In this document: piece by piece, positions 1 through 64,000 of the stretch | How positions within the stretch are numbered: the stretch's first letter is position 1 | Layout of the letters: each line of letters opens with the position of its first letter | Origin: Dakarella massiliensis | GTDB taxonomy: Bacteria > Pseudomonadota > Gammaproteobacteria > Burkholderiales > Burkholderiaceae_F | Assembly (NCBI RefSeq): GCF_001182045.1 | Contig: NZ_CVTY01000005.1 | Coordinates: forward strand, 62,001-126,000 | Length of the DNA stretch: 64,000 nt | Reading direction: 5' to 3' | Program-made: the position numbers and the translations under genes | The notes under the pieces: generated by a model | The model's database searches: none | Told to the model about the DNA's origin: nothing | What the model saw: the letters and a program-made list of their open reading frames with translations, nothing else

Positions 1-307
1 CCAGAGAGCCGCGAACGATGTGGTAACGCACACCCGGCAGATCCTTCACACGGCCGCCACGGATCAGAACCACGGAGTGTTCCTGAAGGTTGTGGCCTTC
101 GCCGCCGATGTAGGAAATGACTTCGAAGCCGTTGGTCAGGCGAACCTTCGCAACCTTACGCAGAGCGGAGTTCGGCTTCTTCGGGGTGGTCGTGTAAACA
201 CGGGTGCAAACGCCGCGCTTCTGCGGGCTGTTCTTCAGCGCAGGGCTCTTGCTCTTATCATGCGTAAGAGTGCGAGGTTTGCGCACAAGCTGATTAATAG
301 TTGGCAT
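1..307 (-). CDS. rpsL: 30S ribosomal protein S12 (5' part; stop lies outside the window)
   Basis: S12 sits at the decoding centre of the 30S subunit and controls translational accuracy. The reverse strand starts ATG at 305-307 and reads [12 protein letters not shown], then the S12 signature [20 protein letters not shown] and later a KVRLTNG stretch; about 102 residues are visible before the edge. The start matches the universal S12 N-terminus. It is the first gene after the rpoC terminator and has its own strong promoter upstream, so it probably opens the str operon (rpsG, fusA would follow outside the window). No resistance-type change was assessed. Confidence 0.97.
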
Positions 308-440
308 TAAAAACGTCCGTCAAAAAAACTTAAAAGCTTTGAAAATCAAAAACTTTTATAGGTTTAACAATGCAAAAATCTTTCCTCTTCACGCGGTTTG
401 GAGAAACACTCCTCCCCTTGTGGTCGAGAAAAGACATGTG

Positions 441-469
441 AGTATCGCCTTTAAGTGTGGAATTGTCAA
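441..469 (-). promoter_or_regulatory. Sigma-70 promoter for rpsL
   Basis: On the minus strand a perfect -35 TTGACA (464-469) is followed after 17 bp by GATACT (441-446), a 5/6 match to the -10 consensus. It lies downstream of the rpoC terminator and about 135 bp before the rpsL start, implying a leader of roughly 125 nt. It makes the str operon independent of rpoBC transcription. Confidence 0.75.
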
Positions 470-535
470 GTTCTGAACAAAAATTTTTTCGTTTAAGCGC
501 TTGAAATATATACCCCTTACGGGCGATCCCCTATG

Positions 536-566
536 AAAAAGGCCGCCGCAGGATTCTGCGGCGGCC
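536..566 (-). terminator. Intrinsic terminator of the rpl-rpoBC operon
   Basis: An 11-bp GC-rich stem (GGCCGCCGCAG / CTGCGGCGGCC, loop of 4) at 541-566 is followed on the minus strand by five T residues (536-540). It begins about 30 bp after the rpoC stop. Confidence 0.92.
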
Positions 567-595
567 TTCATAAGCCAGAGGCTTAAATACGCGTC

Positions 596-4876
<4,281 letters not shown>

Positions 4877-4890
4877 CTCGAAAACCGTCC

Positions 4891-7800
4891 TTAATTTTTC
4901 TCGTAGTCAATGTCGATGCCGAGCGAGCGGATTTCGCGCACCAGAACATTGAAGGATTCCGGAATACCGGCATCAATCGACAGATCGCCCTTGACAATGT
5001 TTTCGTACATCTTCGTACGGCCGTTAACGTCGTCGGACTTCACCGTCAGCATTTCCTGCAGCGTGTAGGCTGCGCCGTAAGCTTCAAGAGCCCAGACTTC
5101 CATTTCGCCGAAACGCTGTCCGCCGAACTGAGCCTTACCGCCGAGCGGCTGCTGGGTCACGAGGGAGTACGGACCGGTGGAGCGGGCGTGCATCTTGTCG
5201 TCAACCAGGTGATGCAGCTTCAGGTAGTGCATGTAGCCAACCGTCACCGGGCAGGTAAACGCGTCACCCGTGCGGCCGTCGTACAGCGTGGCCTGTTCAC
5301 GGTTCGGCGTGAGCTGGAGGCGCTTCACTTCGGAATCCGGGAATGCCATCTCCAGCATCTGCTTGATCTGCTCTTCGCTTGCACCGTCGAACACCGGCGT
5401 CGCGAACGGAATGCCGTGCTTGATACGGTTCACCATGGCGATCACTTCGTCATCGGTGAGGCTCGCGATGTCTTCCTTCTTGCCGGTCATGTTGTAGACC
5501 TTCTCCAGGAAGGCGCGGATTTCCTTCACCTGCTTGCCGCGTTCGCTGTCGAGCAGTTCCTGCAGACGCCAGCCGAGGCCCTTGGCCGCCCATCCGAGAT
5601 GGACTTCCAGCACCTGGCCGATGTTCATACGGGACGGCACGCCGAGCGGGTTCAGCACGATGTCCATCGGACGGCCGTCAGCCATGTACGGCATATCCTC
5701 AACCGGGTTCACCTTGGAGACCACACCCTTGTTACCGTGACGGCCTGCCATCTTGTCGCCAGGCTGCAGGCGGCGGCGTTCGGCGATGTAAACCTTCACC
5801 ATCTTCAGCACGCCCGGGGGCAGTTCGTCGCCGCGGGTGAGCTTGTCCTTCTTCAGGTTGTAGGCTTCGGCGAATTCCTTCACCTTGTTCTCCAGAGCCT
5901 TCTTCGTGAGGTCGATCAGCTTCTGATCATCCTCAGTCTCCATCACGATGGAGAAGAGCTGCTGGTAGTTCAGGCCTTCGAGGTATTCGGTGGTCAGAAC
6001 CGAGCCGGCACCCAGGCCGTTCGGGGCCGTGAGAACCTTCTTGCCGGTGATCTGACGGCGGAGACGGGCGCAGGCGTCAGTCTCAACAATACGGCGTTCG
6101 TCGTCCAGATCTCGCTGGTAGCGCTTCAGTTCGTCTTCAATAATCGACTTCGCGCGGGAATCGCGTTCCACGCCTTCACGGGTGAAGACCTGAACGTCAA
6201 TCACGGTGCCGGACATGCCGGACGGAACGCGCAGCGACGTATCCTTCACGTCGGAGGCCTTCTCACCGAAGATCACGCGCAGCAGCTTCTCTTCCGGCGT
6301 GAGCTGGGTTTCGCCCTTCGGCGTCACCTTGCCGACCAGCACGTCGCCGGCCTCAACTTCAGCACCGATAAACACAATGCCGGCGTCGTCGAGACGGTTC
6401 AGCTGCTGCTCAGGCAGATTCGAAATATCGCGCGTGATTTCTTCCGCGCCGAGCTTCGTATCACGGGCAACGACAGAGAGTTCCTCGATGTGGATCGAGG
6501 TGTAGCGGTCATCAGCCACGACCTTCTCGGAGATCAGCACCGAGTCTTCGTAGTTGTAGCCGTTCCACGGCATGAAGGCGATCAGCATGTTCTGGCCGAG
6601 AGCGAGTTCGCCCTGATCGGTCGAAGCGCCGTCAGCCAGCACGTCACCCTTCGCCACATGGTCGCCGATCATCACGATCGGACGCTGATTGATCGTCGTG
6701 GACTGGTTGGAGCGGGTGAACTTCTGCAGGTTGTAAATATCAACACCCACTTCACCGGCAACGCTTTCCTCGTCGTTCACACGAATAACGACACGGTTAG
6801 CGTCAACATAGTCGACGATACCGCCGCGGCGGGCCTGGACAGCCGTCTTGGAGTCCTCAGCAACAGTGCGTTCCATGCCGGTGCCGACGAACGGATACTC
6901 CGGACGGAGGCAGGGCACGGCCTGACGCTGCATATTCGCGCCCATCAGGGCTCGGTTCGCGTCGTCATGCTCCAGGAACGGAATCATGGAAGCGGCCACA
7001 GACACGATCTGCGACGGGGCAACGTCCATGTACTGAATGTCAGCCGGACGGGCCAGAACGAATTCACCCTTCTCGTGGCAAGACACGAGTTCCTGCGTGA
7101 GGCGGTTGTTTTCATCCAGATCAGCGTTCGCCTGGGCGATGATGTACTTGCCTTCCTCAATAGCGGAAAGGTAGTCAATCGTGCTGGTCGCGACACCGTC
7201 AACCACGCGGCGATACGGCGTCTCAAGGAAGCCGTAGTCGTTCAGGCGGGCGTAAATAGCGAGCGAGTTGATCAGACCGATGTTCGGACCTTCAGGGGTC
7301 TCAATCGGGCAGACACGGCCGTAGTGCGTCGGATGCACGTCTCGCACTTCGAAGCCGGCGCGCTCACGGGTCAGACCGCCCGGGCCAAGGGCCGAAATAC
7401 GGCGCTTATGCGTGATTTCGGACAGCGGGTTCGTCTGGTCCATGAACTGCGAGAGCTGGCTGGAGCCAAAGAACTCGCGGATCGAGGCAGAAATCGGCTT
7501 GCTGTTGATCAGGTCCTGCGGTGTGAGATTGTCGCTCTCAGCCTGGCCGAGGCGTTCACGCACGGCGCGCTCAACGCGGGCGAGGCCGGCACGGAACTGG
7601 TTTTCAGCCAGTTCGCCGACGCAGCGGACGCGGCGGTTGCCGAGGTGGTCAATATCATCAACGCCATTCACCGGAACGGTACGCTGGACGCCGTTATCGT
7701 CAGTCATGACGACATCGTCCTGGCCGTTGCGCAGCGCGACGAGCAGCATCATCGTGTCAACGATGTCTTCCGCGGTCAGCGTGGCAGCGCCGGTCATATC

Positions 7801-9048
7801 GGACTTGCCGAAGCGGGCATTGATCTTCATGCGGCCGACACGGGACAGATCGTACGTATCGGTCGAGAAGAACAGGCGTTCAAACAGGGATTCGACAGCT
7901 TCTTCGGTCGGCGGTTCACCCGGGCGCATCATGCGGTAGATCGCGATGCGGGCGGCGAGCTTATCGGCCGTTTCATCAAGACGCAGAGTCTCGGAAATGT
8001 AAGCGCCGTGGTCGAGTTCGTTCGTGTAGAGCGTCTCGATATCCGTGATGTTGGCGGCACGCAGCTTCTCAAGCAGCTTCTCGTCGATCAGGGCGTTGGC
8101 GGCAGCGATCTGCTCACCGGTTTCCTCATCATAGATGTCCTTCGCGAGCACACGGTCAATCAGGTAATCGTCCGGAACGGGGATTTCCTTGATGCCGGCC
8201 TGATTGATCAGGCGAACGTGACGGGCATTCACGCGCTTGTCGCCCGGGACGATGATCTTGCCGTCCTTGTCGACGATGTTGAAGCCGAGAGAGTCACCCT
8301 TCAGGCGCTCAGGAATGAGCGACAGACGAGCACCTTCCGCGGACAGCGTGAAGTGATCGAACTCGAAGAAGCGGGCGAGAATCTGCATTGGGGTCATACC
8401 CAGAGCCTTCAGCAGAATCGTGCCGGGCATCTTGCGGCGGCGGTCAATACGGAAGAAGAGAATATCCTTCGCATCGAACTCGAAGTCGAGCCAGGAGCCG
8501 CGGTAAGGAATCACTCGGGCAGAGAACAGCAGCTTGCCGGAGGAGTGAGTCTTGCCCTTGTCATTTTCAAAGAAAATACCAGGGGAGCGGTGCAGCTGGG
8601 AGACGATAACTCGCTCAGAGCCGTTGATGATGAAAGAGCCCTTCTCAGTCATGAGAGGGATCTCGCCCATGTAGACTTCATTCTCCCGAACTTCTTTTAC
8701 AGTCGTCGGGGCGTCACGGTCATAGATCTCGAGCTGGATCTTGGCACGAAGGCGGCAGGAGTAGCTCAGACCACGGAGCTGACACTCTGCAACATCAAAC
8801 TCTGGCTTAGCCAGGTCATAACTAACAAAACGAAGGCGGGCCAGCCCATTGTGGCTGGAAACCGGGAAGATAGAGGTAAAGGCGGCCTGAAGACCGATAT
8901 CTTTGCGGGCATTCGGCTTAACATCAGCCTGCAGGAAATCTGCATAAGACCGCAACTGAATATCCAACAGGGGGGGCACTGCGAGGACGCTCGGACGATT
9001 GGCGAAGCTTTTCCGGATGCGCTTCTTTTCAGTGAACGAGTACGACAT
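4891..9048 (-). CDS. rpoB: DNA-directed RNA polymerase subunit beta
   Basis: This subunit forms the main catalytic cleft with beta' and is the rifampicin target. The 1385-residue product starts [15 protein letters not shown], matching the standard RpoB N-terminus; a GTG two codons upstream is open but the ATG at 9046-9048 has a GGAG Shine-Dalgarno five bases away and fits the family. The rifampicin region reads [20 protein letters not shown], which looks wild type at the positions usually mutated. Conserved [11 protein letters not shown] and [10 protein letters not shown] motifs are present. It is in operon with rplL upstream (a hairpin intervenes) and rpoC downstream. Confidence 0.99.
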
Positions 9049-9255
9049 GGACACTCCGTTCGACGCGAGTCAGGGAAGAAAACCCTGCTCCAGAGAAGAA
9101 AAAGCAAGAGACGGCAAAAGCCGCTTGGATACAACAGATTATCCCAGCGGCACAATCCTAGACTTTAGTTAGGACCCAACTCTCACTCATTTAGGGAAGA
9201 CTTTGAAAGAAATTCGCAAGGGCAAATTCTTTTCAAAATCGACACTAGCGATTTT

Positions 9256-9284
9256 ATCCGGTTCGGAGGAACTCCGAACCGGAT
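9256..9284 (-). promoter_or_regulatory. Strong hairpin between rplL and rpoB
   Basis: A perfect 13-bp inverted repeat (ATCCGGTTCGGAG / CTCCGAACCGGAT) with a three-base loop starts 22 bp after the rplL stop. The sequence after it on the minus strand is AAAATCG, so there is no U-tract and full termination is unlikely. In other bacteria the rplL-rpoB gap carries an attenuator and an RNase III site that lower rpoBC output relative to L7/L12; that role is inferred here. Confidence 0.6.
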
Positions 9285-9306
9285 AATTCAAGCATTCAAA
9301 AAAGAA

Positions 9307-9681
9307 TTACTTGAGGTCGACCTTAGCACCGGTCTCTTCGAGCTTCTTCTTCAGCTCTTCGGCTTCAGCCTTGGCAACGGCGGTCTTAACAGCCTTCGGG
9401 GCGGCTTCGACCAGATCCTTGGCTTCCTTCAGGCCCAGGCCCGTGATTTCACGGACGACCTTGATCACCTTGATCTTGTTCGCGCCAACGTCGGACAGAA
9501 CGACGTCGAACTCGGACTTGGCTTCAGCAGCCGGGGCGGCAGCGCCAGCAGCAGCGGCGACAGCAACCGGGGCGGCGGCGGAAACGCCGAACTTGTCTTC
9601 CATCAGCTTGATCAGCTCAGAGATCTCAAGGACGGACTTGGAGGCGATCGCCTCGAGGATTTCTTCGTTAGAGAGTGCCAT
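9307..9681 (-). CDS. rplL: 50S ribosomal protein L7/L12
   Basis: L7/L12 forms the flexible stalk that recruits translation GTPases. The 124-residue product has the N-terminal dimerisation domain ([18 protein letters not shown]), an Ala/Pro/Val-rich hinge around residues 36-53, and the C-terminal factor-binding domain with [20 protein letters not shown]. Length and hinge are typical. It follows rplJ by about 50 bp in the same operon, as in most bacteria, and is separated from rpoB by a stable hairpin. Confidence 0.98.
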
Positions 9682-9733
9682 TTGAAATGACTCCGTATAC
9701 GTTGTGTATGGTTAAATTTAAAAAACTACAGGA

Positions 9734-10264
9734 TTAGGCAGCAGCCTGTTCCTTCGAATCTCGAACTGCAGCGACGGTGCGCACAAGACGCGCCGGAACT
9801 TCGTTGAGGGTACGCACGAACTTAGCGATCGGCTCGTTCATCGTGGCCATCAACTTAGCAATCAGTTCGTCGCGGCTCGGCATCGTGGAGAGGGCCTCGA
9901 TGGCGGCAAGGTCAAGAGCCTTACCATCCATGACGCCGCCCTTGATGGCGAACGCTTCGTTCTTCTTAGCAAAGTTGAAGAGCACCTTGGCGAGGGCAAC
10001 CGGATCGGCAGAGAAGCCGTAAACCAGCGGGCCGGTAAAGCTATCGGCAGCGCAGGCAAACGGAGTCTCGGCGACGGCACGGCTCACCAGGGTATTCTTG
10101 GCAACACGCAACTTCACACCGTTCTGGCGAGCTTCCTTGCGCAGGGCGGTGATTGCTTCAACGCTCAGTCCACGGTAGTCGGCGAAAATCAGGGAAGTGC
10201 TTTCGGCAGCAAGTGCCTTCACTTCCTCGATCACAGCCGCTTTATCTTGACGATTAAGACCCAT
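9734..10264 (-). CDS. rplJ: 50S ribosomal protein L10
   Basis: L10 anchors L7/L12 dimers on the ribosome and autoregulates its own mRNA. The 176-residue product starts MGLNRQDKAAVIEEVKALA. The frame is open 36 codons further upstream, but the ATG at 10262-10264 matches the family and is preceded by GGAG seven bases away, while the upstream stretch is the structured RNA leader. The C-terminal helix that binds L7/L12 is present (LIAKLMATMNEPIAKFVRTL). rplL follows immediately. Confidence 0.97.
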   Translation of the reverse strand: MGLNRQDKAAVIEEVKALAAESTSLIFADYRGLSVEAITALRKEARQNGVKLRVAKNTLVSRAVAETPFACAADSFTGPLVYGFSADPVALAKVLFNFAKKNEAFAIKGGVMDGKALDLAAIEALSTMPSRDELIAKLMATMNEPIAKFVRTLNEVPARLVRTVAAVRDSKEQAAA

Positions 10265-10282
10265 GGTCTGGCTCCACTCAGA

Positions 10283-10318
10283 GGTGCTAGTAACTAGCAC
10301 CGGTTCTTTTATGACCGG
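10283..10318 (-). promoter_or_regulatory. L10 leader hairpins just upstream of rplJ
   Basis: Two adjacent inverted repeats end 18 bp before the rplJ start. One is a perfect 8-bp stem with a three-base loop (GGTGCTAG-TTA-CTAGCACC, 10283-10301). The other pairs CCGGT with ACCGG (10300-10318). Ribosomal L10 leaders, where L10-(L12)4 binds and represses translation, occupy this position; assignment rests on position and structure, not on a covariance-model match. Confidence 0.5.
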
Positions 10319-10486
10319 CTCACCTCGAGAGAGAGGGGAACGAGCAGCCGCCGACATGGGCCTGCGGTACAACGTAATTCACTCTCTTCGGTTTTGCCGT
10401 CTACGTTGGATATCTTATTGCGCTGCCCGTTCGGGTCGGCGCTCTTAAGACTTTTAAAGCTCTCGCTTCCAGCGGTCTTTGACATT

Positions 10487-10564
10487 GGCCGTGCGCTGTG
10501 GCACGGCCACCAAAGCCCTTGGGGCCTCGCGGCCCCAGCACAGCGCCCCACTTTCGGGGAGCGC
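10487..10564 (-). promoter_or_regulatory. Structured rplA-rplJ spacer (three GC-rich hairpins)
   Basis: The 314-bp gap between rplA and rplJ is not coding. Just after rplA it holds three consecutive stems: 10543-10564 (CCCC/GGGG core with a small bulge), 10521-10536 (GGGGCC-TCGC-GGCCCC) and 10487-10508 (an 8-bp GGCCGTGC stem). None has a U-tract. They may stall RNA polymerase, protect or process the rplKA message, or form the 5' part of the L10 leader. I could not recognise a clear rplJ promoter in this gap. Confidence 0.45.
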
Positions 10565-10578
10565 CATGATGAAACTTA

Positions 10579-11277
10579 TTAGTTGGAAAGCGTGCTCAGA
10601 TCCACGCGGGCACCGATGCCCATGGTGGAGGAGAGAGCAACCTTCTTCAGGTACACGCCCTTGGCGGCGGCAGGCTTAGCCTTGTTCAGGGCTTCAATAA
10701 GAGCCTTGAGGTTGGCTTCGAGGCGCGGGGTCTCGAAAGAAGCACGACCGATGGAGGCGTGAATGATACCGGCCTTGTCAGCACGGAACTGAACCTGACC
10801 AGCCTTGGCGTTCTTGACAGCTTCGGCGACGTTCGGGGTCACGGTGCCAACCTTCGGGTTCGGCATCAGGCCACGCGGGCCGAGGACCTGGCCGAGGCGG
10901 CCGACAACGCGCATCGCGTCCGGGGAGGCGATCACAACGTCGAAGTCCATGAAGCCAGCCTTCACCTTGTCGGCGAGGTCATCGAAACCGACGATGTCAG
11001 CACCGGCGGCCTTCGCTTCTTCAGCGCGGGCACCCTGGGTGAACACAGCAACACGAACAACCTTGCCAGTGCCTTCCGGCAGCACGCAGGCGCCACGGAC
11101 GGTCTGGTCAGACTTCTTCGGATCGATACCGAGCTGAACGGCAACGTCGAAGGACTCATCAAACTTGGCAGAGGCGCAGCCCTTGACCAGGTCGATAGCT
11201 TCCTTCACATCGTAAAGCTTGCCGAGTTCAACTTTCGCACGGTTGGCAGCAACGCGCTTGGACAGTTTCTTAGCCAT
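10579..11277 (-). CDS. rplA: 50S ribosomal protein L1
   Basis: L1 forms the mobile stalk by the E site and represses the L11-L1 mRNA. The 232-residue product shows the standard L1 signatures, for example [19 protein letters not shown] and [20 protein letters not shown]. Its ATG overlaps the rplK stop by one base (TAATG), so translation of the two genes is coupled. Length is normal (about 231). Confidence 0.98.
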
Positions 11278-11708
11278 TACAGACCCTCCACCGTGATACC
11301 CATCGAGCGGGCGGAGCCGGCGATGGTGCGAACAGCCGCGTCGAGATCAGCAGCAGTCAGATCAGGCTCCTTGGCCTTGGCGATTTCTTCAGCCTGAGCG
11401 CGGGTAATCTTGCCGACCTTGTTGGTGTGCGGGCGAGCAGAACCCTTCTCAATCTTGGCAGCCTTCTTGATCAGGATCGTCGCCGGAGGAGTCTTCATGA
11501 TGAACGTGAAGGACTTATCCGCGAAGGCGGTGATCACGACCGGAATCGGAAGACCCTTTTCCATGGACTGCGTGCGGGCATTGAAGGCCTTGCAGAATTC
11601 CATGATGTTCAGGCCACGCTGGCCGAGAGCCGGGCCGATAGGCGGCGCAGGATTAGCCTTACCGGCTGGCACTTGCAGCTTGATAAAGCCGATGATTTTC
11701 TTTGCCAT
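11277..11708 (-). CDS. rplK: 50S ribosomal protein L11
   Basis: L11 binds 23S rRNA at the GTPase-associated centre and is needed for RelA activation. The 143-residue product begins [20 protein letters not shown] and has the [18 protein letters not shown] loop region and a typical C-terminal RNA-binding domain ending [14 protein letters not shown] sigma-70-type promoter lies about 65 bp upstream, so rplKA(JL) can be transcribed apart from secE-nusG. It is co-translated with rplA. Confidence 0.98.
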
Positions 11709-11774
11709 AGTTATCCTCTTGGGTTCAGTCGCCCGACAGTCGGGCTCCCCACAGTGAAATCAAATAAGCCCTTT

Positions 11775-11802
11775 ATTATAGCGAACCCACATTTTAAGTC
11801 CA
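11775..11802 (-). promoter_or_regulatory. Promoter for rplK-rplA
   Basis: A perfect -10 TATAAT (11775-11780 on the minus strand) lies 16 bp from TGGACT (11797-11802), a 4/6 match to -35. The predicted leader of about 60 nt contains a small palindrome (GCCCGAC-T-GTCGGGC). Confidence 0.65.
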
Positions 11803-11832
11803 CTATTCAAAGGAGCATCTATTTGATATAAA

Positions 11833-12420
11833 TTAAACTTTTTCTACTTCGTCAAAAGCCAGATCAACCGGAGTCTGGCGGCCGAAGATCGACACGAGAA
11901 CCTTCAGACGGCTCTTGTCGTAGTTCACTTCATCAACACGGCCATTGAAGTCGGCAAAAGCGCCTTCCTTCACACGGACCGTTTCGCCGAGCTCGAAGAG
12001 CACCTTGGGCTTCGGCTTCTCCACGCCTTCCGCGACCGTGCCCTTGATGCGGGCAATATCGGATTCCGGAATGCGGGTCGGGCGATTGCCGCCCAGGAAT
12101 TCCATAACACGGGGAGTGTTCTTGACCAGATGCCACGTATCATCATTCATGATCATCTGGATGAAGATGTATCCCGGATAGAGACGGCGCTCGGTCGTCA
12201 CTTTACGACCGTTGCGGATATCCTCAACCTTCTCAGTCGGGAGAAGCACTTCACCGAACAGGTCCTTGTATTCCGAATGCGAGATCCGGTCAACCAGTGC
12301 GTTGTAAGCGCTCTTCTCCATGCTGGAATAAACATGAATGGTGTACCACTTCATGTTTCCGGCAGATGCATTTTCTTCAGCGTTACCCGCTTCGGTATTA
12401 GGCTTGGCTTCTTCCGTCAT
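11833..12420 (-). CDS. nusG: Transcription termination/antitermination protein NusG
   Basis: NusG binds RNA polymerase through its NGN domain and links it to Rho or to S10 of the ribosome. The 195-residue product has an acidic extension of about 22 residues, then MKWYTIHVYSSMEKSAYNAL, the RRLYPGYIFIQM segment of NGN, and a C-terminal KOW domain (GETVRVKEGAFADFNGRVDE). The ATG at 12418-12420 has GGAG six bases upstream; M23 is an alternative start, but short N-terminal extensions are usual in this order. It lies 26 bp after secE. Confidence 0.97.
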   Translation of the reverse strand: MTEEAKPNTEAGNAEENASAGNMKWYTIHVYSSMEKSAYNALVDRISHSEYKDLFGEVLLPTEKVEDIRNGRKVTTERRLYPGYIFIQMIMNDDTWHLVKNTPRVMEFLGGNRPTRIPESDIARIKGTVAEGVEKPKPKVLFELGETVRVKEGAFADFNGRVDEVNYDKSRLKVLVSIFGRQTPVDLAFDEVEKV

Positions 12421-12446
12421 TTCGATCTCCGTCCCCCTGCTGCTGT

Positions 12447-12833
12447 TTAGATAAGCTTCAGAAGAACATCATAGAGTCCCCATTCGATGATCTTGTCAAT
12501 CACGAAAAGGAACAATGCAATGATTACGACAAATCCCATCACAAGCCCGGTGCTCGTCAGGGTTTCGCGGCGAGTCGGCCAGACAACAAGGCGCAGCTCA
12601 TCGTAAGAAGCGCGTCCATAGGCAATGAACCGCTTACCCGATGGGCTGAACCAGGCAATGGCGCAGCCAACCACAAGACCGGCGGCCAGGCAGGCGAGAC
12701 GCACGCCCAGAGGCTGATCACTGAGGAAAGTGAAGGCAAGAACGCCTGCAACCGCCACTATGATGGCAATCGTGACGAGGACGAGATCGCGCCCCTTACT
12801 GGGCTCCTCAACCTGCTCTTTTGGTTTGCTCAT
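12447..12833 (-). CDS. secE: Preprotein translocase subunit SecE
   Basis: SecE clamps SecY in the Sec translocon of the inner membrane. The 128-residue product has three predicted membrane segments (about residues 16-36, 43-62 and the C-terminal 97-118) and the conserved amphipathic stretch ELRLVVWPTRRETL before the last one. The ATG at 12831-12833 (MSKPKEQVEEP) is chosen over an upstream in-frame ATG because the upstream 14 codons do not resemble SecE. It sits between tRNA-Trp and nusG, the classic order. Confidence 0.95.
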   Translation of the reverse strand: MSKPKEQVEEPSKGRDLVLVTIAIIVAVAGVLAFTFLSDQPLGVRLACLAAGLVVGCAIAWFSPSGKRFIAYGRASYDELRLVVWPTRRETLTSTGLVMGFVVIIALFLFVIDKIIEWGLYDVLLKLI

Positions 12834-12877
12834 TATTGGTTCTCTAACCCAACGGGGCGTTTCCCCGATAAACAACT

Positions 12878-12907
12878 AAGCCGCGGTCACTCAATTGATC
12901 GCGGCTT
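12878..12907 (-). terminator. Hairpin after tRNA-Trp, possible attenuator before secE
   Basis: A perfect 8-bp stem AAGCCGCG / CGCGGCTT with a 14-base loop lies 17-46 bp downstream of tRNA-Trp. The following minus-strand sequence AGTTGTTTATC has only a broken T-tract, so partial termination or processing is more likely than a full stop. A second small stem (CGGGG-AAACG-CCCCG) follows before secE. Confidence 0.4.
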
Positions 12908-12923
12908 GGCTTTGTGTAACTGA

Positions 12924-12999
12924 TGGCAGGGGCAGAAGGAATCGAACCCTCAACCTACGGTTTTGGAGACCGTCGCTCTGCCGATTGAGCTATACCCCT
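12924..12999 (-). tRNA. tRNA-Trp (anticodon CCA)
   Basis: The minus strand folds as a 76-nt cloverleaf starting AGGGGTATAGCTCA. The anticodon loop is CTCCAAA with anticodon CCA, the T arm is GGTTCGATTCC, and the 3' CCA is encoded. It lies between tuf and secE, a very common location for trpT. Confidence 0.96.
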
Positions 13000-13041
13000 G
13001 CAACTGCAGACCCCTCGATAGAGGTCTGCAATTCTAGCAAA

Positions 13042-14235
<1,194 letters not shown>

Positions 14236-14292
14236 GGTGAACAGCTCCCGGACTTGGTAGATGCGGCTGATGAACATCAGCCAATAGAAAAA

Positions 14293-14367
<75 letters not shown>

Positions 14368-14375
14368 ATAAATCT

Positions 14376-14449
14376 TGGAGCGGGTGAAGGGAATCGAACC
14401 CTCGTCGTAAGCTTGGAAGGCTTCTGCTCTACCATTGAGCTACACCCGC
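14376..14449 (-). tRNA. tRNA-Gly (anticodon TCC)
   Basis: A 74-nt cloverleaf with acceptor GCGGGTG/CACCCGC, anticodon loop CTTCCAA (anticodon TCC), T arm GAGGGTTCGATTCCCTT and encoded CCA. The anticodon stem has one mismatched closing pair. It is eight bases upstream of tRNA-Thr. Confidence 0.95.
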
Positions 14450-14510
14450 CCAACAGACGCGAGGTTTACCTCCCGCCCATACAAACTGGATTCTTCCCTT
14501 ACCGAAAAAT

Positions 14511-14596
14511 TGGTGGAGGGGGATGGATTCGAACCATCGTAGGCGTAAGCCAACAGATTTACAGTCTGCCCCTTTTAGCCACTCAGGCACCCCTCC
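14511..14596 (-). tRNA. tRNA-Tyr (anticodon GTA)
   Basis: An 86-nt type II tRNA with acceptor GGAGGGG, anticodon GTA in the loop after GCAGA, a long variable arm, T arm GATGGTTCGAATCCATC and encoded CCA. It is the first tRNA of the Tyr-Gly-Thr-tuf-Trp transcript. Confidence 0.96.
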
Positions 14597-14613
14597 GGGG
14601 AAGCGAGAATAGG

Positions 14614-14642
14614 ATTATGCGAATAACAGAACAAAAAGTCAA
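14614..14642 (-). promoter_or_regulatory. Promoter of the tRNA-Tyr/Gly/Thr-tuf operon
   Basis: On the minus strand TTGACT (14637-14642, 5/6) is separated by 17 bp from CATAAT (14614-14619, 5/6). Transcription would start close to 14607, about ten bases before mature tRNA-Tyr, as is usual for stable RNA promoters. Confidence 0.75.
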
Positions 14643-14690
14643 GCGTCAGAGTTAAATTTCTTCTTTCTGATAAATAATCGTTTTCCCTAA

Positions 14691-15080
14691 TCAGGAGTTT
14701 TTCCTGTTGTTATCGCTGCGATTTTCCCTGTCGATCTCTTCAATGACCACGGCGTCCTTCACCTCAAGGGTCGGATCACAGGCAATTGGTTCGGGAGCCG
14801 CGGGATTCGGCTCACGGGATTGGAAGGCTTCTTCGCTCCCTGGCATATTCCCGCTTTCGGGAATATCACTTCCCTCACGGTTTCCCGGCGACAGGAGCCC
14901 AGCCACCACGCGGAAGAGGAAGCCTGCGACAGCCACCGCGGCGAGGATCAGAACGATGGCTCCAACGATCGGAAGCAACAGAATGCCCAGTCCGACGAAA
15001 ACCGCCAGACCGATCACCCAGGCTACCCAGCCGTACGGAGAGTTCCCGCCACCGCCATAGTAATAAAAGCGACCGCTCAT
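14691..15080 (-). CDS. Hypothetical membrane protein
   Basis: I do not recognise this 129-residue protein. It begins MSGRFYYYGGGGNSPYGW, followed by one long or two closely spaced hydrophobic segments (about residues 18-63, rich in Val, Leu, Ile and Ala). It ends in a hydrophilic acidic tail (SPGNREGSDIPESGN onward) that is probably cytoplasmic or periplasmic. An AGGAAAG site precedes the ATG, supporting it as real. It points toward the tRNA-Tyr promoter with no visible terminator, so read-through into the tRNA-tuf operon is possible. Function is unknown. Confidence 0.65.
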   Translation of the reverse strand: MSGRFYYYGGGGNSPYGWVAWVIGLAVFVGLGILLLPIVGAIVLILAAVAVAGFLFRVVAGLLSPGNREGSDIPESGNMPGSEEAFQSREPNPAAPEPIACDPTLEVKDAVVIEEIDRENRSDNNRKNS

Positions 15081-15362
15081 TCTTTCTTTCCTTTCTGAAT
15101 CTTTGCCATTTCATTTATTCTGCGACATTTCTTTAAGAAATAAAGAGGCTGTCTCTGTTTTTTCCCTTGTTTTGGTTACAATGTCTAATCTTTCGCACAA
15201 CGAGAGTACTCAAGAAACCTTTGAGAGCTTCGGCGGGATCGACTTCCGACGGCATTAACTCCCCTCAGCCAAGCCGATCAGGACTACAAATCGAAACAGA
15301 AACGATGGAGTCTTCAAGCCCGCATCTGCCCTCCTTACTCTTCATTGGCAGAACATCTATTT

Positions 15363-16175
15363 ATGAACGCAGATAATTCTCTTAATTGCGCGCTGCCCGA
15401 CGTCCAGTCGAGCGCTGACGGCCGTCACATTCCGATTCAGCGTGTTGGCGTCAAGTCGGTTCGCGTGCCCGTTGTCGTCGCCTCGGTCGACGGCCCGCTC
15501 CACACGGTTGCTACAGTCAATATGTACGTGTCTCTCCCCGCCGGGCAGAAAGGCACCCATATGTCCCGCTTCTTCCGTCTGCTTGACGAGACCCGCGAGC
15601 CGCTCTGCAAGCCCGTTCTCGAAGATCTGATGGTCCGGATGCTGAAGACGCTTGACGCCGTCTCCGGTCAGATTGAGTTTGACTTCCCCTTCTTCGTGCG
15701 CAAATCAGCTCCGATCTCCAAGCAGTCGAGCCTGATGAGCTACGAAGCCGGTTTTACGGTGACGTGCGAGAACGGTGAGACCACGGTCCGCGAACGCGTC
15801 CTCACGCCGGTGACGAGCCTCTGCCCCTGCAGCAAGGAAATCTCCCGCTACGGTGCACACAATCAGCGCTCCCACATCACGATTGACGCTCTCTGCTCGG
15901 AAGCCATTCCGTTTGAGGAGCTGATCCGCTACTCTGAAAAGAACGGCTCCTGCGAGCTCTGGTCTCTTCTGAAGCGCGAGGACGAGAAGTTCGTCACGGA
16001 ATACGCCTACGATCACGCCAAGTTCGTTGAGGATATCATCCGCGACGTCGCGACCGACCTCAATAAGGACGCCCGCATCGTCTCCTACGAACTCCAGGTG
16101 GAAAACTTCGAATCCATCCACAATCATTCCGCCTATGCGCTGATCAGCCACGACCGGCGCACCTCCGCAGTCTGA
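15363..16175 (+). CDS. folE2: GTP cyclohydrolase FolE2 (type IB)
   Basis: FolE2 converts GTP to dihydroneopterin triphosphate, the first step of tetrahydrofolate synthesis, and differs from FolE in not strictly needing zinc. The 270-residue product has the family signature around LCPCSKEISRYGAHNQRS, whose cysteine is the metal ligand, plus an HNHSAYA C-terminal motif. The ATG at 15363 (MNADNSLNCALPDVQ) is chosen; an in-frame TTG six codons upstream is possible, and neither has a good Shine-Dalgarno. A leader of over 150 bp precedes it with no recognised regulatory RNA. It is followed by argS but probably transcribed alone. No folE appears in the window. Confidence 0.93.
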   Translation: MNADNSLNCALPDVQSSADGRHIPIQRVGVKSVRVPVVVASVDGPLHTVATVNMYVSLPAGQKGTHMSRFFRLLDETREPLCKPVLEDLMVRMLKTLDAVSGQIEFDFPFFVRKSAPISKQSSLMSYEAGFTVTCENGETTVRERVLTPVTSLCPCSKEISRYGAHNQRSHITIDALCSEAIPFEELIRYSEKNGSCELWSLLKREDEKFVTEYAYDHAKFVEDIIRDVATDLNKDARIVSYELQVENFESIHNHSAYALISHDRRTSAV

Positions 16176-16316
16176 CGCTGAGACTCGCGCACACGGATTT
16201 CCGGCCCGCCCGAACGGGGGGCCGGATCCCGCGAAAAACCCCGCACGTTTTACCCGCCCTCTCCGCACTCTGCGAAAATAGAGGGATTACTTAGAACAGT
16301 CCGTTTTCCTGCAAAA

Positions 16317-18047
16317 ATGCTCGATCAACAAAAACAGGCCCTGATTGGCCTCTTCACCCGCGCCCTTACCGCTATCGGCGCAGGCTCCCTTCCCGTTACG
16401 CTGGAGCGCCCGAAACTCGCCGAACACGGCGACGTTGCCTGTACGGTCGCGCTGCAGTCCGCCAAGATTCTTCACAAGGCTCCCCGCCAGATCGCCGAGC
16501 AGCTCGTGTCCGTCATGAAGGCGGATCCTGAATTCAGCACGCTGCTCTCCTCTGCGGAAATCGCGGGTCCGGGCTTCATCAATCTGCGCCTTGCCAAGTC
16601 GGCTCAGCAGGAAATCGTGAAGACTGTTCTCCGTCAGGGTGAAGCTTTCGGCACCAATCAGTCGAAGGCCGGCCAGTCCGTCATTGTGGAATACGTTTCC
16701 GCCAATCCGACCGGCCCGCTGCATCTCGGCCACGCCCGCCAGGGTGCCCTCGGCGACGTGCTCTCGAAGATTCTCGCCACCCAGGGCTGGGCGGTCACGC
16801 GTGAGTACTACTACAACGACGCCGGCGCTCAGATCAACAATCTGACCGTCTCCGTTACGCTCCGCGGCAAGGAGCTCCTCGGCGAGCAGATCACTTTCCC
16901 GGAAAACGGCTACCACGGCGAATACATCACCGATATCGCGAAGGACTACATCGCGAAGCGTCCCGTGACGAGCTCCGGTGAAACGATCACTCCGGACGGC
17001 GATCTGAATAACAGCGCTCTCGTCCGCAAGTACGCCGTTGCTTATCTGCGCAACGAACAGGACGAGGACCTCAGGGCTCTCGGCGTTTCCTTCGATAACT
17101 ACTATCTCGAAAGCTCGCTCTACTCGGACGGCTATGTTGAGGAAGCCGTGAACGCGATGATCCGCTCCGGCCACACCTATGAGAAGGACAACGCGCTCTG
17201 GCTCCGTACGACGGACTTCACGAAGGAAGACCTCGGCGGCCTGATCGACGACAAGGACCGCGTGATGAAGAAGCAGGACGGCTTCTACACGTACTTCGTG
17301 CCGGATGTCGCCTATCACCTCACGAAGTTCCGCCGCGGCTTCTCGCGCGCCATCAACATCCAGGGTTCTGATCACCACGGTACCCGAGCCCGCCTCCGCG
17401 CCGGTATTCAGGCCGCGGCGAAGGTTCTCGGTCTCGATGTGCCGAAGGTCTTCCCCGAGTGGCTCCTGCACAAGATGCTCCTCGTGATGAAGGATGGCCA
17501 GGAAGTGAAGATGAGCAAGCGCTCCGGCTCCTACATCACGCTGCGCGACCTGGTTGACTGGGTCGGCCGTGATGCCGCCCGTTACTTCCTCGTCTCCCGT
17601 AAGGCTGACGCTGAATTCGTTTTCGACGTGAACCTCGCTGTGTCGAAGAGCGACGAGAACCCGGTCTACTATCTGCAGTACGCTCATGCGCGCATCTGCT
17701 CGGTCTTCCGCCAGGCCTCTGAAAAGGGCTTTAAGATTCCGAGCACGGAAGAGATGCTTGCCATGGATCTCTCACAGCTGACTTCCGAAAAGGAAATCAG
17801 CCTGATGAATCATCTTGCGGATTACTCCGCAACGCTGACCGCCGCCTCTGAAGCCCTGACGCCCCATACGCTCTGCTTCTACCTGCGCGATCTCGCCGCG
17901 AGCTTCCACGCCTTCTATAACGAAGAGCACGTGCTGGTTGAGGACGAGGCCACCCGCAACAGCCGTCTCGCGCTGCTCGCCGCTGTGCGCCAGGTGCTCG
18001 GCAACGGTCTTGCTCTCCTCGGGGTCAGTGCCCCGAAGAGGATGTAA
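16317..18047 (+). CDS. argS: Arginyl-tRNA synthetase
   Basis: This class I synthetase charges tRNA-Arg. The 576-residue product has the N-terminal Arg-tRNA-synthetase domain (about 1-90), the HIGH-type motif in SANPTGPLHLGHARQGA, the KMSK-type loop (VKMSKRSGSYITLRDLVD) and the C-terminal anticodon-binding domain ending GLALLGVSAPKRM. Length is typical. The ATG at 16317 gives MLDQQKQALIGLFTRAL. Genes for a SPOR protein, DsbA and an SDR follow on the same strand with short gaps, an arrangement common in betaproteobacteria. Confidence 0.98.
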   Translation: MLDQQKQALIGLFTRALTAIGAGSLPVTLERPKLAEHGDVACTVALQSAKILHKAPRQIAEQLVSVMKADPEFSTLLSSAEIAGPGFINLRLAKSAQQEIVKTVLRQGEAFGTNQSKAGQSVIVEYVSANPTGPLHLGHARQGALGDVLSKILATQGWAVTREYYYNDAGAQINNLTVSVTLRGKELLGEQITFPENGYHGEYITDIAKDYIAKRPVTSSGETITPDGDLNNSALVRKYAVAYLRNEQDEDLRALGVSFDNYYLESSLYSDGYVEEAVNAMIRSGHTYEKDNALWLRTTDFTKEDLGGLIDDKDRVMKKQDGFYTYFVPDVAYHLTKFRRGFSRAINIQGSDHHGTRARLRAGIQAAAKVLGLDVPKVFPEWLLHKMLLVMKDGQEVKMSKRSGSYITLRDLVDWVGRDAARYFLVSRKADAEFVFDVNLAVSKSDENPVYYLQYAHARICSVFRQASEKGFKIPSTEEMLAMDLSQLTSEKEISLMNHLADYSATLTAASEALTPHTLCFYLRDLAASFHAFYNEEHVLVEDEATRNSRLALLAAVRQVLGNGLALLGVSAPKRM

Positions 18048-18086
18048 CTTTTTGAAAATTCCCTTTTCTGGAAAAAGGAGTTGTTC

Positions 18087-18647
18087 ATGAAGCAGTTTTT
18101 AACCGGCTTTCTCTGCGGCGCTGTCGTCGCCCTTCTTGTCGCCGCTGGCGGCGCCCTGTTCGTAACGGAGTCTCCGGTTCCGTTCATGAGCAAGGTTCAG
18201 TCCTCGTCGACGGAATATGTTCAGGACGCGCTTAAGGGCCGGTCCTCCGATCCGAATGAGAAGCTTTACGCTCCCGGAACGACTCCCAAGCCCGCTTCCG
18301 CTCAGGCTTCGTCCCCCGCGGCTGCCGCCAAGGCCCCTGCCCCGAGCCGTCCGGCTCAGGATGATCAGGCCGCCGATAAGCAGCTTGCGGACAACAACGC
18401 GGCCGCTCCCACGACGGTTCAGCCCCAGACGCCTGACTTTTTCGTTCTCGTCGGCGCCTATAAGACGCCTGACGAGGCTGAAACAATTAGAGCCAAAATT
18501 GCGTTCTCCGGACTTGATTCCAGCGTTTCTCACGGCAATGATGGACGCTATCGCGTCCGTATTGGACCCTTCCACTCTGAAGGGGATGCCCGCAAGGCAC
18601 AGAGCACGCTCCGCGCCAATGACATTCCTGGCCAGATCATTCACTGA
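18087..18647 (+). CDS. SPOR-domain membrane protein
   Basis: SPOR domains bind peptidoglycan stripped of peptides at the division septum. This 186-residue protein has a single N-terminal membrane segment (about residues 2-27), a linker rich in Ala, Pro, Ser and Gln, and a C-terminal SPOR domain beginning near FFVLVGAYKTPDEAETIRAK and ending GDARKAQSTLRANDIPGQII. The ATG at 18087 has AAAGGAG six bases upstream and is preferred to the TTG at 18081. It is an inner-membrane, bitopic protein of the FtsN-like kind, but no FtsN-specific residues can be claimed. It lies in the argS-dsbA group. Confidence 0.9.
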   Translation: MKQFLTGFLCGAVVALLVAAGGALFVTESPVPFMSKVQSSSTEYVQDALKGRSSDPNEKLYAPGTTPKPASAQASSPAAAAKAPAPSRPAQDDQAADKQLADNNAAAPTTVQPQTPDFFVLVGAYKTPDEAETIRAKIAFSGLDSSVSHGNDGRYRVRIGPFHSEGDARKAQSTLRANDIPGQIIH

Positions 18648-18667
18648 TTTTTAGGAAACGTTCTCAA

Positions 18668-19312
18668 ATGATTTCACGCAGAAACCTTCTGACTTTCTCG
18701 GCCGCCTCGCTTGCCTCGCTTCCGCTGTCTGCGTTTGCTACTCCTACCGCACCGGTGGAAGGCAAGGAATACACGATGGTTCGTCCCGTTGTGCCGATGA
18801 AGGATAAGAAGATTGAAGTCGTGTACTTCTTCTCCTATACCTGCCCGCACTGCTTCCGCTTTGATCCGATCATCGAGCCCTGGTCGAAGAAGCTCCCCTC
18901 CTGGATCGACTTCAAGATGAATCCGGTTGCCTGGGACTCCCGCCTGGATCCGTTTGTGAAGACCTACTACGCGCTCGAGTCTCTCGGCCTGCTGCCGAAG
19001 CTTCATATGAAGTTCTTTGAGTCCGTCATTTACCAGACGCATAAGTACGAAAATCCGGCTGCCGATATCGCGGACTTCATGGTGAAGGCCGGCGTGAACG
19101 CCAAGCAGTGGAACAGCGCTTACAATTCTTTCGGCGTTGCCAACAAGACCCGCGCCGCTTCCCGTCTCTGGCAGTCCTACGGCATTGACGCGACGCCGAT
19201 GATCGGTATCGACGGCAAGTACGTCACGGGCCCGCATATGACGCCGACCCGCGAGAGCGATCTGGTCGTCGTTGAGACCCTCGCCCAGCGCGCGAGAAAG
19301 GCTCGCCTCTAA
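18668..19312 (+). CDS. dsbA: Thiol:disulfide interchange protein DsbA
   Basis: DsbA donates disulfides to folding periplasmic proteins. The 214-residue product has an N-terminal signal peptide (MISRRNLLTFSAASLASLPL, cleavage likely after AFA), a thioredoxin fold with active site CPHC in FFSYTCPHCFRFDP, and the cis-Pro loop in IDATPMIGIDGKYVTGP. The signal carries an SRRNLL twin-arginine-like motif, seen in other betaproteobacterial DsbAs, so Tat export is possible. It sits between the SPOR gene and an SDR gene. Confidence 0.94.
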   Translation: MISRRNLLTFSAASLASLPLSAFATPTAPVEGKEYTMVRPVVPMKDKKIEVVYFFSYTCPHCFRFDPIIEPWSKKLPSWIDFKMNPVAWDSRLDPFVKTYYALESLGLLPKLHMKFFESVIYQTHKYENPAADIADFMVKAGVNAKQWNSAYNSFGVANKTRAASRLWQSYGIDATPMIGIDGKYVTGPHMTPTRESDLVVVETLAQRARKARL

Positions 19313-19330
19313 CTGGTTTCGGAGTTCTGC

Positions 19331-20107
19331 ATGTCACTTAACGTTTTCATCACTGGCGCGACCGGCGGCATTGGTTCCGGCCTCGCCAGGGTTTACGCCG
19401 CGAAGGGCGCTACTCTCGGTCTTGTGGCCCATCATCAGGATGCGCTCGACCGTCTGATCGCCTCGCTCCCCGGCACCGGTCACAAGGGCTATGTCGCCGA
19501 CGTGACCGATCGGGACGGCATCATTGAAACAGCTCACCGCTTCGAGAAGGAAGTGGGCCCCGCCGACGTCGTGATTGCGAACGCCGGAGTTTCGATCGGC
19601 GTGAAGACGCAGTACTACGAAGATCTGGCCGTTATGGACCGGGTCTATCGGATCAACGTTATCGGCATGGCGAACACCTTCCACGGCTTCCTTCCGGCGA
19701 TGATCGAGAGACATGCCGGAACGCTGGTCGGCATTGGTTCTGTTGCCGGCATCCGCGGCCTTCCGGGGTCGGAAGCCTACTGCTCCAGCAAGGCTGCCGT
19801 TATCAACTACTGCGAAAGCCTCCGCATCGAAATGATGAAGCACGGCGTTAAGGTTCTGACTGTCTGCCCGGGGTTCGTCAAAACCCCGCTCACGTCGAAG
19901 AACCCCTACCCGATGCCTTTCATCCTTGAGCCGGATGAGTTCGCGAGGCGCGCTGTCCGCGCGATTGACGCGCATAAGACTTACACGGTGATTCCGTGGC
20001 AGATGGGACTGCTCGCGAAACTGATGAAGATCGCGCCGAACTGCCTGTTCGACCGTATTCTGAAGGGACGTAAGCAGAAGCCCCGCGCGAAGGAACTCGG
20101 AGTCTGA
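19331..20107 (+). CDS. Short-chain dehydrogenase/reductase (SDR)
   Basis: This is a classical NAD(P)-dependent SDR of unknown substrate. The 258-residue product has the glycine-rich cofactor site TGATGGIGSGLA (residues 8-19), the NAG motif (VVIANAGVSIG), the catalytic serine (GSVAG) and the YCSSK catalytic Tyr/Lys pair. The C-terminus is basic (KGRKQKPRAKELGV). CGGAG lies upstream of the ATG. It is the last gene of the argS group and is followed by an intrinsic terminator. A role in cell-envelope or lipid metabolism would be a guess. Confidence 0.9.
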   Translation: MSLNVFITGATGGIGSGLARVYAAKGATLGLVAHHQDALDRLIASLPGTGHKGYVADVTDRDGIIETAHRFEKEVGPADVVIANAGVSIGVKTQYYEDLAVMDRVYRINVIGMANTFHGFLPAMIERHAGTLVGIGSVAGIRGLPGSEAYCSSKAAVINYCESLRIEMMKHGVKVLTVCPGFVKTPLTSKNPYPMPFILEPDEFARRAVRAIDAHKTYTVIPWQMGLLAKLMKIAPNCLFDRILKGRKQKPRAKELGV

Positions 20108-20134
20108 TCCAGAAGCTCAGGATCTCACCCGCAT

Positions 20135-20167
20135 AAGGCATCGAAGTCAGACTTCGGTGCCTTTTTT
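20135..20167 (+). terminator. Intrinsic terminator after the SDR gene
   Basis: A stem of about 12 bp (AAGGCATCGAAG / CTTCGGTGCCTT, one T-G pair) followed by a run of six T. It overlaps the last codons of the convergent recQ gene, so both converge on one compact ending. Confidence 0.85.
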
Positions 20168-21988
20168 CTTTCGCATGAAGTCCCGCACGATATGGATAAT
20201 CTCGGTCCCGTAGGCGTCAAGCTTCTTCGGGCCGATGCCGTTCACGTGGCTGAGGGCCTCAAACGACTGCGGGTGGATCGAGGCGACTTCAGAGAGGCTC
20301 ACGTCAGTCATGATGCGATAGGCCGGAATCCCCTGTGCCTCCGCGGTTTCACGGCGCCAGGCACGGAGCGCGTCCGCAAGCGGCCGATAGTCCTTCCGGA
20401 CCTCGATCGGCTTTCTCACGCGCCCCTGCTTCAGCTCGGGGCGTGACGGCGCGCTGACCCGCACGAGAATCGTTTCCTCTCCCTTCAGAAGCGCTCGCGC
20501 GCGTCCCGGGCGCAGCACCCCCTCGCTCTTCCAGTCAGCGTTCAGAATCCGTTTCGCGATGAGAACACGGGCAAGTTCCCGCCACTCCTCCTCACTCAGA
20601 TCCTTTCCGATCCCCCAGGTAGAGAGTTTTTCGTGTCCGTACCCCGCGACAAGGCTTGTTCTTTCTCCCCGGAGCACATTGATGACATGCGTCATGCCGA
20701 AGCAGCACCCGGAGGCTCTTTCACACCGTATCACGCAGCTCACGAATTTCTGAGCGTCCACCGTCCGGTCCGCCATCTCAGGCGGCCTGTCGCAGTTATC
20801 GCAGCAGCCGCAGTGGGTCGAAGACTCCTCACCAAGACAGGCAAGGAGATAATGCCTTCGGCACTCACCGGTTTCGGCGTACCCCACCATGGCATCCAGC
20901 TTTTCAAGCGACTGCTGCTTGAATTCCGGGCTGCCGTCCCCGCTCTCGATAAACTGCTGCTGGATCATCACGTCACGCCACCCCCAGATAAGCCAGGCTT
21001 CTGACGGCTTTCCGTCGCGGCCCGCGCGACCTGTTTCCTGGAAGTACGCCTCAATGCTCTTCGGAAGCCCGATATGGACAACAAACCGGACATCCGGCTT
21101 ATCAATCCCCATGCCGAACGCCACAGTCGCCACCATGACGATCCCGCAGCCCGATATGAACTCCCTCTGGTTCTCTTCCCGGAGTGAGGCGTCAAGCCCC
21201 GCGTGATAAGGCAGCGCGGGGATTCCCTTACCGCGGAGATAGTCAGCGATCGTATCCACCTGACGGCGCGAAATGCAGTAGATGATGCCGGTCTGCCCCG
21301 GATGACGCTGCGTGATGAAGGCGAGAAGCTTACGCTTCACTTCCCCTGCGCCGAATGTCACCCGATAGTGGATATTCGGGCGGTCAAAGCTCGTGATGAA
21401 GATCTTAGGATCGATCAGAAGACGTTCCGAGATTTCCTGCTGCGCCGAGGCATCAGCCGTCGCGGTCAGCGCTATCCGGGGAACGGACGGGAAACGCTCT
21501 TTCAAAAGGCCGAGCGCGCCGTATTCCGGGCGGAAATCGTGACCCCAGGTCACAACGCAGTGCGCTTCATCAACCGCGAAAAGCGATACTCTCGCCCTCT
21601 GCAGCATCGAGATCGTCCACTCGTTCACAAGCCGCTCAGGGGTGACGTAAAGAAAGTCGAGTGTCCCCGAGAGGAACTGACTCTCAATCTCCCGGTTTTC
21701 TTCAAGAGAATTAGCGGAACTGAGACAGGCCGCCTCGAGCCCCCGGTCCTGAATCGCGGTGATCTGATCCTGCATGAGCGCGATGAGAGGCGACACGATC
21801 ACCGCGGTTCCCTCACGGACGAGCGCGGGGATCTGGTAGCAGAGGCTCTTCCCGCCGCCTGTCGGCATCAGCACCAGCGCGTCCCGCCCTTCAATCACGG
21901 CTTCGATGATTTCCTCCTGATGCGGGCGAAAATCGGCATAGCCGAATACCTGGGTCAGTGCTTCTTTTGCTGAATGGAAACGCCGCAT
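20147..21988 (-). CDS. recQ: ATP-dependent DNA helicase RecQ
   Basis: RecQ is a 3'-5' helicase acting in recombination and fork repair. The 613-residue product has Walker A MPTGGGKSLCYQ, the DEAH box in VDEAHCVVTWGHDFRPEY, motif VI (QETGRAGRDG), the zinc site (ECRRHYLLACLGE to CGCCDNC), a winged helix (about 400-500) and a C-terminal HRDC domain (YRPLADALRAWRRE onward). Length matches E. coli RecQ (609). It is convergent with the SDR gene and reads away from sstT, probably with its own promoter, which I could not identify with confidence. Confidence 0.97.
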   Translation of the reverse strand: MRRFHSAKEALTQVFGYADFRPHQEEIIEAVIEGRDALVLMPTGGGKSLCYQIPALVREGTAVIVSPLIALMQDQITAIQDRGLEAACLSSANSLEENREIESQFLSGTLDFLYVTPERLVNEWTISMLQRARVSLFAVDEAHCVVTWGHDFRPEYGALGLLKERFPSVPRIALTATADASAQQEISERLLIDPKIFITSFDRPNIHYRVTFGAGEVKRKLLAFITQRHPGQTGIIYCISRRQVDTIADYLRGKGIPALPYHAGLDASLREENQREFISGCGIVMVATVAFGMGIDKPDVRFVVHIGLPKSIEAYFQETGRAGRDGKPSEAWLIWGWRDVMIQQQFIESGDGSPEFKQQSLEKLDAMVGYAETGECRRHYLLACLGEESSTHCGCCDNCDRPPEMADRTVDAQKFVSCVIRCERASGCCFGMTHVINVLRGERTSLVAGYGHEKLSTWGIGKDLSEEEWRELARVLIAKRILNADWKSEGVLRPGRARALLKGEETILVRVSAPSRPELKQGRVRKPIEVRKDYRPLADALRAWRRETAEAQGIPAYRIMTDVSLSEVASIHPQSFEALSHVNGIGPKKLDAYGTEIIHIVRDFMRKKKGTEV

Positions 21989-22039
21989 GAATTCCTGGAA
22001 GGAGGGGAAAGTGTGAGGATGGAGCAGGCAGATAATATA

Positions 22040-22077
22040 AAACCTTCCTCCCGTTTCTATCAGGAGGAAGGGTTTTC
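22040..22077 (-). terminator. Terminator of sstT
   Basis: An 11-bp stem (AACCTTCCTCC paired with GGAGGAAGGGTT) with an 11-base loop lies 30 bp after the sstT stop; on the minus strand the stem runs into TTTTATA. It would separate sstT from recQ. Confidence 0.7.
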
Positions 22078-22107
22078 AGAACTGCTTAAACAGCCGAATT
22101 TTCAGGC

Positions 22108-23337
22108 TTACTTGGCCTTTTCGGCATCGAGACGTTCCTGACGGATGCAGGCCGCCGCCGTAAACATCACGTCGCTCGAAGAGTTCAGAGCCGTTTCGCA
22201 GGAGTCCTGGATCACGCCGATGATGAAGCCCACAGCCACCACCTGCATGGCGGTCGAGTTATCAATACCGAAGAGACCGCAGGCGAGCGGGATCAGCATC
22301 AGGGAGCCGCCCGGAACACCGGAGGCGCCGCCGGCACAGATTGCGGATACGAAGCAGAGCAGGATGGCGGTCCAGAAGTCAACCTGAACACCCAGCGAAT
22401 TCGCGGCAGCAAGCGTCAGAATCGTGATCGTGATGGCAGCGCCGCCCATGTTGATCGTGGCGCCGAGCGGGATCGAAATCGCGTAGGTACCTTCGTCAAG
22501 CTTCAGATTGCGGCAGAGGTCGAGGTTCACCGGAATGTTCGCGGCAGACGAACGGGTGAAGAAAGCGCAGACACCGGACACGCGCAGGCACTGAATCACG
22601 AGCGGATACGGATTCCTGCGGATGCAGAACCAGACCATGATCGGGAAGACCACGAGGGCGATGAAGAACATGCTGCCCACAAGGAGGAGAAGCAGCTTGC
22701 CGTAGCCCACGAAAGCGCTGAGACCGACCGTAGCGACCGTGTTCGCGACCAGACCGAAAATACCGAACGGAGCGATACGGATCACGAGACGGACGACCGT
22801 AGTCACAGCTTCCGAGAAGTCCTGAATGATTTCGCGGGTGGTGTCGTTCGCGTTGCGGAGAATGAAGCCGAGAGCAATAGCCCAGGAGAGAATGCCGATG
22901 TAGTTCGCGTTCGCGAGGGCCTTCACGGGGTTATCGACGATGTTGAGAACGAGGTTCTTCAGCACTTCGGCAATACCGCCCGGGGCAGTCGCCTCAGCGG
23001 CAGCCACGAGGTGAATCGTGGTCGGCCAGAGGAAAGACGCCACAACGGCAACGATGGAAGACGCGAGCGTACCGATGGCATACAGCACGATGATCGGCTT
23101 CATGGACATCCGGGTGTCAACGCTCTGGTTCGCGATAGAAGCGGCGACCAGGAAGAAGACCAGCACGGGAGCCACGGCCTTCAAGGCCGAGATGAAGAAC
23201 GTGCCGAGGAATCCAAGGGGCACGGCGATGCCTGGCGCTACCAGGGCAACGATAATGCCGATCACTAGTGCAAACAGGATCTCCTTGACAAGAGACCCCT
23301 CCAGGAACGGCACGAGGATTCGTGAGAATTTCCGCAT
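22108..23337 (-). CDS. sstT: Serine/threonine:sodium symporter SstT
   Basis: SstT imports serine and threonine with sodium. The 409-residue product belongs to the dicarboxylate/amino-acid:cation symporter family: [15 protein letters not shown] start, [21 protein letters not shown], a serine-rich re-entrant loop [15 protein letters not shown], the NMGGAAITI motif and [15 protein letters not shown]. These match SstT rather than GltP. The ATG at 23335-23337 ([11 protein letters not shown]) aligns with the E. coli start; in-frame ATGs up to 25 codons upstream exist, one with an AGG-type site, so the start is not certain. It is divergent from the MFS gene. Confidence 0.92.
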
Positions 23338-23511
23338 ATTGACTTTTTTTCTTAGGACCAGGGGGGATACGCCATTTTGCAACAATTTTTTGCAGGGCGT
23401 ATTCATTAGCATACCTGCTTTATTTAACTCTGTATTTTGTGATCATCCTCCGATCCCCTATCTGAGGGATAATGTTCAAATTTCTGTACCTACCGTTTCC
23501 GGCACCACCGC

Positions 23512-24717
23512 ATGAGCAGTCTTAAACCCGCCACCCGCTTTGTCCTTGCCTGCATCTTTATGGATGCCCTGGGCTTCGGGCTGATCATTCCTGTACTGCC
23601 CCGGCTGATCGGAGATCTGGCAGGCACCTGTGATCTGCAGACCTACTGGTACGGCGCGATCATGGTGAGCTACGGCATCATGCAGTTCCTCTCCTCGCCG
23701 ATCCTCGGGGCGCTCTCAGACCGCTTCGGGCGGAAACCCGTGCTGCTCACCGGCATCTTCGGTCTTTCCATCATGCAGTTCGTGCCGGCCTTCACGTCGT
23801 CGCTCCCGCTCGTGCTCGCGTCCCGCATCGCGGGCGGCATGCTGTCCGCGAATCTTGTCGTCGCCCAGGCCTACATTGCTGACATCACGCCGAAGCAGCA
23901 ACGCTCCGCCGCTTTCGGGAAGATCGGCGCGGTCTACGGCCTCGCCTTCGTGATCGGCCCGGCGCTCGGCGGCATCCTCGGGCAGATAGATCCGCGGATT
24001 CCTTTTGCCTTCGCGGGCGCCATCTGCTGCCTGAACTTCATCTACGGCTTCTTCGTGCTGCCGGAAAGCCTCACGACGCCGGATATGCGTCCCTGGACTT
24101 TCCGCCATTTTAATCCCTTCATCGGGATCATCGCGCTTCTGAAGGTAAAGCCCATCATTCCGATGGTGCTGATCATCGGTCTCATCTATCTCTCGCAGTC
24201 ACTCATGCAGTGCACCTGGGCGCTCTACACAGAGTTCCGGTACGGATGGACGCCGCTGAATATCGGTCTCTCGATGTTCGTACTTGGTCTCTGCATCGCG
24301 TTCACTCAAGGGTGGCTCCTCCCCGCCCTGATCCGCGTTCAGTCTGAGAAACACCTCGTGATCGCCGCGCTTTCGATCGGGTGCCTCGCGCTCGCGGGGA
24401 TCGGTTTCACCACCTGGGGCATCGTCGCCGCGATTCTCGCCTGGACGTTTTCGCTCCTTGGCATTGCCTCCCCAATTATTCAGAGCGCGGTTTCACGCCA
24501 GGTCTCTCCCACCATGCAGGGCTCCGCGATGGGTGCCATCAGTTCCCTTAACTCATTCTCCGGCGTCATCGCCCCGGTGATCTCCACACCGCTTCTTGTC
24601 TACACGGCAAAGGGAACGGATGAGCTGATTCCGCCTGGCATCCCGTACTATCTCGCGGCCTCTCTCCTTTTGCTGAGTGTCGTGATCGCACTTCTCGCCC
24701 GGCGTCAGTTCCGCTGA
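23512..24717 (+). CDS. MFS transporter, TCR/Tet-like family
   Basis: This 401-residue protein has 12 predicted membrane helices. Motif A of the major facilitator superfamily is present (GALSDRFGRKPVLL) as is the drug:H+ antiporter-1 start MDALGFGLIIPVLPRLIGDL and the motif C-like GPALGGILG. The pattern is close to chromosomal TetA-like exporters. No tet-type regulator is next to it, and I do not claim tetracycline resistance; substrate is unknown. It is divergent from sstT with a 174-bp gap and convergent with the 2-oxoacid oxidoreductase operon, with a strong shared terminator. Confidence 0.88.
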   Translation: MSSLKPATRFVLACIFMDALGFGLIIPVLPRLIGDLAGTCDLQTYWYGAIMVSYGIMQFLSSPILGALSDRFGRKPVLLTGIFGLSIMQFVPAFTSSLPLVLASRIAGGMLSANLVVAQAYIADITPKQQRSAAFGKIGAVYGLAFVIGPALGGILGQIDPRIPFAFAGAICCLNFIYGFFVLPESLTTPDMRPWTFRHFNPFIGIIALLKVKPIIPMVLIIGLIYLSQSLMQCTWALYTEFRYGWTPLNIGLSMFVLGLCIAFTQGWLLPALIRVQSEKHLVIAALSIGCLALAGIGFTTWGIVAAILAWTFSLLGIASPIIQSAVSRQVSPTMQGSAMGAISSLNSFSGVIAPVISTPLLVYTAKGTDELIPPGIPYYLAASLLLLSVVIALLARRQFR

Positions 24718-24740
24718 CCCGCGTTCGGCTTCCATCAAGC

Positions 24741-24774
24741 AAAAGAGGCAGGTTCCGTCAGGAACCTGCCTCTT
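24741..24774. terminator. Bidirectional terminator between MFS gene and 2-oxoacid oxidoreductase operon
   Basis: A perfect 14-bp stem with a GTCA loop (24743-24774) lies between convergent genes. On the minus strand it runs into TTTT, giving a good terminator for the oxidoreductase operon; on the plus strand the tract after the stem is only CGCTAT, so it is weaker for the MFS gene. Confidence 0.8.
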
Positions 24775-24802
24775 CGCTATACCGATATCAGAAGATCCGG
24801 AC

Positions 24803-26452
24803 TCAGATCTCTTCTTTCTTCATATCGATCGCGCCGCACGGACACTCATTCGCGCAGATACCGCAGCCCTTGCAGAACTCGTAATCGATCTTGTAGCCTC
24901 GGCCCGGGCCGAGCTTCTCAATCACGTTATCCGGGCAGACACCGTAGCAGTTATCGCACTCGAAGCAGTTGCCGCAGCTCATGCAGCGGCGGGCTTCGTA
25001 CAGCGCGTTCTCTTCGGTGAGCCCCTTCAGCACTTCCTCAAAGGTCGTCTGACGGCGGACCATGTCGAGCATCGGGCGGACCGTCTTCGGAGCGTCCGAG
25101 AAGTACCACGTGTTCAGATTGCCGAATTCGGCAGGCTTCCCGCGATAGGGTTCGGCGTACTTCTCGCCGCGCAGCCAGGCATTGATCGCGCGGGCGGCCT
25201 TCTTGCCGTGTCCGATCGCGACCGTCACGTTGCGGGCGCCTTCAATCGCGTCGCCGCCCGCGAAGACTCCGGCCTTGCCGGTCATCAGCGTGTCGTCGAC
25301 CTCGATGCTGCCGTCCTTCGTCTTCACGTCAGGGAGGCCCTCAATGAAGGAGAGGTCCGTCTGCTGACCGAGCGCGAGCACCACGGAATCCGCGGTGATC
25401 GTTTCAAATTCGCCGGTCGGCTTCGGGGAACCGTTCTCATCAAGCTCCATCTTCTCAATACGGATTTCGCCGCCCTCGGCGTCCGCAATGGTGGAGAGCC
25501 ACTTCATCGTGACGCCTTCCTCGATAGCTTCCTCAATTTCGAAGCTGTGAGCCGGAGCCTTCTGGCGGGTACGGCGGTAGACCATCAGAGGCTCCGCGCC
25601 GAGACGCTTCACGGTACGGGCCACGTCGACCGCGGTGTTGCCGCCGCCGTAGACCACAACGCGGCGCCCAAGCATCGGCTTCTCTTCACCTTCCATCGAG
25701 CGGAGAACGGAGACCGCATCCAGGATGTGAGCCGAGTCACCGGCCGGGATATAGGCTCGGCGGGCAAGCTTCGCACCGACACCGAGGAACACGGCGTCAT
25801 AGCCGCCGGCCTTCATTTCGGCCTCGAGATCCTGCACTTCGTGCGACAGCTCAAGCTTCACGCCAAGCTTCACGATGCGGTCGATTTCCTTATCAAGAAT
25901 GTCGCGCGGCAGACGATACTTCGGAATGCCGTAACGCATCATGCCGCCGGCCTCAGGAGCCGAATCCACCACCGTCACCTGGTGCCCGAGGCGAGTCAGA
26001 TGGTAGGCGGCGGAGAGTCCGGCAGGACCCGCGCCGACCACGAGCACCTTCTTTCCGCTCGGCTGAGCCGGCACAGGCGACGCCCAGCCCTTCTCGAGAG
26101 CCTCGTCACCGAGGAAGCGTTCAACCGAGTTGATGCCGACCGATTCATCGAGCTGACCGCGGTTGCAGGCGGTTTCGCACGTGTGATAGCAGACACGGCC
26201 CATCACGGCGGGGAAGGGATTATCTTCCATGATCTTCCGCCACGCGGCCTCGTAGCCGCCATCCTCCGCGAGGAACAGCCAGTCGCGGCAGCGTTCCCCG
26301 GCGGGACACGTCGCGCTGCAGGGCGGTTCGTGAAAGTTATAGGCCGGCTTCAGCGTACGCCACGCGCCCGTATGGTTCTCGAGCGATGTGAGCGGCTTCA
26401 GCGTAATCGCAAACGGCGTTTCATCATTGATTTTTTCAGACACTTTCTGCAT
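24803..26452 (-). CDS. GltD-like NAD(P)/FAD oxidoreductase fused to ferredoxin domain, electron-transfer subunit of a 2-oxoacid oxidoreductase
   Basis: The 549-residue protein has four parts. Residues 40-100 form a Cys-rich iron-sulfur region (C45, C49, C55, C88, C92, C96). An FAD-binding GAGPAGLSAAYHL lies at 140-152, and a second nucleotide site GGGNTAVDVA at 269-278 is where NAD(P)H would bind. The C-terminal part (490-549) has CMSCGNCFECDNCYGVCP and CKGCGICANECP, fit for two [4Fe-4S] clusters. The first three parts resemble the glutamate synthase small subunit; the last resembles the delta subunit of pyruvate:ferredoxin oxidoreductase. It overlaps the beta-subunit gene by 17 bp, so it very likely passes electrons from that enzyme to NAD(P). 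It is not a plain gltD: no large subunit is near. Confidence 0.85.
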   Translation of the reverse strand: MQKVSEKINDETPFAITLKPLTSLENHTGAWRTLKPAYNFHEPPCSATCPAGERCRDWLFLAEDGGYEAAWRKIMEDNPFPAVMGRVCYHTCETACNRGQLDESVGINSVERFLGDEALEKGWASPVPAQPSGKKVLVVGAGPAGLSAAYHLTRLGHQVTVVDSAPEAGGMMRYGIPKYRLPRDILDKEIDRIVKLGVKLELSHEVQDLEAEMKAGGYDAVFLGVGAKLARRAYIPAGDSAHILDAVSVLRSMEGEEKPMLGRRVVVYGGGNTAVDVARTVKRLGAEPLMVYRRTRQKAPAHSFEIEEAIEEGVTMKWLSTIADAEGGEIRIEKMELDENGSPKPTGEFETITADSVVLALGQQTDLSFIEGLPDVKTKDGSIEVDDTLMTGKAGVFAGGDAIEGARNVTVAIGHGKKAARAINAWLRGEKYAEPYRGKPAEFGNLNTWYFSDAPKTVRPMLDMVRRQTTFEEVLKGLTEENALYEARRCMSCGNCFECDNCYGVCPDNVIEKLGPGRGYKIDYEFCKGCGICANECPCGAIDMKKEEI

Positions 26453-27506
26453 CCCCCTTCGGGCTCACCAGGCTGCGGAACAGTCCCTCAGGATGCTCCT
26501 CGGCCTCTTCGGTCAGACCAAACTTTTCGATATTGCGGTTCGCCATGCGCTGCAGACGGGCCACCGTTTCGGGATCTCCCTTCTTGCCAAGCAGATGGGC
26601 GAAGCGCTTCTGCAGCTTCAGATACGCCTCAACCGGCGTGGGACGGCGAATCTTATAGGATCCCGTGATTTCTCCGTTCTCAGCCTCGAACACCGGGAAG
26701 ATGCCAGTTTCAGCGGCGAGACGCGCCACTTCAACGGTCTTATCGGAAGCGAAGCCCCAGCCGAGCGGGCACGGAACGAGAATCTGGATATAGCGGGCGC
26801 CGTGCATCGACATCGCCTTGCGCACCTTGCGCTCAAGGTCATGCAGGTCCGCCACCGTGGCCGTCGCGACATACGGAATACCGTGCGCCATGGCGATCAG
26901 CGGCACGCTCTTGCCCTGACCGAAATTGTTGCCTTCGTAGCCGGGCTGCGGCATCGTCGTTGCGGTGCGAGCGGTCGGAGGCGTGGCGGAGCTGCGCTGC
27001 ACGCCCGTATTCATGTACGCCTCGTTGTCGTAGCAGATGTAGAGCACATCGTCATTGCGGTCGAACATGCCGGAGAGGCAGCCCATGCCGATATCGGTTG
27101 TGCCGCCGTCGCCGCCCTGGGCGATCACACGGACCGGAGGCTTACCGTCCTTCTTCGCGCGGACCCGATAGGCCGCAGCCATGCCGGTCGCAACAGCCGC
27201 CGCGTTGCCGAAGAGCGAATGCAGCCACGGCATTCTCCATGCGCTTTCCGGATACGGTGTTGAAAAGACTTCCAGACACCCGGTGGCGTTCGTCACGGCG
27301 ATCCGGCCATCGGTTTCTTCCATCGCCGTGTCGAGCGCGTAGCGGGCGCCGAGCGCCTCGCCGCAGCCCTGACAGGCGCGGTGTCCCGATTCCAGCGAAT
27401 TGAAGCGCTTGGTCGAGCTCTGCAGTGTCTTCAGCTTCTCATCCAGAAGCCGATTACCAACCGTAAAGGTGCCGGTCTGATAAAAATGGATTCTTGACTC
27501 TTCCAT
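26436..27506 (-). CDS. 2-oxoacid:acceptor oxidoreductase, beta subunit (thiamine-pyrophosphate binding)
   Basis: This subunit binds thiamine diphosphate and, with the alpha subunit, decarboxylates a 2-oxoacid to an acyl-CoA. The 356-residue product has the HRACQGCGEALGARYAL cysteine motif that ligates an iron-sulfur cluster, the ThDP/Mg motif GGDGGTTDIGMG to NDDVLYICYDNEAYMNTG, and LVPCPLGWGF, as in PorB. Substrate cannot be read from sequence: pyruvate is the commonest for this architecture, phenylglyoxylate-type enzymes have similar subunits. It lies 16 bp after the alpha gene. Confidence 0.9.
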   Translation of the reverse strand: MEESRIHFYQTGTFTVGNRLLDEKLKTLQSSTKRFNSLESGHRACQGCGEALGARYALDTAMEETDGRIAVTNATGCLEVFSTPYPESAWRMPWLHSLFGNAAAVATGMAAAYRVRAKKDGKPPVRVIAQGGDGGTTDIGMGCLSGMFDRNDDVLYICYDNEAYMNTGVQRSSATPPTARTATTMPQPGYEGNNFGQGKSVPLIAMAHGIPYVATATVADLHDLERKVRKAMSMHGARYIQILVPCPLGWGFASDKTVEVARLAAETGIFPVFEAENGEITGSYKIRRPTPVEAYLKLQKRFAHLLGKKGDPETVARLQRMANRNIEKFGLTEEAEEHPEGLFRSLVSPKGDAESV

Positions 27507-27522
27507 ACTGGCCTCCTAAAGC

Positions 27523-28785
27523 CTACTTGGACGCAGCCTGGGCTGCGCTCCTGCGACCAACATCCTTCAGCATCTCTTCTGCTGCAGGACCGGAACGGCG
27601 GGTCTTCGCCTCACGCGCGAGCTGGTTTTCAACGAGCTCACGGTCGAGATCCATGAAGAAGATGTCCGGCAGCTTCCCGGCTGCCGCGTCCTTCAGCGTC
27701 GCCTTGATGCTGTGACGCGTAATCGCGCGGCCGCCCAGGCCGGCAATCACCGTATTCACGGCGGTGCCTGTGCCGCGGAGCGCGGATTCCACTTCCATGC
27801 CGAGAACACCGCGGCTGCCCGGGGTCACCGTGCGGTCAATCACGACCACGCGGGACGCACCCTTCAGCGCTTCCCTCACAGCGTCATACGGGAACGGACG
27901 GAAGCTCTTCAGGCTGACAACGCCCACGTTGAGGCCTTCATCCCGGAGCTCATCCACGGAATCCTTGATCGTGCCGATGCAGGAACCCATGCCAATCACG
28001 CGGATATCCGTGTCTTCGGTACGGTACGTGGAGAGGAGACCGCCGGAGCGGCGGCCGAAAATCTTCGCAAACTCTTCCTGCACGCGGGGCAGGACTTCAA
28101 GCGCCGTATTGAAACGATGCTGCGCGAGGTAACGGACTTCGGTAAACGCTTCCGGTCCCACCATGGCGCCGATCGACACCGGATCCTCAGGATCGAGCAC
28201 CTGACGCGGCTCATAGGGCGGGAGGAACTGATCCACCTGCTCCTGGGACGGAATATCCATGCGTTCGAGCGCATGCGTCAGAACGAAACCGTCCATGCAG
28301 ACCATCACGGGGAGCGACAGCTCTTCGGCGATACGGAAAGCCTGAATATGAAGATCGACCGCTTCCTGATTGTCTTCAGCGAACAGCTGCAGCCAGCCGC
28401 TGTCGCGCTGAGAGAGAGAGTCCGACTGATCATTCCAGATGTTGATCGGGGCGCCGATCGCGCGGTTCGCGACCGTCATCACGATCGGGAGACCGAGGCC
28501 CGAGGCGTTATAAATCGCCTCAGCCATGAAGAGCAGGCCCTGGGAAGCCGTCGCCGTGTAGGCGCGGGCCCCCGCGGCGCTCGCGCCGATCGCGACGCTC
28601 ATCGCGCCGAATTCACTCTCCACATTGAGATACTCGCAGTCCTCAATCTTTCCCGCGCGCACCAGGCAGCCGAGCGCCTCAACGATATGGGTCTGGGGGG
28701 AAATCGGATAAGCGCAGACGATATTGGGGCGGCACAGGGCCACAGCCTGCGCGACGCCCTGTGAACCTTCCAGCTGCTTCAGCAT
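27523..28785 (-). CDS. 2-oxoacid:acceptor oxidoreductase, alpha subunit
   Basis: The alpha subunit supplies the pyrimidine-binding and transketolase C-terminal domains. The 420-residue product has YPISPQTHIVEALG near the N-terminus (PorA type), the NVESEFGAMSVAIGASAAGA region, and NIWNDQSDSLSQRDSGW, which corresponds to the substrate-pocket loop of pyruvate-type enzymes. A transketolase C-like domain starts near RVIGMGSCIGTIKDSVDEL. It overlaps the gamma gene by one base (TAATG). Pyruvate is the likely substrate, not proven. Confidence 0.9.
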   Translation of the reverse strand: MLKQLEGSQGVAQAVALCRPNIVCAYPISPQTHIVEALGCLVRAGKIEDCEYLNVESEFGAMSVAIGASAAGARAYTATASQGLLFMAEAIYNASGLGLPIVMTVANRAIGAPINIWNDQSDSLSQRDSGWLQLFAEDNQEAVDLHIQAFRIAEELSLPVMVCMDGFVLTHALERMDIPSQEQVDQFLPPYEPRQVLDPEDPVSIGAMVGPEAFTEVRYLAQHRFNTALEVLPRVQEEFAKIFGRRSGGLLSTYRTEDTDIRVIGMGSCIGTIKDSVDELRDEGLNVGVVSLKSFRPFPYDAVREALKGASRVVVIDRTVTPGSRGVLGMEVESALRGTGTAVNTVIAGLGGRAITRHSIKATLKDAAAGKLPDIFFMDLDRELVENQLAREAKTRRSGPAAEEMLKDVGRRSAAQAASK

Positions 28786-29354
28786 TATTCTTCTCCTCCA
28801 TTCTTGATAAAGTCCCAGGCCCCGCGCGCGACATCCGCGTTCGCCTGAGCGACCTTACCGGAGTATTTCTGACCGTAGGCCGAGTTGATGCTTTCCAGCT
28901 TCAGCATGCCCGTCATCGCGGCGAAGCCCGCCAGCATGGCGGCGCCCGGCAGCGGGCGACCGATGAACTTCAGCGCGAGGTCCGTCGCGGGCACCGTCTT
29001 CACGTGCCCCGCGGGGAGCCGCTTCACGAGCTCGCCAAGCCCGATCTCTTCCGGAGACGAGGCGCTGTTCACGAGAACATAGCCTTCGGGATTCAGACCG
29101 CTGAACACATCCACAGAGTCAATCAGCGTTCTGTCCTGCACCAGCACGACATCCGGTTCTTCAATCGGCTCATGAAGCCGAATCTCATGATCACTGAACC
29201 GGGCAAAAGCGGTCACCGGCGCGCCCGTGCGCTCGGAACCGAAACTCGGGAAGGCCTGGGCGAAGTGTCCTTCCATGAACGCTGCCAGCGACAGCATTTC
29301 CGCGGCAGTAACGACACCCTGCCCTCCGCGGCCGTGCAAACGAATCTGAAACAT
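28785..29354 (-). CDS. 2-oxoacid:acceptor oxidoreductase, gamma subunit
   Basis: The gamma subunit (PorG family) completes the heterotetrameric core. The 189-residue product starts MFQIRLHGRGGQGVVTAAEML and contains AFPSFGSERTGAPVTAFARF, both diagnostic. It is the first gene of the four-gene operon (gamma, alpha, beta, GltD/ferredoxin fusion). A GGAGG site lies ten bases before the ATG. The delta ferredoxin subunit that is normally separate is instead the C-terminus of the last gene. Confidence 0.92.
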   Translation of the reverse strand: MFQIRLHGRGGQGVVTAAEMLSLAAFMEGHFAQAFPSFGSERTGAPVTAFARFSDHEIRLHEPIEEPDVVLVQDRTLIDSVDVFSGLNPEGYVLVNSASSPEEIGLGELVKRLPAGHVKTVPATDLALKFIGRPLPGAAMLAGFAAMTGMLKLESINSAYGQKYSGKVAQANADVARGAWDFIKNGGEE

Positions 29355-29653
29355 AAATGTGCGACCTCCGCTGTATGACGGATTTACGGCATATATTGGT
29401 ATACCATTTCATTATCGCCTGTAATGCTAAAGAAAAAGACCTTTGATTGCCATACTTCGATAGAACAATTTCTACTTGAGAATCAATATCATTTAGACCT
29501 CATAGAGACTACATGGTCAGGCTCCCGCTTCTTCGTTACGTTCTCTTCTATTTCCTGCCGAAATCACCTTAATAGCATGAAGGGAAACTGATAATTTGTT
29601 AAAATTCATCCCTATCGCTATTGAAATTCGGTCTATTTTCTGGGGGTGTCTGA
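29355..29653. other. Divergent intergenic region with no confident regulatory call
   Basis: This 299-bp AT-rich gap separates the oxidoreductase operon from the DUF1801 gene. On the minus strand ATTACA-16 bp-TATACC is a weak promoter candidate for the operon, and an 8-bp palindrome GGTATACC sits in it. No clear FNR-type box (TTGAT-N4-ATCAA) was found although anaerobic control would be expected. No small gene was recognised. Confidence 0.35.
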
Positions 29654-30145
29654 ATGGTTCCAACAGCAACGACGGTAGGCGGTTTTCTGCAAACCCTGCC
29701 TCCCGATCGGCGCGTCGCTATGGCCCGCGTTTGCAGTCTTATCCGCCGCAACGCGCGCGGCGTGCATGAGAGCATGCGCTATGGTCTGGCGTTCTATGAA
29801 TATGAGATGAATCCGCTGTTTGCTCTGGAGCCTGGCGAGACCAGCATGACGCTGTATATCGCTGAACCGAAGGTGCTCGAGAACTACGAGGGCAAGATCC
29901 CCGGTGTCAACACCGACACCTGCTCGATCTTCTTCGACAACCTCAACCGGCTGCCGCTTGATGTCGTCGAGAAGGTGATCCGTGAGTCTGTCGTTTCGCG
30001 CCAGGAGCGCCTCCGCGAGAACCAGCCGGTCCCCGGCCAGGATGAGCTTCTGAAGATCTGGCAGATCAAGGCTGAGGCCGCCGCGGTGCCTCCCCCGATC
30101 ATTCATATCCCGGTCGCCCCTGCCGAAACCGAGCAGAAAGAGTAA
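29654..30145 (+). CDS. DUF1801-family protein
   Basis: The 163-residue protein resembles the DUF1801/YdhG-like fold: TVGGFLQTLPPDRRVAMARVCSLIRR, then ESMRYGLAFYEYEMNPLF, then the FFDNLNRLPLDVVEKVIRESV segment. The biochemical role of this family is unsettled. The C-terminal tail is Pro/Ala/Glu-rich. It stands alone between the oxidoreductase operon and the cytochrome bd genes and has its own terminator. Confidence 0.7.
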   Translation: MVPTATTVGGFLQTLPPDRRVAMARVCSLIRRNARGVHESMRYGLAFYEYEMNPLFALEPGETSMTLYIAEPKVLENYEGKIPGVNTDTCSIFFDNLNRLPLDVVEKVIRESVVSRQERLRENQPVPGQDELLKIWQIKAEAAAVPPPIIHIPVAPAETEQKE

Positions 30146-30177
30146 AAAGAGTACACAGAAAACGGGTTTTCCCGTAT

Positions 30178-30212
30178 AAAATCCCCTGAGGAATCCTCAG
30201 GGGATTTTTTTG
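30178..30212 (+). terminator. Intrinsic terminator after the DUF1801 gene
   Basis: A 13-bp stem AAATCCCCTGAGG / CCTCAGGGGATTT with loop AAT and a run of T, 33 bp after the stop. A smaller stem (ACGGG-TTTT-CCCGT) lies just before it. Confidence 0.93.
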
Positions 30213-30284
30213 CCTGATTCGCCTTCTTTGAGCGAAGATAGTTACTTTTAAGTGCTATTTAAGGTGAAACAACTACTTTCATAA

Positions 30285-30313
30285 TTTACTAAGTTTCAAC
30301 CTTAGGCTATTAT
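30285..30313 (+). promoter_or_regulatory. Promoter of the cyd operon
   Basis: TTTACT (30285-30290, 4/6) and TATTAT (30308-30313, 5/6) are separated by 17 bp, about 33 bp before the cydP start. An imperfect inverted repeat (AAGGTGAAAC at 30261-30270 and GTTTCAACCTT at 30293-30303, one extra A) brackets the -35 and could be a regulator site. Confidence 0.55.
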
Positions 30314-30345
30314 TTTCTCTAGTTCGCCCTTCACAAAAAATACCC

Positions 30346-30573
30346 ATGAAAAAAGGCACACGGAAAGACCAGGAAAAGCATCTGACCCTTCACCTCTGGC
30401 TCGTGATAGGGGTAAAGGTTCTCTGTATTTTTCTTCTTTGGCTGGTTTTCTTCTCACCCAGTCACAGACCTGATACGTCCGCGACTGCCGTGGGGAACGC
30501 CATCCTGGACCGGCCGATTTCGGATTCTCAGATCTCGGCTCCTGAGTCCAGCCTTCACAGAGACATACCATGA
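30346..30573 (+). CDS. cydP: CydP-type small cytochrome bd-associated protein
   Basis: The 75-residue protein has one membrane segment (HLWLVIGVKVLCIFLLWLVFFSPS, about residues 16-39), a basic N-terminus and a short polar C-terminus. Its stop overlaps the cydA start (ATGA), so the two are translationally coupled. Genes of this size, topology and position occur before cydA in Neisseria and Burkholderiales and are annotated as a putative small cytochrome oxidase subunit CydP. The name rests on context and the transmembrane pattern. Confidence 0.75.
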   Translation: MKKGTRKDQEKHLTLHLWLVIGVKVLCIFLLWLVFFSPSHRPDTSATAVGNAILDRPISDSQISAPESSLHRDIP

Positions 30574-32123
30574 TTACACCTGAACTTGTAGACCTGTCGC
30601 GATTGCAATTCGCTGTCACGGCTCTTTACCACTACCTCTTCGTCCCGCTCACTCTCGGACTTTCCATGATCCTCGTGGCCATGGAAGGCTGCTATGTGGT
30701 CACGGGGAAAGAAATCTATAAAGACATGACCCGATTCTGGGGCAAGCTCTTCGCGATTAACTTCGCCATGGGCATTGCTACCGGTATCACCATGGAATTC
30801 CAGTTCGGCACGAACTGGGCCTACTACTCGCACTACGTGGGCGATATTTTCGGCGCTCCGCTCGCGATTGAGGCTCTGGTGGCGTTCTTCATGGAATCCA
30901 CTTTCGCCGGCCTCTTCTTCTTCGGCTGGAAGCGGCTGAGCCGCCTGGGGCACTGGGTCTGCACGTTCCTCATGGCTCTCGGTACCAATATTTCCGCCAT
31001 GTGGATTCTGATCGCCAACGGCTGGATGCAGTTCCCGAAGGGCTCCGTCTTCAACGTTGAAACGATGCGTATGGAGATGGACAGCTTCTGGACCATCATC
31101 TCGAGCGAATGGGCTCAGGCCACGTTTACCCACACGGTGAGCGCCGGCTACATGACGGGCGCTGTCTTCGTGATGGCTATTTCCGCCTGGTACCTGCTCC
31201 GCAAGAGAGACGTTGAATTCGCCAAGAAGTCCATCATGATCGCCTGCGCGTTCGGTCTCGTGACCTCGCTCTTCACGATCCATCAGGGCGACGAATCCGC
31301 CTACCTCGCGACCCGCGACCAGCCTGAGAAGCTCGCCGCCATGGAAGCGATCTGGAACACGGAATCCACCCCGGCTCCGATTACGGTTTTCGCCATTCCG
31401 GACTCTGAGGCCCGCACGAATCACGCTGAAGTGAGGATCCCGTGGATTCTCGGCCTGATCGGTACGCGTTCTCTCTCCACTCCGGTTCCCGGCATCAATC
31501 AGCTGGTTGAACGCAACGTTGACCGCATCACCCGCGGCAAGGAAGCCGTCGTGGCTCTCGAAGCCCTCCGCGCCTCCCCGAAGGATCCTGCGCTCCTCGC
31601 GAAGTTCAAGGAAGTCCAGCCGTACCTCGGCTATGGCCTCCTGCTGCGCAAGTACACGAATGATGTTGCCAATGCCACGCCTGAAGTGATTCAGGAAGCT
31701 GCGGCTCACACCATTCCGTCTGTCGGTCTGATCTTCTGGAGCTTCCGCGGCATGGTGGTCAGCGGTCTGCTGATGATCGTGCTCTTCCTGGCGGGTCTCA
31801 TTTACTCGGTCAAGGGTTCTGTGGACAAGAAGTCCTGCTATCTGACGGCTGCTGTGATCGGTATGCCGCTGCCCTGGATCGCGAATGAACTCGGCTGGGT
31901 GGTGACCGAAGTCGGCCGCCAGCCCTGGTCCATCTACGGCATGCTTCCTGTCGATCTCTCGGTTTCGTCGCTTACCGCCGGATCCGTGTTCGGCTCCCTC
32001 GCCGGTTTCATCGTGCTGTACTCCTGCCTGATCGTGGTGGAAGTCTGGCTGATGAAGAAGTTCGCAGGTCTCGGGCCCTCTTCGCTCGGCACCGGTCGCT
32101 ACTTCTTTGAAAACCACAGATAA
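30570..32123 (+). CDS. cydA: Cytochrome bd ubiquinol oxidase subunit I
   Basis: CydA binds hemes b558, b595 and d and oxidises quinol in the inner membrane, giving high-affinity respiration at low oxygen. The 517-residue product has the N-terminal LSRLQFAVTALYHYLFVPLT with the heme-ligand histidine (H21), the TFTHTVSAGYMTGAVFVM helix with the second heme ligand, and the GRQPW motif. The periplasmic Q loop is of the long type, as in E. coli (522 residues). It is followed by cydB after 12 bp. Confidence 0.97.
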   Translation: MITPELVDLSRLQFAVTALYHYLFVPLTLGLSMILVAMEGCYVVTGKEIYKDMTRFWGKLFAINFAMGIATGITMEFQFGTNWAYYSHYVGDIFGAPLAIEALVAFFMESTFAGLFFFGWKRLSRLGHWVCTFLMALGTNISAMWILIANGWMQFPKGSVFNVETMRMEMDSFWTIISSEWAQATFTHTVSAGYMTGAVFVMAISAWYLLRKRDVEFAKKSIMIACAFGLVTSLFTIHQGDESAYLATRDQPEKLAAMEAIWNTESTPAPITVFAIPDSEARTNHAEVRIPWILGLIGTRSLSTPVPGINQLVERNVDRITRGKEAVVALEALRASPKDPALLAKFKEVQPYLGYGLLLRKYTNDVANATPEVIQEAAAHTIPSVGLIFWSFRGMVVSGLLMIVLFLAGLIYSVKGSVDKKSCYLTAAVIGMPLPWIANELGWVVTEVGRQPWSIYGMLPVDLSVSSLTAGSVFGSLAGFIVLYSCLIVVEVWLMKKFAGLGPSSLGTGRYFFENHR

Positions 32124-32135
32124 CCGGAGAATGCC

Positions 32136-33269
32136 ATGATTGACTATGAAATCCTGAAATTGATCTGGTGGCTCTTCATCGCCGTCCTGCTTACTGGCTT
32201 CGCCATTATGGATGGCCAGGACATGGGCGCGGGGACCCTCCTCCCCTTCCTCGGTAAGACCAACGAGGAACGCCGCATCATGATCAACGCCGTCGCCCCG
32301 CATTGGGACGGCAACGAAGTGTGGCTTCTTACCGGTGCCGGCGCCATGTTCGCGGCCTGGCCGATCGCCTACGCGACCGCGTTCTCGGGCTTCTACTGGG
32401 CGCTGCTCATCGTGCTGTTCATGCTGATCTTCCGCCCGGTGGCCTTTGACTACCGCAGCAAGGTTGACAGCACCAAGTGGCGCACCCTCTGGGATACGCT
32501 CCTCTTCCTCGGCTCTGCCGTTCCGCCGATCATCTGCGGCGTTGCTTTCGGCAACCTGCTGCAGGGCGTGCCCTTCCGGATCGACACCACGATGCGTGTC
32601 TACTATGAAGGCTCGTTCTTCGCGCTGCTCAACCCGTTCGCTCTGCTCTGCGGCGTTGTCAGCATCGCGATGGTGATCATGCACGGCGCCAACTACCTCG
32701 TCCTGAAGACTGAAGGTGACCTGCAGGCGCGTTCCGCCCGCGTGTCCACCCTGAGCTCGGCCGCGACGTTTGTCCTCTTCGCTCTCGCCGGCATCTGGCT
32801 TGCGATGGCGATTCCGGGCTACACGGCCACGGGTCTGGATCCGGCTGGCTTCCCGAACCCGCTCGCGAAGTCTGTGGCGATCGGCGGCAGCTGGTTCGAC
32901 AACCTCTCCGCTCACCCCTACTTCTACCTGCTCCCTGCCCTTGGCCTGCTCGGTTCGCTCCTGAGCCTCGTCTTCGGCAAGGCCGGCAAGTGGGGTTCTG
33001 CGATCGTTGCCTCTTCGGTGGCGCTCCTCGGTATCGTGCTGACGCCTTTTGTCACCATGTTCCCGTTCGTGATGCCGTCCTCGCTCGACCCAGTCTCCAG
33101 CCTTACGCTCTGGGACTGCACGAGCTCCCAGCTCACGCTTGAAATCATGTTCTTCGTCACGCTGATCTTCCTCCCGCTCGTTGTGATCTACACGAGCTGG
33201 GCCTATCACGTGATGAGAGGCAAGGTGACCCACGAGTACGTCTCGGAAAACTCTCACAGCCTCTACTGA
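32136..33269 (+). CDS. cydB: Cytochrome bd ubiquinol oxidase subunit II
   Basis: CydB is the structural partner of CydA. The 377-residue product starts with the family motif ILKLIWWLFIAVLLTGFAIMDGQDMGAGTLLPFL, with GNEVWLLTGAGAMFAAWP and the LYWALLIVL-type helices after it. Eight or more hydrophobic segments are visible. Spacing from cydA (12 bp) and to cydX (56 bp) shows one operon. Confidence 0.97.
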   Translation: MIDYEILKLIWWLFIAVLLTGFAIMDGQDMGAGTLLPFLGKTNEERRIMINAVAPHWDGNEVWLLTGAGAMFAAWPIAYATAFSGFYWALLIVLFMLIFRPVAFDYRSKVDSTKWRTLWDTLLFLGSAVPPIICGVAFGNLLQGVPFRIDTTMRVYYEGSFFALLNPFALLCGVVSIAMVIMHGANYLVLKTEGDLQARSARVSTLSSAATFVLFALAGIWLAMAIPGYTATGLDPAGFPNPLAKSVAIGGSWFDNLSAHPYFYLLPALGLLGSLLSLVFGKAGKWGSAIVASSVALLGIVLTPFVTMFPFVMPSSLDPVSSLTLWDCTSSQLTLEIMFFVTLIFLPLVVIYTSWAYHVMRGKVTHEYVSENSHSLY

Positions 33270-33325
33270 TGAATCCGGGAGGCGCTGGAACGCTTCAGCC
33301 GCCTCCCTACTGAAAAGGACATAAC

Positions 33326-33418
33326 ATGAGCTACTTTTACTGGATGGCAATTCTGGGGCTGGCAATCTGCCTCTCCATCGTCGTTTCCGTAGCGAAGGAC
33401 TTCATTAAGAAGGACTGA
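33326..33418 (+). CDS. cydX: CydX-like small subunit of cytochrome bd oxidase
   Basis: A 30-residue protein starting MSYFYWMAILGLAICLSI and ending in a charged tail (KDFIKKD). It resembles the CydX/YbgT pattern of an aromatic-rich start followed by WxxxLG and one membrane helix. GAAAAGGA lies nine bases upstream of the ATG. Position directly after cydB and before the operon terminator supports the call. In E. coli CydX stabilises the heme d site. Too short for most gene finders. Confidence 0.78.
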   Translation: MSYFYWMAILGLAICLSIVVSVAKDFIKKD

Positions 33419-33439
33419 GGTCTCAGCTGATCGATAAAT

Positions 33440-33474
33440 AAGAAAGGCACCCGCCATGGGTGCCTTTCTTTTTG
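33440..33474 (+). terminator. Terminator of the cyd operon (likely also used by yaeQ)
   Basis: A 12-bp stem AGAAAGGCACCC / GGGTGCCTTTCT with loop GCCAT and a T5 run. It lies between convergent cydX and yaeQ. Confidence 0.92.
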
Positions 33475-33499
33475 CCGGAATGCGGAGCAAGGGATGCGC

Positions 33500-34051
33500 T
33501 TACTCTGTCGCTTCCCTCATCACAGCCGGATGAATCTCGATATTGCTGCCTTGGGCGTCTGCCACCCAGACCACTCGGTCCTGGACCGTGACGGCGAGCC
33601 GCATATGGCGCCGGGCAAGCGCGGCGAGTGCCTCAAATTCCGCGTCTGTCAAACTGTAAATAGAAAGCTTCCCGATCTTTTCCAGGTCTCCGCGGCAGGA
33701 TTCCCACCAGGCTTTGATCCGATCTTCGCCGTAAGCCATGACAGCCACGTGGGAGCTTCGGCTCGCGGCTTTCCTCAGCTGCTTCACGGTGGGCACTCCG
33801 AGCTCAACCCAGAGACTGATCCAGCCTGTGTCATCCGTATCCGCGAGCGCCGGCTCCCCTTCCTTGGAGAGGCCGTCAGCGAAGCGGATCGTGTCACTGT
33901 CCCAGAGGCAGTAGCAAAGCAGCCGCAGCATCATCCGTCCCTCGGTTTCCGAGGGATGACGGGCCACCGTCAGAATGCGGTTCGCGTAATAGTTGCGGTC
34001 CAGATTTGAGATATCCAGTTCCGCTTTGTAAATAGAAGCACCCAGAGCCAT
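33500..34051 (-). CDS. yaeQ: YaeQ family protein
   Basis: The 183-residue product matches YaeQ along its length: MALGASIYKAELDISNLDRN, then LTVARHPSETEGRMMLRLL, LWVELGVPTVKQLRKA, and the C-terminal MRLAVTVQDRVVWVADAQG. YaeQ has a nuclease-like PD-(D/E)XK fold; it was once linked to RfaH suppression, but its function is not settled. It is convergent with the cyd operon and divergent from the DedA-like gene. Confidence 0.92.
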   Translation of the reverse strand: MALGASIYKAELDISNLDRNYYANRILTVARHPSETEGRMMLRLLCYCLWDSDTIRFADGLSKEGEPALADTDDTGWISLWVELGVPTVKQLRKAASRSSHVAVMAYGEDRIKAWWESCRGDLEKIGKLSIYSLTDAEFEALAALARRHMRLAVTVQDRVVWVADAQGSNIEIHPAVMREATE

Positions 34052-34139
34052 AAAAATTCATCCAGAATAAGCGGGGGAGAGCTTACCACGTTGATTCATG
34101 GGTATTTGCTTCCGTATCCTGTTTTTTTGTGATCCGTCC

Positions 34140-34760
34140 ATGCCTTCTTTCGATCTGATGTCCTATCCGGATTTTCCGGTGCTGGTCGCCCGCTGGGGAG
34201 TCTGGTTTCTCGCCGCGCTGACGCTTCTTGGAAGCGAAACCGTCGTGGCGCTTGCCGGATTTCTCTGCTGGATCGGCATCCTTCAGGCGCCGCAGTCCCT
34301 CACCGCGGCGTTTCTTGCGGCCTTCGCCGCGGACGTGATCTTCTACTTCGCGTTCAGGAACCGCTCGGACTCCCCTGTGGCCCGCTTTTTCGTATCACAG
34401 ACACTGCTTGAGAGGCGGCTCCCGCTCTATCGGGAAACGCTTCCCGCGGTGCTCTTCTACCGGTTCCTCCCGCAGAAGAAAGCCCGGTTTCCGCTTCTCG
34501 CGGCCCAGTCCCCGACACTCACCTCGGTCCGGTTCCTGATTTTCGCCGCCGTCGGGTCTCTTCTCTGGGCCTCCGCCATTCTCGCGATCGGCGGCATTAT
34601 GGGAGCCGCAACGGAAGCCGTCGCCGGCAGCCGTTCCGCCATCTGGAACCGTCTCCCCGGCTTTCTCCTTCTGATGATTATGATTTTTCCTCTTATTCGT
34701 TTTATCCTGTTATACGAAATGGATAAGATCACCGCGCTGAGGCAGAGTAAAAGAAAATGA
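34140..34760 (+). CDS. DedA-like (VTT-domain) membrane protein
   Basis: The 206-residue protein has four or five hydrophobic segments. The stretch LFYRFLPQKKARFPLLAAQSP followed by VRFLIFAAVGSLLWASAILAIGG fits the conserved DedA pattern (F-x-R-F-x-P, then the Gly-x-x-x-W helix); the first half (LGSETVVALAGFL) is more diverged and lacks the usual prolines. DedA proteins are implicated in flipping undecaprenyl phosphate or phospholipids and in peptide resistance. The ATG at 34140 (MPSFDLMSYP) is my choice; an ATG 14 codons upstream is open. Its end overlaps the response regulator start (ATGA), so it is coupled to the two-component genes. Confidence 0.7.
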   Translation: MPSFDLMSYPDFPVLVARWGVWFLAALTLLGSETVVALAGFLCWIGILQAPQSLTAAFLAAFAADVIFYFAFRNRSDSPVARFFVSQTLLERRLPLYRETLPAVLFYRFLPQKKARFPLLAAQSPTLTSVRFLIFAAVGSLLWASAILAIGGIMGAATEAVAGSRSAIWNRLPGFLLLMIMIFPLIRFILLYEMDKITALRQSKRK

Positions 34761-35413
34761 GAATCCTCCTTGTTGAAGATGACCCGATGATCGGCGAAAG
34801 CGTCTCCGAGTGGCTTCAGGGAGACGGTTATGCCGTCGACTGGCTGCAGGATGGCGATTCCGCGCTGCTCGCACTGCATACGACGCCCTTTGCTCTCGTC
34901 ATTCTGGATCTCGGCCTTCCGGGCCGCGATGGACTCGAGGTGCTGAAGGAAATCCGCTCCAAGGAAAGCCATATTCCGGTTCTGATCACAACCGCGCGTG
35001 ACACCGTGGATGACCGCATCGCCGGGCTTGATTCGGGGGCGGATGACTATCTGATCAAGCCCTTTGACCTGGAGGAGCTCTCAGCCCGCATCCGCGCGCT
35101 GCTCAGGCGCTCTGCCGGCCGGGCGGATCCCCTGATCACGCGGGGCCGCCTCACGATCAATCCCTCCACCCGCGAAGTGACCTTCGACGGGAAACCTGTC
35201 ATTCTCTCCGCGAAGGAGTACGCCCTTCTAGAAGCGCTCGCGGAGCGGAAGGGGCTTGTGCTGTCGCGCGCCCAGCTGGAAAGCAAGCTCTACAACTGGG
35301 ACTCTACCGTGGGTTCGAACGCGATTGAGGTGCATATCCATCACCTCCGCAAGAAGCTTTCCGAGGACGCCATCAAGACGGTGCGCGGCATGGGCTACAT
35401 TCTGGAGACCTGA
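34757..35413 (+). CDS. OmpR/PhoB-family response regulator (QseB/PmrA-like)
   Basis: The 218-residue protein has a receiver domain (residues 1-115) with acidic pair E7/D8/D9, phospho-acceptor D51 in LDLGLPGRDGLE, T-motif VLITTARD and K in LIKPFDLEEL. A C-terminal winged-helix DNA-binding domain follows (REVTFDGKPVILSAKEYALLE to VGSNAIEVHIHHLRKKL to VRGMGYILE). Close resemblance is to the QseB/PmrA/BasR branch. Regulon unknown. It is flanked by the DedA-like gene (4-bp overlap) and the sensor kinase (5-bp gap). Confidence 0.92.
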   Translation: MRILLVEDDPMIGESVSEWLQGDGYAVDWLQDGDSALLALHTTPFALVILDLGLPGRDGLEVLKEIRSKESHIPVLITTARDTVDDRIAGLDSGADDYLIKPFDLEELSARIRALLRRSAGRADPLITRGRLTINPSTREVTFDGKPVILSAKEYALLEALAERKGLVLSRAQLESKLYNWDSTVGSNAIEVHIHHLRKKLSEDAIKTVRGMGYILET

Positions 35414-35418
35414 AGAGC

Positions 35419-36726
35419 ATGGGGTCCATCCGCCGAAAGCTGCTCTTCACCCTGATCTTCACGGAGCTTCTGGCCGGTATCGTCGCCGCCTGGGCGTCGT
35501 TCTACACCGCGCAGTCGCAGTTTGATCAGTTCCTTGACTCGGAGCTGAAACAGATGGCGACCGCGCTAGCCAAGCGCGGCAACATTCCGCCCTCGAGCCT
35601 CACCCTCGTCGGAAGCAATCCGGAGCACCGGATTCTCGTCCAGGTCTATGAATCAGGCAGCAACTCGCTTTTTCTCTCCGCGAAGACTTCTCCCTTCCCG
35701 ATTCTCGAGCGGGAGGGGTTCTCGGACATTCAATATGAGGGGGCCGCGTGGCGCGTCTTCACAACGACCGCCGGTTCCGAAATCATTGAAGTCGGACAGC
35801 CTGAGTCGGTCCGCGTGAGCCTTGCCGCATCCGCGTCGCTTGAGATCCTGCAGCCGCTTCTCATTCTTCTGCCGCTCACCGCGATCATTGTGTGGCTGAT
35901 TGTGGGGCAGGGTCTCGCGCCGCTCGACCGCACCGCGCGAAGCGTCGCGAGCCGCTCACCCGAGTCCCTGAAACCGATCAGCACCGAAGGGCTACCCGCT
36001 GAGCTCCGGGGGCTCGTGAACGCCATTAACAGCCTCATGGCGCGCCTTTCCGCGAGTCTTGAGTCACAGCGCCGCTTCGCTTCAGACGCCGCGCATGAAC
36101 TCCGCACGCCGCTCACCGCGATCAAGCTTCAGGCGCAGCTCGCAAAGCGCGCAAAAACCCCCGAGGCGCTCGCGAAGAACCTCTCGCGGCTTGATGAAGG
36201 CATTTCCCGCGCCACGCACCTGATTGAGCAGCTCCTCACGATCGCAAGGCTCGACCCGGATTCCGCGCGGCGTCCGTTTGAGCGGATCTCCATCGGAGAG
36301 CTCCTCTCCACCGTGCAGCATGACCTCGAACCGATCGCGGGCGAAAAATCGATCACGATCACTGCTGCCCCTTCTGACCTCACGATCCGCGGCATGAAGG
36401 ATGCCCTTCTCATGATGGTGACAAACCTCACGGATAACGCGATCAAGTACACGCAGGAAGGGGGCCGGATCGAGCTCACAGCGCTTCAGGACGGCTCCCG
36501 GATCCTCGTCCGGGTGTCCGATAACGGCCCGGGAATCCCGGAGAAAGACCGTGCCCGCGTCTTTGAGCGCTTCTACCGGGCGCTTGGCACACATGTATCC
36601 GGAAACGGCCTCGGGCTTGCCATCGTGCAGCGAATTGCGGAAATACATCATGGACATATCGATATAAAGGACGGCCTTGACGGGCGGGGGACAACCATGG
36701 AAATCAGTTTCCCCTCAGACAGTTAA
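35419..36726 (+). CDS. Sensor histidine kinase (QseC/PmrB-like)
   Basis: The 435-residue inner-membrane kinase has two membrane segments (about 9-29 and 142-164) around a periplasmic sensor region of about 110 residues, a HAMP-like linker, the HisKA box with phospho-acceptor H226 in SDAAHELRTPLTAIK, and an HATPase domain with N box (TNLTDNAIKYT), G1 (SDNGPGIPEKDRARVFERF) and G2 (GNGLGLAIVQ). It pairs with the response regulator just upstream. The signal is unknown; the PmrB/QseC branch often senses metals, pH or cationic peptides. The htrA-type gene follows about 150 bp later. Confidence 0.92.
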   Translation: MGSIRRKLLFTLIFTELLAGIVAAWASFYTAQSQFDQFLDSELKQMATALAKRGNIPPSSLTLVGSNPEHRILVQVYESGSNSLFLSAKTSPFPILEREGFSDIQYEGAAWRVFTTTAGSEIIEVGQPESVRVSLAASASLEILQPLLILLPLTAIIVWLIVGQGLAPLDRTARSVASRSPESLKPISTEGLPAELRGLVNAINSLMARLSASLESQRRFASDAAHELRTPLTAIKLQAQLAKRAKTPEALAKNLSRLDEGISRATHLIEQLLTIARLDPDSARRPFERISIGELLSTVQHDLEPIAGEKSITITAAPSDLTIRGMKDALLMMVTNLTDNAIKYTQEGGRIELTALQDGSRILVRVSDNGPGIPEKDRARVFERFYRALGTHVSGNGLGLAIVQRIAEIHHGHIDIKDGLDGRGTTMEISFPSDS

Positions 36727-36876
36727 AACCGATTGGCTTTGTTACAAATTCAGGAATCGGTTCACAACCTGAAAAGCGCAGTTCCCTTTTTTTCCACTAT
36801 CTTTCTTCTATACATTCAGAAGCGGTTCGAAGCGGTCTGTTCGAGTCGCCCAGGCAACCAATCAGGAGATTTTCAG

Positions 36877-38355
36877 GTGATTTCTTCCAAATTTATCAAG
36901 CCGGCCCTGGTGGCGGCGGCAATTGCAACAGCGCTTGCCGGCGGTGTCTACACGGCTTATGCCAAGAGCACTCCGGTTCAGGACGCTCCGGCCGCTCCGA
37001 TTGTCAATCAGTCGAAGCTGCCTGACTTCACCGTTCTCGTGGATCACTACGGCAAAGCGGTCGTCAACATCTCGATGGTGAAGAAGGCCCATAAGGAAAA
37101 GGTGGACAGCCCGTTCGGCAATCTGCCCCCTGATCAGGCGGAAATTCTGAAGCGCTTCGGTTTCCCGATCTTCGGCGGCAACGGTGAACGCACCGTTCCG
37201 GAGGAGCGCGGCACGGGTTCCGGCTTCATCATCAGCTCCGACGGCCTCATTCTGACGAACGCCCACGTTGTGAACGGCGCTGACGAAATCACGGTGCGTC
37301 TCACCGATGACCGTGAGTTCCGCGGCAAGGTTCTCGGCCTCGACACGCAGACCGATATCGCGGTGGTGAAGATCAATGCGAAGGATCTGCCCTATGTCCG
37401 CCTCGGCAACAGCGACAACGTGAAGGTCGGCGAGTGGGTGGCCGCTATCGGCAGCCCGTTCGGTCTTACAAACTCGGTGACCGCCGGCATTGTGTCCGCC
37501 AAGTCCCGCAACCTGCCGGACGAAAACCTCGTTCCGTTCATTCAGACCGACGTGGCCATCAACCCCGGCAACTCCGGCGGCCCGCTCTTCAACATGAACG
37601 GCGAAGTGATCGGCATCAACTCTCAGATCTTCTCGACCTCCGGCGGCTCGATGGGCCTCTCCTTCGCGATCCCGATCAATATCGCGACCCAGGTGAAGGA
37701 CCAAATTCTGAAGAACGGCAAGGTGACCCGCGGCCGCATTGGTGTCATGATCCAGTCGCTCACGCCTGAGCTCGCGAAGGGCTTCGGACTGCCTGAAGAC
37801 ACGAAGGGCGCTCTTGTTTCGAGAACCGATAAGGACAGCCCGGCCGCAAAGGCTGGCCTCCAGTCGGGCGACATCATTGTGGGTGTCGATGGCACGCACG
37901 TGAAGAACTACAGCGATATTCCGCGCCAGATTTCGTTCGCGAAGCCGGGCTCCACGGTGAAGCTCACCGTTATCCGCAACAAGAAGGAAATCACGGTTCC
38001 GGTGACCGTGGGTGTGGCTGACGGCAAGACGAACACGCTGAAGGCTGGCGAAGAATCCGATACGCCGAAGGCCGAAGCGAAGGCCGGTAAGCTCGGTGTC
38101 TCTGTCCGCCCGCTGACCGCGAAGGAAGCGAAGAAGGCCGGCACCTCAGGCCTCCTCGTCGGCAATGCCACAGGTGCCGCGGCGTCCGCCGGCATCGCGA
38201 GCGGTGACGTGATCGTCGCTGTGAACGGGCAGCCCGTGAAGACCGTCTCCGATCTTTCGAAGGCGATTGAAGGCAAGAAGCAGATCGCCATCCTCGTGCA
38301 GAGAGGCGGTGATCAGATCTACGTTCCGGTGAACCTGGATTCGTCTGAAGACTGA
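36877..38355 (+). CDS. Periplasmic serine protease, DegP/HtrA family (DegQ/MucD-like)
   Basis: HtrA proteases degrade or refold damaged envelope proteins. Starting at the GTG at 36877 (AGGAG eight bases upstream) the 492-residue product has a signal peptide (cleavage near AYA, residue 29), the trypsin-like triad H130 (LTNAHVV), D160 (TDIAVVKI) and S233 (GNSGGPLF), then two PDZ domains (about 265-355 and 385-490). The frame is open 48 codons further upstream without a better start. The short PxxxxQxEIL-type region and two PDZs fit DegQ/MucD. It follows the two-component system and is probably part of the same envelope-stress group, with its own leader. Confidence 0.93.
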   Translation: MISSKFIKPALVAAAIATALAGGVYTAYAKSTPVQDAPAAPIVNQSKLPDFTVLVDHYGKAVVNISMVKKAHKEKVDSPFGNLPPDQAEILKRFGFPIFGGNGERTVPEERGTGSGFIISSDGLILTNAHVVNGADEITVRLTDDREFRGKVLGLDTQTDIAVVKINAKDLPYVRLGNSDNVKVGEWVAAIGSPFGLTNSVTAGIVSAKSRNLPDENLVPFIQTDVAINPGNSGGPLFNMNGEVIGINSQIFSTSGGSMGLSFAIPINIATQVKDQILKNGKVTRGRIGVMIQSLTPELAKGFGLPEDTKGALVSRTDKDSPAAKAGLQSGDIIVGVDGTHVKNYSDIPRQISFAKPGSTVKLTVIRNKKEITVPVTVGVADGKTNTLKAGEESDTPKAEAKAGKLGVSVRPLTAKEAKKAGTSGLLVGNATGAAASAGIASGDVIVAVNGQPVKTVSDLSKAIEGKKQIAILVQRGGDQIYVPVNLDSSED

Positions 38356-38371
38356 TCCGTACCGGTAAATG

Positions 38372-38408
38372 AAAAGCGCCAGTTCAGATTCAACTGGCGC
38401 TTTTTTTA
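38372..38408. terminator. Bidirectional terminator between htrA-type gene and tetR-type gene
   Basis: A stem AAAGCGCCAGTT / AACTGGCGCTTT (12 bp, loop of seven) with T7 on the plus strand and TTTT on the minus strand, between convergent genes. It serves both the protease gene and the RND efflux operon. Confidence 0.92.
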
Positions 38409-39068
38409 TGCTTCTTTTTCCGCTTTTCCCTTGTCTGACGGTTTCCCGTCACTCTTCTCAAGATGAAGCAGGATATCCGTAAGGATCGGAAGTACGGTCT
38501 TCGGCTCAAACTCCGGATCCATGCCGGTATAAAACACGAGTCCGTCGAGGAAGGCCCCAACCACCACAAGCCGCTTTTCCAGATCAGCCGGCGGCTCAAC
38601 ACCGTGCTCACGGTAGCAGGCCACCGCCTGCTCCATCAGGTGCTTACGCCCCACGCGGTCCGCTCTCCGGATGCACTCCGCGATCTTCTTATTGCGGAAG
38701 CTTTCAGCCGCAATTTCGAACCTCAGAGCGCGGTCTCCGCAGGTCAGGCGATCCTCGATCTGCTGACCGATGCTCTCCTGAACCTCTTCGCGATGGATAT
38801 CCGGATCCGGATTCCACCGGATCTGGATCTGGATAGTGTGAATGTAATTATCAAGCCACCGGTTCACAATCGCTTCGATAATGTCTTCCTTGCTGTCGAA
38901 GTGGTTGTAGATGTGGCCCGCGCTCATTCCAAACGCCTTCGCGATGGAGCTCATGCTCGCGGCGTGGAAGCCCTTCTCCCGGAAGCAGCGGATGGCAGCG
39001 TCGAGAATTTCTTCCCGCCGCTGTGCTGCCTTGGGGCAGACTCTCGATCTTCCGGAATATGTGCTCAT
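38406..39068 (-). CDS. TetR/AcrR-family transcriptional regulator
   Basis: The 220-residue protein has a TetR-type helix-turn-helix in the N-terminus (REEILDAAIRCFREKGFHAASMSSIAKAFGMSAGHIYNHFDSKEDI region, residues 18-62) and a ligand-binding C-terminal half. Its ATG overlaps the outer-membrane channel gene stop (ATGA), so it is the last gene of the efflux operon and not divergent from it as acrR usually is. It presumably represses the pump promoter and so its own expression; two inverted repeats near that promoter are candidate sites. Confidence 0.9.
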   Translation of the reverse strand: MSTYSGRSRVCPKAAQRREEILDAAIRCFREKGFHAASMSSIAKAFGMSAGHIYNHFDSKEDIIEAIVNRWLDNYIHTIQIQIRWNPDPDIHREEVQESIGQQIEDRLTCGDRALRFEIAAESFRNKKIAECIRRADRVGRKHLMEQAVACYREHGVEPPADLEKRLVVVGAFLDGLVFYTGMDPEFEPKTVLPILTDILLHLEKSDGKPSDKGKAEKEA

Positions 39069-40543
39069 AACGGCTTCTTGCCTCCCTGTTCAGGCTGAGA
39101 AGCCACTTCCTGACCGCCGCCCAGCACCTTGTAGAGCGTCACGATGCTGACAGCGCGGGCGAGGCGGGTGGAAATCTGAGCCTGCTGCGCGGAGAACATC
39201 GTGCGCTGCGAGTCGAGCACCGCGAGGAAGTTATCCACGCCGTGCTTATAGCGGAGATCCGCCACCTCGTAGGCAGATTCAGCGGCCTTCACCATTTCAT
39301 CCTGCGCTTCCACGCGCTTCGTGATCGTGCTTTCCGTGGAAAGCGCGTCATTCACCTCGCGGAACGCCGTCTGAATAGCCTTCTCGTAAGCCGCGACCTG
39401 TTCTTTCTGATAGATCTTCGCCGCTTCAAGATTCGCTTCATTCGCGCCGCCCGTAAAGATCGGGAGCGAAATCGCCGGGGCAAAGGACCACGTGCCGCGG
39501 CCGCCCTTGAAGAGGTTCGACATATCGGTGGAGAGCGTGCCGATCGAGCTCGTGAGCGTAATGCTCGGGAAGAACGCGGCACGGGCAACACCGATATTGG
39601 CGTTCGCGGAGCGGAGGCTGCGTTCAGCGGACGAAATGTCCGGACGGCGCAGCAACACCTGCGAGGGGAGTCCGGCCGGCATTGTGGCGGGCAGCGTCGC
39701 GCCGAGCTCGATCTTCTTCGGGAGGAGATCGGCAGGCACTTCGGCTCCCACGAGGAGACGCAGCGCGTTCTGATCCTGTTCGAGGCTCGCGATCGCCGTC
39801 TGAACGGCGATCTTCGCCGTTGCGACCGTTTCCTTCGCCTGGTTCAGTTCGAGGCGGTTTGAGGCACCGGCGTTGTAGCTCTTTTCCACGAGGCTGTAAG
39901 AGGCCGTCTGGCTTTCAAGCGTGCGGCGGGCAAGGTCAAGATTGGCCTGGTCCGCGCCGATCGAGAGCCACTCGGTCGCCACTTCGGCGATCAGCGTGTT
40001 CTGAGCACTGCGGCGGGCGTCTTCGCCAGCGAAGAACGCCTGCAGAGCCTGCTCATTCATATTGCGGATCTTCCCGAAAAAATCAATCTCATAGGAAGAC
40101 ATCGCGAGGTTCGCCGCGTAGACGTGCGAGTGCCGCGGGTAGCCGGGCTGGAGCGCATCGATCGAAGAACGCGAGTGCGTCGCATCCGCCTGAGCGCCAA
40201 CCGTCGGGAAGAGCTCAGCGCGCGACACCCGGTAGAGCGCCCTCAGGCGTTCCACTTCGAGCATCGACTGACGCAGATCGCGATTATTCGCGAGCGCGAG
40301 TTCAATCACCTTGCGGAGCCGTTCATCGAGGAAGAACTTATCCCAGGTGACGAGCTCCCCTTCCTTCACCCCGGCATCCCGGGGTGAGACCGCCCAGTCC
40401 TGACTGGTTTCAGTCGGGGCGGCCGGCTTCTCGTAGCGCGGAGCAAGGTTCAGGCAGCCTGTCAGCATGAGCGCGGCAGAGGCCGCGCTGGCCGCTAAAA
40501 ACGTCCGGCGCGCGAGGCGCGGAGCAAAAACTTTTTCAGACAT
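39065..40543 (-). CDS. Outer-membrane efflux channel lipoprotein (OprM/NodT family)
   Basis: This protein forms the TolC-like exit duct of the RND pump. The 492-residue product has a lipoprotein signal with lipobox LTGC (C30) and two repeats of the outer-membrane efflux domain, with SYEIDFFGKIRNMNEQALQA and the RRPDISSAERSLRSANANIGVARA motif typical of OprM/NodT. The signal also contains ARRTFLAAS, a twin-arginine-like pattern. It is 3 bp after the pump gene and overlaps the regulator gene by 4 bp. Confidence 0.94.
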   Translation of the reverse strand: MSEKVFAPRLARRTFLAASAASAALMLTGCLNLAPRYEKPAAPTETSQDWAVSPRDAGVKEGELVTWDKFFLDERLRKVIELALANNRDLRQSMLEVERLRALYRVSRAELFPTVGAQADATHSRSSIDALQPGYPRHSHVYAANLAMSSYEIDFFGKIRNMNEQALQAFFAGEDARRSAQNTLIAEVATEWLSIGADQANLDLARRTLESQTASYSLVEKSYNAGASNRLELNQAKETVATAKIAVQTAIASLEQDQNALRLLVGAEVPADLLPKKIELGATLPATMPAGLPSQVLLRRPDISSAERSLRSANANIGVARAAFFPSITLTSSIGTLSTDMSNLFKGGRGTWSFAPAISLPIFTGGANEANLEAAKIYQKEQVAAYEKAIQTAFREVNDALSTESTITKRVEAQDEMVKAAESAYEVADLRYKHGVDNFLAVLDSQRTMFSAQQAQISTRLARAVSIVTLYKVLGGGQEVASQPEQGGKKPL

Positions 40544-40546
40544 GAA

Positions 40547-43500
40547 TTACTTCTCCTGAACATTCGCTTTAACATCTTCCGGCAGCTGACGGCGGCGGGT
40601 GCGGAAGAGACGATTCACCACCACGTAGAACATCGGAACGAAGCCCACGCAGAGGATCGTGCCCGTAATAATGCCGCCGAGCACAGCCATACCGATTGCG
40701 TTCTGAGCACCGGCGCCGGCACCGTGCGCGAGCACGAGCGGCACAACGCCGAGGCCGAAGGCGAGTGACGTCATCACAATCGGGCGGAAGCGCAGCTTCA
40801 CGGCGTCGAGCGACGCTGTTATCAGGTCTTCACCCGCGTCGTAAAGCATCTTCGCGAATTCCACAATCAGAATGGCGTTCTTAGACACCAGGCCGATTGT
40901 TGTCAGCATGCCCACCTGGAAGTACACGTCGTTGTGACCTCCAAGGAGCGCCGTCATCGCGAGTGCGCCCAGTACGCCTGTCGGCACCACGAGAATGATG
41001 GAGATCGGAATCGTCCAGGATTCATACAGTGCGGCAAGGCAGAGGAACACGACGAGCAGAGACAGTGCGTAAAGCGGAGCAGCCGCCTGGCTCGCCATTT
41101 TTTCCTGATAGGAAACACCGTTCCATTCGATCGAGAACCCGCTCGGAAGTTTGCTCGCGATTTCTTCAACCGCCTTCATGGCCGTACCGGAGGAAACGCC
41201 TACAGCCGCGTTACCCTGAATATTCACAGCCGGATTCGCGTTGAAGCGCTCCAGACGCGGGGAACCCGAGGTCCAGCTGCCGATCGAGAACGCCGAGAAC
41301 GGCACGAGGCTTCCGGAGCTGTTTCTCACGTACCACTGCGACAGATCAGCGGCCGCCATGCGGTAGTCCGGATCGCCCTGCACGTAAACGCGCTTCACAC
41401 GCTCACGGTCAATGAAGAGGTTCACGTAGGAACCGCCCCAGACAGTGCTCAGCACCGAGTTCGCCGCATCCAGCGAAATACCGTAGGACTGAAGCTTCTC
41501 CCGGTCCATATCCAGCTTGTACTGAGGCGTATCTTCCATGCCGTTCGGACGGACGAGACGCAGTCTCGGATCCTGGTTCGCCATGCCGAGGAACTGGTTA
41601 CGGACCTGCATCAGCTTCTGATGGCCCTGACCGCCGCGGTCTTCGAGATACATATCAAAGCCGTCAGCGATACCGAGTTCCGGAATAGCCGGCGGGGCGA
41701 AGAAGATGATCTGCGCATCCTTGTACTGCGAGAGCGCGATATTCGCCTTCAGCGCGACAGTCTGAGGATCGGTACCCGGAGCCGTACGGTCAGCCCAGTC
41801 CTTCAGCTTGACGAAGCCAAAGCCCATGTTCTGGCCGCCGCCGGCAAGCGAGAAGCCTGCCACGTTGAAGACAGATACCGTCACATCCTTACGCTTCTGG
41901 AGGAAGTAATTGCGGATCGCCTCCTCAGCCTTTCTCACATGCGCCTGCGTGCTGCTCGCGGGCGTCTGCACCGTGAACATCAGAGATCCCTGGTCCTCAT
42001 CCGGAACGAAGGATCCCGGCAACTTCATGAAGCCGAAGATCACGCAGGCCCAGATGACGGCGTAGCCGACAAACGTCAGAGCGATGTGGTGATGCGTCCA
42101 GAGCACCAGATCACGAACCCAAGTCGACACGCGCTCGAACCCGCGGTTAAAGGCGCCGAAGAAGCCGCCCTTATGCAGGTGATTGTTATCGATCGGTTTC
42201 AGAATCGAAGCGCAGAGCGCTGGCGTCAGACTCAATGCCACCATCACTGAGAGCAGCATGGCTGACACAATCGTGATTGAGAACTGACGGTAAATCACGC
42301 CCGTCGAACCGCCGAAGAACGCCATCGGGATGAACACGGCGGACAGCACCATGGCCACACCGACCAGCGCACCGGTAATCTGAGACATTGACTTGATCGT
42401 TGCCGTTCTGGCATCGGTCCCGTCTTCACGCATCACACGCTCGACGTTCTCCACCACCACGATGGCGTCGTCCACCAACAGGCCGATTGCCAGCACGAGG
42501 CCGAACATCGTCAGCATGTTGAGCGTAAAGCCTGTCGCCTTCAGAATGGCAAATGTACCGAGCAGCACCACCGGCACGGCCACCGTCGGAATGAGCGTCG
42601 CGCGCCAGTTCTGCAGGAAGAGGAACATCACGACGATCACGAGGATGATTGCCTCGATCAGCGTCTTCACCACTTCCTTCATGGCGGCCTTCACGAACGG
42701 CGTCGTCTCATACGGATAGATCACCTTCATGTGCGGCGGGAAGTAGTGGCTCAGTTCAGCGATCTTCGCCTTCACAGCGTCAGCCGTCTGAATAGCGTTC
42801 GCGCCGGCCGACAGATAGATTGCGATACCGGAGGACGGCACGCCGTTGAAGGAACCCACCACGTCGTAAGACTGGCGGCCCAGTTCAATGCGGGCCACGT
42901 CGCTCAGACGAATAACGGTACCGTCAGAAGCCGTCTTCACGATGACACGTTCAAACTCAGGAACGGTCTTCAGGAGAGACTGCGCCGTAATGGTCGCGTT
43001 CAGCTCCACGGGCTTATCCTTCGGCTGCGGCAGGCCGCCCAGCTGGCCGGCTGTCACCTGCGCGTTCTGAGCCTGAATCGCGGACACCACGTCAGTTGCC
43101 GTGAGGCCGTAGGCGTAGAGCTTATGCGGATCAAGCCAGACACGCATGGCGTAAGAGGCGCCGAACACCGTCGTCTGACCGACACCCGTAATACGGGAGA
43201 TCGGATCCTGAATGGTATTCACCAGATAGTCACCGAGGTCGCCTTCATTCAGGCTGCCGTCATCGGAGGTGAAGCCCACCACCATGAGGAAGCTCGCCGT
43301 GGACTTCTGCACCTGGATGCCGAGGCGGGTCACCGCTTCCGGCAGCATGGCTTCAGCCATGGAGAGCTTGTTATTCACCTGAACCTGAGCGATATCAGCG
43401 TTCGTGCCCGGAGCAAACGTGAGCGTCATCGACATACGGCCGGTGCCGTTCGACTCATTGCTCATGTAGATCAGACCGTCGAGGCCGACCATCTGCTGCT

Positions 43501-43696
43501 CAATCACCTGAGTAACGGTGTTCTGCAGCGTTTCAGCCGAAGCGCCCGGGTAGTTCGCGACCACCGTCACCTGAGGCGGCGCGATCTGCGGATACTGCGA
43601 CACCGGCATGGTGAAGATAGACAGCGCGCCGGCCAGCATCAGCACGAGCGCGATGACCCATGCAAAAATCGGCCGGTCAATAAAGAAACGAGACAT
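40547..43696 (-). CDS. RND multidrug efflux pump, HAE1 family (AcrB/MexB-like)
   Basis: This inner-membrane proton antiporter exports drugs, bile salts or solvents. The 1049-residue product has 12 membrane helices in the 1+5+1+5 pattern with two large periplasmic loops. The proton-relay aspartate pair is seen in VLAIGLLVDDAIVVVENVERV and the relay lysine in GLVSKNAILIVEFAK. The start MSRFFIDRPIFAWVIALVLMLAG is standard. It lies between the membrane-fusion protein gene (18 bp gap) and the channel gene (3 bp gap). Confidence 0.97.
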   Translation of the reverse strand: MSRFFIDRPIFAWVIALVLMLAGALSIFTMPVSQYPQIAPPQVTVVANYPGASAETLQNTVTQVIEQQMVGLDGLIYMSNESNGTGRMSMTLTFAPGTNADIAQVQVNNKLSMAEAMLPEAVTRLGIQVQKSTASFLMVVGFTSDDGSLNEGDLGDYLVNTIQDPISRITGVGQTTVFGASYAMRVWLDPHKLYAYGLTATDVVSAIQAQNAQVTAGQLGGLPQPKDKPVELNATITAQSLLKTVPEFERVIVKTASDGTVIRLSDVARIELGRQSYDVVGSFNGVPSSGIAIYLSAGANAIQTADAVKAKIAELSHYFPPHMKVIYPYETTPFVKAAMKEVVKTLIEAIILVIVVMFLFLQNWRATLIPTVAVPVVLLGTFAILKATGFTLNMLTMFGLVLAIGLLVDDAIVVVENVERVMREDGTDARTATIKSMSQITGALVGVAMVLSAVFIPMAFFGGSTGVIYRQFSITIVSAMLLSVMVALSLTPALCASILKPIDNNHLHKGGFFGAFNRGFERVSTWVRDLVLWTHHHIALTFVGYAVIWACVIFGFMKLPGSFVPDEDQGSLMFTVQTPASSTQAHVRKAEEAIRNYFLQKRKDVTVSVFNVAGFSLAGGGQNMGFGFVKLKDWADRTAPGTDPQTVALKANIALSQYKDAQIIFFAPPAIPELGIADGFDMYLEDRGGQGHQKLMQVRNQFLGMANQDPRLRLVRPNGMEDTPQYKLDMDREKLQSYGISLDAANSVLSTVWGGSYVNLFIDRERVKRVYVQGDPDYRMAAADLSQWYVRNSSGSLVPFSAFSIGSWTSGSPRLERFNANPAVNIQGNAAVGVSSGTAMKAVEEIASKLPSGFSIEWNGVSYQEKMASQAAAPLYALSLLVVFLCLAALYESWTIPISIILVVPTGVLGALAMTALLGGHNDVYFQVGMLTTIGLVSKNAILIVEFAKMLYDAGEDLITASLDAVKLRFRPIVMTSLAFGLGVVPLVLAHGAGAGAQNAIGMAVLGGIITGTILCVGFVPMFYVVVNRLFRTRRRQLPEDVKANVQEK

Positions 43697-43714
43697 TTCT
43701 ATTTCCCCCGTCGA

Positions 43715-44962
43715 TTAATGCGAGGCGGTCTGAGCGGCTGCGGAAGAGGCAGGAGCTGAAGCCGGAGCTGAGGCGGCGGGAGCGGAAGCAGCGGCAGAGC
43801 CTTCAGACGGAGCGACGAGCGCGCCGGGGCGGACCTTGCCGATACCTTCAACGATCACGCGGTCGCCCGGATTGAGGCCGGAATTCACGAGCCACTGATC
43901 GCCGATTGCGGCGCTCGTCTTGATCGCGCGCTGCTCAACCTTGTTGTCCTTATTCACGACGAAGACATACGGATCGCCGCGCATATCGCGCATCACCGCG
44001 TGCTGGTTCAGCGTGATGGCCTGGGGAATATCGCCGCTCGGGAGGACCGCGCGGACATACATGCCCGGAAGGAGCGTGCCCTTCGGATTCGGGAATTCAG
44101 CGCGGAGCGTAACCGTACCGGTATCCGTGCCGACCGACACGCCCTGGAACGTCAGCTTGCCCGTGATCGGGTACACCGTGCCGTCTTCAAGCATGATCTT
44201 CACCGGCGTGGAACCGTCAGACAGCTTCTTCAGACGGCCGGAAGCGAGTTCCTCACGCAGCTTCAGGAGCTCGGCGCTCGTCCTCTGAACATCCACGTAG
44301 ATCGGGTCGAGCTGATGAATCACCGTCATGCGCTGCGCCTGATACGCCGTCATCAGGGCGCCAGGTGTCACTTCGGAAATCGACACGCGGCCGGAAATCG
44401 GAGCCCGGACGTACGTGTACTGAACATTGATCTGGGCGTTGGTGAGGACCGCGCGGGCAGCCTTCACGGCAGCTTCATCGGTGCGGACCTGAGCCTGAGC
44501 CGTATCGTCCGCCTGCTTCGACACCGCGTTTTCCTTCACCAGGGTTGCGGAACGGGCCGCGTTGGCGCGGGCGAGCGCAAGCGCAGCCTCAGCCTGGGCG
44601 AGAGACGCCTTGGCGCTCTGCACATTCGCGTTATAGGTCGACGCGTCAATCTGATAAAGCGGCTGACCGGCCTTCACCATCTGCCCTTCGGTAAACAGCC
44701 GCTTCTGCAGCACGCCGTTTACCTGAGGACGGACCTCGGCGATCCGGTAGGACACCGTACGGCCTGAAATCTGTTCCTGAACCTGCACCGGATGCGGTTC
44801 AACTGTCACGACATTAACCGGCACCGCGTGCGCGGCCGCGGCGGCGGCCCCAGCTCCCGGCCCTGCGGACTGCTTGCTGCAGCCAGCGGTCATCGACACT
44901 GCGGCGATGACGGAAAGGGCAAGGGCTGTAAATTTGGATATCTGTCGTACCTTCATTTGCAT
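43715..44962 (-). CDS. RND efflux periplasmic adaptor (AcrA/MexA-like lipoprotein)
   Basis: The adaptor bridges the pump and the outer-membrane channel. The product (about 415 residues) has a lipoprotein signal ending MTAGC, a biotinyl/lipoyl-like segment (RPQVNGVLQKRLFTEGQMVKAGQPLYQID), an alpha-helical hairpin rich in Ala, and the RAPISGRVSISEVTPGAL beta-barrel start. Possible starts are GTG 44971, ATG 44962 and ATG 44956; I use 44962, and the GGGG site upstream fits 44956 about as well. The C-terminus is Ala/Pro/Ser-rich. It is the first gene of the operon. Confidence 0.92.
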   Translation of the reverse strand: MQMKVRQISKFTALALSVIAAVSMTAGCSKQSAGPGAGAAAAAAHAVPVNVVTVEPHPVQVQEQISGRTVSYRIAEVRPQVNGVLQKRLFTEGQMVKAGQPLYQIDASTYNANVQSAKASLAQAEAALALARANAARSATLVKENAVSKQADDTAQAQVRTDEAAVKAARAVLTNAQINVQYTYVRAPISGRVSISEVTPGALMTAYQAQRMTVIHQLDPIYVDVQRTSAELLKLREELASGRLKKLSDGSTPVKIMLEDGTVYPITGKLTFQGVSVGTDTGTVTLRAEFPNPKGTLLPGMYVRAVLPSGDIPQAITLNQHAVMRDMRGDPYVFVVNKDNKVEQRAIKTSAAIGDQWLVNSGLNPGDRVIVEGIGKVRPGALVAPSEGSAAASAPAASAPASAPASSAAAQTASH

Positions 44963-44982
44963 GATCCCCACGACTTTGACTC

Positions 44983-45012
44983 TTTATAGTAGTGTTTATT
45001 AAATGAATTCAA
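44983..45012 (-). promoter_or_regulatory. Promoter of the RND efflux operon
   Basis: On the minus strand TTGAAT (45007-45012, 4/6) is 18 bp from TATAAA (44983-44988, 5/6), with a predicted start only about 15 bases before the first gene. It is overlapped by the inverted repeat at 44996-45023. Confidence 0.6.
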
Positions 45013-45023
45013 GCGTTTAATAA
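44996..45023. promoter_or_regulatory. Inverted repeat over the -35 of the efflux promoter
   Basis: TTATTAAA and TTTAATAA, perfect 8-bp arms 12 bp apart, span the -35 hexamer. A repressor bound here would block RNA polymerase. It is a candidate operator for the TetR-family protein at the end of the operon. AT-rich arms can also arise by chance. Confidence 0.4.
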
Positions 45024-45080
45024 CTCAGTTTTCTTACCGGGAGCATCTCAGAGGGTACAGTGCCCCCGCGCGCCGAGAAA

Positions 45081-45100
45081 AACTGAACGAACGCTCAGTT
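45081..45100. promoter_or_regulatory. Palindrome upstream of the efflux promoter
   Basis: A 20-bp imperfect palindrome with outer arms AACTGA/TCAGTT and inner CG/CG pairs, about 70 bp upstream of the -35. The GC-containing symmetric layout resembles TetR-family operators more than the AT-rich repeat does, but its distance from the promoter is large. A second AACTGAG half site occurs near 45025. Confidence 0.4.
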
Positions 45101-45172
45101 ATAACTTTGAGCATTGTAAGCAGGTTTAAATTCTGACTGAGACTGTAAGCGTAAGTAATAACCCTTAAAAAC

Positions 45173-45206
45173 AAAAAAGCCGTGTCCCCTTTTTTCGGGA
45201 CACGGC
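45173..45206 (-). terminator. Terminator of glmU-glmS
   Basis: A perfect 10-bp stem GCCGTGTCCC / GGGACACGGC with an 8-base loop, followed on the minus strand by T6. It lies 26 bp after the glmS stop. Confidence 0.93.
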
Positions 45207-45231
45207 AATTCAGTCTGAAATCCAGCCGGGG

Positions 45232-47064
45232 TTATTCCACAGTCACTGATTTCGCAAGGTTTCTCGGCTTATCAACGTCTGTGCCTCTCACAATTGCAGT
45301 GTGGTAGGCAAGGAGCTGGAGCGCGACCACGTAGAGAAGCGGCGAGAGATCACCGTAATTCTCAGGGAGACGGATCACATGCATGCGGTCGCTCGGATCG
45401 ATCGAGGAGCCCGCATCCGCAAAGACGTAGAGCTCTCCCCCGCGGGCGCTCACTTCGGCCATATTGGCCTTCAGCTTTTCAAGCAGTCGGTCATTCGGCG
45501 CCACCGTGACAACCGGCATTGAGGAGTCCACGAGCGCGAGGGGACCGTGCTTCAGTTCTCCGGCCGGATAGGCCTCAGCATGGATATAGCTGATCTCCTT
45601 CAGCTTCAGTGCGCCCTCAAGCGCCACCGGGTAGTGAATCCCGCGGCCCAGGAAAAGCGCGTTCTGCTTGGAAGCAAAGATATCAGCGAACCCCATGATC
45701 TGTGGCTCAAGCGCGAGCACTGACTGAATGGCTGCCGGCACATGGCGGAGGCTCGCGAGGCGCGTCACCTCGTCCTCCGGGGTCAGGCGGCCGCGCATCT
45801 TCGCGAAGACGAGCGTCATCAGGTAAAGCGCGGCAAGCTGCGTCGTGAAGGCCTTCGTGGAAGCCACGCCGATCTCAGCGCCGGCGCGCGTGATGTAGTG
45901 GAGCTCGGTGTTATGGACCAGAGCGGACGTCGCGACGTTGCAGATCGCGAGCGTCATATGCATGCCGAGCGACTTCGCGTGTTCCAGCGCGGAAAGCGTA
46001 TCTGACGTTTCCCCCGACTGGGAAATACAGACCACCAGCTGATCCTCATGGGGGACTGACACACGGTAGCGGTATTCGCTCGCGATCTCCACTTCGCACG
46101 GAATACCGGCAATCGCTTCAAGCCAGTATTTCGCGGTGAGTCCCGCGTAGAAACTTGTGCCGCAGCCCAGAATCAGAATCCTCTGCACCTTCCGGAACAC
46201 CGACTCCGCGTTGGCTCCGAAAATCGAAGGCGTGATGCCTGCCACCCCTTCCAGGGTGTCAGCGATCGCGCGCGGCTGCTCGAAGATTTCCTTCTGCATA
46301 TAGTGACGGTACGGTCCAAGCGCCACGTCGTTATCGTGAGCCGAGACGATCTTCACCTCACGGTCAACCGGAACCGCGCGGCCGTCTTCCGTCGCGCGGA
46401 AAATCCGGGAGGAGTCAGGCGTGATTTCGGCAATATCGCCTTCCTCAAGGAAAATAAACCGTTCCGTCACGCCTGCGAGCGCGAGCACGTCAGACGCGAG
46501 GAAGTTTTCCTTATCTCCAAGCCCCATGACGAGCGGAGAACCGCGTCGGGCACCGACCACCACGTCAGGCTGCTTCGTGCAGCAGACCGCCAGACCGAAA
46601 CTGCCGCGGAGACGCGACACAGCCTTCGCCACGGCGTCGAGCAGATTGCCTTCAAAGTAGCGATAGACGAGATGCGCGATCACCTCGGTATCCGTCTGGC
46701 TCGTGAACTCGTAGCCCTCAGACACAAGCTCCGCCTTCAGTTCGGCATAGTTTTCAATAATGCCGTTATGAACAAGCGCGATCGTGTCGTGCGAAATCAT
46801 CGGATGGGCGTTCCGGACCTCAGGCGCTCCATGCGTCGCCCACCGGGTGTGGGCAATACCGACACCGCCTGAAAGCTTTTCCTCATCAGCCTGACGGATC
46901 AGGCTCGCGACGCGCTGAACCGTACGGGCCCGGTGAATCGCGCCGTCGGACTCAATCACCGCGATGCCGCAGGAGTCATAGCCGCGATACTCAAGCCGCC
47001 GCAGACCTTCAAGCAGGATCGGAGTGATATTCCGGCGGCTGGAAGCCGCAACAATACCGCACAT
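45232..47064 (-). CDS. glmS: Glutamine--fructose-6-phosphate aminotransferase
   Basis: GlmS makes glucosamine-6-phosphate, the first step to UDP-GlcNAc for peptidoglycan and lipid A. The 610-residue product has the N-terminal glutaminase with catalytic C2 ([12 protein letters not shown]), the [13 protein letters not shown] and HTRWATHG motifs, and two SIS isomerase domains ([27 protein letters not shown]) ending with the conserved [13 protein letters not shown]. It is 11 bp after glmU and clearly co-transcribed. No glmS ribozyme is expected or seen. Confidence 0.98.
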
Positions 47065-47075
47065 ATCTTTGTTCC

Positions 47076-48431
47076 TTATTTCTTTACGGGACGATGCCAG
47101 CCGTCAATCGTGACCTGGCGGGCCCGGGAAAGAGTTAGTTTACCTTCCGGAGCATTTCGGGTCAGGGTTGTGCCGGCACCGAGCGTCGCCCCCTTCCCCA
47201 CTTCAACCGGAGCGACAAGCTGCGTGTCGGACCCGATGAAGGCGTCATCACCGATCACCGTACGGAACTTATTCACGCCGTCGTAATTGCAGGTAATCGT
47301 GCCGGCACCGATATTGACGCCGGATCCCATCGTCGTGTCACCGATGTAGGAGAGGTGATTCACCTTGCTCGCCGTGCCGATCGTGGACTTCTTGATTTCG
47401 CAGAAGTTGCCGATATGGGTTTCGCGCCCAAGCTCCGCTCCCGGACGCAGACGGGTGAACGGGCCGACCTTCGCTTCCTCACCGACCACAGCGCCGTCAG
47501 AATGCGTGAACGCCTGAATCACCGTGTCAGCCTCTACCCGGGTATTGCGGATGACGCAGTAGGGACCCACGTGAACCCGGTCACCGAGCACCACATCGCC
47601 CTCGAAAACACAGCCGACATCAATAAAAACATCGCGTCCGCACCTGAGGGTGCCGCGGATATCAATCCGGGCCGGATCCGGCAGCGTGACACCGGCGTCA
47701 AGCAGCTCCTCCGCGAGACGCTTCTGCAGGGCACGCTCAGCGCAGGCAAGATGACGCTTGCTGTTCACTCCCATCACTTCCGCTTCGTCGCTCACCGGGA
47801 AGGAAGTCACCGGAACGCCATCCCTCACGGCGAACTCAATAAAGTCCGTCAGGTAGAACTCGTGCTGAGCGTTATTGCTCGTCAGGCGGCCGCACCACCC
47901 GCTGAGACGCTCGGTCGGAAGCACCATGATGCCGGTGTTCACTTCACGGATCGAAAGCTCTTCAGGCACCGCGTCCTTCTGCTCGACGATTCGGGTCACC
48001 TGGCCGTTCTGCTTCACAATGCGGCCGTACCCCGTGGGATCAGCGAGCTCAACCGTCAGAATGCCGACGCCGTTTCCAGTGGCTTCGCAAAACTTCGAAA
48101 GCGATTCAGCGCGGATCAGCGGCACATCGCCCAGAAGCACAAGGGTCTGCTTTTCCGCGGGATCCAGATCCGAAAGCGCGCAGCGAAGCGCGTCGCCCGT
48201 ACCGAGCTGCTCCTTCTGCTCCGCGAACCGGAGTCCTGGGACCTCAGCGAGAGCCGCTCTGACACTTTCACCGCCATGACCGATCACCACGACGGTGCGG
48301 GCGGGGTTCAGCGCGGAGGCGGTACGGATAACGCGGGAAACCATCGGCTCTCCGGCAACAGGCTGGAGCACCTTCGGCAGATCCGAATGCATGCGCTTAC
48401 CCTTGCCTGCCGCCAAAATCACGATATTCAT
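47076..48431 (-). CDS. glmU: Bifunctional UDP-GlcNAc pyrophosphorylase / GlcN-1-P acetyltransferase
   Basis: GlmU performs the last two steps to UDP-GlcNAc. The 451-residue product has the N-terminal nucleotidyltransferase signature [18 protein letters not shown] and a C-terminal left-handed beta-helix of hexapeptide repeats with [17 protein letters not shown] and the active-site region near [20 protein letters not shown]. Length is standard. It heads the glmU-glmS operon; the upstream 150 bp has no promoter I would commit to. Confidence 0.98.
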
Positions 48432-48589
48432 TTGTTTTCTTCCCAGGAGACCGGCCGGACGCCGCTCCCGATTTCATTCTTCTGGTTCAACAACCCCGCA
48501 GTCCTGCGGCCCTCTTGACTCCGGTTTCAGCTGTCTCAGCGATTCGCCCTAGCCAAAACGGAATACTCAATCGGAAACATTCTAAATAA

Positions 48590-48623
48590 GAAAGGCGCCT
48601 TTCTCCATGGAAAGGCGCCTTTC
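48590..48623 (-). terminator. Terminator after the sodium:solute symporter gene, built from a repeated 14-bp palindrome
   Basis: The 14-bp palindrome GAAAGGCGCCTTTC occurs twice, separated by six bases. It can form one long hairpin or two short ones. On the minus strand it runs into CTTATTTAG, a moderate T-tract. A separate 7-bp GC stem (GGGCCGG-AGA-CCGGCCC, about 48637-48653) lies between it and the stop. Confidence 0.7.
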
Positions 48624-48659
48624 GATGCCGGAACACGGGCCGGAGACCGGCCCTCAGTC

Positions 48660-50132
48660 TCAGCGGGCCGTCACAGCGCGATACTCCACGCGCTTGCTTT
48701 CGCGGGCCCAGAGGGCAACATAGCGGCGGTTGGACTTCACCGGGATCAGGGAACCGGCGATCATGCCGATACCGGCCACAATGAAGCCGCCGAGCACGCT
48801 CGGGAAGACTTCGCCAAGCGGGGTCACCGTGAGGATGATCCAGGTCGCGCCGCCAAGGAGAATCGACGAAATCGCGCCGAGGCGGGTCGCCTTCTTCCAG
48901 TAGAGGCCCATCACGAGCGGCCAGAAAGCACCGACCACCGGGAACTGATAGGCCATGGCCACCATGTCATAAATCGCAGTGCCTTCAACGGAGAGGGCAT
49001 ACACGAGGACGAGCAGCGTGAACACCAGAACTGTGGCGCGCATCGTGCGGATTTCGTTCTTCTCGCTGATATGCGTGAAGTTCTTCAGCACGTTTTCCAC
49101 AAAGGTGGTCGACGGAGCCAGGATCGTCGCGGAGGCGGTCGACATCACAGCCGAGAGCACAGCGCCGAAGAAGAGGACGCGGAGCCACATCGGCATGTAA
49201 TCGCGGATCATCGTCGGCAGAAGCTGCTGCGGGTCTTCGGCGAGCATGCGGCCGGACACATCCGGCATCACGAGGATCGAAGCCACCACAATGAACATCG
49301 GCACCATCGCGAAGAAGATGTAGAACACGCCGCCGATAATCGGGCCGGCAACAGCGATCTTCCCGGACTTCGCGGACATCACGCGTTGGAACACGTCCTG
49401 CTGCGGAATGGAACCGATCATCATCGTCATGGCAGCGGAGATCCAGAAGAGCCAGCCGTGAACCGACATTTCAGGAAGCGCGTGGAAAAGATGACGGTTA
49501 TTCGCGTAGGTGATCACCTTATCCGCGCCGCCCGCCATGTCACCCGCCACGAAAGCGATCACCACGAGACCGACGACAATCAGAATCATCTGGAAGAAGT
49601 CAGTCAGCGCAACGGACCACATGCCGCCGTACATCGTGTAAAGGAGCACGACCAGCGTACCGATCACCATGCCAAGCGTCACCGAAATCGCACCTTCCGT
49701 CACCAGGTTCAGCACGAGGCCGAGAGCGGAGACCTGAGCCGCCACCCATCCGAGGTAAGAGAGGATGATGAAAACCGAGCACGCGAGTTCTACGCCCTTC
49801 CCATAGCGATGACGGTAGAAGCTGCCGATCGTGAGAAGGTTCATCTTGTAGAGCTTGCCGGCAAAGAACGCGCCGACAAGAATAAGCGCCATACCGGAGC
49901 CGAACGGCTCCTCGATCACTCCGGCAATTCCGCCCTCAATAAAACGACCGGGAAGACCCAGCACCGTTTCAGAGCCGAACCACGTAGCGAACGTAGCAGT
50001 AATTACCATGGCTAGCGGCAGTGAACGACCAGCAAGAGCGTAGTCCTGCGTCGTTTTAACGCGAGTTGCGGCATAGAGACCGATTCCGATGGAAACGGCC
50101 ATATAGAGCATTACAAAACCAATCAGAGACAT
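48660..50132 (-). CDS. Sodium:solute symporter family protein
   Basis: This 490-residue protein has about 13 membrane helices and belongs to the SSS family (PutP/PanF type). Seen motifs are DYALAGRSLPLAMVITATFATWFGSETVLG near the N-terminus, the YTMYGGMWSVALTDFFQMILIVVG sodium-symporter signature, and QQDVFQRVMSAKS. The substrate cannot be deduced; proline, pantothenate and sialic acid carriers share this fold. It is monocistronic with its own promoter and terminator. Confidence 0.9.
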   Translation of the reverse strand: MSLIGFVMLYMAVSIGIGLYAATRVKTTQDYALAGRSLPLAMVITATFATWFGSETVLGLPGRFIEGGIAGVIEEPFGSGMALILVGAFFAGKLYKMNLLTIGSFYRHRYGKGVELACSVFIILSYLGWVAAQVSALGLVLNLVTEGAISVTLGMVIGTLVVLLYTMYGGMWSVALTDFFQMILIVVGLVVIAFVAGDMAGGADKVITYANNRHLFHALPEMSVHGWLFWISAAMTMMIGSIPQQDVFQRVMSAKSGKIAVAGPIIGGVFYIFFAMVPMFIVVASILVMPDVSGRMLAEDPQQLLPTMIRDYMPMWLRVLFFGAVLSAVMSTASATILAPSTTFVENVLKNFTHISEKNEIRTMRATVLVFTLLVLVYALSVEGTAIYDMVAMAYQFPVVGAFWPLVMGLYWKKATRLGAISSILLGGATWIILTVTPLGEVFPSVLGGFIVAGIGMIAGSLIPVKSNRRYVALWARESKRVEYRAVTAR

Positions 50133-50199
50133 TGCCCCATATCCCCCGTGAAAAACGAAGAGTTGCCGGAAAAAATATTCCTAATAAAAGCGTGCGTGG

Positions 50200-50227
50200 A
50201 TTTTAAGAATCACACGAAAAATGTGAA
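50200..50227 (-). promoter_or_regulatory. Promoter of the sodium:solute symporter gene
   Basis: On the minus strand TTCACA (50222-50227, 5/6) lies 16 bp from TAAAAT (50200-50205, 5/6), giving a leader of about 60 nt. The rest of the 299-bp gap 50133-50431 holds only this promoter and the next gene's terminator. Confidence 0.6.
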
Positions 50228-50377
50228 CCCGCTGAGGCCCCAAATGCCCCGAAAAATGTCCCAAAGTTTCATCGAGATCAAACTTTAGGAAATGAGTGAA
50301 AAAAGAGGGGATGGCAGCGATCAAAAAACGTGCAGAACATTGTGTTTCCTCAGCATATTTTTACTCTTTTTCAAACG

Positions 50378-50406
50378 AAAAAACCCGGCAGAAAAATCTG
50401 CCGGGC
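50378..50406 (-). terminator. Terminator of the ubiE/Tim44-like transcript
   Basis: A 9-bp stem CCCGGCAGA / TCTGCCGGG with a four-base loop followed by T6 on the minus strand, 26 bp after the Tim44-like stop. Confidence 0.92.
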
Positions 50407-50431
50407 TGCACGCTGAAAAACGTACTGAAAA

Positions 50432-51473
50432 TCAGGCTTCGACCTGCTGGATTCCAGCGAGGAGCCAGCCCTGATTTCCGTTCTCAACCGGGCGGGTGAG
50501 AGACCAGACTTCATTCACGTTTTCAATCTCATCCGTATTGCCGCCGGAAACCTTGAGTCGGCCGGTGAAGTGAACCGCGGCCACATACTCACTGCCTTCC
50601 GTGATCACGCCAAGCAGCTTGGCGTCGAGTGTCTCAACCGCGATCTTCAGCTCTTCGCCCTTACGGTCGCGAAGCTGGTGCGTGAGAACCGTGAAGACTT
50701 CATCCGTGCAGAACTCGCTCAGCTGCAGCACGTTGCCGGTGCTCCAGGCATCCTGAAGCCGGGTGAAGTTCTTCTTGCATTCAGCGACGAAAGCGGTTTC
50801 ATCAAACCCGGCCGGGATCGTGCTCTGAGCAGCCTTCTGAGAGAACTCATCCAGGACGGAACCCGGACGGGCATTGCTCTGGAAAGCGGCCGGAGCGGCA
50901 GCGGGCGCCGGTTCAGCGGCAGGCGCAGGGGCAGCCGCCGGCGGCTCCTCGCGCTGATAATTCATGCCGGAAAGCGTACCGGTCGAATCAGCGGAACGCT
51001 GAACCGGAGTCTGACGGCGGGCAAAAATGAAGCGCAGCACGGCAAACGCCACGACAGCGATCAGAATCAGCATCAGAATGCTGGCAAAACCAGGTCCGAG
51101 ACCCAGATAGTGAGTCAGAGCCGCGATGCCGAGCGCCGCGGCTGCACCCATCAGCATGTTACGGATCGGGCTGGCCGGCTTCGGCTGAGCCGCCGGGGTT
51201 GGAGCAGCGGCAGGAGCAGGTCTCTGCTGCTGAGGAGCAGCCTGAGGCTGCGGAGTGCTACGAGGAAGCTGAGCGGTACCCGCCGGGGCCATCTGCGCCG
51301 GGGCCGGACGGCCGAAGCTCACGAGGAAGCTGAGCGGTACCCGCCGGGGCCATCTGCGCCGGGGCCGGACGGCCGAAGCTCGCGCCGCCGCCGAAACGCC
51401 GCGCCGCATCTGCATTGGTGACCAGAGCCAGCGCCATGATTCCTGCTGCCACAAGGGGGAAAAACTTCTTCAT
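50432..51473 (-). pseudogene. Tim44-like (TIM44/Mba1 domain) protein gene, frameshifted by a 61-bp duplication
   Basis: The C-terminal part (SVLDEFSQKAAQSTIPAGFDETAFVAECKKNFTRL to the end) is a Tim44-like domain found in a bacterial family often encoded next to ubiE in this order. The natural start is ATG 51473, with a signal peptide (MKKFFPLVAAGIMALALVTN) and then RRFGGGASFGRPAPAQMAPA. An exact 61-bp tandem duplication (51260-51381) shifts the frame by one, and the first frame stops at 51258 after 71 residues. Removing one copy restores a 326-residue protein with the signal peptide, a Pro/Ala linker, a membrane segment (MGAAAALGIAALTHYLGLG and after) and the Tim44-like domain. Either the gene is broken here, or it is switched off reversibly, or this is an assembly error. 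Confidence 0.75.
51260..51381. repeat. Exact 61-bp tandem duplication inside the Tim44-like gene
   Basis: Copies at 51260-51320 and 51321-51381 are identical and end exactly where flanking bases differ. Sixty-one is not a multiple of three, so the copy number sets the reading frame. Confidence 0.9.
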
Positions 51474-51522
51474 ATCCTTTCCTAATTAAGAAAAAATGAG
51501 CCCAAACCAGTGAGTTGCAACG

Positions 51523-52290
51523 TCAGGCTTTCCTGCCGATATGGAGAGCGCAGATGCCGAACGTCAGGTTTTCCCACGTGACCGTGGAGAATCCTGCCGT
51601 CTTCATGAGCTCTGCCACCTCAGCCTGGGCCGGAAAGCGCCGGATAGACTCGACCAGGTACTCATAGCTGTCGTGATCGCCAGCTATCTTAGATCCTAGC
51701 CAAGGCATAAATTTAAAAGAGTAAAAATCGTAAAAAGGTGCAAGCCAGCGGTCACAGTGCGAGAATTCAAGCACCATCGCGCGTCCGCCGGGTTTGGTCA
51801 CGCGGCACATTTCCCGTAACGCCCGGTCTTTGTGCGTCATATTGCGAAGACCGAAAGAGACGGTTACAACATCAAAAGTGTTGTCCGGGAAGGGCAGCTG
51901 CTCGCAGTCGCAGAGCGCCACGCGGCAATTGACTCCCTCCTGGCGGAAACGCTGCGCGCCGAGCCTGAGCATCTCGTGATTGATATCGGTCGCCCACACT
52001 TCCCCTTCGGGTCCTGCATTCTGAGCGAACTTCAGCGCCAGATCTCCGGTGCCGGAAGCGATATCAAGAACTTTCCATCCCTTCTGAACACCCGCCTTGG
52101 CAATCGTGTGATGCTTCCAGAGCCGATGCATGCCAAATGACAGCACGTCATTCATCAGATCGTACTTCGGCGCAACGGAATCAAAGACTTCGCGGACCTT
52201 CTCTTCCTTGTCGGTTTCTTTTACTTCAGCAAAGCCAAAGTCTGTCTGGTTCTTTCCCGTATTTTTTTGATCTGGCATTTTTTCAGTCAT
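51523..52290 (-). CDS. ubiE: Ubiquinone/menaquinone biosynthesis C-methyltransferase
   Basis: UbiE methylates the quinone ring with SAM in ubiquinone and/or menaquinone synthesis. The 255-residue product has KVREVFDSVAPKYDLMNDVLSFGMHRLWK, the SAM-binding VLDIASGTGDLALKFA, DINHEMLRLG, and the C-terminal GDHDSYEYLVESIRRFP and WENLTFGICALHIG motifs. It is immediately upstream of the Tim44-like gene, with which it is probably transcribed. The first 20 residues are a hydrophilic extension. Confidence 0.96.
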   Translation of the reverse strand: MTEKMPDQKNTGKNQTDFGFAEVKETDKEEKVREVFDSVAPKYDLMNDVLSFGMHRLWKHHTIAKAGVQKGWKVLDIASGTGDLALKFAQNAGPEGEVWATDINHEMLRLGAQRFRQEGVNCRVALCDCEQLPFPDNTFDVVTVSFGLRNMTHKDRALREMCRVTKPGGRAMVLEFSHCDRWLAPFYDFYSFKFMPWLGSKIAGDHDSYEYLVESIRRFPAQAEVAELMKTAGFSTVTWENLTFGICALHIGRKA

Positions 52291-52481
52291 GCGGCCTGCA
52301 GAAATTTATTCTCATTGATGCGGAATTACGCTCGTAGAGTCTAACGAAATTCACGGATCCCTTTCAGCCAAACTCCGGCTGGAATAAATCCTTCAGATAC
52401 GAAGATTCCGGATACAGCCGTATCCCTGAGAGAAAGCATTGAAAAATAAGGGGAAAATTGAAGAGACGACTTCAGGTGACC

Positions 52482-52556
52482 TGGTGCCTCCGGAAGGAGT
52501 CGAACCTTCAATTCAGCCTTCGGAGGGCTGCGTGAAATCCGTTTCACTACGGAGGC
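52482..52556 (-). tRNA. tRNA-Arg (anticodon CCG)
   Basis: A 75-nt cloverleaf with acceptor GCCTCCG/CGGAGGC, anticodon arm CAGCC-CTCCGAA-GGCTG (anticodon CCG), discriminator A and encoded CCA. It follows priA by about 50 bp on the same strand. It reads CGG codons. Confidence 0.94.
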
Positions 52557-52606
52557 ACAGAGAAGTTAATTATAGGGATATTTGGAGAATTTTGCGAATC
52601 TCTTTT

Positions 52607-54637
52607 TTAATACCGCTGCGGATCGACCTCCAGCGTGAGGGGGCCTCCCGAACAGGGGCCGATCACCTGAACCCATGCCCGAAGGAACTGCAGCAGCTCC
52701 CGATGGGTCCTCCCTTCGACCAGAAGCTGGGCCCGGTTCCGATTGGCTACTTTAACGATCGTCATCGGTACCGGATCATAAATCGCGACTCCACCCCCAT
52801 CCGGAAGCTTCGACTGAATTTCAAGCCCGGCTTCCACTGCGTGATTGAGAAGCGCAAGCGCCTGAGACAGCTCTTTCTGCTCAGAGGTGAGAAGCGCCTG
52901 ATAGACAAAAGGCGGCGCTCCATCCCGCTTCCTTATCTTCAGCATCTGGTCCGCAAAGCCCTGATAGTCCTGGTGCGAGAGGAAGGTAAAGATCTCATCA
53001 TCCGGAAAAGCGGTTTCGACCAGCACCTCACTCTTCAGCCCCGCTCGCCCGGCGCGGCCTGAAACCTGCATCATCGTCGCGAAGGCTCTCTCCCGCGCCC
53101 TGACATCAGTCGAAATCAGCTGGCTGTCAATATTCAGGATGACGACGAGGCTCACCTTTTTGAAGTCGTGCCCCTTCGCGATCATCTGGGTCCCGATCAG
53201 GATATCGACCTTCCCCTCATGTACATCCTGAAAGGCTTTGTCGGTGCTTCGCTTGGTCTTGAAATTATCGCGGTCAATTCTCAGGCGTCGGGCGTCAGGC
53301 CAGAGTTTTCCGATTTCCTCTTCGATACGCTGGGTACCGATGCCAACCGGGAGGATATCGGCCGCACCGCACCCCGGGCAGCGTACCGGAACCCGCTGCG
53401 TATAGCCGCAATGGTGGCAAACCAGGCTTCGTGTGTCTTTATGAAAGACCATAAAGGCAGAGCAGTGGGGACACGCCGACTTCCAGCCGCAGGACGGGCA
53501 CATCAGCACCGGAGAGAATCCCCGGCGGTTGATATAAACAAGAACCTGCTCATGCTTCTGAAGCGTGGCTCCGATAGCTTCCTTCACCTCTTCGGAGAGG
53601 ACCTCTCCTTTCTTCAGCGTCCTCGTATCGACAAGACGCAGCTGCGGCGGCTCCGCTTTGGAAACCGCCTTATGGGACAGGGTAAGCAGCCGGTAGCTTC
53701 CGCTTCTCGCACGGGACCAGCTTTCGAGTGACGGCGTGGCAGACCCCAGAATGACCGGGATTCCGAGACTCTGGGCGCGCTTAACGGAGAGATCCCGGGC
53801 GGAATACCGAGCCCCGTCGCCGCCTTTGTAGGAAAGGTCGTGCTCCTCGTCCACCACGATGAGCGCAAGCTGCCTGAAACTCGCAAGCGCAGCCATCCGG
53901 GTTCCGACCAGAATCCTTGCCCGGCCTTCATGAACAGCCAGCCAGGATCTCGCCCGCTGCGCGTCCGGCAGGTCAGAGTTCAGCACAACAACGGATTCAT
54001 CCGCGAAATGGCTTCGGACGCGTTCTTCAAGCTGCGGTGTCAGATTGATTTCCGGGACCAGCAGAAGCACCTGATTCTGAGGCGACTGCTCTAGCACACG
54101 GCGCATGACCTGAAGATAAATCTCTGTCTTCCCGGAACCCGTCACCCCGAACAGGAGCCAGGTCTGGAAGCCCTTTGACGTGATGATCGCCTCAATCGCT
54201 TCCTTCTGTTCTGGATTCAGATCCAGAACCGGTGCAGGAGCAGGATTCTTTCCCGGTGCCGGCAGTGTCCGGATTTTTTCAAGAGACGACTGATAGCGGA
54301 CTCCGGGCTTCTTTCTGAAGAAGGTGGGCAGCGCCGGTATCGCGACTTCACCCCACGTTCTGCAGTAATAGTGCGAGGCAAAGCGTGTGAGCGACAGCCA
54401 TTCGGAGGAGAGCGGCGGAATGCCGAAGCGGACCGCGGACACTGACCGCAGTCTTTTATTCTCAATATCGGTCCAGGGCCTGAGCCCCGTCACAATCCCC
54501 GCCTTCTGCTGCCTCCCGACGGGAACCATGACGATGTCGCCGACCGCAAGAAGCTGTTCCGCCGGGACCTTATAGTCCAGCTCCGGCAGACCCGGCACGT
54601 CAACAATGACTCTTGCGAACTGCTCCGAAACGGTCAT
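52607..54637 (-). CDS. priA: Primosomal protein N' (replication restart helicase)
   Basis: PriA reloads the replisome at stalled forks. The 676-residue product has the N-terminal 3'-end-binding domain, Walker A FGVTGSGKTEIY, the DEEHD box (VVDEEHDLSYKGG), helicase motif GSATPSLESW, and eight cysteines of the zinc region (CPSCGWKSACPHC, CHHCGYTQRVPVRCPGC). It is slightly shorter than E. coli PriA (732) but all blocks are present. It is 5 bp after hemE, so the two are co-transcribed. Confidence 0.97.
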   Translation of the reverse strand: MTVSEQFARVIVDVPGLPELDYKVPAEQLLAVGDIVMVPVGRQQKAGIVTGLRPWTDIENKRLRSVSAVRFGIPPLSSEWLSLTRFASHYYCRTWGEVAIPALPTFFRKKPGVRYQSSLEKIRTLPAPGKNPAPAPVLDLNPEQKEAIEAIITSKGFQTWLLFGVTGSGKTEIYLQVMRRVLEQSPQNQVLLLVPEINLTPQLEERVRSHFADESVVVLNSDLPDAQRARSWLAVHEGRARILVGTRMAALASFRQLALIVVDEEHDLSYKGGDGARYSARDLSVKRAQSLGIPVILGSATPSLESWSRARSGSYRLLTLSHKAVSKAEPPQLRLVDTRTLKKGEVLSEEVKEAIGATLQKHEQVLVYINRRGFSPVLMCPSCGWKSACPHCSAFMVFHKDTRSLVCHHCGYTQRVPVRCPGCGAADILPVGIGTQRIEEEIGKLWPDARRLRIDRDNFKTKRSTDKAFQDVHEGKVDILIGTQMIAKGHDFKKVSLVVILNIDSQLISTDVRARERAFATMMQVSGRAGRAGLKSEVLVETAFPDDEIFTFLSHQDYQGFADQMLKIRKRDGAPPFVYQALLTSEQKELSQALALLNHAVEAGLEIQSKLPDGGGVAIYDPVPMTIVKVANRNRAQLLVEGRTHRELLQFLRAWVQVIGPCSGGPLTLEVDPQRY

Positions 54638-54642
54638 CGTTT

Positions 54643-55713
54643 TCAGATGTGATACTGACGGCTGTAGTGATGCACTTCGTCAACGAGTGCCTGTACGAGT
54701 TCCACCGGCGTATTGAGGTCAACACCGTGGCCCAGATTGAAGACGTGACCGCCCTGGCCGACAGGACCATAGGCATCGAGCACAAGACGAGCCTCTTCGC
54801 GCACCGTCTTCTCATCAGAGAGAAGCACGGCCGGATCGAGATTGCCCTGGAGCGCCACGCGGTCCTTCACCTCCTCGCGGGCACGGGCAAGGTTCATCGT
54901 CCAGTCGAGACCCACAGCGTCAGCGCCGCAGGAGGCGATATCCTTCAGCCACACTGAGCCGCCCTTCGTAAAGACCACGACCGGCACGCGGCGGCCCTCG
55001 TGTTCGCGCGTCAGGTTGGCGATCACATTGCGGATGCTCGCGAGTGAATACTGCTGATAAAGCCCGTCTGCGAGACAGCCGCCCCAGGTATCAAAAATCT
55101 GAATCGCCTGCGCGCCGGCTTCAATCTGAGCATTCAGATACTCAGTCACCGCCTTCTCATTCACGGAAATAACCTTCTGGAACAGATCCGGACGGCGATA
55201 CATCATCGACTTCACGGTGAAGAAATTGCGGCTGCCGCGGCCTTCAATCATGTAGCAGGCCAGCGTGAAGGGACTTCCCGAGAAACCGAAAAGCGGCACC
55301 CGTCCCTGGAGAGTGCTGCGGATGCTCGACACCGCGTCTGTTACGTACTTCAGGTCGGTTCCGACATCCGGAACATGAAGCTTCGCAACCGCTTCCTCGC
55401 TCTGGACCGGGGATTCGAAAACCGGGCCCTCACCCGGCACAAATTTCAGTCCAAGTCCCATTGCGTCCGGCACCGTCAGGATGTCGGAGAAGAGAATCGC
55501 TGCATCAAGATCAAAGCGATCCACGGGCTGCAGCGTCACTTCCGTCGCGTACTCGGGAGAATGGGCCAGATTCAGGAAGCTCCCCGCCTTCTCGCGCGTT
55601 GCCCGGTACTCCGGCAGGAACCGCCCGGCCTGACGCATCAGCCAGATCGGCGTATAGGGAACAGGTTCCTTCTGCAACGCCTTGAGAAGATTGTCATTAA
55701 TAAGTTCTGTCAT
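54643..55713 (-). CDS. hemE: Uroporphyrinogen decarboxylase
   Basis: HemE converts uroporphyrinogen III to coproporphyrinogen III in heme synthesis. The 356-residue product has the two UroD signatures, [19 protein letters not shown] near the N-terminus and [16 protein letters not shown], with the [16 protein letters not shown] and [14 protein letters not shown] stretches. It is followed by priA and preceded by the ATP synthase terminator. Heme supplied by this pathway would also serve the cytochrome bd oxidase in this window. Confidence 0.97.
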
Positions 55714-55791
55714 GGGGTGATCACCTGAAATTTCTATAACCGAATGGTCAAATGTGAAGATACTTTACCAGAAGGGCCAAACCGGATCCGG

Positions 55792-55820
55792 TAAAAAAAA
55801 ACGGGGCTTTCGCCCCGTTC
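55792..55820 (-). terminator. Terminator of the atp operon
   Basis: A short GC stem ACGGGGC / GCCCCGT with loop TTTC followed on the minus strand by a long T-tract (nine or more), after the atpC stop. Confidence 0.93.
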
Positions 55821-55842
55821 GCTCGCTGTTGATCAGCACTGA

Positions 55843-56262
55843 TCAGCGCTTGCCAGACAACTTCTTGATCTCTGCCAGCTCGGCCGTAAGGGCCAGCATT
55901 TCGGCCTCGAGTCGAGCAATTTCCAGAGAACCAGTTGCGTTCTGACGCTTTGCCTTGGCATCTTCGAGAGCTTTCTTGGCCTTCGCTTCATCCAGATCTT
56001 CACTGCGGACAGCAGTGTCGGCCAGAACGGTCACGGAGTTCGGCTGCACTTCAAGAATGCCGCCAGCCACGAAAATGCGCCTTACTTCATCCGATTCCGG
56101 AAGAGTTACTCTGACAAAGCCAGGCTTGATCTGAGTAATAAAAGGCACATGACCGGGAAGAACACCCAATTCGCCTTCAACACCGGGCAGAGCAACGAAT
56201 TTTGCGTCACCGGAAAAAACCGTCTTTTCCGCATTGACGACATCTACTTTCAAAGTTTTCAT
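55843..56262 (-). CDS. atpC: ATP synthase epsilon subunit
   Basis: Epsilon links the central stalk to the c ring and inhibits ATP hydrolysis. The 139-residue product has the N-terminal beta sandwich ([35 protein letters not shown]) and the two C-terminal helices (residues 85-139). It is the last gene of the atp operon, 55 bp after atpD. Confidence 0.97.
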
Positions 56263-56317
56263 TAAGTAGCCCCGCTGTTGGTTCAGGCTGGATCCATCGG
56301 ATCCAGCCCGAGTTTGA

Positions 56318-58641
<2,324 letters not shown>

Positions 58642-58669
58642 TGGGTCCTCTAGGGTCGCTTACTACGCT

Positions 58670-60211
58670 TTAAAAAGCACCGTTCTTCTTGAACTCGTTC
58701 ACTGCAGCTTCGAGAGCGGCAGCGTCGTCCTTATCGAGGACTTTCTTGTCTTCGATACGGTCAACGAGATCGGCGTGATGTTCCTGCATGAAGTCGCGCA
58801 TAGCACGCTCAACACGGAGGGCATCCTTGACAGCAACGTTGTCATAGAAGCCGATGTTCACGGAGAACAGAACCAGTGCTTCTTCCCAAACCTGAAGCGG
58901 GCGATACTGCGGCTGCTTCATCAGTTCAGTCACAACGCGACCGCGTTCGAGTTCTTTACGGGTGGTTTCATCAAGGTCAGAGGCGAACTGAGCGAAAGCC
59001 GCGAGTTCACGATACTGAGCGAGGGCCAGACGGACACCGCCGCCGAGCTTCTTGATGATCTTGGTCTGAGCAGCACCGCCGACTCGGGAAACAGAAATAC
59101 CCGGGTTGATAGCGGGGCGAATACCGGCGTTGAACAGGTCGGTCTCAAGGAAGATCTGGCCGTCGGTAATAGAAATCACGTTCGTCGGAACGAAGGCGGT
59201 AACGTCGCCGGCCTGCGTTTCGATGATCGGGAGAGCGGTCATGGAACCGGTCTTGCCCTTCACTTCGCCCTTGGTGAAGCGTTCAACGTATTCGGCGTTC
59301 ACACGAGCAGCGCGCTCGAGCAGACGGGAGTGCAGATAGAACACATCGCCCGGGTAGGCTTCACGTCCCGGCGGACGGCGAAGCAGCAGGGATATCTGAC
59401 GATAGGCCCAGGCCTGCTTGGTCAGATCGTCATAAACGATCAGGGAGTCCTGGCCGCGGTCGCGGAAGTACTCGCCCATCGTGGCGCCAGCGTACGGAGC
59501 GATGTACTGCAGAGCTGCCGTATCGGAAGCCGTAGCGGCAACGACGATCGTGTAGTCCATGGCGCCGTGCTCAGTCAGCTGACGGACGACGTTCGCGACC
59601 GTGGAAGCCTTCTGGCCAATAGCGACATAAACGCAGATCAGGTTCTTGCCCTTCTGGTTGATGATCGTGTCGAGAGCGACAGCCGTCTTGCCGGTCTGAC
59701 GGTCGCCAATGATCAGCTCACGCTGACCGCGGCCAATCGGCACCATGGCGTCGATGGACTTAAGACCGGTCTGAACCGGCTGATCAACCGACTGACGTTC
59801 AATAACGCCAGGGGCGATCTTTTCGACCACGTCGTAGGCCTTCGCTTCGATCGGGCCCTTGCCGTCAATCGGCTGACCCAGGGCGTTGACCACACGGCCA
59901 ATCAGCTCAGGGCCGACGGGAACCTGAAGAATACGACCCGTCGTACGGACGGTATCGCCTTCAGAAATATGGGTGTATTCACCGAGAATAACCGCGCCGA
60001 CGGAGTCACGCTCCAGGTTCATTGCCAGGCCATAGGTATTGCCCGGGAACTCCAGCATTTCGCCCTGCATCACGTCGGAAAGACCATGAATACGGACGAT
60101 GCCGTCGGTAACGGAAATCACGGTGCCTTGCGTACGAAGATCGGCCGAGACCCCAAGGTCTTCGATCCGCTTCTTCAGCAAATCACTGATTTCACTAGGA
60201 TTGAGTTGCAT
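58670..60211 (-). CDS. atpA: ATP synthase alpha subunit
   Basis: The alpha subunit forms the non-catalytic sites of F1. The 513-residue product has the Walker [15 protein letters not shown], Walker B-like [17 protein letters not shown] and the signature [14 protein letters not shown]. It begins [20 protein letters not shown] as usual. It lies 16 bp after atpH. Confidence 0.98.
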
Positions 60212-60227
60212 TATTCAGCTCCGGAAT

Positions 60228-60782
60228 TTATGCGGTAAGGGCCGTCTTCATCGCTTCGAGACGAGCACTGATCGAACCATCTAAGACCTGGTCTCCAACA
60301 CGGATGCGGACGCCACCGATCAACTCAGGGTTGACGGTCACATCAGACACAAGCTTCTTGTTGGGGAAGCGATGGGCAAGAGCCTTAAGGAGGCTTTGCA
60401 CCTCATCGTCGGTCATACCGAAAGCGGTTTCGATATGAACTTCGGCAATACCCTCCGCGTCGTTAATGAGCGTGCGGAAGTCATTAACGATCTCGGACCA
60501 AGCTTCAATTCGACCATTATCGAGAACGACGGTAAGGAGATTAGAAACTTCTTTCTGAATTTCCTCTCCTGCAAGAGCGCTCTTAATCAGATCAATCATC
60601 TGACTGGGAAGCAGGCGAGGATCTCCAAACAGCTGAGAAAACTCAGGAGTCTTGATGACCGTGGAGATATTCTCCAGAGTCTTCAGAACAGCCTTGCATT
60701 CCTCGATAGATGCGTGACGATCTTCAAGCGCCTGGAACAGCCCCTTTGCATAAGGCCGCGCTATTGTCGAAATCTCTGCCAT
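60228..60782 (-). CDS. atpH: ATP synthase delta subunit
   Basis: Delta joins the peripheral stalk to the top of F1. The 184-residue product starts MAEISTIARPYAKGLFQALED (the conserved ARPYAKALF motif) and has the C-terminal LIGGVRIRVGDQVLDGSISARLEAM signature. It is between atpF (2-bp gap) and atpA. Confidence 0.97.
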   Translation of the reverse strand: MAEISTIARPYAKGLFQALEDRHASIEECKAVLKTLENISTVIKTPEFSQLFGDPRLLPSQMIDLIKSALAGEEIQKEVSNLLTVVLDNGRIEAWSEIVNDFRTLINDAEGIAEVHIETAFGMTDDEVQSLLKALAHRFPNKKLVSDVTVNPELIGGVRIRVGDQVLDGSISARLEAMKTALTA

Positions 60783-60784
60783 GA

Positions 60785-61255
60785 CTAAAGCTTCGCCTTC
60801 AGTTGATCAAGCATATCCTTATGGATATCTGCGTTAACTTCACGCTTCAAAATCTGCTCGGCACCGGCGATAGCCAGCTGAGCAACCTGATCCCTGAGAG
60901 CTTCTTTAGCACGCTGCATTTCCTGAGCCGCTTCGTCCTTTGCGGTCTGAACAATGCGATTGGCTTCAACTTCAGCCTGCTGCTTAGCCTGCTCAACGAT
61001 AGACTGACCACGTTTCTCGCCATCAGCCACAATCGTCATAGCTTGAGCTCGGGCTTCAGTTTCGATAGCCTGCTGCTTCTGCGAGGCTTCGACCAGGGCA
61101 CTCTGTCCCAGATCTGCAGCCCTCAGTCCCTCAGCGATCTTCTTTTGCCGATTTTCAATTGCCCTAATCAGCGGCGGCCAGATGTACTTCATGGTGATCC
61201 AAGCACCAAGAAGGAACACGACCAATTGAACGAAAAGTGAGGCGTTAATGTTCAT
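60785..61255 (-). CDS. atpF: ATP synthase subunit b
   Basis: Subunit b is the peripheral stator of F0F1. The 156-residue product has one N-terminal membrane segment (about residues 5-25, with the KYIWPPLIRAIENRQKKIA continuation) and a long charged helix rich in Ala, Glu and Gln that forms the coiled-coil dimer. The ATG at 61253-61255 (MNINASLFVQLVVFL) is chosen over an open in-frame ATG 18 codons upstream because it matches the b start. Confidence 0.97.
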   Translation of the reverse strand: MNINASLFVQLVVFLLGAWITMKYIWPPLIRAIENRQKKIAEGLRAADLGQSALVEASQKQQAIETEARAQAMTIVADGEKRGQSIVEQAKQQAEVEANRIVQTAKDEAAQEMQRAKEALRDQVAQLAIAGAEQILKREVNADIHKDMLDQLKAKL

Positions 61256-61342
61256 TATTGAGTCCCGTAGAGTTGAATGATGAGGCGATATGCCACACCT
61301 ATTCAACAAGTCAGCTAAAACGTAATTTGGTAACTACTTTTA

Positions 61343-61585
<243 letters not shown>

Positions 61586-61658
61586 TTAAAAAAACTCCTT
61601 GAGATCTTCAAAAACGAAGGTTGTTTAGAGTAAGAAAGATAAAGAAAAAATAGATCTG

Positions 61659-62492
61659 TTAGTGGCTATCATGCGCCTGACCCAGATAAACCAGCGTCAG
61701 CATCATCATGATGAATGCCTGCAACAGCACAATCAAAACGTGGAAGAGCCACCAGCCAAGCCCGGCCACAATCTGCCCAAACACGCTCAGGGTGCCGCCC
61801 AGCAGACCGAAGCTGAAGGCATAACCACCAAGAAGCGCAATCAGGAAGAAGAGCAACTCGCCAGCATACATGTTTCCGAACAGTCGCATGCCCAGGGAAA
61901 CGCACTTGGCGAGATATTCGATAATGTTCAGAGCGAGATTGAACGGCCAGAGCAGAGGATTCGCACCGAACGGAGCAGTCACCAGCCCCTTGAAGAAGCC
62001 GCCGACACCGTGCGCCTTGAAGCCGTAGTAAATCATCAGAACCAGAACGCCGACGGAGATGCCGAGCGTACCGTTCAGGTCCGCGGTAGCCAGCGGACGC
62101 ATATGTTCAAAACCAAGCCAGCCAGCGATCATCGGAATCAGATCGACAGGGAGAAGGTCGATACAGTTCATCAGCGTGACCCAGATAAACACGGTCAGCG
62201 CGAGAGGAGCGATATAAGAGCGATCACCATGAACCAGCGTCTTGGCCTGATCGTTCACAAATTCCACCAGCATTTCGATGGCACACTGGAACTTGCCGGG
62301 AACGCCAGCAGTAGCCTTGTGAGCTGCTTTGTAGAGCAGCCACAGGGTTAGTCCCATGATTGCGATGGAGAAAAACAGAGTGTCGTAATTGATGACTGAA
62401 AAATCAACAATCGAACTCTGGTGCGCCGACGCGAGGTTGGCAAGGTGATGCCGTATGTACCCGGTCGCATTGAGAGCGCCATCAGCTGACAT
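61659..62492 (-). CDS. atpB: ATP synthase subunit a
   Basis: Subunit a holds the proton half-channels. The 277-residue product has five or six membrane helices, with LGMRLFGNMYAGELLFFLIAL containing the essential arginine of helix 4, and the C-terminal helix VLLQAFIMMMLTLVYLGQAHDSH. Length is normal for betaproteobacteria. It follows atpI by 12 bp. Confidence 0.97.
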   Translation of the reverse strand: MSADGALNATGYIRHHLANLASAHQSSIVDFSVINYDTLFFSIAIMGLTLWLLYKAAHKATAGVPGKFQCAIEMLVEFVNDQAKTLVHGDRSYIAPLALTVFIWVTLMNCIDLLPVDLIPMIAGWLGFEHMRPLATADLNGTLGISVGVLVLMIYYGFKAHGVGGFFKGLVTAPFGANPLLWPFNLALNIIEYLAKCVSLGMRLFGNMYAGELLFFLIALLGGYAFSFGLLGGTLSVFGQIVAGLGWWLFHVLIVLLQAFIMMMLTLVYLGQAHDSH

Positions 62493-62504
62493 AGATGTCG
62501 ATCC

Positions 62505-62885
62505 TTATCTCTTTAGTAAAAGCTGACCTGCCATAGGAGCGCTAACCACTATAAACAGGGACAACAGAAAAGCCGGCCAGTTGAGTTCTTTGTAAACAAG
62601 CGCCACAACGACCATCAGGATGGTAGTGAGGAACGTTCTTGCAAACAACCCAATCTGAAAAATTTGAGCTCCGACGATAGGACTGGTCCGCATTAGCCTT
62701 TTGCTAATCAGTAATAAGGCTGAGGAAGGCAAAATATAAATTGCGGAAGCGATTAGAGACGACAAAAAAGCATTGAGTCCCCCGATTAACAGGCAGACAA
62801 TGCTTGTTATTCCGCTAGACACCCCATATATCACCAGTTCCTGAACCAAAAAATCAGGGCGGAGCCCACGCCATAAGCTCTTCAT
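62505..62885 (-). CDS. atpI: ATP synthase subunit I
   Basis: AtpI is a small membrane protein that helps c-ring assembly. The 126-residue product has four hydrophobic segments and the family-like GGLNAFLSSLIASAIYILPSS and FQIGLFARTFLTTILMVVVAL stretches. Position as first gene of the atp operon is diagnostic. No convincing promoter was found: TTGTTG-17 bp-TACAAT lies so close to the ATG that the message would be almost leaderless. Confidence 0.9.
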   Translation of the reverse strand: MKSLWRGLRPDFLVQELVIYGVSSGITSIVCLLIGGLNAFLSSLIASAIYILPSSALLLISKRLMRTSPIVGAQIFQIGLFARTFLTTILMVVVALVYKELNWPAFLLSLFIVVSAPMAGQLLLKR

Positions 62886-62966
62886 AAAACCAGCATATTG
62901 TAAGTGTGCGCAATTGTTTCAACAACTAGCATTTTTAAGTATCTAAGAGCCTTTTGATATAGATAC

Positions 62967-62990
62967 AATTGGTGACTTTTTATACCAATT
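62967..62990. other. Small inverted repeat between parB and atpI
   Basis: Perfect 7-bp arms AATTGGT / ACCAATT separated by ten bases overlap the parB stop. No T-tract follows, so it is at best a weak terminator or a binding site. Confidence 0.3.
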
Positions 62991-63891
62991 ATGAGGTATA
63001 ACCCAGTTTTTCGAGCAGACCATCCAGCTGATCAAGACTGCTGTAGCGGATGACAATTCTTCCCTTCTCACGGGTCTCAGACGCGAGCTTCACTTCTGCT
63101 CCCAGCGTATCCGAAAGTGATTCTTCAATTCGAATGACATCCCGCCCCTTCTTATGGACAGTCTTTGCGGGCTTCTTTTTGTCATCTGAAAGCAGAGCCG
63201 CTACCTGACGCTCTGTTTCGCGGACAGACCAGCCCTTCGCGACCACTTCGTTTGCCAGAGCGATCTGATCCGCCTCTTTGAGCGGGAGAAGTGCGCGGGC
63301 ATGTCCCATATCAATCTTCTCAGACATGAGGAGATTCTGAACCTCGGGGGTGAGCTTCAGCAGACGAAGCGTATTCGCGACCGCCGGACGGCTCTTGCCG
63401 AGAACCTCGGCCACCTGATCCTGAGTCATGTCGAACTCACGCATCAGCCGACTCATACCATTGGCTTCTTCGATAGGATTAAGTCCTTCGCGCTGAATAT
63501 TCTCAATCAGGGAGAGCGAGAGAGCCTTCTTATCGGGAACCTCCCGGATGATCACAGGCACTTTGGTCAGACCGGCAAGCTTTGCTGCACGGAAACGGCG
63601 CTCACCGGCAATGATCTCCCACATACCTTCGCCAACGGAACGCACAATAAGCGGAGACATCAGACCCTGGGATTTTATCGAGGCCGACAGAGAGGCAATA
63701 GACTCAGGATCCATATGCGTTCTCGGCTGATACTTCCCGGGCCGGAGCTGATCAACACTCAGTTCCGTCAGACGGGCACCCGCCTCTTCGCCATGATCCT
63801 TCTGAGAGGACTGAGGCTCAAAAATTTCTTTCGGGCTCTCCAGTCCGAGAGCCCCCAGTCCGCGACCCAGTCCTTTTTTCTTTATCGCCAC
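62989..63891 (-). CDS. parB: Chromosome-partitioning protein ParB
   Basis: ParB binds parS sites and spreads on DNA, using CTP, to segregate the origin. The 300-residue product has a basic start (MAIKKKGLGRGLGALG), the LRPGKYQPRTHMD box, the CTP-binding GERRFRAAKLAG motif, a central helix-turn-helix (TQDQVAEVLGKSRPAVANTLRLLKL) and a C-terminal dimerisation domain. The start is GTG with GGGAG eight bases upstream. It follows parA by 23 bp. Confidence 0.97.
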   Translation of the reverse strand: MAIKKKGLGRGLGALGLESPKEIFEPQSSQKDHGEEAGARLTELSVDQLRPGKYQPRTHMDPESIASLSASIKSQGLMSPLIVRSVGEGMWEIIAGERRFRAAKLAGLTKVPVIIREVPDKKALSLSLIENIQREGLNPIEEANGMSRLMREFDMTQDQVAEVLGKSRPAVANTLRLLKLTPEVQNLLMSEKIDMGHARALLPLKEADQIALANEVVAKGWSVRETERQVAALLSDDKKKPAKTVHKKGRDVIRIEESLSDTLGAEVKLASETREKGRIVIRYSSLDQLDGLLEKLGYTS

Positions 63892-63914
63892 GATTCACTC
63901 TCCCTTTTCCAGGC

Positions 63915-64000
63915 TTACTTGAGTTTGGACAGAATTTCTGTAGCAAAAGCTTTGTATGCCTTAGCTCCCTTGGATGAGGGGGCATACAGCACACCAGGCT
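63915..64000 (-). CDS. parA: Chromosome-partitioning ATPase ParA (3' end only)
   Basis: The last 27 codons on the minus strand end at TAA (63915-63917) and read VLYAPSSKGAKAYKAFATEI followed by a basic tail. This is the conserved C-terminus of chromosomal ParA/Soj (YxPxSxGAxAY). The rest lies off the right edge. Position upstream of parB confirms it. Confidence 0.88.
   Translation of the reverse strand, partial: PGVLYAPSSKGAKAYKAFATEILSKLK

Follow-up and report, generated by a model that had tools for sequence, protein, structure and literature searches.

An exact 61-bp tandem duplication shifts the frame of a Tim44-like gene in the assembly of a gut bacterium

In the genome assembly of a gut bacterium close to Mesosutterella multiformis, a Tim44-like gene is put out of frame by two identical copies of a 61-bp sequence. 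Three readings had been proposed for this locus: an on/off switch for an envelope protein, a new loss-of-function mutation or an assembly artefact. We examined which of the three agrees best with the repeat itself, with the copy number in related genomes and with the state of the disrupted gene. All coordinates refer to the window, that is, the whole analysed stretch of 64,000 nucleotides, which corresponds to positions 62001-126000 of a 503-kb contig (assembly size 2.48 Mb, 7 contigs).

The duplication and the reading frames

The locus contains the following features:
48660-50132, minus strand: sodium:solute symporter gene, intact, downstream neighbour
50432-51262, minus strand: remainder of the Tim44-like gene, open in the other frame, with hydrophobic segments and the Tim44-like domain (PF04280)
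51258-51473, minus strand: shortened 71-aa ORF with signal peptide (MKKFFPLVAAGIMALALVTNADAA), RRFGGGASFGRP motif, out-of-frame tail and stop
51260-51320, minus strand: copy A of the 61-bp repeat, the 3' copy with respect to the gene
51321-51381, minus strand: copy B of the 61-bp repeat, the 5' copy with respect to the gene
51523-52290, minus strand: ubiE/COQ5 methyltransferase gene, intact, upstream neighbour in the direction of transcription

The predicted exact, back-to-back duplication was confirmed by TRF, which reported a repeat at 51260-51381 with period 61, 2.0 copies, 100% matches and no indels. The G+C content of the unit is 75%. As 61 equals 3 × 20 + 1 and is thus no multiple of three, the frame is lost: the ORF starting at the minus-strand ATG at 51473, which is preceded by a good ribosome-binding sequence (AGGAAAGGAT) on reading the sequence, stops at 51258 after 71 residues, as the original prediction had described. 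It had also claimed that a single copy would give a clean protein of 326 residues, and such an ORF does exist in M. multiformis (L002:2851-3831). A change in copy number therefore moves the gene in or out of frame, with a 71-aa ORF for two copies and a 326-aa ORF in the one-copy relative. The downstream frame also offers an internal start, a TTG at 51454 followed by 340 codons, whose product would lack the signal peptide; reading the sequence at this TTG gave no evident ribosome-binding site.

The intact protein consists of a signal peptide, a low-complexity Pro/Ala/Gln linker, hydrophobic segments and a C-terminal Tim44-like domain. In the disrupted gene the downstream part still belongs to PF04280 (residues 148-273, 73.2 bits against a gathering cut-off of 29.6, E 3e-20). 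Bacterial Tim44-like proteins (PF04280; TimA/Tim44 adaptor, NF033779/NF033778) have this same C-terminal domain with hydrophobic segments ahead of it. In contrast to the TimA/Tim44 adaptor, the Burkholderiales type found here has a signal peptide and an RRxGGG motif, and it scores below the NCBIfam cut-offs (24.9 against 200 bits for NF033778, 46.6 against 80 bits for NF033779). The intact M. multiformis gene scores likewise on these profiles. Given these scores the protein is not an assigned TimA; judged by its sequence, it belongs to a conserved type of Tim44-like protein in Burkholderiales and has a predicted membrane or periplasmic location.

Breakpoints of the duplication

The match between the copies runs for exactly 61 bp with zero shared bases at either breakpoint, so we found no exact microhomology there, nor did the breakpoints show flanking direct repeats able to regenerate the 61-bp duplication. 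Two short words were considered as a cause and rejected. The GCT triplet, which occurs before the repeat and near its end, has a spacing of 60 bp and would give an in-frame duplication of 60 bp rather than 61; the two GAAGCT words within the unit are 49 bp apart and leave the length of 61 unexplained. Instability driven by hairpins was rejected as well, with the single and the doubled unit folding no better than shuffled sequences (z 0.3 to 0.9). A search of 400 kb from the same contig and of another 400 kb from M. multiformis detected no further exact tandem with a period of 15-600, which rules out chance as the source of an exact 61-mer tandem.

Copy number in related genomes

The closest relative compared was M. 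multiformis 4NBBH2, with an identity of ~94.9% along 354 kb of contig C5. Its genome contains exactly one copy (L002/L006), a 61-mer identical to both copies in the window, and its gene is intact with 326 aa. This single copy can be trusted because the M. multiformis assembly is built on PacBio data with 340-fold coverage and a mean read length of 13 kb (PMC6588042). For the three other members of the genus the region is present once and is 76-79% identical. None of the 29 loci in relatives contained a tandem repeat at this place, although 2 of the 29 are cut off at the 5' end; the 27 loci with a complete 5' end all keep a signal-peptide-like start and the Arg/Lys-x-Gly-Gly motif. One copy in M. 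multiformis together with the lack of a repeat in the other relatives indicates that one copy is ancestral and two are derived. By this comparison of sequences the derived state is so far found in this assembly only.

Across the family, no internal stop occurred among the matches to the gene in 67 genomes, and recurrent breakage of the gene was not found in this set. All 7 genomes searched from one genus of the family gave no match at all, so the Tim44-like gene can be lost and is dispensable at least there. We also considered a recent import of the region from M. multiformis and rejected it. The identical stretches flanking the repeat (292 bp on one side and 120 bp on the other) are not unusual: there are 181 identical runs of at least 150 bp between the two genomes in 354 kb, the longest with 837 bp.

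Constraint on the disrupted gene

For the part of the gene 3' of the repeat we counted 27 synonymous and 3 nonsynonymous differences from M. multiformis (dS 0.141, dN 0.0049, ratio 0.034). The dN/dS ratios of the intact neighbours are similar, with 0.022 for the symporter and 0.029 for priA. The same comparison revealed no further stop or indel in the disrupted gene, so that neither relaxed constraint nor further lesions, the signs of a decayed pseudogene, were observed. Had constraint been absent for more than ~18% of the gene's own branch, three or fewer replacements would be unlikely (P < 0.05). This age estimate is rough, since dS ranges between 0.02 and 0.39 across the window, which is a sign of recombination. 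The lack of decay implies that the break is either recent or not present in the cells. That the gene has long been dead in this lineage is accordingly extremely unlikely: the frame is broken and the genus without a match shows that the gene can be lost, but a dN/dS of 0.034, the absence of any further stop or indel and the identity of both copies all argue against an established pseudogene.

Recent mutation, assembly error or switch

With one copy ancestral and the gene undecayed, a new loss-of-function mutation is the best supported of the three proposals, and we consider it probable that the repeat is a recent loss-of-function tandem duplication in one lineage, revertible in principle. In this event 61 bp just after the signal-peptide region would have been duplicated head to tail, presumably by template switching or a replication error. 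Translation would then leave the frame and stop after 71 residues, and the exported Tim44-like protein would be lost or, at best, made from the internal start without its signal peptide. Conservation of the gene in nearly all relatives counts against this explanation, since it makes a loss unusual outside one genus.

The serious rival is an assembly error, in which only one copy exists in the cell and two fragments that overlap by 61 bp were joined by the assembler or scaffolder with the overlap left unmerged. We regard this as possible, if rather doubtful. An unmerged overlap would look like the observed match of exactly 61 bp with zero microhomology, 61 is an odd, k-mer-like length, and the G+C content of the unit, the downstream gene without any decay and the single copy in the long-read assembly of M. 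multiformis would all agree with an artefact. However, the zero microhomology discriminates little because it would be expected by chance in ~9 of 16 random duplications. The repeat also lies well inside the 503-kb contig, and ~0.94 Mb sampled from the genome contained no other exact tandem duplication of at least 15 bp inside contigs. Assembly joins of this kind, with period 61 or otherwise, are thus not systematic. The 61-bp duplication is the only clear frame-breaking difference from M. multiformis within the window; nearly all other indels are intergenic, located at gene edges or mutually compensating. The position of these indels and the lack of a second in-contig tandem show that the assembly is otherwise clean.

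The third proposal, a switch for an envelope protein, was not borne out. It would require high-frequency changes between one copy (ON) and two copies (OFF), with selection preserving this ability, which we consider very unlikely. A reversible OFF state would agree with perfect copies in a frame that is otherwise under constraint. Yet nothing about the repeat fits a switch except its out-of-frame length and the identity between its copies, and a recent origin would explain both just as well. A phase-variable repeat should be present or recur at the same place in relatives, and it is in none of the 29 loci. The breakpoints offer no flanking direct repeats that could recreate the duplication repeatedly, the unit forms no unusual hairpins, and the product is widely conserved and no evident surface antigen. 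Moreover, the strain is known in one state from one assembly and the nearest species has one copy. Tandem copies of such a size can be lost by slippage, and a mutation of this type may therefore revert when one copy is removed precisely. The ability to revert does not by itself make a maintained switch, for which we found no positive support. Overall, the locus is best described as a recent tandem duplication of an ordinary kind that shifts the frame, or as an assembly error that takes the same form, a switch being very unlikely.

Comparison with known systems

Reversible duplications within ORFs are the known precedent in favour of a switch. The passages of PMC4243769 and PMC2995930 that cite Waite et al. 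(2001, 2003) describe spontaneous sequence duplications within the ORFs of the pneumococcal capsule genes cap3A, cap8E and tts. As far as these passages go, the likeness is that a cell-envelope gene is turned off by an in-ORF duplication and could in principle be restored if one copy were lost precisely, whereas the pneumococcal case is tied to high-frequency phase variation and ours consists of one assembly in one state and a different gene. By analogy, commensal Sutterellaceae might toggle the Tim44-like protein through gain and precise loss of the 61-bp copy as a contingency switch, a conjecture to which we give hardly any credence. Phase variation by tandem-repeat copy number is also described for Mycobacterium tuberculosis, where structural errors in an older reference genome were reported as well (PMC12817950). 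The likeness is that the copy number of a tandem repeat alters the expression of a gene, as it would here; the M. tuberculosis repeats, however, are promoter repeats that vary both inside populations and from one population to another (PMC12817950), in contrast to a single occurrence that is coding and out of frame.

Taken as a recent frameshift, the duplication is a detail at the level of the strain: a Tim44-like envelope protein that is conserved but poorly characterised may be missing from one bacterium, which would then be a natural knockout for comparison with M. multiformis. Wider interest would depend on the presence of both copy numbers side by side in cultures. When a draft genome contains a short exact tandem duplication, the reads should be checked before a pseudogene or a switch is called.

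Further observations

A tRNA-Arg (CCG) gene lies on the minus strand at 52482-52556, between ubiE and priA. For priA and the next gene (52607-55713) dS reaches 0.39 and 0.28, compared to 0.02-0.17 in nearby genes, which suggests that a recombination boundary lies close to the Tim44/ubiE locus. In M. multiformis an insertion of ~1.36 kb with an IS256-family transposase gene (L002:3894-5162, between the symporter and the Tim44-like genes) follows directly downstream of the Tim44-like gene; this insertion is lacking at the matching place in the window (~50405-50416). A 936-aa minus-strand ORF at 30555-33365 showed a dN/dS of 1.29 and matched neither Pfam nor NCBIfam; it lies antisense to a pair of ORFs of 517 and 377 aa on the plus strand, which resemble cytochrome bd oxidase subunits by sequence, and is almost certainly not a gene. 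The sole exception among the ~0.94 Mb searched for tandem duplications is the small contig C2 (L076, 3958 bp), whose sequence starts with an array of some five exact tandem repeats of 24 bp (TCCCGCCGCTACTGCGAAGAAGGC), possibly Lys/Ala/Pro-rich coding sequence; the break in the assembly thus falls at this array.
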